DNA of 64,000 bases from positions 744,001 to 808,000 of the forward strand of contig VUYT01000003.1 in assembly GCA_008802785.1 (NCBI GenBank), in the 5' to 3' direction. The notes beneath the pieces were generated by a model. That model saw only the letters and a program-made list of their open reading frames with translations. It searched no databases and was not told the DNA's origin. Source of the DNA: Symmetrospora coprosmae. Its lineage: Eukaryota; Basidiomycota; Cystobasidiomycetes; Symmetrosporaceae. The translations under genes and the position numbers were made by a program. Position 1 is the stretch's first letter; every line of letters begins with the position of its first letter. Below are positions 1 through 64,000 of this stretch, piece after piece.

Positions 1-148
1 CGGCGCCTGCAGCCAGCATCATGACGTTGATGCGAAGGCGCCGTCGAGCAGTGGCGGCAGAAGAGGAGGGAGAATGGGAGACCTCCTCCTTCTTCTCAGA
101 GTAACCTCGTCCATCATCTTCATCGTGCAGTGCAATGGGTCCCTTCAT
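1..148 (-). CDS. partial hypothetical protein at window edge
   Basis: An open minus-strand frame runs from an ATG at 148 off the left end (49 residues visible: start MKGPIALHDEDDG, then an acidic and Ser-rich stretch, then RRRLRINVMMLAAGA). No domain can be named. It would be divergent from the SET-domain gene starting at 287, leaving about 140 bp of shared promoter. The frame stays open upstream of this ATG, so the real start may be further upstream. It could also be chance; the codon content (acidic linker, basic patch) looks like fungal low-complexity coding sequence. Confidence 0.35.
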   Translation of the reverse strand, partial: MKGPIALHDEDDGRGYSEKKEEVSHSPSSSAATARRRLRINVMMLAAGA

Positions 149-286
149 CGCTTTGTCGGCCGGGATGATGATCTGCAGGAGAAGGTGCTGTAGGGAGCAA
201 GGCGCAGTCGCCGTTCACGTGCCTGCCTGCCTGCGACCGACTGACCGGACTGACGCAGTCAAGGCAAGGGAAGACTACGCCCGAAG

Positions 287-2133
287 ATGGACGGCCTCGA
301 CTACGCTGCATCTCCTCTAGGAGCATGGATTCAGTCGCATGGAGGGCGCATTCACCCCAATCTCTGCTGGCGGAAGGGTGCGACTTTCTCCCTGCGAGTG
401 ACCGCGCGCTGACCTTTTCCGCCGAGACGCGCACCTCTGTCCTGAAGCCTCTCCCTCACTCCCCTCACCTTCCACGCTGTTACGAACACAGAATCCACCG
501 GACACCGTCTGGAAGCGACTGCGAATGTGCAGCCAAAGTCCGAGCTCGTCGCCATGCCCTTCGACCTGGCCATCTCGCCGGACTTCATAAGGGCCAACCT
601 CCCTCCAGAAGCCACCTCCGGCCTAAAAGACCATGCCGTGATGTGCCTCTATCTCTCCCTGCTTGACCTGCACCTACTCGGCCTCCTTGGACCAGACGCG
701 CCCGAACCCGCCGCCAGAGCTGCCGTCTCGCGGCATCTCGAGTATGCAAAGACCCTGCCCCGCCCAGATCAGATGGAAACGGCCCTCTGGTTCAACGCAG
801 CGGAAGTCGACCTCTTGCGTGGCTCGAATCTCTACCCTGCTTTAGAGGAGCGCAGAGCCGAGTGGAAGGCAGAGTTCGCCGGAATCCAAGATCACCATTT
901 GGATAGCGTAGGCATTGTGCGAGATCTGTTCACGTGGTGAGGACCGGACGTTGTAGCCTTCCGGCATTGCATGCATCTCGCCTACCTCTTGCTGACTCTG
1001 TCGAGTCGCAGGGAACGCTACCTCTGGGCTGCCTCGCTCCTCTCGACCAGAGCATTCGGCTCTTACCTCCTAGATGGCGACAAGCCGAATGCGACACAGG
1101 TCCTCCTGCCCGGCATCGATGTTTTCAATCATCGTCGAGGTACGGCCGTGACATGGAATACTGATTACGCCGCCAAACAGATCCAGCTCGTTACGGAGGA
1201 AGGCGTGCAAACTGGTGCGGCGAGCCCATTCAGAAGCTAACGCCTGCTACGCGCGAGCTGACAGAGTCTTTGACGTATACAGGCGCCGAGGTCTTCAACA
1301 ACTATGGAGCGAAGCCCAACGACGAGCTCCTGCTAGGCTACGGCTTTGTCCTCGAAGACAACCCTGAAGACTTCGTCTCGCTCAAGATGGGCACAAGTGG
1401 AGAAGATACTCGCCCAGCCGACATTCTGCTCGCAGTAGGGATCCCACTCACCAAACCGCATTACGTCAAGAAGCGTGTTACAGAACTGCCGGCCGTCATC
1501 CAGGCGCAGCTTAGGGTGCTCGTGGCGAACGAGGAGGACCTGGCGGCGCTCGGCGAGCGCACATCGGGTCTGTCAGCGGCTGGGCCGTCGGTAGATCAGA
1601 GCAATCCAGCAGCAGGTCGACCGGCAGACGACCAGTCCGAAAGCCAAGACGCGCCATGGCGCAAGTACCTAAGCTTTGTGAACTGGGAAAATGAGTTCGA
1701 CATGCTCGAAGCGCTGGGCGGGATGCTCGAGGCAAAGACCGAGGGAATGAAGGATGCTTTGCAGAGAGTCGCGGAGGCAGCCAAGGTGGCGGACAGCGAG
1801 CGGCCCGGCAAGCGCGTCCGAAAGGATGGACAACATACGACTACGACTGTCCGGCCTCATATACGCAAGATGATCGAGATCTATCTGAAGGGTGAGTCGG
1901 GCGCTTGTCGCGAGTCGGTATCCTCGGTTTTGCTGCACCTACCCAAGGTGCTGATCAGCTTGCGCGTACTCCGCGTTACGCCAGGCCAAGTCGGCATCTT
2001 CGAGAACATCCTTGACTTGCTAGAGAGTCGGCTCGAAAGCGCCACGGCCCAAGCTCGCGACGAAGGATACGAGCTTCGGGAGGAGGAGGAGGATGAAGAC
2101 GATGATGACCAAGAGAAGGAAGAGGATGAGTGA
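287..2133 (+). CDS. SET-domain protein lysine methyltransferase (Rubisco-LSMT-like)
   Basis: Predicted to transfer methyl groups from S-adenosylmethionine to lysines of a non-histone protein. Four exons: 287-397, 533-936, 1012-1214, 1283-2133, giving 522 residues. The N-terminus (GAWIQSHGGRIHPNL) matches the usual opening of this family. The split SET core shows RERYLWAASLLSTRAF, then LLPGIDVFNHR, then the AdoMet and lysine-binding NNYGAKPNDELLLGYGF, which is created exactly by splicing intron 3 (GVQTG joined to AEVF). The C-terminal half is helical, as in the substrate-binding domain, and ends in a strongly acidic tail (Glu/Asp run from about 2077). Intron 1 is the least certain; a GTGAGT at 1892 inside the last exon might be an unused donor because splicing there breaks the frame. 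Convergent with ASK1, 168 bp apart. Confidence 0.85.
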
Positions 2134-2301
2134 GATATACCGCACTTTATACGCGGCGCCCGAAGCAGTGACGCCGGGAGGATCAAGAGAAGCAAGTGAA
2201 TGACCGCGACATGCGAGACCCGCTCGAAGGCTCGGTGACAAGGTGTGGATCTGGGGCGCCGGCTCCCGCCGCCCTTCCGGTTGTATCACATCGGCCCTAC
2301 A

Positions 2302-5000
2302 CTACAGACCATACCTTGCATCACGTCCAGCAAGGGGAGAAGCATCGAACGGCTGACTCTCCAGGAGCACACCCCCATGCAGCGTGACCATGTCGTCTAG
2401 CCCTCTCAGCTGAAAGCCGCGCTGCCCTTCCTCTCCCTCCAGCACTCCCTCCTGGTCTCCCGCACCATACGCTGCATAGCCGGGACCAGGCTGCGACAAG
2501 CGTGCCGCGGCTGCTTTCGCCCCAAACACAGTCTCTTCCTCCCCTTCTCCGAACGACCGCGACCCTTCGTCAGAGTTGAACGACGTCTCGCCCCCTTCGC
2601 CGCGGATTGGCACTTCGGTCTCCTCGTATGCGATTCCCGCCGCCCGTGCCGCCTGCTCATCGTCGAAAGAGTCGCCCTCGCCACCCCGCCCGCTGTCCTC
2701 GAACGAGTCCTCCCACTCGTTATCGCCCGCGACGAGGCCTGGGCGCTCTTGATCTGCGAAAGGCGGTGGAGCTCCCTGCGAGGAGCCGAGCTCGTCCCCT
2801 TCGTCTGCGAGGTGGCCGAAGTTTGGCTGTCTTGGCGGGAGCGCTTCGAACTCGGCCTCGAAGCTCTCCTCGCCTTCTTCAGCCTCGGCGAGCAGAGCTC
2901 CTTGACCATGTCCAGCCGCTGGGCCAGCGAACAGCAGATCGTCCGCCGCGGCCTCTGCTCTGCCTGCTGGGCTGTACCCGGGATCTGGACTTCCAGCTGC
3001 CGCTGCTCCGTACCCTCTCGTTGCCCAGTTCTTGACCACGCTCGGCGGCTCCAGCGCGGGACTGTCTACTCCGACAGCGTCCATATCTTCATTGTTGCGC
3101 AGAGCGGCCCGCTGCAGGACATCGCGCGTGATGAGGCGCGCGGCTTCCTTTGCGGGCGTCTTGGTGAGACGGGATCGCGATACGCTGAATGCAGGCGGGT
3201 GGAATCGCCCGACTCCGCTCAAGTCGGCGAAGCTGTCGTTTCGGGGCTTCCCGGAGCGTTCAAGTCCGGGCGTACCATGCTGATTTGGCTCTGTAGCGTG
3301 TGCACGAGCTGTCCGCCGTGGGGTACGGCCCCCGCTCGCAAGCAGTGCAATCGGCCTGCCATAATCGTCCAGCGAGGCCTGCTCTCCAGGAGCAGAGGTC
3401 TGCGGCGATTCCGAGGTCGGGCCTCTCGCTTTCCGAGCACTCCCGCTGCTTCTCCGATCCCACTCAAACTCGTTCATGTCCATCTCGAACTTGGATATAG
3501 TCGACCTCTGCGGGCTGTCAAAGGACGACAGCGGCGTCCGCGAGAGGTCTGCAATGCCGTTCCACCCTGCATGCACCCCCTGCGGGTAGAACTGCTCTCC
3601 TGCAGCTTGCGCATCCCGGACAATCCCCTTGACGCCCTTACGAGCGGGCGTGGAAGCGTTCGGACGGCCGTCTTTGCCGACCATGCTCTTCCTGAGGACC
3701 TTGGCGAGCAGCTGATTGGCGCCCTTGCCAGAAGATTGGCGTCGAGCCATGCTCGGGCGCGCCTGCTGTTCCTGGTGGCCAGCGCGAGACGGTGGCGAGG
3801 ACGATGAGCTCGAAGCTGGGGAAGGGAAGTCCAGGGTTGACGCAGGCGAGGCGGCGTACGCCGAAGAAGAGGAGAATGTAGACTGCTCGCTGTAGGAAGT
3901 CCCGCCGTTATCGTTGCTCCGTTCCTTGCCTTTGCTGCGGGGCTCGTTCGCGGCCAGATAGAGGGAGGCTCGCGGGCGTGGAAATGACATTGTCTCAAGA
4001 GCCGGCCTGGCGAAGTCTGGCGAGTCCATCGATAGGTCCCGGAGACGCGTCTGTGCTTGCTGCCTCTCGCTGCGGTGCCCTCCTGCGTCCTTTGACGGGC
4101 CTGCTGAACGGAACCCCTCGCTCTTCAGCGCTGGAGGCGCGTAACGGTCCAGCATTGCACTCGACGCTGACGACGCGTCATGCGTCAGACCGGATGAGGA
4201 CGCAGCCCCGTCACTAGACACCTTGACCTTCTCGATATCCTGCCGGAGCTGCTCGAACGGAGACGCATGGTCGTCTGCCCAGGACGGCTCGACCGTCGGC
4301 GAGGTTGTACCGGTTGGCGGGCGGGCCTCTGCCGATGCCGTCGCACTCTTCTTAGTGCGTCCCGGCTTGCCCTGTGGTGCGGCTGCCTCTTCAGGTGTTC
4401 CGCTGCTCTGCCTGATTGTGGTGTTGGGCGTCGACGTGCTCTGCGACGAGCCGGACGAGGAGTCAGACGCACTGCGTGGGCGTGTGTCCAGACGTGCCGT
4501 CACATCGCCCTCTTGATCCTCCTCGCTCTGCGTCTCGCGTCGCAGCGGCTGCACGGCCTCGCTATCTTCCTCATTCTCCAGCTCTCCGTCGTCGGAGCCG
4601 GGGTCCTGGATGCCACCCAGACGCAAGCCCGCTGCTGCTTCGAAAAACGTCTTCCAGATCTGCAGGGCACAATGACCACGCTGGACGATGATCAGCTTCT
4701 CGCATGCACCACCATAGGCCACGGTGTCCTACCCCGCACCTTCACGCTGTCCCAGATCTCCTTGCTGTCTCTGCCGTACGCCTCGACTGACGGCAGGAGG
4801 ACGTCCGTGATTGTCCGCGTCGACGCGACAAAGCTCTCGTCTATCTTCTGCAAGACAGAGACAATGTTCTGGTCGACCTGCTCGCACAGCGCCGCGCACT
4901 CGGTTGGTCCCAGGCGCGACAGCTCGGCGTCGCTGAGCATGCGCGGGCTATGCAGGCTGCTAGTGCCGCTACCACTAGCAGCAGCAGTAGGGCGCGCCAT
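2302..5000 (-). CDS. ASK1: DASH/Dam1 complex subunit ASK1
   Basis: Part of the ten-subunit DASH ring that couples kinetochores to spindle microtubules. Two exons: 4740-5000 and 2302-4659 (intron 4660-4739, GTGCGG to TGCAG, phase 0), 872 residues. The conserved ASK1 signature lies at residues 25-105: VDQNIVSVLQKIDESF, then LLPSVEAYGRDSKEIWDSVK, joined by the splice to IWKTFFEAAAG. The other 750 residues are low complexity, rich in Ser, Pro, Glu and Asp, as expected for the regulated tail of ASK1 but longer than in budding yeast. Divergent from the first GST gene with about 400 bp between starts. A short minus-strand ORF at 5027-5278 lies just upstream; I see no family in it and treat it as leader. 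Confidence 0.85.
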
Positions 5001-5404
5001 GGTCGTTGCTGTCAGAGGGTTGCTGCCTACTGCAGACCTGCACTATCACGCCTCAGCCTGTCTCTGCCCGTATCGGTGCGAGTAGGCATCCCGCGAAGCC
5101 TGGACGCGTCCGAAGGCTGAGTGGCAGTCCGACCCAGGTCGCCCTCGAGCACGGCCTCGAGTAAGGCGCTCACTGTGCTGAGCGCAGTGTCGAGCTGCAT
5201 CACGCTTGCCTCTGCCGGCATGCACGCTCTCATGTGGACTACGCGGAAAGATCCGCGAGCTGCACGTGCCCACCCCACCGCTACGTCAGCTCGAGGGGAC
5301 TTCTAGGAAGCTCCGTCGCTTCCTCCTGCCTCTTGCCTCGCCTCTGGTGATTCTGTGACTCTCCTGACCACACTCTCACCTACTCGACTACTCAGACTCT
5401 AAGC
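5001..5404. promoter_or_regulatory. divergent intergenic region ASK1 / GST1
   Basis: About 400 bp between the ASK1 start (leftward) and the first GST start (rightward). It must hold both promoters. The strip just before the GST start is pyrimidine-rich (CTCTCCTGACCACACTCTC type). No clear TATA box is seen. Confidence 0.5.
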
Positions 5405-6587
5405 ATGTCGCAGACGAAGCCAATCGTCTATACGTCCTCGGCGTGAGTTACTCCCGCATTAAGTGGGCGTCTGGATCCGCCAAGGAGTCCCCGTGCTCAT
5501 TACCAATCGCCTCTTCTGCATGCGCTCTCGCGCTCTCGTCCTTTCCCCTCCCTGCCTGTCTCGCGCCCGCTTTACCCGCGTCCTCTTCCTCTATGCCCTC
5601 CCCACCCCTGTCATACAGGTCGTTCGCAAACCCGCAACGAGTGCGACTCTTTTCGTACGAAAAGGGATGCGAGAACGAATACGAGGAAGAGATTCTCGAG
5701 ATGACTGGCAAGGGCGACCACAAGAGCTGGAGTGAGCCGTGAAAGCCGGCAGACAGCCTTTTGAAAGGAGGACTACGTATACGGGACTGAAGGACTGCCT
5801 TCTCGCTTCTTGCAGAGTATACAAAGCTCAATCCTTTGGGTAAGCCAGCTACTGCTCCTACATAGCATACGTTTTTATAGTACTGACACTCGGCGTGCTC
5901 ATGTAGGCCTAACACCGACACTCAAGCTAGAAGACGGCACTTGTATCACCGAAGCAGCGGCCATCCAACGATACATGGATGGAAAGCATCCCGGTCGCAA
6001 GATACTCGGGGAGACGGTGCTCGAGCAAGCCCTCGACGCAATGTGGGACCAGCGGATCCAGATTGTGAGCATGTCTTCGGTACGCCAACTGTCCGCAATG
6101 TAGCTGAGCATGCCGTCTCTCTGCTCGAGAGTAGCACCTGCTCCTGAATATGACGACCGCATTTCATGTCAGCCAGGGGGGTCTCGGGCCGGCAGTCGAC
6201 CTAACAGTCAACGATGCTTGGGGAGAGCACTCTAGGAAACAGACTCTCGTGACGGCCGGCATCATCGACAAGCACCTCTCGGACGGGCGCGAATGGATCG
6301 TCGGAGGGAAAGAGCCTACAGCCGCCGACATCACGCTCTGCACGGCCATGGCCAGCGGCAAGTCGGACGACTTCAAATTAGTGAGGAGCAGAATACGGTT
6401 GTAGAGAGCAAGCACGGCCACGTCGGAAGGCTCACCCTCCGCGTCTGCATCTCATGCTCTGCAGGACCTCACGCACCGCTTCGAGTTCCTCGACGCCCAC
6501 TGGCAGAGATGGACCAAGCGCGAGTCGTTCAAAAAAGCTTTTGCGGACGGAGCGGGCCTGCCCGAGCTGGAGTATCTTAAGCAGTAG
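5405..6587 (+). CDS. glutathione S-transferase, first tandem copy
   Basis: Predicted cytosolic glutathione S-transferase that conjugates glutathione to electrophiles. Six exons: 5405-5442, 5619-5731, 5816-5839, 5907-6064, 6135-6380, 6465-6587; 233 residues. The N-terminal thioredoxin fold shows MSQTKPIVYTSSA, NPQRVRLFSYEKG and the glutathione-binding DGTCITEAAAIQRYM; the C-terminal helical domain follows with HPGRKILGETVLEQ and EWIVGGKEPTAADITL. The 24-nt third exon encodes only KYTKLNPLG and is kept in the sister gene. The next gene is its paralogue with identical length (233 residues). Compared with that copy it lacks the intron before WGEH and has an extra intron before DLTHRFE. Confidence 0.87.
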
Positions 6588-7096
6588 ATCCGGTCACAGT
6601 CACAGGCACAGGCGTGCCGTTTCCATTCGCGACCTCAGACTGTCGACGAAAAAAACCAGTCTGCAAACCAGAAGCTTGAATGCGTCTCTGCTTCCTTCCA
6701 GACAGGCCACCAGTTCTGCATATGTGTACCGTATCTGTGTAGGCGCAAACCTTTGCTGGCCCTTTGGGCTGTCGGAGAAGAAGTCTCCGCCACTTCGACC
6801 GCATCTGACCTTCAGCCCGGAGGATTGCTACGGATGCCCCCGGCCCGCACACCTCTCACTTGCTATGAGATACAAGTAGCACAGGTCACTACGGCAGTGC
6901 CCATCAAGGGGAGCAGGCTGACTTGCACCTGCAGTGCTGCCGCAGCAAGGATGTCATCGGTGCTCCGCACGTGCCGCGGTGGCGAGCCGCGCGCGGCCTC
7001 CCGAGGGAGTCTCCACTCGCTTCTTCGACGTCTCTTCAAGAAGGCTAGCGCTCTCGCATCTCTCCTCCGCTTCATCACCATCTACATCTCGCAACC
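6588..7096. other. intergenic, between GST copies
   Basis: About 510 bp holding the 3' end of the first GST and the promoter of the second. No ORF with coding character, repeat or RNA gene was seen. Confidence 0.5.
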
Positions 7097-8231
7097 ATGT
7101 CGCAGAACAAGCCCGTCATCTACACGTCGCCATCGTGAGAAGGCTTCCTCAGCCCGACCGGCACCGGCAATCATGTAGCTGTCACGTCGACTACGACGTA
7201 GCTGACGACGTGCTTCTGAACATGATACACGGTCGTGCAGGGCGTTCCCAAATCCACAGCGGCTGCGGCTCTACATGGCTGAGAAAGGCATTGATGGCGA
7301 ATACACGGAGGAAGTCATCAATATGCTGGGCAAGGGCGACCAAAAGAGCTGGAGTGAGTACACTCTCTGCTGTGCTCGGCGTCTGCGTGTAAGCGGGAGC
7401 CGTACTATTTGCTTAAGTGTATTCCTCTACTTCTTTCCACAGAGCACCAGAAGCTAAATCCGCTTGGTGTGTCCGTCCCCCCTCCGTAGCTTTCCTCGAC
7501 CCCGCATCTCGCTGACGCCGTGCATGGGCCCGACCATATCCCCACAGGCGAGACGCCCGCGCTCAGGCTGGGCGACGGCACGCTCATGACGGAGGCTGGC
7601 GCCATCCAGCGCTACATGGAAGCTGCTCACCCGGGCCGCAAGATCCTCGGCGAGACTGCGCTTGAGCAGGGTCTGGACCAGATGTGGGACCAGCGGATCT
7701 GGACTGTGAGTGACTGCGGGCGCCTGCCCGGCCTTCGAAGGATTTCGTGGCTGAGATGTATCACTCTCTTTCTCTCTCGCCCCGCGCCCCGACAGCACCT
7801 GCTCTACCGCCTGACGGTTGCCTTCCACGTACTTCACAATGGCCTTGGCCCCGCGCTCGAGCTCACCTCGAACCCAGCCTGTGAGCGATCTTGCATGTCG
7901 AGCTGCTTGGGCGAGCGTAGCTGACATCTTGCCCTCTTGCCTCTCAGGGGGCGAGCACTGCCGGAAGGAGGCACTCGCGACGGCTGCCATGGTCGACAAG
8001 CATCTCTCGGAGGGGCGCGAGTGGCTCATCGGCGGCAAGGAGCCCACCGCCTCGGACATAACTCTCTGCACGGCCATTGCGTTTGGCAAGTTCGGCCCGA
8101 TGAACATGGATCTTACGCATCGCTTCGAGCACCTAGACGCGTTCTGGCAGAGGTGGCAGAAGCGGGACTCGTTCAAGAAGGCGTATGCTGATGGCGGCGG
8201 CATTGACGAGCTGGAGCATCTGAAGAAGTAG
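7097..8231 (+). CDS. glutathione S-transferase, second tandem copy
   Basis: Paralogue of the preceding GST. Six exons: 7097-7134, 7241-7353, 7443-7466, 7548-7705, 7796-7880, 7948-8231; 233 residues. The first four exons have exactly the same lengths as in the first copy (38, 113, 24 and 158 nt), which is strong support for both models. Motifs: MSQNKPVIYTSPS, FPNPQRLRLYMAEKG, DGTLMTEAGAIQRYM, REWLIGGKEPTASDITL, DLTHRFEHLDAFWQRW. The fifth intron (7881-7947) splits the Trp codon of WGEH and is absent from copy 1; the DLTHRFE intron of copy 1 is absent here. A long antisense ORF (7454-8386) is a shadow. Confidence 0.88.
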
Positions 8232-8583
8232 GCGACTGAATAGGAGCAGAGCAGCGAGGGTGAAATGTTCTGCATTCTGGAAACTTTACGCGCCATGCAG
8301 CATGGGTGCTCTCCGTTGAGGCATGGCCTGTCTTGACACGATTGTGCATCCTTGGGCATCCTCGGGTGGTCGCAGAGCAGTGCCATCTATCAGACGTCTC
8401 TCCGATATCTCTCTCTTTGCTCTGCGGTGGTCGAGCGAGGCGTTACGGTGGTAGATGGCAGGGCCGCCTCCGCTCGCATGGCCTCAGGCACGGAGGCCCC
8501 TCGCCGCGCCCCTTACCGACAGCCCGACACGTGTCGTGGACATCGTATCCGCAGTACCCTGCTCGCCCACCCGCCAGCGCAAC
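8232..8583. other. intergenic, GST2 to RAMP4-like gene
   Basis: About 350 bp with the GST2 3' end and the promoter and leader of the small ER protein gene. Nothing else seen. Confidence 0.45.
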
Positions 8584-9074
8584 ATGGTGAGCTCCACGAC
8601 CGCATCGCGGGGCAGCGCACAGTCGCTCTATTGCTCGCGCTGATGCTGCCATCTGGTCCACGCGCTCCACTGCAGTCCACGGTCGACCTCCGCCGGCGGC
8701 AGCAGCAGTTCCAGGCGCGTGCCATGTCTGGCAACGCGCCAAAGGCCAAGGTGAAGCAGGTCGCACAGCAGAACCCAGCAGTTTCGCGCGTTATTGTCGG
8801 AGTGCTGTGCTTTGTGCTGCTTGGTGGTGGTGAGTGGAAAGGGCGAGCTTGTGCCTGAGGCGGGCGGCCTGCCAGCGCGGAAGGAGGCTGGACTAGCAAT
8901 ACCGGGCAGGCCGAATCCTGAGCAGCGGGACATGGATGCGCATGCTGACGTGAGGGCGATGCCTGTGCTCCTCCTGCTCTTCTTCCATCGCCCTTCCCTT
9001 TCCTTCCCTTCCCTTCCCTTCCCTTGACACTTCCGACAGTCTTCTTCGAACTGGCCCGCGCTATCTTCCTGTGA
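8584..9074 (+). CDS. YSY6: RAMP4/SERP1/YSY6-type stress-associated ER membrane protein
   Basis: Small tail-anchored protein that associates with the Sec61 translocon and helps stabilise membrane proteins under ER stress. Three exons: 8584-8586 (ATG only), 8676-8829, 9040-9074; 63 residues. The mature order fits the family: a basic N-terminus (STVDLRRRQQQFQARAM), a Lys-containing linker, then NPAVSRVIVGVLCFVLLGG and VFFELARAIFL as the single C-terminal membrane segment. The start is inferred: ATG followed immediately by GTGAGC, with the next exon opening in frame after TGCAG. A downstream Met (MSGNAPK) is possible but would drop the conserved basic head. Too short to stand out as an ORF. The second intron carries a CTTCC-rich pyrimidine tract near 8990-9025. 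Confidence 0.78.
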
Positions 9075-9437
9075 ACCCTTAGGACGCTTCGAGCACCTAT
9101 ACACCACGACATTCTCGACAGAGACGCACGCTTTGCGCTACTCTTCCTTGCTTGAAGGGCACAGTAGCGCTCCGCTCCGGACCTGCTATCCCCGCCACCA
9201 ACCCGCATGCGTGTCAGTGCCATCGTTGTGTACCGTCTATATGCAGAACAAAGCCATCGCATCGCATTCAGCATCCGTATCGCCTCCCGTCTCCTGCAGT
9301 TTGGCAGCCAGTCCGGCAAAAGGGGCGACGCAAAGAGGCATTGGCGTCGCTTGCCTCCTCGATGATATCCAAGCGCGCATGCGCAGCGTACACCATTGCC
9401 GCATTGACTGCCACTAATGCTCTATTGTTTCCCCAGT
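9075..9437. other. convergent intergenic region
   Basis: About 360 bp between the 3' ends of the RAMP4-like gene and HIS7. Nothing recognised. Confidence 0.45.
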
Positions 9438-11859
9438 CTACTCGGTTCCCTCTATAAGATCCCGTCGGACCGGAATGCCACTCCTTCTAAGCTCAACCTT
9501 GACATCCTCTATCGGAACTTCCCTCCTGTGGAAGATGCCAGCAGCCAGCGCGGCCTCTACGCCCGTCTGCTCAAACACGTCCGTAAAGTGCTTTGGGCTT
9601 CCCGCGCCTGAGCTCGCTACGACAGGGATGGACACGCTGCGCTTGACGAGGTCGACCAGGCGCGCATCGAACCCGCCCTTCTGCCCGTCCTTGTCGACGC
9701 TGTTGAGCAGGATCTCGCCTGCGCCCAGCCTAGCGCAGCCCTGCACGAGCTGGACGACGTCAATGTCGCGCGCCTCGCGCCCGCCCTTGATTGTGCACTG
9801 GTACCAGCAGTAGCGCTGCCCTTCTGGTCCGAGGTCCGGCGGGAGCGGCGCGCTGTTGGAAGATGTCGGTCTCGAGGCGGAAGAGGGCAGAGAGGGCGAA
9901 GCGAGGTCAACAACGCAAGGACGGTGCACCTCGGCCACCTCGTCAATCGAGTTGGCGTACACGCGCTTCGGGTCGACAGAGACGACAACGGCCTGTGCGC
10001 CGTAAGCCTCAGAGATGGCCTGTATGCTCGACACCGGCGAGGACCTCGACCCCGCCGCACCGTTCGTTGGCTTGTTCTGCTGGAGTGCACAGACCACGAG
10101 CGGAATCAGCACGGGCACGAGGTGGCCATGCGAGTAGCCGAGCCAGAAGGCCAGCGGGGCCCCTGCGGCCAGGATGAACCAATTGTTCCGGAGGAATGCC
10201 CGCGCCCTTCTTCTGATACCACCAGACTCGGCGGTCGACGCTTCACGAACCTGTAGCAGCTCCTCGACAGCCAGCACGGCGTCGCTCCCTATGCTGACCT
10301 TGTCCGCGCCCGCGGCAAAGTACGTCGTTGCGACTTCCAAGGCCGACCGGCTCGTTCCGTCCGGGTCGACCGTGTCTCTGATCCCTCCGCCAATGGTGAG
10401 GGGCACAAAGACGGTCTCTGCGGCCTGTGCGACGACGGCGAGCATGGGCTGGTCGTGCAGGGGACATTGGCGGAACGACGTAATGTTGAGGAGGCAGATC
10501 TCGTCGGCGCCTTCCTCGTAGTAGCGCCGCGTGAGGTCTACCGGCTTGCCCAGGTTCCGCACGGCCGCTTTGCCCTTGGCGGCCGCGGTGGTTGTGGCGC
10601 CGTTTGGCAGTGGTACGGCGAGCTCTTCTTTGCCCTCTGACTGTGCCTGTGCGTCCGACTCGCGGACATCGTACTGGTCCCCCTTTGTCACGACGAGATC
10701 ACCGTCATCGTTCGCGCGCACATCCAGACACGCAACGATGCGCTTGGTGAAGCCGTTCTTGCGCAAGGCGTCGCGCTTCTCTGCGACGGGGACGGACGTG
10801 ATTTTGCTGTCGTCGATGACGCCCGTCTGGCTGAGCCACGCGTGCAGGACGTTCAGGCCCGCCTTCCCGCTCTTCTCTGGGTGGAACTGCGTCGCAAACA
10901 CGTTGCCCTTCTGGACGGACGAGATGAATGTCTCATCGCCGTACTGTGTCGCCGTGAGGGCCCAGTCGCCGACGGCCGCGACGTCGGACGCGGCGAACGA
11001 GTGCACAAAGTAGTATGACGCGGCCCCTTCCACAAAGCCGTACTTTACGGCCTCGGCCGTCGCGGCAGAGACGGGGGACGTCTTGAGCGGGATGGCGCCG
11101 TTCCACCCCATGTGGGGCACGGCTTTGCTGCTGCTGTCGAAGCGACGGATCGAGGCGGGGACGACGCCGAGCCCGGGGAGACCTGGCGCTTCGTCCGAGG
11201 CGGCAAAGAGGGTCTGCATGCCGATGCAGATGCCAAAGCTGCGATGGATGGGAAGGAGCAGTGCCTGCGCTCAGTTATTGTATTGCGCCGAGTATGCCTT
11301 TGACTCGATGAAAGTCTCCGGTGATGCCTGACAGCTCGACGCCTGGAAGGGCAGGCGCGTAGGTTCGATGCAGCAGATTTCCGTCTCCGGCAGTCACTCA
11401 CTATGGCTTGCCCGATGCAATGTAGCGCTTCAATGGCTCTGCCAGTCCCTTGTCCTGCAGGGAGCGCATCGCCTGACCAAAGTGGCCGACGCCGGGGAAG
11501 ATGAGTTGCTGTGGGTGGAGGAGGCAGCACAGGATCACAAGGGAACGACACAGCGTCAGCAGGCTGTATAGCCATAGCCATAGCCATAGCCATAGCCATA
11601 GCCATAGCCATAGCCATAGCCATAGCCATAGCCATCTCCATGACGGGCGAGACGCACGTCGGCCTTTTCGATATCCTCTGGCTTTTCGACCCATTGAAAG
11701 TCGAACCCGAGCTGCTTGATGGCGTTGGCGAGTGAGCGGACATTGCCTGCGCCGTACGAGACGAGGTAGCTGTCATGCCATGGAGGAGGGGCGCTGGTCA
11801 GACGTTGCAGCAGTGCAATGACGCGCTGTCGGGACGCTCCCTTCTCTCTCTCACAGCAT
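9438..11859 (-). CDS. HIS7: imidazole glycerol phosphate synthase (glutamine amidotransferase/cyclase), histidine biosynthesis
   Basis: Bifunctional HisH-HisF fusion that makes imidazole glycerol phosphate and AICAR from PRFAR and glutamine. Exons: 11855-11859, 11658-11769, 11402-11508, 9438-11238; 674 residues as read. The N-terminal amidotransferase has [23 protein letters not shown], the nucleophile region [11 protein letters not shown] (made by a splice) and [11 protein letters not shown]. The C-terminal cyclase barrel has [45 protein letters not shown] and [13 protein letters not shown]. The first exon is only ATGCT; it is inferred because the next acceptor restores [12 protein letters not shown] hydrophobic stretch (10080-10250) inside the barrel is probably a frame-preserving intron; splicing it would give 617 residues. 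Divergent from the phosphoglycerate dehydrogenase gene. Confidence 0.88.
11568..11634. repeat. hexanucleotide microsatellite (AGCCAT)n in a HIS7 intron
   Basis: About eleven near-perfect tandem copies of AGCCAT (minus strand ATGGCT) sit inside the HIS7 intron 11509-11657, close to its donor. Read through in frame it would encode repeating Gly-Tyr. The splice ...EKAD joined to QLIFPGVG removes it, so it is not coding in the model. Confidence 0.9.
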
Positions 11860-12150
11860 GATGGGGATGGCGAGCAGTCTAGTCTGATTTTAGACTGATG
11901 ATGTACGACGTCGCACTGAAATGCTGCCAACAGAGTGTGCTGCTTGCGTTGCCCTGCGTAGGATGACCGTGAAACACTGAGGAGATTACTCTCCTCGCTG
12001 CAATGACTCGCCCCTGTCGCCTGTCGCCCGCCCTCCTCCGCCTGGCCCGTCTGCCTCGCCCCAAAGTGCATCATCGCGCTTCGCCCGCTTGGCCTCCCTC
12101 CATCCATCTTTGCATAGGATATCACACAGAGCAGCATCGCCCCGACGACA
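11860..12150. promoter_or_regulatory. divergent promoter HIS7 / phosphoglycerate dehydrogenase
   Basis: A 291-bp spacer separates the two start codons of histidine and serine biosynthesis genes. I looked for a TGACTC-type Gcn4 site: TGACTCG occurs on the + strand at about 12003-12009, inside the spacer. This would suit joint general amino-acid control, but it is a single short match. Confidence 0.5.
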
Positions 12151-13922
12151 ATGTCCCAGCCCATCTCGCTGCCCAACGTCGGCGGCATCAGCATCAACGC
12201 AGACGCAGTCGCCAGCTCGCCCGCTGCCGCCTTCTCACCGCCAAAGCACCACTACCCCGTCCTCAGCACATCCCCAGGGAACAGCAGCGCCGACGCAGCA
12301 GCAGCAGGCAGCAAGCACAACCCCGGCTCCTTCTCGAGCAGAATGATGGCATCGCCGCGACAGGCAAACGGCTTTCCAGCGTCAGCCTCGGGAACCTCGC
12401 CCGCTTCCGCTGACTTCAGCGGAAAGAGCCCCAGGGATCGCGCAAGATCAATGTCCATCAACGCACAGCAGCCAAAGATCCTGACACCCTTTGTCCCTAA
12501 AAGCATAGAGGAGGTCGACGAGAAGATCCACCCAAAGATCCTCCTGCTCGAGAACGTGAGTGCTGTCACCCCTTCCCACATGGCGTGCTTCCCCTCGACG
12601 CCGGCGACTGACCCAACCTCAACCCTCTTCTCCGCCCAGGTGAACGAGTCGGCTGTCGAGATGCTCAAAGCTCAGGGTTACGAGGTCGACACGGAAAAGT
12701 CGGCACTTGGGGAGGAGGAGCTCATCCAGCGCCTGAACAAGGGGAGCTACTCGGCGCTGGGCATCCGCTCAAAGACGAAAGTCACTGCGAAAGTCATTGA
12801 CAGCGTAAAGAGCGTGAGCCATCCTCATTCCCGTCTCCTGTGCGTCTGCAGCATCCCGCTGATCTGAGCCTTGTTGAACGGCCGCAGCTCGTCGTCATTG
12901 GCTGCTTCTGCATCGGGACAAACCAGGTCGACCTCCTCGCCGGCGCCCGCGCAGGCATTGCCGTCTTCAACTCGCCCTTTTCCAACTCGCGCTCAGTCGC
13001 CGAGCTCGTCATCTCGGAGATTGTGGCGCTCTCGCGGCAGCTGTGCGACCGGAGCAACGAGATGCGCCAGGGCGTGTGGAACAAGGTCTCGAAAGGGTGC
13101 TGGGAGGTCCGGGGAAAGACGCTCGGCATTGTCGGGTACGGGCACATTGGGGCGCAGCTCAGCGTCCTCGCCGAAGCCATGGGCATCCACGTGCGCTACT
13201 TTGACGTCGTCCCCATCATGCCGCTCGGCTCGGCGCAGCAGGTCGCGACCCTCGACGAGCTCCTGGGCATGTCGGACTTCCTCTCGCTGCACGTCCCCGA
13301 GCTGCCAGAGACGACAAACCTCATTGGCGACGAGGAGCTCTCAAAGATGAAGAGAGGGTCGTACCTCATCAACAACGCCCGCGGCAAGGTCGTCGACCTC
13401 CCCGCGCTCGCACGCTCCCTCCGCAGCGGGCACCTCGCCGGCGCGGCCGTCGACGTGTACCCCAAAGAGCCAGCAGGCAACGGCCCGCACTTCAACGACA
13501 GCCTGAATCCATTCTTCAGCGACCTGGCATCGTGCCCCAACCTCATCATGACGCCGCACATTGGCGGGAGCACCGAAGAGGCGCAGCGCATGATTGGCGC
13601 AGAGGTTGGCAGCGCCCTGGTGCGCTACATCAATTTCGGCGCCTCGATCGGCGCAGTCAACTTCCCAGAGGTCTCGCTCAAGCCCATCATCGGCGAAAAC
13701 ATGGTCCGCCTGTGCCACATCCACTTGAACCAGCCCGGTGTCCTGAAAGCCGTCAATGCGGTCCTGGGAGCATACAACGTCGAGAGACAGCTCTCGGACT
13801 CAAAAGGTGACATTGCGTACCTCATGGCCGATATCGCAGAAGTCAGCCCAGAAGGCGTACGGGCAATCTACGATGGCATTACCGTGCTCAAGGCGAATGT
13901 GGCCACGAGGGTTCTCTACTAG
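12151..13922 (+). CDS. SER3: D-3-phosphoglycerate dehydrogenase, serine biosynthesis
   Basis: Oxidises 3-phosphoglycerate to 3-phosphohydroxypyruvate with NAD+, the first step of serine synthesis. Exons: 12151-12555, 12640-12813, 12888-13922; 537 residues. After a Ser/Ala-rich N-terminal extension of about 110 residues, the substrate domain begins at KILLLENVNESAVEML. The NAD-binding Rossmann motif is GKTLGIVGYGHIGAQ; the catalytic regions are INNARGKVVDLPAL and TPHIGGSTEEAQ. A C-terminal ACT domain (VRLCHIHLNQPGVLKAVN) suggests allosteric control by serine. The symbol is by family (SER3/SER33 in yeast). The N-terminal extension is longer than in yeast. Confidence 0.93.
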
Positions 13923-14331
13923 ACGTACGGGGACAGTTCTGCTTGCTTGCTTGAATAATAGACATGCTGTTAGATCCGGATAGACTAGTCCGCCGAAAAA
14001 GCGTAATGCAGATGATCGTCGTCGTTCGCTATGCCTCAGAAGGGAGGCAGAAGAGACAGGCGTCAGCTGAGTCCTTGATGCGACATGCTCTGGAGGTTGT
14101 GACTTCCATATTCATGAGAGGGGAGGAAAAACAGCGACGCCGGGCACATCCTTAGTGGAGGGGCACGACTTCCGAGGAGCAGATCGGAGGTATATGCTTG
14201 GCTGGCTCGATGGGCGTCGCTTGTGCGGGTCCCTCCGCAAGTCTCGCCTTGGGGCACGCATGCATCAGACAGACAGCTGAAGCGCTGGCAAAGTGTATCG
14301 GCTACCTTGACTGTCCTGCTCGATCCCGCCA
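13923..14331. other. convergent intergenic region
   Basis: About 410 bp after the phosphoglycerate dehydrogenase gene. A weak minus-strand ORF (14063-14356) has no coding character I can support; it may belong to the 3' end of the unresolved gene that follows. Confidence 0.35.
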
Positions 14332-15616
14332 CTACTGGCCTGCCGCAGGCGGACACTGCGTCCGCGCGAAAGCAGGGCGAGTTCGTCTGGCGTGCAGACG
14401 CACAGGGGACCGCGCATATGGGGCGGCCCTTCCATCGGGGTGGAAGTCCTGCACAATGTCGCTGTATGCGGCTCTGGAGGAACAGTGTCCGATAGATAGC
14501 TTACGAAGGTTCAGTCTCTGGAGAACGTCCTTCTGGGATGCCTCTACGTCGTGATTCGTGATCTCGAGTCTTGCGATGGATAGATTACGCAACAGGGACG
14601 CTTGCAGGCTTCTGCGCGTATCCATTGGGGACGTGCCGCCATGCAGTGCTTCCTTGAGGTATCCATGCACTGACTCGACTGCGCCAGAAGCTGAGATAAT
14701 GAGCTGAAGAGCGTCTTTATGAATTTCAGGCTCGTACGCCCCGCAGCTGGCTGCTTCGTTGATCTCCTTCCTGACGGTGGCCAAGGCGTGCTCGCGGTAA
14801 CGGCGAGGTCGGCCTCGCCGACGCGCCGCTCAACTCTCTCACAGAGGGCCAATCGAACCTCGACTCGCTCGGCCTCGCAGTGGAACTACTACAAGGCGTC
14901 CAGTGCCACGCTTTGGCCTGACGATGGCCCTTGTGAGCTTCTTGCGCCCTCCCACCATGTCGCTGTTGCCAGATTCCGCTGGATGAATCCGAAACTGTCG
15001 AACAGCTCGGAGCTGGTTAAGAACACCCGTTCTTGTGGGTGTTTCTCGTGTTGACGAAGTGCTCGTCGTCGAACCACTTCTCCTTGATCTGCGCGTACCA
15101 TATGGCCCTCTGCTCTCTAGACTCGACATGCCACTGCAGCTGGACCAGAAAGACCAGTGTATAGTGAGATCCTTGTTGCCGTGCAAGGGCAGTGACGACC
15201 AGAGCGACCACTGTCGTCGTTGCGATGTACTGCGGAGATTGTCATTGACGAGCTCTGTCGCCAAGCATTCGCTAGATCTCATCTGTCGTGCGCCAAAGGT
15301 TAGCCAGATCGCTGCAAGATGGTAGTCAGTCGCATCAGCTGCAGCAGCTGTAAGCAGAGGCTCAACAGCCTCGGGCACTGGCAGCCTCCCCAATGTGGGA
15401 GACGTGGAGGAGAGAGGCATCTGAGCGTAGCTCTGGCTTTTATACTTGTGGCCTGAGGGTGATCTTCCGGGACTGCGGAGGTTCTGCGTCGTCGGCTAAC
15501 ATAGGACCGAGGCAATTGTGCAGGCTTGTCATCTGCTTCCAAGCGAGCCTGTACATGTGTGCCTCTGCCAGATGCTTCAGCAGGTCGCGCATAGGGAAGC
15601 CTGCAAAGATGGACAG
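14332..15616 (-). CDS. unresolved multi-exon hypothetical protein
   Basis: Several minus-strand blocks look coding but could not be joined end to end. Block 1 (about 15616-15443) reads FPMRDLLKHLAEAHMYRLAW. Block 2 (about 15240-15030) includes LVFLVQLQWHVESREQRA and IWYAQIKEKWFDDEHF. Block 3 (about 15010-14900) includes SSELFDSFGFIQRNLATATW and joins through a GTAGTA...CGTCAG intron to block 4, which reads KEINEAASCGAYEPEIHKD and LLRNLSIARLEITNHDVEAS and ends at 14332. The character is helical and repeat-like, as in TPR or HEAT proteins. I do not recognise the family. The start is unknown; an ATG at 15836 just downstream of the PP4 gene stop is one candidate. A TATAAAAG sits at about 15435-15442. 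It could be a fast-evolving gene or a decaying one. Confidence 0.4.
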
Positions 15617-15857
15617 TCAGATGCCAGCCTCCTAAGCGAGCCGTGGCTGGGAGTAATCGAGGTACCTCGTCGTTAGCGCATTAGCCTGTGAACAGCCGCT
15701 GCTACGCGTCAGTCGTCATCCAGCAATACCTGGTCGTCAGTACGAGCGGGGGAACAGGTAGGCCATTCAGACGCTGGCTTGTCTTGCTGTTGTACAACGA
15801 CATCGGGGATGGAGTATGGTCAGGCTGCGCAGACATGCATGGAAGTCTTGAGCATGA

Positions 15858-17203
15858 TCAGATGCTAGGCTTCCGCGTCCGCGTCGGACTCCCTGGCAGC
15901 TCGGGGCTTCCGTGTGCGTTTCTTGGCGGACTGCCCTGTGGGTCGGATATTGGCTCCGGGTGGTCTGCCATGCCAGTCGGCTGCGGAGCTGTCACGCTCG
16001 GCGGGAGAGGGTCGAGCTGAGAGACGAATGAACGTTAGACAGGGTTGCTTTGGAGCAACCTTCAACCACACGACTCACCTCGTCTACCCTTCCGCCTGTC
16101 GGAGACGCGGTGGGGAGCTGCGGCGAGCCGCCTTCTGCGAGCGAGGCATCGTGACCGTTGACTGGCGCCAGATGCGGCGAGGAAGAGCTGTGCGCAGCGC
16201 TGTCAAGATGTATGCTGTCACCGTCCAGCGAGGCATCCGAGGCCGTCATCCACGGTATTGGCGAGAGGAGCGGCGAAGGGGATGCAGACATTGCTCGTGT
16301 TGACGAGAGAAGCGCGGGCGAGGTCGAGTTGGCTGACACTTGGCCCAAGATGGCAGTTTCTGCAGGCCCGGATGCCAGCGCGTACGTGTCGGCTACGTAG
16401 GCTGAAGTTCCTGATGAGACGTGCAGGGTCCGATGCAAGGCCCGTAGGTATTTGACCTTAGTGGTGTACTGAGACATAGGCTTGCGCGAGAGCTCGGTCA
16501 GCCTTTGTATCGTGAAGGGTGCTTCGCTGTGACCGAGATGTCGCGTTAGACTGGCAGGTCGACGCGACTTGCAGTTGACGCAAGCAGCTCACGAAAAGCT
16601 TGCGAGCTGCTTGTTCACTTCTTCTATGAGCGATGACGACTGCTGGCGCGCCGTGTGTGTAAGGCTCTCCTTGTCGTCATCGTCTCCAGCCATGAGGGTG
16701 TCGACATCGCCCTGCGAGCTCTGCGTCCGCCCTGGCGGAAGGAGGGGAAGGCTATTGCGTATCTGTGCATTCGTGCGTGCGAGGGGGCGTGCGCGTCCAA
16801 GGATGCGGGAAGATCATTAGGAGTGTCCAGATAGCCAGACGAACGGGAGGCCTTCTCACCTCGTCTATGCGATACCGCACCATTGGCTGCAGCTCATCCC
16901 ATGGCGTCCTGTCAGGCGCACACCAACAGCATGAGCATGGAAGGGAGTCTTGCAAGTGTCTCGCTGCTGCTCTGCTCCTGTCGAGAGCCTCACGCGACAA
17001 TGCCTGTTGTGGCCAGCTCTTCGAGGATGCCATCGTACTCTGTTGCGCGCGGGTGAAGACAAACGAGAGCTCAACGCTTCGAGCTGGCTGCATATCACCA
17101 AACTGCACTCACCGTCTCTCCACTCAAAGGTGGCAGCGGCCGGGGGAGCTAGATCGTGGCTGTCCTTGCTTGGCGCTGTCGCTGTCGCTGTCGTGCGCAA
17201 CAA
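15858..17203 (-). CDS. protein phosphatase 4 core regulatory subunit R2 (PPP4R2 family)
   Basis: Binds the PP4 catalytic subunit in the complex that acts on DNA-damage and cell-cycle phosphoproteins. Exons (5' end uncertain): 17113-17203, 16994-17039, 16860-16908, 16593-16762, 16079-16526, 15858-16016; at least 320 residues. Splicing rebuilds a clear family pattern: FEWRDEYDGILEELATTGIV, then TPWDELQPMVRYRIDE, then SSLI-EEVNKQLASFSE, then APFTIQRLTELSRKPMSQYT and VKYLRALHRTLHVSS. The tail is Ser/Pro-rich and acidic. The 46-nt and 49-nt exons have precise phase matches. No in-frame ATG lies in the first visible exon, so a short upstream exon with the start is probably missing from this model. 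This symbol-less call rests on motif order, not a search. Confidence 0.72.
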
Positions 17204-17541
17204 GTGACTGTCAGCGAGCTCGCAGATGCGTACAGGGCAGGAAGGCAGGCAGCATGGCCAACGTGGTGAGACTCAACTCGCTTCTGGTGTTGATGACATC
17301 GCGGCCATCGTGTGGTCTGTGTCTGCTACAGCATGCAGAGGGTGGAAGAGCAAGGCACAACTCGTACAGAGAACGCGACTTCTGGCGGGCAGAGACATGG
17401 ATGCGGACAGAAGATGGTGGTGTTCTATATGTGCATGCAAGCTCTGTATCGACTCCGTGTTCTATGCAACAACAATGCACTCTGTACTCTGTACAGATAG
17501 AGGTTATAGGCTGAAGTGACGACCTCTATGCATGCAGACGT
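17204..17541. other. intergenic, histidine kinase 3' end to PP4R2 5' end
   Basis: About 340 bp. It probably contains the PP4R2 promoter and its unseen first exon. No other feature noted. Confidence 0.4.
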
Positions 17542-20500
17542 CTAGGCTGTCTGCCGGCGCAATGCTGGCGGCGACGAGCTGCCGGAGGGTCGCACAGATT
17601 GCCCTGAACCGCCTGATGGCAATCCTGCCAGCAGCGCTTGAATGCGAGCAATGATAGCTGGTACCTTGAACGGCTTGGAGATCTATACCAAAGCCGGATA
17701 ACCAAGACTCAGCCTTCACGCGCAGGAACAGAAAAAAAAAAAAAGGGCGAGGCAAGCGAGATCAACACTCACAGTACCGTCAAACCCCGCTAGCTCCATT
17801 GTCTGAATCTGCTCTGCTCGAGCGTTGGCCGTCACTGCAAGGGTAGGCAGATGACCCTTGATAGTTTGTTCTGCCTGCATTTGGCGGATGATGCGGATCG
17901 TGGCGATCCCATCGAGGATGGGCATCTGTTTGTGAGAGTGCCAAGGAAAAGGATAGTCAGAGACAGCACATTGCGCAAATATGAGTGAGACCGACAAGGC
18001 CCACCTCAATGTCCATGAGGATGCACGAGATGGGTGATCCATCCGCTTTCACCCATTGACTCTCCTTGATGATCTCGAGCGCCTCCTCGCCATGGTTGGC
18101 AACACTGACAGTGCAGCCCATCCGGCTCAGGTGCTTCTGGAGCAATTTCTGGTTCACGAGGTTGTCCTCGACCACAAGGATGTGCAGGTCTCGAAGGGGG
18201 GCCGTCATAGGGTCGATACCTGGGCTCGAGGGTACCATGGGCGAATCGCTTGCGGGGAGTCGATTCACAGCTTCTGGAGACAGGACAGGCGCACGGGGAA
18301 GTTGTGCCATGGGGCTGTTCTTCTGTACAGTGTCCGGCGACTGGGATGCGTCGGCAGACGACGTGAAGGGCGCGCTGCACCGCTTCGCCGGAATGCAGAA
18401 GGTGAACGTCGAGCCGACTCCTCGTTCGGACGAGACATTGATGGCTCCGCCAAGCTGCTCAGCTATCCGTCGGCAGATGAAGAGGCCGAGACCTTGTGTG
18501 GATGACGGAGGAAGCGCCAGTCAGCACGGGCGCAGAAAAGGATGGGAGACGGATTTTGACTCACCCGATCCGCCATACGAGATGTGCGTGCGCGGATTGG
18601 CCTGCTTGAACCGCTGGAACAGGCCACTGACTTCCTCGGGCGTTAGACCTCGTCCCGAGTCAGCGACCGACACCACAAGCCAGACAGAGTCCTGGTCAAC
18701 CGCAACGGCGGACGAGGAGGTGGTCGTTTCGTCTAGTTCACTGGCAGCTACAGTCGTTCCAGCCAGCGGCGGTCGCGTCTCCGACACGTCGAGACCGACC
18801 GTGATCTTTCGGATCTTTGACGCCGCAGTAAATTTGATGGCGTTGGTGAGAAGGTTTATGAGGAGCTGGTTGACCCGGCTCGGATCGGTAAGGACGTAGT
18901 CGACTCGCAGATCGACAAAGGTGGTACTCGTCCTGAGTTCAGAGATGATGGACTTGCTCTGCATCTCGCCTTTGAAGATCTGCAGCGTCTCGCGGATGAA
19001 TTCCACAGGTTTGGAGGGGACCGGCGTGACGATGAGGAATTGATTGTCGAGCTTGCTGAGCGTGAGGATATCGTCGATAAGACGCGTCATGTGAACGCAG
19101 CAGTGGCTAATGATCTTGAGGTCCTGCAGCGTGTCCTCGACCTCTGTCTGGAAGCGCGCCGTTGGGACAAGGCTCGAAGACGACGTGGCAGGAAGAGCAG
19201 GAGTGACGCGGCCGATGGGAGAGGAACCCGCACTCGTCCGAACAAGTTCCTCCAGACGCTCAGCAGACGAGTCCGCCGAGAGTATGATGGCCGACAGTGG
19301 ATTGCGCAGCTCGTGCGAGGTCATGTCGATGAATCTCTCCTGCGCGTGACGAAGCTCGATAGCCTCCTCCGCGCGCTTGACCTGATAGAGCTCATTCTGC
19401 TTCTTCATGGTGATGTCGGTGAGAACGCCCGTGATCGCAACGATGTTGCCCGAGTCGTCGAGCTCCGGCACCGATACAGCCCAGCACCAGCGGTCCAATT
19501 GGTCGTCGGGCTGGCGCTTCCACCTGAACTCGCATGGCGGGATGCCAGCTTTGCTCTCGAGAATGTCCTCCCAAAGCTTGATGCAGACGGCTTTGTCGTC
19601 CTCGTGAACCGAGTCAAGGAACGTACTCGGATCGCGGTCCCGCGGGTGCCCAGAGATCTTCCACCACGCTTCGTTGGCGAATGTGATCTCTCCGCTGCGA
19701 TACATCACGCGCGTAGTACGGCGGTCAAAGTGAGCCAGTCAGCTCTGGCGGACTAATGACATGCCTGAAATCACATTGATACACACCTTGGCGTCGCAGT
19801 CCAGATTCCAGCAGGCGAGATCTCGGTCATCTTGACAAACTTTAGCTCGGAAGACTTGAGCTCGTCGGTCCGAGCGCCCAGGAGCTGGTGCAGCTCTTCG
19901 TTCTTGCGCTTGATGAGAGCGGCAAAGAAGCGCGAGCGGCGCAGTTCCTCGTTGACGAGGCGGATGCTCGTGATGCCATGCGATACCTGGGAGCGGAAGA
20001 GGTCCAGGAAGACCTTGTAGTCTTCTCCGTACGCTTTCCTCGGGTTCGTTCCAATCACGGCAATAGCGCGCAGGTCGTCATCGACCGTCATTATCGGCAT
20101 AATGACGAGTACAGTGATGAGATCGTCCATGACAGTTCTGTCGAGCAGAGGCTGCAGCTCTGCCATGTCCTCCTCGCCGATGACGACCTCGCGATGCGTT
20201 TCCTCCACCTCGCGGAAGTACTTCAGGAAGAGCGAATGCGTCTTGAGTCGGACGGCTTCGTCCACCTTCTCCTGGTCTGAACCTGGGTTGTCCTCTGACG
20301 GCGGGATTTGCTTTGGGAAGATTTCGCTGCCTTCCGAGACACCCGCAGTGGCCGCGAGGATGAAGGTCGAGGCGGGTCCTATGCGGCGCGTTTCATCGCT
20401 CAAAGTCGCTTTCGTTGGCTCTCCGGTTGACCTGCCCTTCGACGAAGTTTCGGCTTTCCCGCCCTGTGGCGAACCAGCAGGGAAACCCTGGCTACTCTGA

Positions 20501-22233
20501 CGCTGGCCCTTGCCGCCTGCCATCTTGCCACTCGCATTCTCGCTCCCACCACTTGCTGCGCCGCCGCTGCTCGAGTTTGCGGAATTGTGCTGTGCAAAGT
20601 ACGAAGTCTCGGATGCTTCGTCGATGTTGAAGTCGCGCTCATCGCCTGACACCGAACAGTCGTATATGACAGCTAGAGGGATATCCTCTGGCTGTTTTTC
20701 GATGGTCTTGCATATCTTGCGGAAGAAGGAGCGAGGGGAAGAGTCCAGCGTGAGACTTTGACTCGCCTCTTGGAGGAAGCGGATCCGCCGCTCGGTGATC
20801 ATGGCGTTCGTGGTGTCAAAATTCGGGATTACAATCCTGGATGGAGTGAAGCGAGCGATTGAGCTCGAGATGGGCTCAGAGTCACCTTGACATCTCGAGG
20901 GACGACTCACCCCTGAATAACGCCCGCATCATCGTATGCCGGGACCATCGCCCAGCTGTACCAGCATTCTTCTAGATAGGACCCGCGGTTGAGGTACATG
21001 AGGACATTCTCTGCGTGCACCGCTCTGCCAGCGAGAGCAGCCTGAGTTGGCGGAATGAGGAATTCCCAGACTTCTGACCAGCCAACTCTGTACGGCCGGC
21101 CTAGAATAGACGGGTGCTTGTCGCCTATGTTGACCCCGTAAGAGTGATTGTAGATCACTGACAGTACCTCCATCGTGTCAGCCTAATCCGCAACGCGATG
21201 CGACGACGCACTCACTGGTCAAATCCGGGCCCCATGCAACGAGGACTGGGTAAGGTGATCCTAAACATTGACCGACTGTCGCAATGAGGGAGCTAGACCA
21301 CTGGTCCATGCTTCCGAGAGGCGTGGCGGCCCAATCGACCTTTCGTATCAAGTCGATGTGCGCGAGTGCTTTCTCGCGGGACAATCCTGGCACGACGAGT
21401 TCGCTCCAGCTTGCCAACCAGTCCTCGGACGAAGAGGAGGTCGCGACTCGTGGCACAAGTGCGGTCGAGGTGCTTTGCGCTGGAGAGATGGCTGCACGGG
21501 CCGGAGACATTGTCGCTGATGTTGCCGCTCCGGGCAAGGGGACTCGCTGATTGCTGCTCATCTCGCGAAGTGCGGTGCCTCCTTTGGCCTTGCTCTTCCC
21601 TCGCGTCTGCTTCAAGCACAATGTACAGTCTGGCGAAAGTGGGGTAAAGCTCCATCCCCTGCCCTCCTCTTCATCCGTGTCGGTGTCGCTCGGGAGCGCC
21701 TGGGACGCACTCGCGACCGCGGCGACGTTCGCGCCGTTCACTCCCTTCTTCGGCCTGTGTGCGACAGCGGGTTCGCTCTCATTGCTGCCGTTGCTCTTTC
21801 GGCGGCGCTTCCTCTTTCCCGTTAGGTCCTGCCGGACCTCCTTCAAATCGGCCTCGGTGAAGTGCGCATTCCGCTCGAGGAAGGTGAGCTTTGTCGTAGA
21901 CGCTTCCGCCGAAGACAGCCTCTCGCTGGGCGCAATGTGCACAAGGCACGCTGGGCCATCCGAGAAGGCTACGACAAACTCGCGGAGCGACGGCGAGATG
22001 GCCCCAGAGCTTGAAGGCGTTGCGGGCGGGACAGTCCGCGACCGAGCTTCCATCTCGTGTGCTTGAACTTGAGGAAGCTCGGCAGCAGATGCAGCAGGCT
22101 CGGATTTGCCCATCAGCTTGCTGGTCGTGGCGCTTGCCGTGGTCTTACTGCTGCCTTGTGGCTGCCCGTGTCCTGCTCCTGGCCGCCTCCCGTCTCCGTC
22201 TCCATCATGCGGACCGTCTTCAAAGCCCATCAT
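17542..22233 (-). CDS. hybrid sensor histidine kinase with PAS domains and receiver
   Basis: Fungal two-component sensor passing phosphate from a His to an internal Asp and then to a phosphotransfer protein. Exons: 21216-22233, 20911-21157, 19787-20836, 18565-19694, 18005-18492, 17773-17925, 17542-17682; 1408 residues if the start is MMGFEDGP. A PAS-like domain at about 310-420 holds SPYPVLVAWGPDLT spliced to MIYNHSYGVN. A second PAS at about 765-880 holds GIWTATP-SGEITFANEAWW. The dimerisation H-box FIDMTSHELRNPLSAI is near 900, the ATPase N-box INLLTNAIKFT near 1050 and G-box VADSGRGL near 1120. The receiver has HILVVEDN, phospho-Asp ILMDIE-MPILDG and ISKPF. The N-terminal 300 residues are disordered. 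The last intron carries a poly-A run (+ strand, about 17730-17744). The start Met is a choice between several in-frame ones. Confidence 0.9.
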
Positions 22234-22594
22234 CGCTGCCCTCGCGTCGAGATTGCAGCAGGAACAGCGAGTGTGACCACCTCCTTGTGCGTCTATGCGT
22301 ATCAGGGAAGTGGCCGTGAGACGCTGGGCTGCCGGTCCGTTTTCACCCTTTGATCCGCTGCTAAAAAGCCCGGGCTGGGAGTGGGGTAACCTGACGAGTG
22401 CGAGACAGTGGCGACGCCGCGGGCGGGCCGTGCAACGAAAAGGATCGCCAGGAGAGAAAAACGTTTGAAGCTGCAAGATGGTTAGGACACGCAATGTACA
22501 CAGCGGATCACGCGTTCGCGTGTGAGGGCTCTCTAAAAATGACATGCCTTCAATGGGGAGCGGCCCTTCGTCTACTGTACATGCAACACATATT
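22234..22594. other. intergenic, CaM-kinase 3' end to histidine kinase 5' end
   Basis: About 360 bp. The histidine kinase frame stays open to 22545, so part of this stretch could be extra N-terminal coding sequence. Otherwise nothing seen. Confidence 0.4.
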
Positions 22595-24627
22595 TTACGC
22601 TCTTGCCCCGACTCGCATCTGATTAGTCTTGGCCAGTAGCCTCTGCATCTTGCTATCCAGATCCTTCTTCAAGTCCTCGCTCGCTCTCTTTGCAGTGAGG
22701 TCAGTCGTGGTCCGGGCCTCGATGCTGGGTCGATTCCGCAAGGGTGATGTAGGCGGCTCGTAAAACTCATCGTCCGTGTGCTCGTCCTCGTGGCCGCCAT
22801 GTACGCCCGTCTGGATGCTGAGGCCCACCGGCCGCCCGGAGTGCTCCCCTTCGCCCTCGCCCTCGCCCTCGTCAAAGCTGTTCCGCCGCGATGCCGGGTT
22901 TGACTGGAGCTTTCGCATCCGCATCGCTGCCTGGATCCCGCTGATGGCCATCTTCCACTTGCGCTTTGCGTTCCAGTTGTCGCGCAGACCATCGGAGATG
23001 TCGTGCTGTTCGAGCGCTTCGCCGTGATGCAGCCACTGCGGTCCGACACACCCCCGCAGGGACGCCGTCAGCCTACCGCGCCGTGCCAGGCGACTCATGT
23101 GGTGGCACTGACCGGATGCCGCAATGCTTGTTCTACTGTCAGGCGGTCCGCTGGTTCCGGCTTGATGAGAGCACGAATGAAGGCTGTTGAGAGATCAGAC
23201 GGGGACCCAATCGTCAGAATCCACGCTGTGTCGAAGGTCCAGACAACCGCGACCCAGACTGACACTTCGCCTCCTGGGAGATCCTCTTCCAGTACTTGTC
23301 GTGAAAGTCAATCTTGGCGCGCGTGCACTCGAGGATGAGATCGTGTCTATTCTCGCTCCGGAACGGCGAGTACCCGCAAAGAAGTGTGTAGGTAATGACG
23401 CCGATGGCCCACATGTCGACAGGCTTCCCATGCCCTTTGCGCAGGAGGACCTCGGGCGACGCGTACCCGGGCGACCCAGCCAGCGTCGTCAGCAGCTCGT
23501 CGGGCGTCTCGAGGTGTCGCGCGATACCAAAGTCGGCGATGAGCAGCTGTTCCGAGTCTGGGTGCTCAAAGAGCAGGTTCTCCGGCTTGAGGTCCCGGTG
23601 CACCACTTCGCGCGAGTGGAGGTACTGCACGCCGGTCTGTGAAGGCATCGACACAGCCGATTTCCGATTTCAGCCTCGAGTCTTGTTCGCTTGCTGCAGA
23701 CTGAAACCCAAGGACGCACCAGGACGCTCTTGATGACGTTGACACTGTCAGCCTCGGTGAACTCTGCCAAGGCGCAGCGGAGCTGCCGCATCAGCTTGTC
23801 TTTACGAAGGAGACATCCCAATGAGGACGCCAAGGACTCACTCCCTTTCTCGCATATACGCTCAAAGAGCTCTCCGCCGTCCGCTAGCTGGAAGACCAGG
23901 TAGAACTTCTCGCGGCTCCTGCGTGTGGAGCGACGAGGGAGAGTCGTTCAGGCGTGAGGTTCTGGCAGACGGGAAGCCGCCCTGCGGGGAGCAAGCGCAG
24001 CGACCACTCACTCGAACCATTCCTGACGACCGTAAAGAGCGGGACGTGTCAGCCGGTTGTATGCGCGGCTCCCTCTCCGCACCGCGCAGCAGGCAGGACA
24101 GACATTGTTTCGCGGCCACGCACAAAGAACTTGACGATATTGGGGTGGTCGAGATCCTTGAGCACGTCCATCTCGCTGCGCGTTGGCAAAGCATACCACG
24201 AACCAGCAATTAGCGCGTTCAGCCAAGCGCTTGTTTACCACGCTCCTCGAGAGACCGACGCAGCCCGCGGCTCACTCGTATACGATATGCTCCTTGCCCT
24301 TTACGCTCTTCTTGAGGATGATCTTGACGGCGACCTGCTTGGGCGGCCCTCCGTTCGGAGGTGTCCATAGTGCCTCTTTGACCTGCCCGAAGGAGCCGCT
24401 GCCCAGGAGACGGCCGAAGCGGTAGTTCTTCTTGAGCTTGTAGGACTCTGGCTGACAAGTCAGGAGGAGAGTGTGCATCAGTGCATGCTCGTCGCTGCTG
24501 CCCTGCGCGGCTTCCTGCACGTCCTCTGGGAGGGCGGCTGGACTATGAGTGGTGCCAAGTCCCTGCTCTGCATGGATGGATGGACGTCACGTTCTCTCTC
24601 CCTCACTTTGCGCAGTATGAAGTCCAT
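22595..24627 (-). CDS. calcium/calmodulin-dependent protein kinase (CMK type)
   Basis: Serine/threonine kinase of the CaMKI-like family. Nine exons: 24607-24627, 24276-24451, 24124-24175, 24012-24022, 23842-23918, 23720-23763, 23264-23636, 23113-23183, 22595-23035; 421 residues. Glycine loop FGRLLGSGSFGQVKEA, Lys in VAVKIILKK, HPNIVKFF-EWFE-SREKFYLVF, catalytic HRDLKPENLLF, IADFGIARHL, then GSPGYASPEVL and VDMWAIGVITYTLLCGYSPF. The C-terminal NAKRKWKMAISGIQAAMRM is a good calmodulin-binding helix. Exon 4 is only 11 nt and encodes EWFE with its neighbours, a block that is strongly conserved in CaM kinases, so the micro-exon is well supported. Divergent from the BAH gene; head-to-tail with the histidine kinase. 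Confidence 0.9.
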
Positions 24628-25016
24628 GCTGCTGGGGGGCCGAGCGAGGTTGGGAGAGGGGGAGGCGCGGTCTATGAAGGAAGATGGACGTGCACTCGCT
24701 GCCAGTGGTGACTATCCGTCTCGCCCGCTTCTCCCGTTGTCCGTTGTGAGGGGTCCGTCGGAGGACAACCCGCTCTTGATCGGAAGTGTCAGGACGCGCT
24801 CGAGTGGCGGTCGAACGAATTGAAGAGAGAGAGCTCGATGGCCGATGAAGACCCTGCGGGGAGGCTGCTCCTCTGCACTGCACAACGGTATAGTCAGGCG
24901 TGAGCTGAGTCTGCTTGTCACATCCGTGTCTACTCCGCTCCTCCTGGTTCTCAGCGCTCACGACCTCAGCTTCTGCCCCCGTCCAGCTCGCGTCATCCGT
25001 CAACCGCGGACCGAAA
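24628..25016. promoter_or_regulatory. divergent promoter CaM-kinase / BAH gene
   Basis: A 389-bp spacer between two divergent start codons. No clear TATA box or known site was picked out. Confidence 0.45.
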
Positions 25017-26892
25017 ATGGCCAGAACTCGAGGAGGGAGACGGCACATTGCCCAGTACCGTCGGCGCTCACAGACCTCATCCTCCTCAGGCAGTCAGCTT
25101 TACAGCGTTGGCGGGGAGAGCCCAAGCTCAAGCGTCTCACCTGGCCCCAACGTCGACGCGGCGTCGACCTCAGCTGCACGTGCGTGTCAGAGTGCCCCGT
25201 CGCTTCCGCGTGCCGCTTCCTGTCTCGCCAACGCCTGCCTGGCTTGCAGACTGCCAGACTGATCCAGCCTGCCTTCCTTCACTCTTCCCCTCCTCTCACC
25301 CTCTCCAGCCTGCAGTGCCCCGAAAGCCATCGCCCCCAAGCTCGCCCTCGGTGGAAATGCGTCGCCATCTCTTGACATCTCCGCATCGTCACTTTCTGCA
25401 GGAGAGCTGGCAAAGACAAGGCGAAGGCTCTCTCGCGGGGATGGCGGAGCTTCTTCCGATTCTAGTCAGGCGGAGCGGCGACAGCAAGGCACAGCGTCCG
25501 CATCTGGCTACCCCGACAGACGCCTGACAAGACAGGCATCGACAAGCGCTCAGAAGGGATATGCCCACCAGGCGGGAGAGGGTACGGAGGGTTCAGAGAG
25601 CTCTGAGAGCAATTCGGACCAGGAATGGGCAGAAAGCAGACGAGCTCCTCCAGCATCGTCTGGGAAGACTGTAAGCCAGAAGGCCATGCCTTCTCCTGTC
25701 CACGGAAGCCACAATGGGACGGAGTCCAGCGAAGGCAAGTGCGACGGCAGTCGTTCTCCTCCTCCTCGCCGCGCGAGAAGCGTTTCGGTCCAGGGCGTAA
25801 GTTCAGCTTGGAGTATCTGGTCTTGCATTCTGCGGAAGGCCGCTCATGACCTAGAATCTCCCCCATATTCGTCCGAATGCAGTACACCTGGGAGACCGAG
25901 TGCCTGTCCCTCACCCCGGCCGACATCGAAAATCGACTGACTTACCACAAGGCCTTCAAAACCACGGCGAGAGATGGGGACGGCATCAAGTTCCGAAGGG
26001 ACGACCTCATCTACGTCCTCCCGGATCCTGCGGCGCTGGACAAGCGCGACAACGACAAAGAGCTCATGGGGCAGGAGGACCTCCCGGATGAGGAGTGGGC
26101 CGTCGCGCAGATTGCCGACTGCTGCTTGCTCAAGAGCGCCAGCGGTACGGATCCCGATGTGGCAATGCTCCGCGTGCGGTGGATGTACACGCCTGCCGAG
26201 GCGAAAGGCATCACCAATCTCCACGGGAGCTACAAGACCCGAATGAACAGGTACAAGTTCGGCGAGAAGGAGGTGAGCTGTCTGGAGAGAAGAGTGATGG
26301 AATGCAGCGGTATCTGGATCCCGACTCGCAATCAAGCTGAATTGTCTTTGCACTCGCGGCAGCTGATCTACACGGAGTGAGCTGATTTCGCCCATCGTTC
26401 GAAGCGGCGGAGTCTCTACCGGCTGACGCCTTGTACTTTTGACCTCTTTCGCAGCCACTTCGACTTCATTCCCCTTGACTGCTACGCGGGCCTCTCGGAG
26501 GATCACTATGCCCACGTCGAAATCCTTGGGCTGGAGGTCCCGGACTGTGAGAGGGTTGGTCCGGAGGAAATGCGGAGCAACAAGACGCTCAAGGAGTACG
26601 TGTGGATGACTGTGAGTCGAGATGCCAATATAGTTGCGGCTCGCCGTTCGTTCAGCTGACATTGTTCCGGGCTTGACAGGGCTTCGACTCGAAGAAGAAG
26701 GGGCGACCACCCATCACGAAAGACGCCTCGAGGAACGCCAGAAGCGCAGAGGGCGAGCCTTTGTTCCAGGAAGGAGCTACGACAGCTTCGTCATCGGAGA
26801 AGAGCGGGACGAAGAAGAGGAAGGCCGGACCGGGCGGTCAGAGCAAGCGAGTCACCCAAAAGGCCAAGAGGCCCGTCACGTCGAGCAGCTAG
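25017..26892 (+). CDS. BAH-domain chromatin protein
   Basis: Likely nuclear chromatin reader. Exons: 25017-25179, 25309-25796, 25883-26272, 26363-26376, 26455-26611, 26680-26892; 474 residues. Residues 1-217 are Ser-rich and disordered. The BAH domain spans about 230-400: FRRDDLIYVLPDP, EEWAVAQIADCCLL, DPDVAMLRVRWMYTP and, across a 14-nt micro-exon, LIYTD-HFDFIPLDCY. The C-terminus is basic (KKKGRPPITKDA, GTKKRKAGPGG), typical of a DNA-binding or nuclear-import tail. No PHD or bromodomain is seen, so it is not a full Snt2/RSC-type protein. Intron 1 (25180-25308) is a multiple of three but removes an in-frame stop. Confidence 0.8.
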
Positions 26893-27627
26893 AGCCGGCA
26901 AGTTTCAGCGTCCAAGTTCGAAGAGATCTGAGGAAAGTGGTAGGGCTTGCGTGGGCTTGCCCGTCTCACACATTCACCGCGGGCGTAAGGGAGGGAGGGA
27001 CCCACGGAGTCGAGCACGACCTCTCCCTGATGCATCAAGCGGGGTCTGCAGCGCAGTGCAGTGCAGTGCAGTGTTGTGAGGAGCAGAGGCATCCATCAGG
27101 GTGGGTTGTTGTAGCATCTCGGAAGACTTCGGTGGTTCAGCCACCCGGTGGTCATGCAAAGACGCGGCGGCGTTCTCGCATCGAGCGGGTTACAGCGTGG
27201 CGTTCCAGCGAGGATGCACTGCATTCGAGCACTTGTATGCGCGTCAGTGGAGCGTCATTCAGTCACCATCCGTGGTGGGAGAGAGGGCCAGCCTGGGCGC
27301 GTCCCTCAAGACGGTCGGTTGGTGGCAAAATCGCTTGAGTCATCCTCTAGGCGGCCTTCCCGTCCTGCTCTTGCCCACCACCTGCCTCCTTCGCGGGTGT
27401 GCAGCAGCGGCAGCAGCAGCGTCACATAGCAACGGTACTGTACTATCTCGTCCACCAAGCTCTCTCCAGCGGTTGTACGCAGGGACGATCAGCAAGCAGT
27501 CCGCCCGAGAGGCGAAGCACGTTCGAGCACGGCGCGTACATACTGCACACCGGCGAGCGCAAGGAGCAGGATCAACAACGGTACTCCTCTGGTTCCTCAT
27601 CACCACCTGTAGGCGGCAGGAGCAGCC
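26893..27627. other. intergenic region with short GCAGT repeat
   Basis: 735 bp, same-strand genes on both sides. It contains four to five tandem copies of GCAGT at about 27050-27074. Overlapping small ORFs here have no coding character. It holds the promoter of the RING-finger gene. Confidence 0.45.
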
Positions 27628-30164
27628 ATGCCGCCCATCCAGATTGTTGCACCACCTCAGATCAGGGAGAGAGGCGAGAAGGAGGCAGAGGTGCGACCCG
27701 TCGTCTTGTCCGGCGGGAACCGGCGTGCGAGCAACAACGGCGGGGCAGGTGCAGGTGGAGGAGGAGGAGGGCAGCACCGCGACAATGGCTCGCTGAATCA
27801 TGTGAGATTATCTTCACACAGTGTGGGATCTGTCTGATGGCGTCCCGTCTCTCTGACGAGTGCACGCTCCGCAGCTCCTCGGGTTCACCCTCCCTCCCCG
27901 CCAGCACCCACCGCCGCGGACGTCACGGCGAAGCGGAGCTGCAGCGGGCCGGCAGTATGGGCAGTGGATCAACACGCGCGAGCGGTACACGAACGCCCAG
28001 TACAGGTTCATGCTCAAGCCCACGGGCGACTACACGGTCCACTTTGCAGATCGTGGGTCTCTGCGTTGTGGCTCGCTCTCGCCTTGCTGATCGACGCAAT
28101 GCACAGCGATGCTGGCAACCGACTGATGCGATGTCTTTCCTCGGCGCGCGCACACACACAGCCGACATCTACTTCAACTGGCCCGACGTCCTCCAGGTCA
28201 TTGTCCCAACTTCTTCCGTCCTCGCCGCCGCCGCGCACACCTTCGAGGGTCCCACCAGCTCCGCCCCTGCGGGTCCATCAGCAGCGGCAGCAGAGGCGCT
28301 TCTCCCATCGTGCCCCATCTGCCTCTCCGAGCCAGTCGCGCCCCGCATGACAAAATGCGGCCACATATTCTGCTACCCCTGCCTGCTGCACTACCTCGAG
28401 CTCGCAGAAGGGCCCGGGCAGAAGGCGCGCAGCTGTCCCATCTGCTTCGACACAGTCTACGCGCGCGAGCTCAAGTCCGTCAAATGGTTTGACCCCGTGT
28501 CGGCTGCGTCAGAGTCAGAGGCTGCACAACTTCACGCGCTCCAGCAGCAGAGGACGGACGCAGTCCTCGTCCCGCACGACGGCTCGGTACCGATCCCGTC
28601 GGCACCGAGCTCGTTCCAGAGTAACAGGAGCGCATTTCCAGCGGATGACGGCACCGGCAGCGACTACATTACCATGCGCCTCATTCAGCGCACCACCATA
28701 TCCACCCTCGCTCTTCCACGCTCTCCAACCTGGCCCTCAGAGCTCATCCCGCCGCACACTGCACCGTGGCATTTCGCGCCTGACATTCTGTCATTCTCGC
28801 GTTTCATGCTCGCCACGCCAGACTACATGCAGACTGAGCTACGGAAGGACCTGTCTCAGCTGGTCGACGAGGCGACAAATCTGCTCCGGCTGGGCACACC
28901 CGCAGATGATCTCGGCCTCGTTTTCATCGAGGCTGCCCGACGCAAGGTGGCAGAGCAGATCGAGAAGGTCGAGATGCTGCGGACGGACCACGTGCAGCAT
29001 GCGTTCGAGTCGGCTTGGCTCGACTACGAGGCATTGCGAGACCGCGCGGGTGCAGAGCGGAGACGCAAGGAGATGGAGCAGGAGCGCATCCTCCTTGCTT
29101 CCACGACCGCTTCAGCGAGCGAGACGGATGACGGCGGGAGTGCGGACAATGGCTACATCCCGCCGGATGCTGTGCTGCGAGGCTCGGCGGACCGGTCTGC
29201 GTACAGCAACACTCGAGCGACCACGCGGCCTCAGCCGCAGCAGCGAAACAATGCGGCGCACCCTTCGGCTCATCTTGCGCCGCCTTCTCCAGCGCAGTCG
29301 CGGGGTGCCCGCCAGCGGCGCAATGTCAACCCACCAGCGCCAAATGACGCGACATACCTCTTCTACCAAGCAGCATCTGGGCAGCACATCTACCTCTCGC
29401 CGCTCGACATCAAGATCCTCAAGTCGCATCTCGAGTCGTACGACTCGTTCCCGCTCACGATCCGGGTGCGCGTCGAGGGCGTAGAGGAAGGGAGCATGAA
29501 CGCCGAGCTGCGCAAGCGCTGCCGGTACCTCGCGCACCTGCCCGAGGCGTGCGACATCACCTTTGTCGAGGCCGACCTCGCGCGCGTCATTACGGACCCG
29601 ACGGCGCTCGCGCCGTACGCGCAGGCGCTGCGGAAGCGCGCGGCGAAGCGGCGCGATAAAGCAAAGCGCGACGACCGGGCGCGCACGCGGGCCGAACAGG
29701 CGCAGGCGGAGAAGGAGCGCGAGACGTACATGACGAGCAGGGAGCGCCGGGCCGCGGCGCCGTCGTATCATGCGGCGAGGGTGCACCACCCAGAGGACGA
29801 AGGGGACGCGACCGTCGCCGCGCTGTACCCTACGCTCAGCCGCGAGATGGCCGATCTCGATCTGGCGCAGCGCGGTGCGGGCAGCGATGGGAATGAGGAC
29901 GCGGCAGGGCTTTCGACCTCGCCGTCGGATGGAGCTGCGGCTGCTGCTGCTGCTCAACATGCAAGCAAGCGCACTGTCTGGGGCACCCGCGCTGTCCAGG
30001 CCAGCGCTGCCGACGCGGCACGAGACAGCGCAGAGCAGGAAGCAGCGGCGGCGGATGCGTGGAACGACTTCGATCTCATGCAACAACGCGGAGGGAGGAG
30101 GCAGGGACGCAAGAAGAAGGTCGTCCTGAATTTGTCAGGAGGTGCCGTCCAGATGAGGCGGTGA
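27628..30164 (+). CDS. RING-finger E3 ubiquitin ligase, RNF10/MAG2 type
   Basis: RNF10 and its yeast relative Mag2 act on stalled ribosomes by ubiquitinating small-subunit proteins. Exons: 27628-27801, 27875-28052, 28162-30164; 784 residues. The N-terminus is basic and Gly-rich, followed by the family block NHLLGFTLPPR (made by splice 1) and RFMLKPTGDYTVHFADPDIY. The C3HC4 RING reads CPICLSEPVAPRMTKCGHIF, CYPCLLHYLEL, then SCPICFDTVYARELKSV. Further blocks (FYQAASGQHIYLSPLDIKIL, CDITFVEADL) match the conserved region that follows the RING in this family. The C-terminus is Lys/Arg-rich. The intron 2 acceptor lies in a CA run. Function is by homology of motif order. Confidence 0.87.
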
Positions 30165-30465
30165 TCTGTCGTGCCGGTCTCAGCTCTCTATCCCCATCTC
30201 TGAGGACGCCACATCCCCTCAATCTCGTTCTGCTCTTCTCCGATGCCTCTGCTCCATCCAGTCCAGTCTATGCCGCACCAGTCGTCCCTTCGTCCATGTA
30301 CAAGCACAGTCATTGCGTCTGGCCTGCTCTGAAATACCAATGTAGCCATTTGATCATCAATCTTTGCCCTGCGCAGTGCCCTGTCTTGAGACAGCAACGC
30401 GTCTCTTCACGGCTTTGAACACAGCCAACTCTGCTCGGACAGCAGCAGCGACACCACCGTCAACG
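30165..30465. other. intergenic, RING gene to importin gene
   Basis: 301 bp holding a 3' end and the importin promoter. Nothing else seen. Confidence 0.4.
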
Positions 30466-33400
30466 ATGGACGAGCAGATAGCGCATCTCCTCATAGGGAC
30501 GCTGTCGCCCGACGCTGCCATCCGCGGGCAAGCAGAGCGAGGACTGGGCGAGGCGCAGCGTCACGGCGGTGAGTGGAAGAGGGAGACGCGTTGATGCATG
30601 ACAGCGAGGCTGATGGCAGCTGCTATGCCCGCACAGAGACTGGACTGAGCCTGGCGCGGATATGCTGCCTCGCTCAGGATGCAACGGATCTCTCACTGCG
30701 GCAGTCTGCGGGCGTCAACCTGAAGAAGTACACGAGAGAACGGTGGTCCATCGCCTTTCCGACCTTCATAGGGGACCCGCCCAGCCTCGAGGTGAGAACC
30801 GCTTCGCAGGGAACCAGCAAGCTGACGACCAGATGCGGATACTGACTTGATCTTCTGGCTTGTCCCTCCGTCTCAATTCGTCGCCGCAACCCCAGATCAA
30901 GGCACAGATCCGCGAGCTCGTCTTTTCGGGCCTGTCAGATCGCAATCGCAAGATCCGCCTGGCATGCGTGCGTGTGTCCGCTGCGTCGCAGCTACTCCGA
31001 TGACCCTTGCTTAATCGCAAATACCACCCGCCAGGCCGCCGTCGTGTCGGAGATTGCGAGCGCCGACTGGCCCGAAGAGTGGCCACAACTGCTCGACTCG
31101 CTCGTCCAGCTCCTCGCGTCTGGCAATGCCGACAGTGTGCACGGTGCCATGCGCGTCATGGCCGACTTTGTCTCGAGCGACCTATCTGAGGACCAGCTGC
31201 TTCCGCTGGCAAACACCATCCTGCCGCAGCTGCTGCACATCCTCATGCAGCAGAGCGACGGGAACACCCACTCGGCCGTCACGCGCTCGCAGGCCGTGGC
31301 CATCTTCAACCAGTGCCTGGGCACCCTCTACATGGTCAAAGAGACGCATCCGCAAGCGGCGACGTATGCCACGACCCAGGTCCTGCCGCAGTGGGTCGAC
31401 GCGTTCAAGCACATCCTCAGCCAGGACCTGTCTTTCTCGCACGACTGGAGCAGCCTGCACGTCCGAAATGAGATTTTTGTCACTCTGTCGACCGTCATTG
31501 TCAGCTTCCCAAAGAGCTTGACGGAGCATGCGGACGCGCTTCTGGTCTGCGCCGCACAGCACCTATCGGCACTTGCCGAGCTCTTCCGCGCCACAGCTCT
31601 CAACGACGATCTCGAGAGCGACTTTGACCTCAGCTCAGATGAGGGCGCCTCGCTCACCTTGCAACAGGTCGCGAGCCATATCTTCCTGTTCGTCTCGGGC
31701 ATCTCGCGCCGTCCAGCAGGTCGCGGCGCCATCCTCGACAAAGGACACTCCAGCAAAGGCGATGCGGCCCCTACGGAGCTTTTCCTGCAAATCGCGCACC
31801 AGGCCATCTTCTACGCGCAGATCCCGCAGGAGGACGAGGAGCGCTGGTCGAGCGACGTCAATGCATTTGTTGCGGACGAGGATGACGAGATACCCGCTGC
31901 AACGCTGCGGACAGCCGCGCTCGACCTCATCAGCGGGTTCGCAAATGCCGTCCTTGCTCCGTCCGCCTCCGCGCTGACGGTGGCTGTAGAGCGGGCGACG
32001 CATCAGGCGGACGAGTTGCAGAGGCAGGGCGCGCAGGACTGGTGGAAAGTCTACGAGAGCTGCCTGACCCATCTCTCGAGCCTTGCCGAGGAGCTAGAGG
32101 AGCAGAACGACACCGCGAGGCAGGCGGGCAGACCGCCGGCATTCGACTTGGAGGTTGCGTTCGGCAAGCTGGTCATGCCGTTCCTGGGCAGATCCGGTGG
32201 GTAGAGACACTCGGGCGATCGCGATGAAGGCGTCGAAGCTGACTCCCGTCTTGACACGAGGGTAGACCTGCCTTTCCTGCAAGGTCGCGCCCTCATCTTC
32301 GCCAGCCGCTTCGCCACTGCGTTGCCGCAGCACCTCCAGCAGCAGTTCTTCGAGTCGTCCTTGCAGGCCTTCGAATCGTCGGAAGCGAGTCTGGTGGTCA
32401 AGATATCTGCGCTGCGAGCGCTAAAGAAGTAGGCCACCGTGCTCGCTGTCACGATTACCGAGCTCAGTTCATCTTTCGTCTCTTTGTTCACAGCTTCTGC
32501 CAGCAAATACCGGACTCGCCGACATTCGCTGCACTGGGAGGCAGGATAACAACCAATCTTCTGCCATTGCTCGGTCAAGCTACCGAAGCGACTCTGATCC
32601 TTATCCTCGAGACGCTGCAGCGCACGCTCAGTCTTCCGAACGATCAGCGTGATCAGCAGACATCGGATCAGACTGTGGATGCGCTGCTACAACCCATTCT
32701 CCGCGGCGTGACCGTCGGTGGGTCGGCGCGCTGGGACACCGATGATGGTGCTGCAGACTGACCACAAGGCTCATGGTCCCATGTGCAGACCCCTTACTTT
32801 CATCAACCCTGTCAGACCTCTTCCGCACCCTGTCCTCCTCTTCTTCGTCTATCACGGAACAAAGCCTCAGGCAAATGGCTTTACCTCGCCTCGCCCAGCT
32901 TCTAGAGCAGGAAGAGAACGACGAGACCCGCCCATTGATTGATGCCGGCGTCGTCGCCTTGAATGCCATTCTTGATGGTCGCCCAACACCGCTGAGCAGC
33001 GGTTTCTTCGCGCCTGTGGCCTCGGCTGTCTTTGGCGTTCTGTCCCGGACGGAGGATGACAGCGTTTTGCAAGAGGGGCTGGAGTGCCTCACCTTCGTCG
33101 TTCGGAAAGATGTCGATCAGCTGATTCAGTGGTGCGTCACTCTTGCATGAGGAGTCAACCTCGACTGCGCTGACACGGACTGGCCCCTCACAGGCGCGGT
33201 CAGGATGGGCACGACGGCCTGTCCGCCCTCTTCGGCATCGTTGGTCGCGTGCTCGACCCATCGCGTTCCGAATCAGGCGGTCTCTTTGTCGGCGACCTCC
33301 TGCTGCATGTCTTTCGCCGTGCGGGTGCCCAGATTTTGCCCATCCTGCCTCAGCTGCTGCAAGCGCTCGTAGTCCGGCTCTCTACAGCCATTACTGCGAC

Positions 33401-34434
33401 ATTCTCGCAGAGCCTGCTTCTGCCCTTTGCGTACTTGATTCATGCGCAGGCGGACACGGTCGTAGAGCTGCTGGAGAGTGTGGATGCGCCTGATGGAAGG
33501 AAAGGCATCGAGGTCGTCCTGTCCACCTGGGCGGATCTGGCAGACATCATCCAGGGCTTCTGGAACAACCGAGTCAGGTGCGTTGCTGGCGGAGGTAGGA
33601 GCGTTTGGGACGCCAGAGCTGATCTCCAGGTCATCTGTGATTTACAGCACCGTGGCTCTCGGCCGCCTCCTGCTGAACAGGCGGCCCTGTCTCGACCAGC
33701 TGCAGGTCAAGGGTGACCTCATTCCACGCGCAGGAGGTGGCATCTTGACGCGGTCACGGAGCCAGAAGAGTGAGCGATCAAATGATGCTCGCGACTGCGA
33801 CACTCGCTGAACTTTGTTACCGCATCCGAGCAGATCCAGATCAATTTTCGCAAATCTCGTTCCGGACGAAAGCGCTTAAGGTGCTGCTCAAAGAGCTCGA
33901 AGCTGCGGCAGAGGAGATCGCACCAGATGACGCTGCTGTTGAGGACGACGGTGAAGGTACTCAGGAGGTGGGTCCAAGCTGTATTTGGTGTGACTGCTAG
34001 TGGGTCGGATCTGAGTCTGCTCTTCCCGCAGGGCGACGACTGGGAGGACGATGAGGCCGTCGAGGCTGTCAAGGGTGCCATTGACATTTCCCGTGAGGTG
34101 GATCCTCTGTGGTGCAGAAGCGACAGTGCCTGGCTCATGTAGCTCTCCGTATGTCTCGCAGAATTCATCGGAGGCGACGGCGATTTCTTCAATGACGACG
34201 AGGATGACGTGGACGACGATGATGTCGACCTCAAGAGTGATCCGCTGTATACAATGAACCTGGCTGTGAGTGTACCGTATGCATTCAGCTGGACCTAGAC
34301 TGAGCGCGACCTGTCTGTGGCAGAACCACATCGGCGAGACCGTCCGCGAGTTTGCCAATACCGACCGCGCAGCCTTTGACGCATGCGCACAGCACCTGAA
34401 CCCAGTCGAGCTGCATACCCTTCATTCGATATAA
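30466..34434 (+). CDS. KAP114: importin-9/KAP114-type karyopherin beta
   Basis: Nuclear import receptor; in yeast Kap114 carries TBP, histones H2A-H2B and Nap1. Thirteen exons: 30466-30568, 30637-30791, 30896-30967, 31035-32200, 32261-32428, 32494-32717, 32789-33131, 33194-33577, 33648-33769, 33834-33967, 34032-34092, 34162-34265, 34324-34434; 1048 residues, the usual size. N-terminal HEAT repeats show LSLARICCLAQDATDLSLRQ then SAGVNLKKYTRERW, and the family block SADWPEEWPQLLDSLVQLL. The C-terminal block ISFRTKALKVLLKEL is followed by acidic loops (DDWEDDEAVEAV; NDDEDDVDDDDVDLKSDPLY) typical of the histone- and TBP-binding end. All phases agree across twelve introns. Confidence 0.92.
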
Positions 34435-35715
34435 GACTGCGCAGTCGTTTGTCCTGTTTGCTGTCGTGTCGTTCGCGTCATGTGTTCCTGCAACTTCTCG
34501 ATCGGGTCCTTGGTGCGCGACTACAAAGGCTCTGACGACGCTCGCTCGCGGGTTTCCTCTTCTCTTCTCATCAAAAAGCCACTAGTGCCTCGATACTGCC
34601 TACGCTGCGTTGGCGACATGGGTGTGTCAGGATAATCGCAGTCTGTCCCATGCGGGGGACTGCGGTGCTCCTGCGCAACCTCCACGCCGACCCAGTGCCA
34701 CGAGCCTAGGAGAGGACCATCAAAGGGAATATAGGAACATCGAGCGCGGAAGGGGACTCCTAAATCCCCAAGGCATACGCCGAACTGCCTCGATGGCTGA
34801 CAATTATATAGAATCCCTACATCTCGCACCCCCATCCATCCTCTTGCTGTAGCCAGTCTGCCTGCCCTGCTGCAATACCCGTTCTGCTTCTACGCCCGCA
34901 AATTTCCCAGCCGCCCTGGCCGCAGCCCGACCTGAGGTGAGCGAGCAGGCATGGACAGACAGCAGCGAATCCCTCCTCTATCCCGTCCACTCAGCACGAT
35001 GTGAACAAACAAAACACAAATACTGATTTAATGAGCATGATGCGCCTATTCGCTGCCCCAGCGTCTTCGGATGCTGGGGTCGAGGGCAGGCGCAGATGCT
35101 TACTCAATCCAAGTCTGACCATCCTCCTGTTTCCCTCATCGCCTTCCACTGCTACGCATCCACAGTGCCATCGCATTCGTACCGCTGCTGACCGCTGCTC
35201 TTCCTACCCAATCATACAGATCTTCTGCAGGCCTCCATGTCCGCTGCGTGGTGGGATCAGTGACCGCTGTGAGCCGAATCCGCTTCGCAGGCCTGCGTTC
35301 CACCCGAGTTTCCTTGCTCCAAACACGCCCGACACGATGATCGTATATATATGTTTTAATTGCTAATCCACTTGGATCTGCTAGCGTCAATTCAGACTGC
35401 GAACTATCTGAGGGGAAGTGCTTAGATCCCGTCCGGCTGATCTCGGCGCTATCGCCTAGCACCACTGCCTGCCATTCTCCCGTACACAGCAGCGGTCTCG
35501 CGCATCGAAGCTGATCAGCTTGCACCCTCATTCGCATCTGTGATCCTCTGTCCCGCTGCCTGTGCACACAATGTCTGGATCGCTCCTGTTCGCCTTACAG
35601 CTGCGTATAGCAATCTGTTGAGGGAGCGCAATTTGTAACTAGCCCTCTCGATATCTGTGTTAACAAGGATTTCGAGCTACACTTTGGTACACTTTTCAGG
35701 CACGCCCTCTCCCAA
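34435..35715. other. long convergent intergenic region without a gene
   Basis: 1.28 kb between the 3' ends of the importin and SIN3 genes. It is slightly more AT-rich than its surroundings in places (for example near 34800 and 35340). No ORF over about 140 codons, no tRNA cloverleaf and no repeat could be supported. Confidence 0.5.
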
Positions 35716-38700
35716 CTATCGCGAAACCTCCATCGCTTCCGGGCCTTCCAACTGCCCGTCTACCGCAGCTGAAGCCGCCGGAGCGGCGATAGCGCTGGCT
35801 TGACCATCCTCGCCAAGCTGCGGACCTCGCGTCTCTGGCTGGCCTGGTTGGCCGGTCTGTACAGGCTGCACAGCATCCTTCAGCTCTTCCTGCGCATCCA
35901 ATGCAGCGCCCGGCGCCTCGTCTTGCCGGTCGACGCTGATATCGCTAGCGCTCTTGTCGGCCTTCTCCTCGCCTTGCTCGAGCAGCCACTTCTCCCAAGC
36001 CGCTCTCCGACGGGACCGCACACGCTGCTCCGTCTCTTCAACGTCCGGATTAGCTTTGAAGACCGTTTCCTCGGTGCTGCGCACATAGGAAAGCTTGTAA
36101 TCTTCCGAGCCGATGCGAATGCCGAGGTTGCTTCTGCCTTCAAGGACAGCAGCTGGCGCGTCTTCGTTCGCAGGCAGGCGATTCCGAGCTAGCAAGGGCG
36201 CCTGCACGGGCAGCTTTAGGCCCTCTGTCGGCTGGTGGAGCGTAAAGCTGTCGACGTAGTACTGCCAGCGCGCCCCGGGCGTGATCACTGGATCGTCCAG
36301 AGTGAAATCGTCCGGGAAGAGCAGCTGCACCGTGAGCGCGCGGGCGACCGCATGCCATTCAAGGCGGAAGAGGTTTTCGTCCGAGCCAAGCACCTGCTCT
36401 ACCGCGTGCCGGTATACGATTTGGTGTCGGACGGTCGTCCGCGTCTCCTCGCGATCGCGCTTGAGCAGGTCTAGCACCTGCTGGCACCGTGCATCTTGGT
36501 TGATCGAGTGGACCTGGCGAGTGACACGAGTCAGCGAGACCAGGCAGAGCCTAGATGACGAGGGGCAACTCACATGCTTGCACATTGACGCGAGCAGCTT
36601 ATCGATGGTGAACGCCGGGAACGCCTTGATGCCCCACATATACCGCAGATTCTCCTCAAAGGTGTGCGCATCGATCTCACCCTCGAAGAACCGCTCAGCA
36701 AGCTCGAGCATGTACTCGTAGAAATTCTTGCCCCGCCGTACACCCGGCTCATCGATCTCGGGTATTGGCACGGCCAGTCCAAGCTCGACCGCGTAAGGAT
36801 TGAGCCGATCGGAAGTGTCGGGTCCATTAGCGACCTCAAGCGCGAGCTGTTTGAGTGTGGACATGCGATGATAGAGCATCTGGTCGGATAGAGCATCAGT
36901 CTCGCTTCCACCGACGGAGAAGCAGAGACACGAGCTCACATGGAAGAGGCGAATGAAGCAATAGAATGGCTGACTGCCGAAGAAGTTGAATCTCGCGGGC
37001 TGCCGTGAGCTGGCGTCGGCCTCGTTCTGTTGTGCCAAAAAGCTAGCACCCGGCCCAGGCGAGGGCATAGCTGCACTCTTTCTCGGCGTTGACGGCGGTA
37101 GTAGAGGGACAGCCGTGGACGGCCAAGGGACCGCGCTGGCCTGGATCCACCGCGCATCATCAAGGGCGTTCTGTGCCGCAGTCGTCATCTTGCCCTTGCC
37201 CTTGTCATCGACACCATAGCGGTCATTGCTAGATGCCTGACCGTGCCCGTTCAGAGCAGTGGTAAGCAGCTTCTTGCGCAGATCCGCGGCAGTCTTCTTG
37301 CCGCTCTTCTTCCCGCTTCCGTTGACGTGCCCGCTCGGCCCGGGTGTGCTGAGTGCACTGGCATCGCTCATAGATGCGCCGGTATCGCTCATCTCGTCCG
37401 CGTCACTCTCGCCTCCAGTCTCTGCACCCGCGAAGCCGTTACCATTGCCGTTGCCGCTACCGTTGCTAGTGCTGGCTACCGCGGGCCCGGCATCTTCATC
37501 AAACATGATGGCGGGTGCCAGCTGGGCATCCACCTCCTTCTGATCGATGTTGAGGAGCAACGGGACCATTCTCCGCAGGGTATTCTCGATCGCTGTGCGC
37601 TCCTTGCTGGTGTAATGCGTATTGGCCCGGTCGAGGAAGGAGAAGGCGAGCTTGAGCACATCAAAGACGACGTCGCCGTCCTCGATGTGCATTTCGAACT
37701 GGTGCGTCGGTCGAAGGGGTGTCGGCGGCGCCGGAGTCGTCGCGAGAGATATGCGCTTCTGCTGCTGTTCGCGGCGGAGCGTGTCGATCTCCGCAAGAAG
37801 CGACTTGGAAGTCGTGACCTTCTTGTCGTTGTTCTTGAATGTGATTCCCTGGTGGTCGAGACTTCTGTAGAAGTTCTTTGCATCGACTTCTCGCCATACC
37901 CTATTCCACTCGCGGAGCGCACGGTTCCACTCCTCGTCCTTCTGCTTGAGACGGTGCAGGATGATGGGCGCGGCCACGGCTGGACTCTCGTACAGCGCAT
38001 TGATGGCCTCGTATCCCTGGTCGCGGCCATAGATCTTGCGGATCATGCGCTCGTAGAAGCTGCTCGACTCTCCCCCAAGCCCTGGCTTGAGTCGGAATTG
38101 CGCACGCTCCTCGCTCGTCATGAGCGTGATGCGTGCGACGATCGGCTCGAGCAGCGCAATGGACCGCCGGATCGACTCCAGATGCACATCATACCAATGC
38201 CGCTCCTGCTCGCTGCTCGCCAGTGCATCCTCGTAGGCGTTCTTGCGGTGCGCTCCCGAGCCTTCCGAGGCCCACGTAGCAAAGGCCACCCAGTCGTCGT
38301 TGAGGACGCTCCAGCACAATGCGTCCCGCCCGGAACATGCCAGACCCTTGCTCTCGGAGTATGGGAGCTTGCGATAGCTCGGGCCATAGCTCTTGAGAGC
38401 AAAGAGCTCGAATCGCTCCCGCTCGAGTGCAGGTCTGCCGGACGAAAAGGCTCAGCTCGACAGTAACGTGAAAACAAGCCCATAAGGGCGAACACAGACG
38501 TGCCACTCACGCATTGTCGATCGGCCATTCCTCCCCTTCAACAAACCCATCCTGCTCGCCGACAAACTCCCTAAACAATCCGAAGATCTCATCGCTGCTC
38601 CCGATGAACAGGAATGCCTTCTCCAGCAGGGTAGGCATATCGATGATCTCCTGCGTATAGAGGTTGAGGAGCTTGAGGAACTCGTGATACGTCTGCTTGT

Positions 38701-41101
38701 CGTCGATGAACTTCTTGATCCGGTCAAACAGAGCCAATTCCTCCGTGTTGACGAGCGGTTGGATCTGGTTCCGCGGGCCATGCGGCCGCAGAGGATGCGG
38801 GATGATGATGGGCTGTACAGCGGGCGGCGGTACGTGTGCCACGACCGTCCGTGGCTGTTGTAGCGGTGCAGCAGCCGCTTGCTGTAGCGGTGCGTTTGCC
38901 GCGGGTGCACCATTTGTGCGAGCATAGTTGGCAGCTAGAGCCTCGTCTGGTGATTCCTCGTGCTTCGTCCGCTTCGAGCGCTGCTTGTCGCCTCCTGCAG
39001 GTGCACGCCTCTTCTTCGCGCTCTGCGGCGCAGCTACAGGCGCTCCAGTGACCGGATCGACGTCCAAGTCCGCCGGCCCAACTTGCTGCTGCTGCTGCGC
39101 GTAGTCTGTACGATCAGGGGCTTGCACATGCCCCTGAATGGACGGAGTGGCAGATGGGACTGGTCTCCGGCTCGCCGCCGCGTCCAAGGTAGGAGCCTGC
39201 ATGGCCTGCCCTTCTCTGTTCCTGCCTGCGGTCAGGTACGAGGCGGATGGACCGGCTTGCGGCTGCGAGCCTGTGCCAGCGTTGACGCCAAAGAGTGACA
39301 CGGTCGACGCGTTCCGGCCGTTCCGGGCAGCTGCAGCCTGCGATGGCTGCTGAGCGGCAGCATGCTGGGAGTGAGACTGAGGAGCAGATGCTGGGTTTGA
39401 AGCTGCCGTGCCAGTCTGTGCCGCAGCCGACGCTGGTGTACCCGCACCCGCGCCCGCCATCTGCGTTTGCGGGGCCGACGCCGCCGCGGTGAGCGCCGTC
39501 TGCTGGGTTGCAGCAGCCTGCCCGCTGGTATCGGGCAAGAACTCCTTGAATTCGTTGAGGAGATCTGGCGCATCTCTAAAAAGAGCCGTGACCTGTGCAT
39601 AGACGTCCTGGATGGGCCGCTGCTCCTTCTGGTACGTCTGGAGGATCTCGAGGAACGACTTGTACGTGTCTGGCCTGCGCGTAAACCGATTCTTGATCTT
39701 GTTAACAAAGTTGATGGCGTGGTTGAACTCGGCGGGCGGGCGTTGCTGCTGTGCCGTGCTGGAAGAGGGGGCCGGGGTGGCTGGGCCGGAGCTGCCGGAG
39801 CCTGCTGGCACTCCAGCCTGCAAGCGCCCGTCGCTGGCAGCACCTTGTGTAGCATGTGTGGCAGCTGCAGGATTGCCGGATGTGCTTGCGCGCGAAGCCG
39901 CACCCTGCGAGACGACCGGTGGGGCAGCGCGGGCTGCAGCAGCGGCAGCGCTTGACGAATAGCTCTGTCGCGTCTCCCCGCTCTGCCCGGCCCGCAGCGG
40001 TGGTTGGGCTGCTGACGACGCGTTCGAAGCATTGCCTGCCCGACCCTGCTGGTACGGAGGCGGATGCTGCGCAGATTGCGGAGGTCGCGATGTGGCCTGC
40101 TGATGCGAGCTCGTTGCGGCGTTCCTCTGTCCGCTGGCTTGAGATTGCCCGGCCGGAGGCGCCTGACTTCCTTGCCTCTGCTGCTGCTGTTGCTGTGTCT
40201 GCTGCTGCACGACGCCGTTGTGATCTCTGCGCGTGATGCCAGAAGGTGTGGTCACAGTGATGAGGCCATTGTCGGTCGGGTCGAATGAGCAGTCTATGCG
40301 GTACCCTTCGGGCAGGAAGGTATTGAAGCCTGTAGAGGTGCAGTTGGTCAGCTTGGCTCAGCTTCCAACGCCTGAAGCGGTCCCACCCTGTATGAGGCTC
40401 GGGTGGCCACGGAAGAGAGTCGAGACGCGTTGGATGACGCCCGGGGTGTCGATGCTGGAGGAAGAGCACGGGGCGAGGAGGCGTATGGAAGACGGCGTTG
40501 GCCAAGCATCAGCATGGTCACAGTATAGCCGACACTGCCAAATCGGCCTCAGGAAGCAGACACCACCCACTTCTGCGTCTTGAAGTCCTTCATGCTGAGG
40601 CAAGCAGGGCCAACCAGCGTCACCATCAGCATCAGCAGCTCCGATGCGCACACACAGCTCAGCACACGCCAGCAGCACTCACATATCCAAGAAGCTGTTG
40701 TAGATCTGTGGCTGCCTCTGGAACTGGTGCTTGACCTGGTCGAGGTAGCTGAGGGCGTCCTTGACGTTCAAGGGCTTGTAGGCCGCCTGGGAGCTCGAGC
40801 TCGAGGTGGATGGAGCTGTGCTGCCGGGACGCGATATGGCAGAGGCAGCAGCTGGTGTCGTTCCGGACGCTGTTGCTGCCACACCACCTGCTACAGGCGA
40901 TGCTGTCGCATTGCGGCTGCTGCTCCCTCCTCCTGCTCCTGCCGTGGGTGGAGCTGCTGCCGGTGCGCTGCTGCTGCCGCTGCCGCCTGGTGGTGGTGCA
41001 GCCGCCGGCGTCGCTCCTCCAGCAGCCACCTGCTGCTGTGGACCAGCGCCACCAGTCCCACCACCACCGGTCTGCGCCTCTCCTCCCCTTGACGACTGCA
41101 T
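35716..41101 (-). CDS. SIN3: SIN3 transcriptional co-repressor
   Basis: Scaffold of histone deacetylase complexes. Exons: 40683-41101, 40571-40594, 40387-40454, 38511-40329, 36940-38434, 36574-36879, 35716-36513; 1642 residues. Three paired amphipathic helix domains: PAH1 ([16 protein letters not shown], rebuilt across three splices through [20 protein letters not shown] and [12 protein letters not shown]), PAH2 ([20 protein letters not shown]), PAH3 ([19 protein letters not shown]). The HDAC-interaction region has [20 protein letters not shown] and [12 protein letters not shown], then the conserved FYCFIRLFH joined to MLYHRM. The linkers are rich in Gln, Ala and Ser. The second exon is only 24 nt. 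The start at MQSSRGG is the first good Met after low-complexity upstream sequence; an earlier Met is possible. Confidence 0.93.
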
Positions 41102-41682
41102 CCTGCGTACAGCTGCGCTCTCTGCTCGTCGGTGCAAGCTGGGCAATGGGCAGGGGCAGTCCCTGACACCACGCTCCACCCTCGGCTCGCTTCAGGTCGA
41201 AAATAGGGGTACGCCCGGGCACATCTTGCATGAGCCCTCTAGTGTCCATACCATCATCCGCTCCGTGCATGGGCATGCATGCAAAGCTGCAGAGCCAACC
41301 TCAACGCCGTCGCTCCTGCTCCTGCTTCCGCTCACGTTCGCACTATCAGGATCGCATCAGAGCGACGCGTGCGCGACACCGCAACCTTGACATGCTCGAG
41401 CCCGGCAGCTGTTGCGTGACGCACTAATGCTCTGACGATCGTCTAAGCTACACAGTCTACATGAGTACGTCCTGGCTCTAGTATCGTGTTATTCTGGTCA
41501 CCGGCCTCTCCTGCGGGCTCCACGCCGCCCGCCTGCGACAGGAGGATGTGGATGGAGCTGGTCAGTCACCCAACACACTATCAGCTCAAGCGAATCCGAA
41601 GCAAGGCAGAGGTCGCGATCGCCTGATTGATCACGGCCACTCACTTTATGATCGTCTCCGACGTCACAACCCGCCTCTCCGC
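41102..41682. other. intergenic, SIN3 5' side / NmrA-like 3' side
   Basis: About 580 bp containing the SIN3 promoter. Nothing else seen. Confidence 0.45.
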
Positions 41683-42621
41683 TCACATGGCTGCCAGAGC
41701 CTCGTCTATACCCTTGACGGCAGAGTTGCGCGGCGCGTACAGCTCCATGACCTCCGGACTGGTCGGAGTAGCCTTGACTGAAGCGCCGCCAGAGAAGGTA
41801 GTGTTCGGTGCATTCTTGAGCGAATCGATGAGGCGGTCTGGGAAGACTCCCTGGCCCTTGAGCCCCTCAACAAAGGACATGTCGCGATAGCTGACGTCCG
41901 AGATGGTCGTTTTGGCGTGCTTCTCGAGCAGCCCCTTGTACTGCTTGCCCGTGATGTCCTCCGGCCCGACAATGACGTAGCGCTGCGAGGCGTGCTTCGA
42001 CACATCTTCCAGAGCCAGCAGCTTGCCAGCGATAATGCCGACCTCGTCCGAGTCGACAACCGCTGCCCCGTTGTTCTCGTCGAGCTGGACAGGCAGCTTG
42101 GCGTTGCCCGTCTTGCGGTACTCCTGAAGCCACTGCTGGGCCATGCCAACGTACATTGCAGTAAAGACGTTGGGCTGCAGCGAGGTCCACTTGAGCGCGC
42201 TGAACTCTGGCGAGTCGAGCACCTGCTCAATGGCCCAGTGCGCCCGGCCGTAGAAGACGGGCGTGGCGGCCGTGACGTTGCTCGTCGTGGTCGAGATGCG
42301 GACAACGTACTCTACGCCCGCGTCGAGCGCATGCTTGTACAGCTGCGTTTCGTCAATGAACGCCGTGGGTCCGTTGGGCGACGCGCAGAAGATCCGCTTG
42401 ACCTCGTGCGAGCGCAGCCAGTCGGCGTCAATCTCCATCCAGTTCTTCTCCATCATTTCAACGTGCGGCACCGCAGCGAGCGCCTTTGCCGCGTCCGAGG
42501 CGGTGTTGCGCGTGAGCCCGACGATCCGGTACTGTGACTTCTCGGCTTCGGACGCGACCGTCTTGACGACGGCACGTCCGGTGTTGCCTGTCGAGCCAAT
42601 GACGAGGAGTGTGGGTGCCAT
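41683..42621 (-). CDS. NmrA-like NAD(P)-binding protein (atypical short-chain dehydrogenase)
   Basis: Single exon, 312 residues, starting MAPTLLVIGSTGNTGRAVVK, which carries the GxxGxxG dinucleotide-binding loop of atypical SDR/NmrA proteins. The following pattern (VGLTRNT, then KNWMEIDADWL, then RIFCASPNG, then YVVRISTTTSN) and the substrate half (LQPNVFTAMYVGMAQQWL) fit NmrA/HSCARG-type redox-sensing or isoflavone-reductase-like proteins. No Tyr-x-x-x-Lys catalytic pair is obvious, so it may sense NAD(P) rather than catalyse. An intron-free gene is unusual in this window, where almost all others are split. Substrate unknown. It is divergent from the thaumatin-like gene. Confidence 0.85.
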   Translation of the reverse strand: MAPTLLVIGSTGNTGRAVVKTVASEAEKSQYRIVGLTRNTASDAAKALAAVPHVEMMEKNWMEIDADWLRSHEVKRIFCASPNGPTAFIDETQLYKHALDAGVEYVVRISTTTSNVTAATPVFYGRAHWAIEQVLDSPEFSALKWTSLQPNVFTAMYVGMAQQWLQEYRKTGNAKLPVQLDENNGAAVVDSDEVGIIAGKLLALEDVSKHASQRYVIVGPEDITGKQYKGLLEKHAKTTISDVSYRDMSFVEGLKGQGVFPDRLIDSLKNAPNTTFSGGASVKATPTSPEVMELYAPRNSAVKGIDEALAAM

Positions 42622-43738
42622 GGCGGTGGTTGTGGGGAGTGAGGGATGCGGGAAGGTTGAGAGCTTAGAGACGGGATTCACGGAGTAGAGAGGTAAGAAT
42701 GGTAAGGGAAAAGTGCAATGAGCAGCTCAGCCAGCTTGTTAGATGCTTCCTGCGCCAGGGTGTGCTAGACGAGACAATTGGTAAGCAGGGCAGATCGCAT
42801 CGCCGAACGGAGCGGCGTAGAGCGCGGTCAGCCGGCTGACAGCGATTGACTCTGATTGCTTCATACTGATTCCTTGCAGACCTGGTTGGCAACCTGGGCT
42901 GTAACGCAGATACGCACTCGTTGGCCTGACTACGGCCAGCGCTCGTTCGCTGTCATGAGCTGCCGAGGCACCGGCGGGTCATGCATGCAAGAGCTGTAAG
43001 CCTGCGCGCGGGGCGGTCAGCCAGCTGGTTCGAGCTCTTGGCAGCGGGCCGCCCGCTTCCCAGTCTTTAGTCAGCACGACCGCTCCTGCGGCTGCCTGGT
43101 GTCCTCGCGCCGTGCTCTGCAGTTTGGGAGAGGTGTTACCGCTGCTCAGATCGGCCTCTCAGGGGCAATCTTCGCAAGCCCACGCCGCGCAAGCAATGGC
43201 TCGCCCGGCATGCATGTGCACGAGCGCCCGAGCATTATACGTGCTTTATCGTCAGGCGTAACACACTCCATCGCTCATCACGCTGGTTGCTGCTGTTTGC
43301 GCGAGCGTCTGTTTGCGGAGCCCGGCGCGAGCGAGAACGCGGGTCTGCGGGACGCCGACCCACGCACGCCGCGATGGGCAGTCACTGGCAGCTGACCTCC
43401 TGCAACACGCTGTCCACCACTTGACTCCGTGTATGCCATGCTTCCTGCGTTCCGCTTTGGATGATTGGCTTCAGCGAAAGCGGGTGTCCCTGGCGTGAGA
43501 AACGCGCCCTGAGCGTCGCGCTGACGACGGCGGGAGAGCGTCACGTACCAGCCGTTTGGGTCAGCGCCGCTCGCAGTGCATCTCTCCTGCTTCAGATTTT
43601 ACCTGGAATCCGCTGGCATCCCTCGCTTCCCTTCTTTCTTCCGCTCTTCACTCATCCGCTACCCTGTCCGTGACAGCTCGCTTTCTCCCTTCCCCCTAGC
43701 CACGCCTCAGTCACACCCCTCAATACAGTCATACGACA
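42622..43738. promoter_or_regulatory. long divergent intergenic region
   Basis: 1.1 kb between divergent starts of the NmrA-like and thaumatin-like genes. The last 100 bp before the thaumatin start are a strong C/T tract (about 43615-43720), common before fungal start codons. No other feature was recognised. Confidence 0.45.
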
Positions 43739-44820
43739 ATGATTGCCTCCGTCGCGTCCCTCGCTCTCCTCGCCGCCCCGCTGGCCGTGGCCCGCAAGAT
43801 GACCGTCGAGAACAGTGAGTGTAATCCGGCGTGGTCGAGCCTTCCGCGCATGTAGCCTGATGAGCCTCTGCACATTCACAGATTGTGACTTCAAGGTAGA
43901 TGACATGAGCTCGCACCATCTACATGCTCCCGCCTGACATTCTCTGGAATTCCTGCTCAGATCTGGCCGGCCATGTTCAGCTCGGTCGCTCCCCCTGATC
44001 ACCCGACAGGCTGGGAGGCCGAGGGACAGAGCTCTGTCACTTTCGACCTTCGTGGGTCTCGCCAAGCGATATCAAGTCGACCTTCGGGCAGAAGATCGCG
44101 CTGACTTGTACCCTTCGATAGCTCCCCACTGGAACGGGCGGATCTGGGCCCGAAGAGACTGCGACTGGAGCATTGTGCGTTTCTCAAGCTCACCTGTAGG
44201 CTCTCCTCGATTGCATCCCTGATAAGCCCCTCCGCTCGTAGGACGATACTGTCAACGCCTGCGCGACTGGAGGCTGCCCTGAGGGCGATGGCGGCAAGTT
44301 CACCTGCCGCGCCACTGGCCGACCTCCTGCCTCTCTTGCCGAGTTCAACATCGACGCGGACGGGACTGATTGGGTGAGGAGACCCTTGCGCGCTGCGTCT
44401 TAGAAGCGAGGGCGGCTGCCGACGAAGTTTGCCACACCGCAGTACAACGGATCTCTGGTCGACGGCTTCAACCTGCCCATCCTGATTGAGACGACCAAGA
44501 ATTGCAAGTCCCCCGCGTGCACGGCCGACGTCAACAAAGCGTGCCCGGAGGTGCTACAGATCAAGGACGCGCGCGGGGCCGTCGTGGGCTGCAAGACGGA
44601 CTGCGGCATAGACCCCAACCCGTCCAACTCTGGCGCATGCTGCTCGGGCGAGTTCTCCACCCCGGACAAGTGCTTTGCGTCCGGATCGCCCAACTGGATC
44701 CCCGTCGTCAAGGAGCAGTGCGGCGAGGGCATCTACTCGTGGGCGTACGATGACCACACCAGCCTCTTCACCTGCCCGTCCGCGGACGACCTCGACTACA
44801 CCGTCACCTTCTGCCCGTGA
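43739..44820 (+). CDS. secreted thaumatin-like protein
   Basis: Cys-rich secreted protein; fungal members are often beta-1,3-glucan-active and wall-associated. Exons: 43739-43814, 43882-43895, 43961-44051, 44122-44174, 44242-44373, 44443-44820; 247 residues. Signal peptide MIASVASLALLAAPLAVARK. Family motifs: MTVENNCDFKIWPAMFSS at the N-terminus (split by a 14-nt exon), HWNGRIWARRDC, FTCRATGRPPASLAEF, YNGSLVDGFNLPI, CKSPACTADVN, GACCSGEF and the ending YDDHTSLFTCPSADDLDYTV. The length is close to the usual 220-250. The last exon appears as an ORF; the upstream exons were joined by phase. Confidence 0.9.
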
Positions 44821-45258
44821 GGGGTTCGGCCCCTGTCTCATCCTCCTCGAATCTGGTACTGCGATGTCGAGCTCCCTTTTCACCCGTCCTATCGCATCGC
44901 TCCTATAGCTGCACACCTATCCCGTTACGACTGTCTTTACTGTAGGTGGATCTCGCGGGCGGCAGGCCGCTTATTCACATTTCTCGATGCAGCACGTCTG
45001 TCATGTATCTTACGACGGTGCATTATTAGCTAGCATGCAGCACGCCTACCAGCTTTCATAATGTTTTGTTGCGACTTGCGCTGATGGGGCGGGGCTGTCG
45101 ATGTCCCGCCGGACTCTAGCGCGCGTGTCAGTGTGACGACTCTCCCTGGCCTTCCAACCAGCTGCGAACACGACCATACGACACAGACTTTACGTTACCA
45201 GAAGCGGAAATAGCATTCGTCTGAGCAGCACCGTAGCATCAGACCAGTGACCGGCAGG
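44821..45258. other. intergenic, thaumatin-like to BBC1-like
   Basis: About 440 bp with 3' and promoter sequence. Nothing else seen. Confidence 0.4.
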
Positions 45259-48200
45259 ATGTCGTCTGGAGATCAGCCCGAGGGCGCGGGTGCAGGCGCT
45301 GGCACAGGCGCTGCGCAGGGCGCTGCGGAGCCGGAGCGCAAGATAGGGAGCCTCAAAGATAGGTGAGCGGCGACAGCACAGCATCCTAGAGCGGTGGCAT
45401 GCATGGACGTGCAGCTGATATCAGGCTGCTGGTCTCCTTATCGCCTGTCCCCGTACAGGATTGCCATGTTCAACCAGCCAAAGGCCGCGGCGCCGTCTCC
45501 ACCTCCCAAACCGACAAAGCCCCGCGTCTTCAAGTGGAAGACGAGCGATCAGCAGCAGCAGCAGGTTGATACGGTGTCAGCATCAGCATCAGATGGCAGC
45601 AAGACGCTCTCCCTGCCGGATGCGCCTCCACCTGCTCCGAGCCCGTCGCCGGGCGGGGGCGGGACGTCATTCGCGAGCCCGCTGCCCGGTACCGAGGCGC
45701 AGTCGCAGTCGCAGCCGCCAATGCAGGGTGGAGCCTCCCTAGAGCCCGTCTCTTCACGCGCCTCTGCCATCTCGCAAGCTTCGACGTCGACGTCGTCCAA
45801 TGCGGACGCTCCGTCGTCGTCTGGGCTGTCCGCCGCAGACGCCAAGCAGACCGCCGGCAGCCTCAAGGACCGCATCGCAGCGCTGTCCGGACTCAAGGTG
45901 GACCAGCCGGGAGCACCGGGCAGAGCGCCGAAACCATGGCGCAAGAAGACTGCAGACGACGCGTCCGCTGCCGCTCCTGAGCTCATGTCTGACAAAGCTG
46001 CAGAGACCGTCCCGCTCGAGGACGGTCCCGCGTCAGAGCAGGCCCAGCAGCCGCCGCCGGCTATCAAGATCGATACCGACCTCGCGCAGGAGACGGCGCC
46101 AGGAACCGACACGCCGGGAGAGCCGACCACCATCAAGCCGCCGGCTGCGCTTCCCAGGCCGTCTTCGCCAACGGATAACCTCGCCAATGTCGTCGACGCT
46201 GCTCCTGACTCACAGCCCAAGTCCCCGCTCTCGAGCACATCTGACGCTCCGGCTGCGTCTCCCGGATCTGCCGGTGTCGCTATTGCAATGCCCGCCATGC
46301 CTACGCGTGCCAGAGGACCGCCTCGAAAGGGCAGAAGCGGCGGCAATGCCCCCGCTGCATCCTCTACGGGCGTCAGCCCTGCTGTCAGTCCGTCCACCGA
46401 GCAGCCACGGGAGACGGGCATCTTGCAGCGGGCAGAAGAGCCGACGCCAACCCTGGAGGAGATTAGCAGCCCCTCTGATGGTCCGAAGGAGTTCATCGGG
46501 GATAGCCAGCAGCAGGTAGCAGCGACCGCCGATGACGAAGATGAGAGCGCACAGGAGACTTTGCCTCCACCACCTCTCCCGCCTGTCGCGACACGCCCTA
46601 CTAATAGCGACACGGAGGGAGTGGTCACAGGCAGCGAGCCAGTCACCAAGTCTCCCGCTTCTCCCACGAAGCGCTCCTCGGTTGGCCAGGGTGTGGCGCT
46701 CCCACCACCTCCTCCACCTCCCACCGCCGCCGGAGCCGCCGAAGAGGACGATGATGAGCAGGAAGACGTCGATACAGAGGATGATGGGACTGCCGCTATC
46801 ACCACCGGACTCGCACAGCAGAGCCTCGGCAGCAAGTCCGATCGAGACCCCATGCGCCCTCCAGCACCGGCAGGTCCTCGCCCGCCTCTTCCCAAACCTG
46901 TCGACACATCTATGGCGGACGCAGACTCTAATTTAGCAGGAAGCGATGTCGCCTCGCCCACATCGGCCACCGATAAGCGCCGCTCCGTGGCGCGCCCGCC
47001 TGTCCCGCAAGGCTTCCAGGCTCCGCCTTCTCCCGCGACACAGACAAGTTTCAGCGATCTGCCTCCAATGTCTCCGTCTCGTCGAGCATCGGGCATGCGC
47101 ATCCTCACCGAACCCGAGTCAGAGCCCACAGCAGGCGACGGAGAGTTTGCCAACCCGGCATTGGACAATATAGCCAAATCGCCTGTCCAGCCAGAGATTT
47201 CGAAGCCGTTCGACACGGAGATTGTTACAAGCTCTGTAGAAAATCGGGCACCGCTCTCGCCCACGCCGTTCTCGCCCAACAGCGGCCCACCGCCTCTGCC
47301 CGGAAGCAGACCTCCACCTGCACCTGCTCCGGTCGCACAGGAGGACGACACGGAAAAGCCGTACGAGACGAACATTTCAGCATCTTCCGCATACAGAGCG
47401 TCGCAGGCTGAAGATGCGCAAGGTGAGGAGGAGGAAGGTCATGCCCAGGAGTTTGAAGACCCCGAAGCTGCCCGCCGCCAGGCGCTCGCCAAGCGCATGG
47501 CAGCTATGGGAGGTATGAACATGTTTGGCGGCGGAGGCATCGGTGGCTTGCGCAAGAAGAAGACACTGCCGCCTGTCGAGACTGAGTCGGCCATGCCACC
47601 GTCAGAGGAACCCACTTCGCCCATCGCCACCTCGGCCCCAGCCGTACCTGGCCAGAAGAGCAGGGAGGCAAGCATGGATGATGCCGGCGCAGAGGGAGCC
47701 CTCGAAGATACTCCGGCTTCGCCTGTCTCGCCAAAGCGGACTTCGAGCTTCAGGCCCCCAGCTGGCGCTTTCGTACTACCAAGTCTCGGCAAGCCAGCCG
47801 CTGCTGCGCCTCCAGCTGAGTCCGATGAGGCGGATGGCGCGCTTGAGGGAAATGCTAGTGCGACACCTGCGGTGCTTGCTCAAGAAGGCCAGGACGAGCC
47901 AGAGGCTGGCGATGAGACCATCACGCCCGGCCTAGCTGAGGAGGACGAGGAGCAATACGAGGAGGACCTCGGTGACGGGGAGGAGCAGTACGAAGATAAG
48001 CAAGACCTCGACGAGCCTGCTCCGGGCCCACCGCCGCCCCTCCCCACCGGTCGACCGCCGCGTCCACCGCCAGCTCCTGCCGGGCAATCGTTCATCGACG
48101 ACGAAACGGACACAGAGCCGACCAGCAAGCGAACGAGCTCCAACTTCAGCTCCGCGGCTGGCATACCTGACTTCCCGCAGCCCCCCGGGGCCCATGTCCG

Positions 48201-49047
48201 GACTACATCGAACCTCTCCTACGCTTCTCGGGACGACGGACGCTACCCGCCAGAGCAAATCGACGAAGAGGCGGAAGAGCGGTTTGATGAGGAGGAACAA
48301 AAGGCGCCCCCCTCCCTCCCGCCTTCGCGCCCGGCCCGCGCGGCACCAGTCATCGACACTGCCGTGGCCGGTGCACTCAGCAGCCAGTCGCCGCGCTCTC
48401 CTCCTGTGCGGTCGCCGTCCGTCCAGAGCACGCGCTCGATGCAGCAGATGCCGCGCTCGCCGTCAAGTGGCTACGGACACCAGCAGCAGGCCTCTTTCAG
48501 CCAGCTCTCTCCCAGCCCCTCCGTCAGCAGTCGGCGGTCGTCAACGCTCGTCCCGACACAGGGTTCCGCGGGCGCTCCAGCCTCAGCTTCTTCAGGTCCA
48601 GCGGGTCTGACGCACGACTACCTCAGCCAGCTCGCAGTAGGCGCCAGCCGCACAAAGGGCCGCGAACTCGACGGACAGCTAGCATCCGCCATCAACGATG
48701 TTGCGTACGGGTTCCGCACCGACCCGTACTCGTTTGGGCAGCTCGTATACCGCCTACACGTCACGGGCGAGAAAGGCGCATCGCCCGACCTGCAGATCCA
48801 GGGGCGGATCGAGCCGGGCTGCATCTTTCTCGCGTGGGACGCCAAGTTCGACCGCGGGCTCGGCAGGTCGAGCCTCAAGGTGGGGTCGCCGGAGGTGCCG
48901 CATGTGGGCATTGTCTGCGAGGATGTCAAGGACATCAAGAAGGCCAAGGTCAAGATCGTAGAGCTCGCGCAGGGCAGGCACCATGTTGAGACATACAAGC
49001 TGGACGATCTCAAACATGGCGCTGTCGAGATCCGGCGGTTGCCTTGA
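45259..49047 (+). CDS. BBC1/MTI1-like cortical actin-patch protein
   Basis: Exons 45259-45362 and 45459-49047; 1230 residues. The N-terminus carries KIGSLKDRIAMFNQPK and a second SLKDRIAALSGLKV, short lysine-rich repeats seen in BBC1/AIM3-type endocytic proteins. The middle is Pro-rich with many PPxPP and PPPPLP clusters, likely SH3 and profilin ligands. The folded C-terminal domain (from LTHDYLSQLAVGASR) shows VYRLHVTGEKGASPDLQIQG, RIEPGCIFLAWDAKF and VPHVGIVCEDVKDI, matching the C-terminal domain of yeast Bbc1/Mti1. The N-terminal SH3 domain of yeast Bbc1 is missing. Role in endocytic actin patches is inferred. A 608-codon antisense ORF (45549-47375) is a composition shadow. Confidence 0.72.
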
Positions 49048-49367
49048 TGCACGCTTATCCTGTGTAGTCGCATGCATGCCTTTTGTAGCGCATTTCTCCC
49101 AATGACGTCTCGCCCTTCCGTCGCCGCTCGCACCGCTTGCACCGCTTTCTCGCCCGCTCGCGACTCCCTCCCGCTTGCAGCGCCTGTCATTAGAGAAGTC
49201 CGCCACAGAATATTTTGCTGGCCAAGAAGTGCACATATTCGCTATAGATAACAACGCATAGAATGGATCAAATTTGGTGGTCTATACCTCTTGCCTGAGA
49301 AAGCCATAGTCCATGGAAAGCAGCAATATTACGATTTGTACAAGGTCCAAGTGGGCGAGGCCAGGTC
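49048..49367. other. convergent intergenic region
   Basis: 320 bp between two 3' ends; locally AT-rich near 49210-49330. No gene. Confidence 0.45.
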
Positions 49368-52300
49368 TCATGCCTCAAAGAGCCGCCTCCGCTCCTCCAT
49401 GGTCAGCAGACCATCGCTCTCGTCCCAGTTGGACATGTCTGGCAGATTCATGAGCATCATGGATCCTCTCTTCTTCTTCGTCTCGTCCGACATGGGCACG
49501 CGCAGGCCGTTTCTGGGAACGGCAGTCGGTGTGGGCGCTGCTACACTCTGCGAGGCCCATCCGGCTTCCGTACCCCTCGCGCCATTGCCGCTTCCGACAA
49601 GGTTGGCATACGACTCGGCGGTGATGGTCGTCCGGCGCGTGTCGAGGCCGTCAAAGTCGACGTCATGCAAGTCCTTGGGCGTCGCGGCGCTGCTGGCGCT
49701 GCTGAATGAGTCGCTGGACGACAGCTCCTCCTCATCATCCGGCGCAGGCTGGGCCTGCACCTGCTGCTGTTGTGAGTGCGGCAGCTGCGGGGTGCGAGGC
49801 TGGCTGCTCGTCTTGCGCACCATCTTCCACGACGGACGCGTCGACTCTGCAATGGGCGTGCGAGCTGACGCGGCGTCCTGCAGAGACTGGAGAGACGACA
49901 CGCTCGAGCGCTTGCGCGCCTGTGCGGCCTGTTGCGCCGCAGCGGCGGCTGAGCTGAAGAAGGGCGACGTGCCGCGACTGCCTGCAGACAGACCGGACGA
50001 GCCGGGCGGAGTGGTCCTCACCGAAGCCGTCGAGATGGTGAGCTGTGGCGGGGTGGACGAAGCCCGCTCGAGGAGGTTGGAAGCGGACGCGGTGCGCTGA
50101 TGCAGAAACTTGCGCGCAATGGGCGTAGCAGTGTGTGCGTCCTGCGCATCACTGTCAGTGTCCGTGTCGGTGCTCTTCCTCGGCCCAGAGTGCGTTGACG
50201 GCAGGTCGACAACATGCCAGCTCGCCCGGTAGTTTTGGTGCAGCCAGCCGTGTGACGTCTTGTGCGAAACGCCGCTGACGGTGCTCCAGCCAGACTCGAA
50301 GTTCGAATAAGGGGCTCGCAGCTGCTGAGTCGGGAGGAGCTCGCTGCCCAGCGAGGTCTTGGGCGGGAGGGCTGGTGCGCTGCCGGCTGTCGTGCCGGGT
50401 CTAGACGGCAGAGCGGGGAGGTTGCCATCACCGGTGCGGGTGCTGCCGGGTAGAGACAACGAGAGCGGCTGTCGGTCCTCTGTGATGATGGTTTGGAAGT
50501 CGAAAGAGAGCCGACCAATCTCGGTGCTGCCCAGCTGACCTGGCTTGGGAAAAATGAGATCGCGTTCCTTGACGAGGACGGAGAGCATGACGGGCGAGAG
50601 ACGGAGAGTGGGCGAGAGGATGAGGCGGAGGTTGGAGAATGTCATCTTGGTGACGGAGGAGAACGAGTCGAGATGTGCGAGGTGATATGCTGCAGTGAGT
50701 GCGGGACAACATGGATCAGGCAAAGCGTCTCGGGAATTCGAAAAGGATGTCGAGCGCACCTATTTCGCGCAAGAGCACCAGGTTCTCCCGCGGCAGCGAT
50801 TCTGAAAACAAGTCTCGTATCCGTTCTACGACGAGCGGCGAGGCCACCGACGCCCGGTTTGCCGAGCTGCCGCCCATGCTCGATGAGGCCGACAGAGAAG
50901 CCGAGAGAGGCGGGGCCGACTGCGTCGTCGCAGTCATGACTTTGGTCGAAGCGGAATTGCCCGTGTGCTCCATGAGGAGGAGATCTATGTCGCGCTCGAG
51001 GCTCTGCAGGAGCGACTGGGGCAGCTCGCGCAGCCACAGCTTGAAGCACGACGCGACGGCGCTGGGCTCGAGCTCGGACACGGCCAGCGTGCCGAGCAGG
51101 TCCACGTCCGTACCGGAGTCGAAGATGGCGCGCAGGTTCGCAACCTGCTGCGATGAGCCCGGGACGCGGTACAGCCCTTCTTCCCGCTTGCCCCACTCGT
51201 TGAGGTAATCCAGACAGCGAACGGCAACTGGCGCGCATCAGGAGGAAATAGTATGAGCGAAGGACCGTCAATAGATTGACGTCCGGACCACTCACTCGCT
51301 GGGAGATACTTGACTGCTTCCCGCCGCCTCTGCGCTGCCACCTCGCCGAGGGCATATCTCGCAGGCAGGTCGGGCACCTCTGCACCGGGCGCGAGCTTTG
51401 TCCGATCCGCTGCGACTTTCAGCGGCGCGCCAAAGACGTCTCCTGCACGGTTGCTAGGTATGCGTGTGCCGAGCACGACACGACTGCTGATGCTAGGTCT
51501 GCGCCCGCCTGCAGTCGCTGCGGTAGGCGGATGTGCGAACGTGCCTGACGCAGCGGGGTTGGGGCTGGACGAGGGCGATGGCGATGGCGAGAAGCCCGAA
51601 GCAGACGATGCGGATGATGGAAGCAAGCCGAGGCCGGACCAGCCGCCCTCGTGCTGCTGCTGCTGCTGGTCGGAAGCGCTTGTGGAGCGCTCCTTGCCCT
51701 TGCGCGTCAGACGCGCCGCTGCGCCCGTGACGAGATTGGCGCCGCGGTCCTTGACGGCACCTGCGAGGCCTCGCGACGAGGCGGACAGCGACATCTCATT
51801 CCCAGTGCTGCTAGCATTGCTGCTGCTGCTGCTATGTGCAGAGGACGAAGAGGCGGCGGTGGCCATGGCGGCGCTTGCGTGCTGCTTTGCCGCCTGGACC
51901 TTCTGCACTGCCGATGTGCCAAACTTGCTCGCGAGCGCTGCTATCCTGTTCCCTCCTGACGAGGTGCGCGACATGAGCGTGGGCCGCACTGCGATGTTGC
52001 CCGCTGTCGCGTTGATGGCGGCGGCGGCGGTAGAAGGCGGTGGCGTGACTTTCCGCATCTCTGCTGTTGTCTGCGACATGGTCATGAAGTGCGCCTGATG
52101 GTGCGGACCTGGAGAACTGCCATTGTCTATGCCTCCTTGAGATGGCGAACCCGTCATGCTCGACAAGGATGCGACCGACGCAGAAGTGTGGTGGTGGTGC
52201 CGCGAAGGCGGAGGAAGGACTGCGAGGTTGCCTGCTGGGTCGGTCGCGCCAGCTGCCGGCGCGCGTCCGAGGCCGAGCCCTAGAACAAGGGAGGGTGACG

Positions 52301-52562
52301 CAGAAGCAGCACGCGCATGACCCGGATGCGTCTGAGCTGGCTGCTGTGACTGTGCCAGCGCGTCGATGGCTGCCTGGTTGACGAGCGGGCGAGGTGGTAT
52401 AGCAGCAGTCGAGTGCGGCAGAGGAAGCTGCGAGATCCGAGGCGGTGGGACCCGCCGCACACGGGGTGATGGCTTGGTGGTGCCGGTGTCGACGATGTCA
52501 CTGCTGCTGCTGCTGCTGTTGCTCAATGGCAGCGCCTCCTGCTGGCCTTCCGTCTCGTGCAT
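49368..52562 (-). CDS. RhoGAP-domain GTPase-activating protein
   Basis: Stimulates GTP hydrolysis by a Rho/Cdc42-type GTPase. Exons 51296-52562, 50760-51227, 49368-50689; 1018 residues. Residues 1-385 are Ser/Gln/Pro-rich and disordered. The RhoGAP fold starts with VFGAPLKVAA, then (across intron 1) LPA-IAVRCLDYLNEWGKR and the arginine-finger loop EEGLYRVPGSS, DVDLLGTLAVSELEP, LWLRELPQSLL and (across intron 2) AYHLAHLDSFSSVTKMTFSN. The block arrangement resembles BEM3-like GAPs, but no PX or PH domain is visible. The C-terminal 300 residues are Ser/Thr-rich. Target GTPase unknown. Confidence 0.87.
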
Positions 52563-54061
52563 GATGACTGCGGATCACGGGGTGAGGACGTCGGTCGCTT
52601 CTGTGCAATGGGCAACGGCGCGCACAGATATGCACAGTCGGGCAGTGCGGGTGTCAGCCTTAATGCACTCGCCTGTATGGTCGCCTTTGGCACAAGCTTC
52701 CCACTCGCAGCGGGGTTGGACCACACCTACGGAGAGACAAGCCAGACTGGCAATCCTTCTCGCAGCCAGCTGCCCGTCCTCGCGCTCAACGGTAGTGAGC
52801 TTCTTGTGGGTCGCGATATCGACGACAGGCTGCCTGCGACTGCTGCTGCGGCTGCTCGATGGCTCTCGACGTCGGCTTTGGGTCCGTCCTCCCTCTGCGT
52901 CCCTCTGCGCGTCGACGCTGCGGGCGTTGCGACGGCGACCTCGACCTCGACTGCCTCGCAGGGAGGGCGCAACAAGACTGAGAGCCTACTGTATGTAGGT
53001 CGTCTGCTCGTCGGGCGCAGGAGCAGCGACACTACCTAGTAGAGGCGACGGCTGTGACTATACCTCTATCGCTCAGAGCGTGTTTGTGCACCTACGGTAG
53101 GGGAAGCAGGAGCGAGCAAGAGCCGCACAACCTGAAGGGACTCAAGAGCTCTGTCTCGGCACAAGGATACCGAGGTGAGCTATTCCACACAAGCACACAC
53201 AATGTTGTTGATGAGCAAATTGTCACGGCATACGGCACAGCACAGCGCTGCCACAGCGCCGGCGGTTGAGGCGCACAGTATTTGGAAGGCGTGTAAGGTA
53301 CGTGGAGGCATGCACTCATCGCGAAGACGCGTCGTGGTGGCGAAGCGAGCGAGCGGAACAGCAACACCCAGAGGGAACACTCATATGATACTCGTCATTG
53401 GCCTCATCGTGCATCGTCTGCTCAACGATGAAGAGTGCAAGGCAATGTCTTGATTGACGTCTGCTCCTCCTGCGGCTGGCCCAGGAGAGCAAGCCAAATC
53501 GAGGGCGCGGGGAGGCACATCTGAGCTCAGGGAGGCAATCCGAGCAAGCCTTGAGACGCATGCACTCGTTCATTGTTCATCATCAAGCGACTGCCCGCCT
53601 GCCCTTGCCTCCTTCCCCTTCCTCCACCGCTCGCTCCTACATGACGGGCCGTCCCGTCGGTGCCTGATCGGGAGTGGGAGTCGGGACGTGCTCGAGACGG
53701 ATGCACCGGCTTCTCTCTCCCGCTATCCAGAGCCAACAAAGCGCATCCTTGCGACAAGCGACAGCTCGATGCCCTCTGGCCGGCGATATGCTCCACCCAA
53801 GAAAGCTTGCCGCTTCTCGGCTGCGCCTGCGGCCGAGGGCTCCCGTCAGGTACATACGAATACCCTTCCCGCTCCGAAGAGTCAACGGGCGGCTCAATGC
53901 CTGGCAGATCTCGAGCCACTTGCGCCGCTCCTCACATTCTGTACCTCTGCTCGTCTCGTCTCGTCTTTGCTCTGCCTCAACTCCCCTTTCCGCTTGCCTC
54001 TAGCCTGCTCTGACGCCTTTCGTAGCGGTACCGCAAAATCACGTTGAAGACAGCCGCCGCG
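52563..54061. promoter_or_regulatory. long divergent intergenic region before the cysteine-rich cluster
   Basis: 1.5 kb between divergent starts of the RhoGAP and the first cysteine-rich gene. ORFs in it lack coding character. It holds an inverted-repeat element (53645-53689) that recurs upstream of the other two cluster genes, and a C/T-rich leader just before the start codon. Confidence 0.5.
53645..53689. promoter_or_regulatory. shared inverted-repeat element, copy upstream of cluster gene 1
   Basis: Left arm GGCCGTCCCGTCGG, central CTGATCGG, right arm GTCGGGACGTG. The same order (GTCCCG arm, GATCAGG-like centre, GGGACGT arm) is found upstream of the other two cluster genes. About 370 bp from the start codon. 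The role as an upstream activating site is inferred. Confidence 0.45.
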
Positions 54062-55486
54062 ATGGTCAACAAGCTGCTCCTCGGTCTGTTCGCAGTGTTG
54101 ATGCCCGCTTTCGTCGCGGCGCAGTGCGCGTCGGACTTGGACTGCTCAATCATCACGGGAGCGAGGTGCGACGGCGGAGTGTGCCGAAGAAGTGCGTACC
54201 TCTTTGCTGCTACTCCCCCTCCTCTGCGCTGACATGCGTCGCACTGTCTCCTCGTCTCCCTGTGATGGACATGCAGCTCTCGGATGCAGCAACAACAGGG
54301 AGTGCTTCGACAAGATCGGCAACTCGGCAGCCATCTGCGACGTCTCGCTCAACGCTTGCTTCGTGCCGTCGACCAATGGTGCGCGTCCTCGATTCTTCCC
54401 ATTCGGTGCCCACAGAAGCTGACTGCAGGATCTGCTTCTGGACGCAGTGCTAAACGGCGCTGCGGAAGGCCAGCAGTGTGGACTCGATGCTACTAGGAGG
54501 GGAGATGATTTCTCGTGTGCTTTGGGCCTGATCTGCCGAGGCCAGGTCTGCAACCAGCCCAGTCAGTTCTACTCGCCTGCTCGCGGCGACCGCCAGAGTC
54601 GGGACAAAGAAGCGACATGACATGCTGATCTGCCCTCGTACCCCTCGCGAACAGGTACGGTCGTTCAGGCTATGGGGTGCCCGAACGCTTTCTCCTGCGG
54701 GCCAGACGCACCGTGCAGCGGCGGGCAGTGCTCCAGATGTGCGTGGCTAGCAGAAGCGCTTACTGATGCAGACGCTCGGGGTTGCTGATGCGTATCTTCG
54801 GCTGACCTTGACTCGCATCCAGACAGCGGCTGCGGTTCGGACGCGGAGTGCGCGCGCAAGACGGGATTAACGCGAGCAAGATGCGACAGGGCCAGCAATG
54901 CTTGCTTTGTCGCTTCAGACAACCGTTCGTGTCTCTCTGCAGCTTGCCTTCTACGGTACTGCATCGGCTGATTCTGCTCATCTACACCTCTGCAGCATCG
55001 GGTCTACCCCAAGGAAGCGCCTGCGGGAGCGATCCGACCCGCAAGTCAGATGACAATTCGTGTGCATCCGGCCTCGTCTGCAGAGACCTGAGGTGCCAAA
55101 ATAACGGTCAGTGGCCACTTTGGGCGTTCCCCGGTGGCTCTTACCAATCCCGCACGAGACAAAGACTGAAACCTCAACATCTGGCCCCTTCCCTGCATGC
55201 AGTCCTCGGCGCCGGCTGCGCAACGAGCGCTCAGTGCCCAACGAGCCAAACGTGCGTCATCCCGTCGCTGCTGAAGCGGAGCAACCTCTTCATTGGCGGG
55301 ACGTGCACGGCCGAGGATCAGCCTTCGCCGCTGCACAACCCGGGCACGGGCGGCAAGTACAAGCGTTCCCTTCGCGTTGGACAAGATGGCGTGCAGGACG
55401 CGCGCGCCGTCATTCGCGGAAGGCAGGCGCTCACCCCGAGGCAGTACCGCACGAAAGCGCAGTCAGAGGTGGCGGCTCTGGCGTAG
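54062..55486 (+). CDS. secreted modular cysteine-rich protein, cluster gene 1 (two A-B-C units)
   Basis: Unrecognised family. Exons: 54062-54191, 54277-54378, 54448-54561, 54655-54738, 54823-54924, 54996-55106, 55203-55486; 308 residues. Signal peptide MVNKLLLGLFAVLMPAFVAA. Each exon carries one four-cysteine module. A (CASDLDCSIITGARCDGGVC) has spacing C-5-C-7-C-4-C. B (CSNNREC...ICDVSLNACFVPS) follows, then C (QCG...SCALGLICRGQVC). A second A-B-C set follows, less well conserved in A. The last exon has CATSAQCPTSQTCV, GGTC, then a Lys-Arg site in KYKRSLRVGQDG and the conserved tail AVIRGRQALTPRQY. Every intron is phase 1. Likely exported and possibly processed by a Kex2-type protease. Function unknown. 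Confidence 0.82.
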
Positions 55487-56607
55487 GTTGCGTCCCCTCG
55501 TACCGACACTTACGCACCGCGCGTGTGCTTGCGGGCGTCCTACAGCTGCTTCTGCACACCTGTTCGGTGGTCATGCGTTCTCGCAGCGACATCACTGGCC
55601 TCGACGTCGTCGCTGGCGTCTTCAGGTTACCAGGGAGAGGCCATGCCGAAGACAGCCTGGCCAGCTCAGACGCTGCGCGATCATGCAGGGGCGCGGACAT
55701 GAGTGTGAAGGGGGACGCGAGTAGCAGATGACGGAGCCGCGACCAACTATATACGCGCATTTAAAGACGCAGTTTGGGACATATCTCTTTGTTGTGACAG
55801 CCTTCCCGGCACGAGGTGGGCACTTGCAGGCCATCCTCCGCTCACACGCAGCTCCTTGAGATTGTCTAGCGATGTCCAGCGCAGAGCTCTCCCCGTTCTC
55901 AGCACTTCTCAACCGAGGTACTTTGCGATGAGCGGGTCCCGTGTCTGTCCCCCAAGGTCGATCAGGACGGGACGTCTCTTTCCTCCACTCCCACAGAGGA
56001 AAGCAGCCCGAACGCCGCAGAGATACGGCGCCATTGAAAGCTTCCGCGCACAGCCTGCCCGCCAGATCGCCTTCCCGCTCCACGCGAGCTGGCTCTTCCC
56101 GGTCTGACTCCCCTTGTTTCCCCATCCGTCACAGACCTCGGCTGGACGCACGCGCTCCCGGTGGAAGATCACCGCAAGAGCTTCTGGTAGGGGCAGCGGG
56201 GAGGCTGAAGGAGGCTGTCAGGATGTCTCGTCCTATTGATTGCGCCCACGCTGCCCCCGGTCGCTGCGTCTGAGCCGTGACGGGATGCTCTGATCGACAG
56301 TCTCGCACGGGAAGCCCATATTAATACGACTGACCGATTGCGTACGCACAATATCCCCCACTCTCGCCACACAATGCGTTATCTACGGCCACCGAGCCCT
56401 GACGAGATGTATGACGTGCGCCGGCACGCGCATCCTGCCTGCCCCGCAGACCGCTGTCGCTAGCAGGACCTTTCCTGCCTACCTGTCCTGCAGCCCTGAT
56501 GTCCGTCCCTTCGCTCTCTTCCCTCTCCGCTTGCATTTCGTTCTTCCCATCAGCTGCGCGATACCGTCTCGCAGGCCTTGCCGCTTCCGCTAGCCAAGGC
56601 AGCGAGT
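55487..56607. promoter_or_regulatory. intergenic, cluster genes 1 and 2
   Basis: 1.1 kb. It holds the second copy of the shared inverted-repeat element (55934-55975). No gene-like ORF. Confidence 0.5.
55934..55975. promoter_or_regulatory. shared inverted-repeat element, copy upstream of cluster gene 2
   Basis: Left arm GGGTCCCGTGTCTGTCCC, centre GATCAGG, right arm GACGGGACGTC. About 630 bp from the start codon. Same layout as the copies at 53645 and 58179. Confidence 0.45.
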
Positions 56608-57642
56608 ATGATGACCAACAAGTTGCTCTTTTTGCTGGTCTCCAGCTTGCTCCCAGCTCTGGCCCGGGCCGTGTGCACCACAAACGATGACTGCGACACG
56701 GCGGCCGGGGCAATGTGCAATGGGGGGGCAGTGCAGCAGAAGTACGCATATCTCCAGGCCGCCCGATGCGCTTGCCCGATCTCCCGACCCCACCGAGCGG
56801 GAGCGGGTAGGGCTTCGGCTGCACTTCACGTGCGGATCTTGTACTGACACACACGCTTACTCTTGTCCACGGTCGCAATCGGCTCCCTCCCCGCTCAACG
56901 CCGTCACGCGTCGTGACCTAATACCTAATCCAGCCTTCACCTGCGACTCGGACGCACAGTGCTACCTAAAGACGCGCGTGCCGCGTGCGCGCTGCGATCG
57001 GGAGCTGAATGCATGCTTTGTCGCCTCCTCTGCGCGTGAGTGACCGCAGGATATTGCGTTGGGCACAGCAGCTCTCGGCTCTTGCGGTGTAGACTGATTG
57101 CGCCGGGCCTGTCAGTTGGCGGTATCCAGTCAGGTCAGGCCTGTGGTACTGCGGACATGCCTGACAGGACGTCCGATGACGGAAGCTGCAACTACGGCCT
57201 GGTCTGCAGGAACCTGGTCTGCACAGACGGAGGTGAGCTTTGATGGTGCGAAGCGATTGCATGGCCGCTGAAATTGAATCTTCAATCAGTCGTCGGTGCT
57301 GGTTGTCTCAAGGACAAGGACTGCGGAGCAAATCAGGTCTGCATCTTCCCCAAGATCGTCATTCCCCTCCCCGATCCACTCGACCCTGGACCGCTTCCCC
57401 CTCCGCCTATTGATTTGCCCGGCATCGACTTGCCTGTCCTCACGCGCCGCAACGGAATCTTTGCTGGTGGAACATGCTCGAGCGAGCCGCCGCCGTCCCC
57501 ACATTACGACCCGATCAATCTCAAGTACAAGCGCTCACTTCGCGTCGGCCAGCCGGGCGTCGATGATGTACGGGCCGTCGTGCGAGGTCGACAGGCGAAA
57601 ACGCCCAGGCAGTACCGGGCATTCGCCGCTCAGCCTTCTTAG
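56608..57642 (+). CDS. secreted modular cysteine-rich protein, cluster gene 2 (one A-B-C unit)
   Basis: Paralogue of gene 1 with a single A-B-C unit. Exons: 56608-56741, 56934-57035, 57116-57232, 57290-57642; about 234 residues. Signal peptide MMTNKLLFLLVSSLLPALARA. Module A starts CTTNDDCDTAAGAMC; B is CDSDAQCYL...RCDRELNACFVAS; C is ACGTADMPDRTSDDGSC then NYGLVCRNLVC. The tail has CLKDKDCGANQVCIF, a Pro-rich insert, GGTC, the dibasic KYKRSLRVGQPGVDDVR and AVVRGRQAKTPRQY. Oddity: a run of seven G at 56722-56728 in module A puts the end of exon 1 one base out of the phase used by all its relatives. This is either a sequencing length error in the homopolymer or a real lesion. Without it the usual GGQCSR ending would be expected. 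Confidence 0.72.
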
Positions 57643-58890
57643 CAGCACCGCGTATGCTAGGGCAACCATCCGGATGGCTCCTATCAGCGCTCCGGCATAG
57701 AGGTTTCGATGCAGTCGGGGAGACGCTTTGCCTCGCGGACGGCCAGTCGACAGTAGGTTTGCGCAGGCAGTACATTCAGAGGATCACAGTCAGTTAGAGC
57801 TGGTGTAGATTAGGGAGTAGTTGCCGCAGAGCGTGTCCTTCAGGAGGTTCCGAGGCGGTACCAGTGGTCGATGACGCAGAACGCGTCTTCGTCTGTCTTT
57901 GTCACCCAACACGGAAGCGAGCCAGCCCGCAGTTGCTGGTCACAGCAGAGCAGCAGAAGCCAAGTCAAGTGTGCATCACACTCGAGCTTCAGCAACGAAT
58001 GCCGGGCCGCCGCGCGCACGCTTGCAGAGCTCTTCGGTGCCGATACGCATAGACGGCACGCTTCGCCGCACGGAACGCGAGATAGGGCACATAAGAGCAA
58101 AGAAGTGTGAGAATGCGCTTCGTTCGACATTGTCGAGACCCCTCAAGCCTGGCTCTTTTGCCTTCGGCGGACGGACGGACGTCCCGGTCCCGTCATTTCC
58201 GATCAGGTCCGGGGGGGGGGAGGGACGGGACGTCGGCGCCTCTGGAGATCCCTCTGTCTGCTTCCCCCCTTTCTCCCGCCGATACAACACTCTTGACAGC
58301 GACTGGGCGTGTAATACGAGACAGGAACACACTCCGCTGGGAGCAGATCAACTTCGCATGGCAATCTCCTGACACGCGACCACAGCGTCTTCCCGCTGGA
58401 CCTGATTGGGCCTTCCCGTCAGATGCCACCCCGCACAGCTTCGCATAGAAGCCAAGCAGTGGGCCACTCTGCTTGCCTTATGGTACCTGAGAGCATTCAC
58501 TAATCAGCTCGGCTTCCCGCAAATGCGCCCGGAGAATCATGCTGAGCGCTCCGGATGCCCTGTGGTGGCCTGGACGAATCTGGACCTGTCCAACGGGAGG
58601 CGCACATGCACGCGCGCCCCTGTGGCATCAATCCCCGCTCTACTGGCTACAGGTCCCGCCGAAAACCTTGCCCTCCTCGCTGTCAGTCACCGCGCAATGC
58701 CTTGGCCCGTCTAGCAGGTCGGCCTACCCTGGCAGCCGTCGTTTAAGGCTGTTCCCGCCGGCCCTGCTCTTCTCCTCTCCATCCAGGCGTCGTACTCTGT
58801 CCACTCTCCTTCCGCATTTGTGACCGTCTGTGCTGCTTTATCCATCCTACAGCAGTCCACACTCGCTCTCACAGCACAAGAACCGCCGCA
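57643..58890. promoter_or_regulatory. intergenic, cluster genes 2 and 3
   Basis: 1.25 kb with the third copy of the inverted-repeat element (58179-58233), which contains a run of about ten G near 58211. No gene-like ORF. Confidence 0.5.
58179..58233. promoter_or_regulatory. shared inverted-repeat element, copy upstream of cluster gene 3
   Basis: Left arm GACGTCCCGGTCCCGTC, centre GATCAGG, a G-run, right arm GACGGGACGTC. This is the most perfect of the three copies: the right arm is nearly the reverse complement of the left. About 660 bp from the start codon. Confidence 0.5.
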
Positions 58891-61502
58891 ATGGTCAAGA
58901 AACTCCTCCTCCTGGTGGCCGCCCTCCTGCCGGCTCTCGCCTCAGCAGCCTGCACTGTCGACTCGGACTGTGACACACGCAGTGGAGCCAAGTGTGTTTC
59001 TGGAGTATGCAACCGGAGTTAGTGGCCCCCTTCTCTACTGGTTGCTTCAGGGCTCCAGCCGCACGTGATCGTATCGGTCTGACCCTTTCGGCCTTGCGAC
59101 ACGTAGCCTATGGGTGCACCACCAATTCCGAATGCAGGACGGCAGCAAAGACTGGCAACCCGCTTGCCCTATGCGAGCCGAACACCGGCTTCAACAACGC
59201 TGGCGCTTGCTACGTTCCTTCCCGCACCTGTGAGGGCCGTCACACTAGCTCGAAGAGCGATGATGAGCGCTTCTTTTCTGACGGTCGCGTTCCGGCTTGT
59301 AGACCATGGACGATCCGAGGGAAGCCAGTGCGGTAGCGGCAGTGGAGTCGGCGACGACATCGAATGTGACCGAGGCCTCGTCTGCCGGGAATTCCGCTGC
59401 GCAAAGCCGGGTTAGTGCACAAAGAGATGCCCGCCTGGTCGCGCACACAGCAGCACAAGCTGAGTCAAGCATTCACAACTGGCTCGATCTTGTCTCGTCT
59501 CGTCTCTGCTCGCAGCTACGATCGAGACACCCGCAATGTGCACCACCTCCGGCGATTGCGACATTCGAAGCGGAGCTCAGTGTGTCAATGGCCAGTGCTC
59601 GCGCAGTGAGTCACTCGCTTGTCCCAGCCTTCCATCGCTACTCCGAGATGGCAGCTCCTGATCTGCCTTCCACCCTCAGCCTTCACCTGCACGTCAAACA
59701 CGGAATGCCGATCCGCCGCGAAGACGAACAACCCTGATGCCCTTTGCGACATGGAGCTGAACGCTTGCTTCGTGCCCTCAAAGAACCGTGAGTCGAGTCA
59801 AAATTCGCTCGTTTGCGAGGATCTCGCTTATTTGGGTCTTTCGATACATCAGCCTTCGGAATTCCTGCTGGAGGAGCTTGCGGAACGACAGACATGCCAC
59901 GTAGGCAGGGAGACGACTCTTCATGTCTTCGGGGCTTGGTCTGCCGCAACCAGATTTGCACCGGAGCATGTCAGTCACTGCCGTGGACTGGATCGTGTCG
60001 CGTACCACGGCAACCCGACTGACTCGTACATTGGCTTGATCTCATGCAGCCAACGTCGCCACCTCGTGCAGCTCTAACAGCGACTGCGACACTGCAAGCG
60101 GAGCCATGTGCAACAATGGCCAGTGCTCTCGAAGTGGGTTGCCCTCTTTCGATTTCCCGGTCTAAAGCCTCTGCCTGGTCTGCCCTAATATTGAAAGCAC
60201 TCACTAACAAACACCCTTTGGCATCTCGCGTCTGTTCGTGGCATCATCTCACCTCATGCAGCCTTCCAATGCACCACGAACGCCGAATGCCGATCCGCTG
60301 CCAAGACCGGCAACCCTACCGCCCTGTGCGACCGCGAGCTGAACGCTTGCTTCGTACCGTCCACCAACAGTGGGTCACGTCTCGCTGCCATCGGTCCCAC
60401 CCACAATTGGCTGAGTCGCCCTTTTGCCACACAGAGCGCGGAATCGCCGAAGGAGGCGAGTGCGGTACCGCAAACGTCCGCGATACCGGCGACGACCAGA
60501 GCTGCGACTCCGGACTGGTGTGCCGAAACCTGGTCTGCACTCGACGAGGTTGGTCGCTTTCCTGTCCTACCACGGAGGCAAAACTTCCGAGCATAAGCGC
60601 TGATCCTTCGGCCGACCCGCCCGTCACCGTTTCGCAGAGGCCGTTGCAGCGAGATGCGAGTCGAACGCCGACTGCGACACTGCCAGTGGTGCCAAGTGCA
60701 ACGGAGTCCAGTGCGACAGGACCAACGGATGCAGTTCCGACATGGAATGCCAGTCCGCGCTGAAGACCGGAAGTGAGTCACCTTCAGCATCCTCAGTGCA
60801 GCCTCTTAGCAATGCTAATCTGTGTCTACGATCTGGAAGACCCTCGTGCTGTGTGTGACCGCACCGCCAACGCTTGCTACGTCCCTTCGACCAACCGTAA
60901 GCAGCAGTCCTTGCTCTTCCCCGACTGCCCCGAAAAGACACCGCTCCTGACCTTTCTTGGATCTCCCTGCTTTTCTTGTCTATCCCTCCGTACATTGCAT
61001 ATACCTCTTTGTCCACATGCCCCATTTCTCCTCCTCGGCGCCGCGCCTCATCCCTCCAGGTGACGGTATCCCTAAGGGCGGAACGTGCGGATCGTTCCAG
61101 CAGCCAGGACGAGCCGGCGACGACATCTCGTGCGACTTTGGTCTCGTCTGCCGCGACTTCACGTGCCAGGATATGGTCATCGGGGCCAGCTGCCGCACGA
61201 ACGAAGACTGTGGTCCGCACCAGACGTGCGTCAAGCCCAGGAACACCGTTCTTGCACGCGGCGGGCACTACGAGCACCACAACCAGAAGGGCACATGCAC
61301 AGACCAGCCGCAGAACTCGCCTTACCCGCACTTCCCCCATATCCCGGTCTTCGAACTGCCAGACGTCAACCTCCCAGACGTGCCCCCTCTTCAGCTCCGC
61401 AAGCGCGCGGTTGCAGGCGTCGACGACGTCAAGGCCGTCATTCGCGGGCGACAGGCACTTACGCCTAGGCAGTACATTGCTCGGGCTGCGCGGCCCTCGT
61501 AG
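58891..61502 (+). CDS. secreted modular cysteine-rich protein, cluster gene 3 (four A-B-C units)
   Basis: Largest member. Exons: 58891-59017, 59107-59229, 59303-59410, 59516-59605, 59680-59787, 59853-59969, 60050-60133, 60262-60369, 60435-60548, 60638-60772, 60840-60896, 61060-61502; 537 residues. Signal peptide MVKKLLLLVAALLPALASA. Module order is A-B-C four times and then the shared tail. Examples: A CTVDSDCDTRSGAKCVSGVC; B CTTNAECRSAAKTGNPTAL then CDRELNACFVPSTN; C ECGTANVRDTGDDQSCDSG then LVCRNLVC. All introns are phase 1. In unit 4 modules A and half of B share one exon (60638-60772), and a new intron lies inside B. The tail has CRTNEDCGPHQTCV, a His/Pro insert, LRKRAVAGVDDVK and AVIRGRQALTPRQY. 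Function unknown. Confidence 0.84.
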
Positions 61503-61952
61503 AAGCGTACACCGCCTCGGGCTTGCCCGCTCTTCTTCTTTCTTTTGGCGCCGAAATGGCCAAAGCCACGTACCACGGACTCTGGTACCTTCTCCGCCCA
61601 TACACTCCGTCTCATATTCCTTTCTCTCCTCTGTTCTCGTCCGATGCGCCTTTGCCGTCCGTCGATAGTTGCCGCCGAGGCAAACAAGCAGAGGTGCTCA
61701 TCAAGTCAGGTGCAACCCCAGTTTACAAAGCCGAGAAGCGGCCATTCCGTACCTTAGAACAACAAGCTTCGCGATGTATCTTTTCTCATATCTTCGTTCC
61801 AGAGCAGGGCTTACCCCTGACTCTACACCTTTGGGGGTACATTTATTTTTCCGCAATGAAGTCCCAAAAATGAAAAAGCTACATGGTTGCGAGCAGGCTT
61901 GACTTGAGAACATTGCGATGCATGAGACGACGTGACCGCGCCTGGCGGATCT
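61503..61952. other. convergent intergenic region
   Basis: 450 bp between two 3' ends. Small ORFs without support. No other feature. Confidence 0.45.
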
Positions 61953-63685
61953 TCAGACAAGCCACAGCGTCTCGACTTCGCCGTTCTGCGTGACCTCGAG
62001 GATGACGCCAGGGTAAGCCGAAAGTTCTGCCATGCCATTGCATTGCCGAGCATCAGAGCCAACTTGTCAGTCAGTCGCCAATACGGCTATTGGAGACATC
62101 TCAGGCTCGCACGCACCGGTCGGGCGGTCAAGCTTGAGCTCGCGACTCGCGTCGGCCCCGCGGTCCAGCTGCATGCGGCGCTCGACCCGCTGCCTGCTTC
62201 CTGCGCTCGGTTGTCCGTCGGTCGGCGCTTTCGGATCTGCACTGGCCAGATATGCAGCGACTTCAGCGATCTGCACGATTCAGTATCGGAAATGTCAGCC
62301 TTGCGCCCGCCACGCGGTGGCTGCGACTGCAGCAGATGCAGCTGGAGTGCCGGCAGCTTCCGAAGACACACCGTGCTCTCCGAAGAGACGGTCCCCTCCT
62401 TCCCTTCCCGCCGCAAGCGCCAGCGACATTTCCCGTACCGTCCGTACCCGACCTCCCCAGGCGTGTTGGCATGCAGCACGATTTTGAGCACCTTGTGCGT
62501 CTCTGCATGGAGAAAGAAATCAAGGCCGAGCGAGAAATAGTTGTAGAAATAGGAGTTGGGTCCCGAGCTTGCATTGAGGGGGTCTGAGGTGTGTGCAGAC
62601 GTCGAGTGAATCGCCATGCGTTTCTGTGCGCGATGAACGCCTGGTCAGTCAGCCTGGTTACGGTGGATCGAGAGGGAGCATCGGCACACATCTTCAGCAT
62701 AGAGGGTCCGCATAGGTGAACCTAGATCGCACAGCAGGTCCTCCGAAGTCGTTAAACCAATCGTGATGTTAACGGAGGTGCTCGAAAGCGTCTGCAAGGT
62801 AAGAGTGCTGGATTCGTTGGAATCCCGGGCGAGCTGGTCCGAGAATCACGATTGAAGCATGTCAGACCAGGTTCGCGGCAGGCAAAGCGCTCTACCGCGA
62901 ACGATAGACCATCTCACCGTGATGTCTGCAACGGGCGAATCGTCCGACACGTCTCTGCAAAGATCTGGAAACTCCAGAGGCCCGGCCTTTGCCGAACGCT
63001 CGTTGACGAGGACGCGATTCAGTGGGTACGCTTGCTTGTGCCTGTCAGTTCGCGGCTTGTCGGGATAGCCGAATGCGACACCATCGTAGAGCAGGACGCG
63101 CTCGTCTGGGAAGGCGGGATGTGGGTTGGGCGGGTAGGTTGGGCCGAAGCGGCTGTTTAGCAGCTTCTGAGGGTTGGCAGGCGGAGAGTCCGCGTCGTCG
63201 TTGTTGTCAAGCGTGTCCCAGCTGCTGCGCAGTATGAGCGGCTGCCCTTCCCAGAGGACGTGCTCGAGGGAAGGTGAGGTCAGCTCGCACGTCAGCAGGC
63301 GCTGCGTTGTGCCGGAGAAGAGGAGGCGGATGGAGGCGGACGGGGTGAGTGTGAGGAGGATGTGCGATCTGGAGGGAGACTGGTGCGGCACGGTACGAGT
63401 ACACCGACAATGAAGTGAGTGAGTCCTGACGCAGACACGTGAGGGTGGCGACCGGCGGACACGGAGACCATCCCGTCCCATCCGCGTTTCACACACCTGG
63501 TCGTCCCAGGTCAAGCTGGCTACGGTGTTTGAGGCCCGCAGGATGTTCATGCACTCCCACAGGCTCATCCCTGTAACCGTGCTGGAGCTACATCAGCAGC
63601 GGGGCCATCCCTTGAGGGCTACGGCTGCCAGCTGCCCCTCACCAAGCATGTATGGCCCGACGCCTCGACCGGGATGCAGCTCCAT
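61953..63685 (-). CDS. PHAF1/UPF0183 family protein
   Basis: Animal PHAF1 acts in phagosome and autophagosome assembly; the fungal role is unknown. Exons: 63643-63685, 63497-63570, 62918-63379, 62690-62791, 62372-62623, 62117-62270, 61953-62062; 398 residues. Start MELHPGRGVGPYMLG joined to MSLWECMNILRASNTV, the usual family opening. Middle: RFGPTYPPNPHPAFPDERVL and LLYDGVAFGYPDK. Then LLCDLGSPMRTLYAED joined to KRMAIHS, NYFSLGLDFFLH, HKVLKIVLHANTPGEVGYG and the ending AYPGVILEVTQNGEVETLWL. All phases agree. The two most C-terminal introns are the least sure. Confidence 0.82.
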
Positions 63686-64000
63686 ATTGGAAAAGGCTGC
63701 GAACAGAGGCTGCGGTGATGAGCAAATGTGTTCTGTGACCGCCGCTGCTATCGCTGTTATAATGCTGTTGGTGGTTGTGGAGGTCCACTCTTCTCGAAAT
63801 GTTGGCCGTCCTCGCCTGTCCCTTCGTCGTCCTGTTCTCCTGCTCTCCTGCTGCCTGCCTGCTCGGGCTCTCACTGCTTGCACACTCACGCATCAGCCAG
63901 GGCATATCGAACCAGCAGAGGCCTCTCTCCTTCTCGCACGCACACAGCCAGATGGAATAGACAGATATTATACACACTCGCCCGCGTGCCGTCCTCCCCT
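63686..64000. other. upstream region of the PHAF1-like gene, window end
   Basis: 315 bp, presumably promoter of the PHAF1-like gene. A 61-codon ORF at 63775-63960 is hydrophobic but has no support as a gene. Confidence 0.4.

What the first reader, a model, noticed from the sequence alone, without database searches (positions are those of the whole stretch)
54062..61502. Tandem family of secreted proteins built from 1, 2 or 4 copies of an A-B-C cysteine-module unit
Three adjacent genes share a signal peptide, a repeating set of three four-cysteine modules (A: C-5-C-7-C-4-C; B: C-5-C-10/12-C-6-C; C: C-14-C-5-C-4-C in the clearest copies) and one common tail. They differ mainly in unit number: one in gene 2, two in gene 1, four in gene 3. 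I recognise no described fungal family with this design. The short DxDC...C...C pattern of module A is loosely like Dickkopf-type or other knot-like extracellular modules of animals, but that is only a resemblance. Roles as adhesins, effectors or peptide precursors are all open.
Basis: partly seen in the sequence, partly recalled or inferred. Interest (0 to 1): 0.88.

Follow-up and report, generated by a model that had tools for sequence, protein, structure and literature searches.

The report
Fungal secreted proteins from exon modules
Three neighbouring fungal genes appear to encode secreted, cysteine-rich proteins built from one, two or four copies of a three-part unit whose parts mostly sit on separate exons that can be copied without breaking the reading frame, a gene design usually associated with animal matrix proteins.

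Summary
Genes 1 (54062-55487, 308 aa) and 3 (58891-61502, 537 aa) are open spliced models with signal peptide, 2 and 4 A-B-C units and a common tail. Gene 2 has one unit, but a seven-G run puts its A module out of frame at the usual splice. All 17 introns of genes 1 and 3 are phase 1, at constant places relative to the cysteines; elsewhere in the window 14 of 47 predicted introns are phase 1. No Pfam family passes its cut-off, but B-C also occurs three times in a 1393-aa CPL1-like protein on another contig, once with phase-1 introns at nearly the same places. The family is thus a lineage-specific relative of that cassette, expanded as symmetrical exons. Function is inferred: wall or matrix proteins working like Cfl1-type adhesins, with a conserved C-terminal peptide behind a Kex2-like site. 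Dickkopf membership is not supported. No RNA was available, and a simple gene finder saw only the last exon.

The parts
54062..55487 (+). Gene 1: 7 exons, 308 aa, 28 Cys, two A-B-C units plus tail
54062..54191 (+). Gene 1 exon 1: signal peptide + module A1
54277..54378 (+). Gene 1 exon 2: module B1 (class 1-1 exon)
54448..54561 (+). Gene 1 exon 3: module C1 (1-1)
54655..54738 (+). Gene 1 exon 4: module A2 (1-1)
54823..54924 (+). Gene 1 exon 5: module B2 (1-1)
54996..55106 (+). Gene 1 exon 6: module C2 (1-1)
55203..55487 (+). Gene 1 exon 7: module D and tail
55361..55366 (+). Gene 1 dibasic KR (Kex2-like) before the conserved C-terminal peptide
   Evidence: coordinates counted
55388..55447 (+). 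Gene 1 conserved peptide GVQDARAVIRGRQALTPRQY
   Evidence: coordinates counted
56608..57643 (+). Gene 2: one unit plus tail; frame broken at the end of A
56608..56741 (+). Gene 2 exon 1 at the expected donor: signal peptide + A, 134 nt, phase 2 because of G7
56722..56728 (+). Seven-G run that sets the A end of gene 2 out of frame with B
56934..57035 (+). Gene 2 exon 2: module B
57116..57232 (+). Gene 2 exon 3: module C
57290..57643 (+). Gene 2 exon 4: module D and tail
57529..57534 (+). Gene 2 dibasic KR before the conserved peptide
   Evidence: counted; frame
57556..57615 (+). Gene 2 conserved peptide GVDDVRAVVRGRQAKTPRQY
   Evidence: coordinates counted
58891..61502 (+). Gene 3: 12 exons, 537 aa, 52 Cys, four A-B-C units plus tail
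58891..59017 (+). Gene 3 exon 1: signal peptide + A1
59107..59229 (+). Gene 3 exon 2: B1 (1-1), with a five-residue insertion
59303..59410 (+). Gene 3 exon 3: C1 (1-1)
59516..59605 (+). Gene 3 exon 4: A2 (1-1)
59680..59787 (+). Gene 3 exon 5: B2 (1-1)
59853..59969 (+). Gene 3 exon 6: C2 (1-1)
60050..60133 (+). Gene 3 exon 7: A3 (1-1)
60262..60369 (+). Gene 3 exon 8: B3 (1-1)
60435..60548 (+). Gene 3 exon 9: C3 (1-1)
60638..60772 (+). Gene 3 exon 10: A4 joined to the first part of B4 (no intron at A|B)
60840..60896 (+). Gene 3 exon 11: rest of B4 (extra phase-1 intron inside B)
61060..61502 (+). Gene 3 exon 12: C4 joined to module D and tail
61401..61406 (+). Gene 3 dibasic KR before the conserved peptide
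   Evidence: coordinates counted
61416..61475 (+). Gene 3 conserved peptide GVDDVKAVIRGRQALTPRQY
   Evidence: coordinates counted

Best explanation
A lineage-specific family of secreted, disulfide-rich proteins of a basidiomycete. It shares a cassette (B-C) with a CPL1-like protein elsewhere in the genome, where the cassette (A'-B-C) sits between repeats; with its own first module and tail it became a stand-alone secreted protein. Because A, B and C are mostly separate exons with phase-1 introns on both sides, whole exon triplets could be duplicated in frame, giving genes with 1, 2 and 4 units (inferred from intron phases, positions and sequence relatedness). The proteins most likely work as extracellular wall or matrix components: a signal peptide sends them out, each unit's 12 cysteines make a stiff rod segment, unit number sets length and valency, and cutting at a Kex2-like KR frees or exposes a strongly conserved C-terminal peptide. 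This is like Cfl1, a CPL1/PriA-family adhesin of Cryptococcus that has no GPI anchor, sits in the wall, is partly cleaved and released, and acts as a matricellular signal. Shown here by computation: anatomy, intron phases, B-C homology, conservation of the peptide. Inferred: secretion, disulfides, Kex2 cleavage, rod shape, matrix role, and the direction in which the cassette moved.
For: Open models with signal peptide and tail. A model of the seven window B-C pairs scores the three contig-6 cassettes 44-51 bits and P0001's two 31-35 bits; the best of 200 Cys-fixed shuffles of the contig-6 protein is 6.0. The last exon of the contig-6 gene scores 99.6 bits for CPL1-like against a cut-off of 27.4; its middle cassette has phase-1 introns at A'|B and B|C. 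The seven window units form one side of a branch against the contig-6 and P0001 cassettes, support 98/96. 17 of 17 introns of genes 1 and 3 are phase 1; A|B in 5 of 5, B|C in 6 of 6 and C|A or C|D in 5 of 5 lie a constant number of residues after the last cysteine; 10 of 19 junctions allow only phase 1. Tail peptide dN 0.14-0.18 against dS 0.9-1.8. A KR precedes it in 3 of 3 genes (gene 2 read). Cfl1 behaviour: PMC4047104 and PMC9786196, passages seen.
Against: No RNA or protein data: splicing, secretion and cleavage are unproven. My simple gene finder, at four settings, called only 61017-61502 over the last exon of gene 3, not the short exons. At 6 of 19 junctions no splice pair, the chosen one included, had good donor, YAG and branch-like site together. 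The window proteins give no CPL1-like match, so Cfl1 is an analogue, not a shown relative. Gene 2 may be inactive. The similarity seen by eye between A and the CPL1 repeats failed its control. The B|C intron of contig 6 is one codon off the window's, only one of its three cassettes has these introns, and A' has two cysteines, not four. Unit copies inherit their introns, so the 17 phases are not independent.
Confidence: 0.5

Rival explanations
1. Secreted effectors that act on another organism: copy-number-variable cysteine-rich proteins, diversifying in the modules and kept constant in the tail.
For: No relatives found outside the same or a very close organism for the whole design, tandem cluster, C modules diverged with pN 0.32-0.51 while the tail peptide is constrained, a mosaic allele or sister sequence.
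Against: 0 of 21 pairs of C modules show pN above pS; neighbours with ordinary domains such as Sin3, histidine biosynthesis and RhoGAP (ten ORFs scanned); the B-C cassette also sits in a giant CPL1-like protein; the lifestyle of the organism is unknown.
Confidence: 0.2
2. Multi-headed inhibitors or antimicrobial proteins: each unit, or each module, binds one protease or microbial target, so unit number sets valency.
Confidence: 0.1
3. Precursor of several cysteine-rich peptides: proteases cut between units and free single modules, as in multi-copy hormone or pheromone precursors.
For: Repeated units; dibasic sites exist.
Against: Eight dibasic sites in genes 1 and 3: only the KR before the tail peptide is common to both (and gene 2), two lie inside a C module, and one of four C|A unit boundaries has one. 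The A-B linker is five residues long.
Confidence: 0.07
4. Origin only: plain tandem duplication of an intron-bearing unit, with no intron-mediated recombination or shuffling between genes; phase 1 throughout is inherited from one ancestral unit and has no further meaning.
For: Units lie in tandem; only four or five junction types are independent; A-B-C order never changes; no copy was found elsewhere in the genome apart from contig 6 (only the best candidates are scored there).
Against: Within one ancestral unit A|B, B|C and the unit boundary are all phase 1, against 14 of 47 elsewhere in the window; B-C occurs in a second protein context with phase-1 introns at nearly the same places; P0030 switches from 56% to 72 of 73 identity at the intron 9/exon 10 boundary.
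Confidence: 0.5

Closest known systems
CPL1-like / PriA-Cpl1 family (PF21671, IPR038955, PTHR35192), incl. Cfl1, Dha1, Dha2, Cpl1
   Same: Secreted basidiomycete proteins; the genome's own CPL1-like giant carries the B-C cassette; Cfl1 has no GPI anchor and is partly cleaved and released (passages).
   Different: Window proteins give no CPL1-like match; own A module, own D module, own tail peptide; mostly one module per exon.
Animal mosaic matrix proteins built from class 1-1 exon modules (PMC8001218)
   Same: Extracellular, one module per exon, phase-1 introns on both sides, variable copy number.
   Different: Fungal; no sequence link to an animal module passed a cut-off in genes 1 and 3; only one change of context (B-C) seen, no free mixing of modules.
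Dickkopf N-terminal region (PF04706)
   Same: Four-cysteine C-5-C-n-C-n-C look of A, B and D (by eye).
   Different: Not listed for genes 1 and 3; the genome's only match is 22.3 bits, below the cut-off of 25, in a different gene; 12.3 bits in a contig-6 piece.
DUF7107 (PF23416) and DUF5885 (PF19232)
   Same: Best weak Pfam matches, 16.5 bits (gene 3) and 18.5 bits (gene 1).
   Different: Both below their cut-offs (24.6 and 33.2).

Membership tests
CPL1-like (PF21671) | Domain score over the curated cut-off 27.4 bits in the window proteins | tested here: not met
   PF21671 not listed for gene 1 or gene 3 at E up to 5
CPL1-like (PF21671) | Shares a homologous cassette with a bona fide member | tested here: met
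CPL1-like (PF21671) | Wall-associated, cleaved and released, signals to neighbours (Cfl1 behaviour) | not testable with these tools
   needs tagging and colony immunoblot; behaviour of Cfl1 from PMC4047104 passages
Class 1-1 module exon shuffling | Module borders coincide with exon borders | tested here: met
   16 of 17 introns of genes 1 and 3 lie in linkers (177 of 612 residues); exceptions: one intron inside B4, no intron at A4|B4 or between C4 and D in gene 3
Class 1-1 module exon shuffling | Nonrandom phase, symmetrical exons | tested here: met
   17 of 17 phase 1; alternatives enumerated; elsewhere in the window 18 of 55, 14 of 47, 11 of 39 and 10 of 31 at four settings; models not confirmed by RNA
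Class 1-1 module exon shuffling | Modules found in new combinations in other genes | tested here: inconclusive
   B-C in the CPL1-like giant and P0001 only; A, C or D alone not seen elsewhere in the searches made
Dickkopf_N (PF04706) | Score over cut-off 25 bits | tested here: not met
GPI-anchored fungal adhesin | Hydrophobic C-terminal anchor signal | tested here: not met
   C-termini of the three tails show no hydrophobic stretch (read by eye, no predictor run)
Kex2-processed secreted protein | KR at a conserved place, cleaved | tested here: inconclusive
   KR before the tail peptide in 3 of 3 genes (gene 2); cleavage not testable
Scorpion-toxin-like disulfide fold | Fold match of the cassette model | tested here: inconclusive

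The most novel reading that the evidence does not exclude
Exon shuffling of class 1-1 modules, held to be practically confined to animals, operates in a fungus: cysteine-rich extracellular modules with phase-1 introns on both sides are duplicated as exon sets and moved between a CPL1-like giant and a new secreted family, and unit arrays still recombine in introns (P0030 mosaic), an independent parallel to the origin of animal matrix proteins.
Probability: 0.35. Interest if true: 0.85.

Novelty: new variant of a known kind. Interest (0 to 1): 0.62.

Why it matters
Section 2.3.1 of PMC8001218 (read in full) says modular proteins made by exon shuffling are restricted to animals and that there is practically no evidence in other eukaryotes, and asks why. 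A fungal family in which almost every extracellular cysteine module is its own phase-1 exon, with 1, 2 and 4 units side by side and the B-C cassette present in another gene, makes that question testable in a small genome. It also gives a natural length series (1, 2, 4 units) for asking what unit number does in a secreted fungal protein, and extends what is known of proteins around the CPL1/PriA group.

Tried and rejected

Literature: nine searches (listed 20 of 303, 20 of 276, 10 of 10, 8 of 13, 15 of 143, 12 of 37, 8 of 8, 4 of 4, 23 of 23) listed no paper that by title or abstract start treats this family or class 1-1 exon modules in a fungus; the library is open-licence PMC only. PMC3380952 (no hit for the terms) and PMC4530338 (a reference entry only) gave nothing.

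Species: not named. A phenylalanine ammonia-lyase exon was compared with the PDB but that named no species. Named hits of a contig-6 exon are Sporobolomyces, Rhodotorula, Pseudohyphozyma and Meredithblackwellia, and, weaker, a moss and bacteria; the class Microbotryomycetes was looked up for Pseudohyphozyma only.
Full report
What is there. The window lies in a 20.05-Mb genome in 77 contigs, 60.9% G+C over the window. Three plus-strand genes occupy 54062-61502. I joined exons at GT-AG sites by hand and checked the reading frames. Gene 1 has 7 exons and 308 residues with 28 cysteines; gene 3 has 12 exons and 537 residues with 52 cysteines. Both begin with a hydrophobic signal peptide (by eye), continue with two and four A-B-C units, and end with a module D and a tail. 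Gene 2 has signal peptide, A, B, C, D and tail exons, but a run of seven G (56722-56728) gives a 134-nt first exon, so the splice used elsewhere does not keep frame. Three other GT-AG pairs keep the assembled sequence open, one with a CAG acceptor (56807-56933); all change the end of A. Whether this is a sequencing error, an altered gene or a dead one cannot be told; I left it as it is.

Are the models real? The exons are not arbitrary. Of 19 junctions tested (6 in gene 1, 11 in gene 3, the last 2 in gene 2), 18 cannot be read through without an intron; 10 allow only phase-1 introns; of 17 GT-AG pairs with a good donor, YAG and a branch-like site, 16 are phase 1 and 1 is phase 2. For 6 of the 19 junctions no pair, the chosen one included, met all three criteria. 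Among 23 exons and 20 introns, 9 exon pairs but no intron pair match at the DNA level at E up to 0.001. All 21 comparisons of C modules have pN below pS. Against: a simple gene finder trained on other ORFs of the window predicts, at one of four settings, 15 genes, but in this region only 61017-61502, and the same at the other three; the exons are short and rich in cysteine. There is no transcript evidence.

The gene design. A, B and C are each one exon in gene 1 and in units 1-3 of gene 3 (the first A shares its exon with the signal peptide). All 17 introns of genes 1 and 3 are phase 1. The place is constant: two residues after the last cysteine at A|B in 5 of 5, six at B|C in 6 of 6, three at C|A or C|D in 5 of 5. 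The exceptions are in unit 4 of gene 3: no intron at A|B, one inside B, none between C and D. Sixteen of the 17 introns lie in linkers, which make up 177 of 612 residues. Elsewhere in the window the gene finder gives 47 introns in 14 genes (10,804 aa), phases 17/14/16 for 0/1/2; at the other settings phase 1 is 18 of 55, 11 of 39 and 10 of 31. That is about one intron per 230 residues against one per 50 here. Because copies inherit introns, only four or five junction types are independent, so this is a design, not 17 separate observations.

Relatives. No Pfam family passes its cut-off in genes 1 and 3; no significant PDB sequence relative. A search of 5.8 billion proteins with gene 3 (8000 candidates scored) gave nothing; one with a gene 1/gene 3 profile (4658 candidates) gave one ORF, P0030. 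P0030 matches exon 10 plus intron 10 of gene 3 at 72 of 73 residues but the stretch upstream at 56% over 69; the change falls at the intron 9/exon 10 border. That is what recombination inside an intron would leave, but it is one ORF from an unnamed assembly, and the upstream part is compared in a frame that is not the coding one for C3. In the own genome a tail query finds only the three genes, while unit and B-C queries also find contig 6. There an eight-exon gene encodes 1393 residues: 17 repeats of the type NCG..GN.CTTSGTG, a CPL1-like last exon (99.6 bits against 27.4; the repeats also pass the cut-offs of cEGF and, in one piece, Stig1) and three A'-B-C cassettes. A profile of the seven window B-C pairs scores them 50.7, 48.1 and 44.3 bits, and the two cassettes of the metagenomic protein P0001 34.9 and 31.2; the best of 200 shuffles of the contig-6 protein with cysteines fixed is 6.0. 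In the middle contig-6 cassette introns lie at A'|B (phase 1, two residues after the cysteine, as in the window) and at B|C (phase 1, one codon off); the other two cassettes lack them, and the introns after C are phase 2 in 3 of 3. Of 29 proteins related to a contig-6 exon (8000 candidates scored), only P0001 has the cassette. In a tree of 12 B-C pairs the window's seven fall on one side of a branch with 98/96 support. So the window family and the cassettes of CPL1-like proteins are relatives, and the window units have one origin; the direction is not shown.

Is it new? The proteins are not members of the CPL1-like family by domain, not Dickkopf-like by any test here, and pass no Pfam cut-off. 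What would surprise a specialist is the gene design. PMC8001218 section 2.3.1 (read in full) states that proteins assembled by exon shuffling are restricted to animals with practically no evidence elsewhere, and that the modules used are of class 1-1. Here most modules meet the two structural signs named there (module borders at exon borders; nonrandom phase with symmetrical exons), in secreted cysteine-rich proteins of a fungus. The further sign, modules in new combinations, is met once (B-C) and otherwise untested. Plain tandem duplication of a unit that happened to have three phase-1 borders explains most of the data, so I give shuffling proper 0.35.

Noticed in passing
G000 contig 6:56167-60806 (-), locus L026 2668-7307: Gene for a 1393-aa protein with signal-like start, 17 CPL1-like repeats, a CPL1-like C-terminus and three A'-B-C cassettes; the introns after C are phase 2 in 3 of 3, so repeat block plus cassette may itself be a symmetrical super-unit.
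   Followed up: partly
window 60354-60855 against P0030: An ORF from an unnamed assembly is 72 of 73 identical to exon 10 plus intron 10 of gene 3 but only 56% alike upstream, a mosaic with its break at the intron 9/exon 10 border.
   Followed up: partly
own genome: C3:130126, C43:61673, C11:1367841, C25:50936, C74:170851, C65:117465, C12:329504, C33:121634, C6:102220: Nine further CPL1-like loci over the Pfam cut-off besides the contig-6 giant; none shows B-C within about 1.5 kb.
   Followed up: partly
window 56722-56728: Seven-G run that puts the A module of gene 2 out of frame with B at the usual splice.
   Followed up: yes
window 44404-44817 (+): Thaumatin-family ORF (101.6 bits) about 9 kb upstream of the cluster.
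   Followed up: no
L042 (G000 C18:222642-222773, -): The genome's only Dickkopf_N match (22.3 bits, below cut-off) lies in an ORF that looks unrelated and has a hydrophobic stretch downstream.
   Followed up: partly
window 60627-61697 (-): A 357-aa open frame runs antisense to the end of gene 3; probably a shadow of high G+C coding sequence.
   Followed up: no
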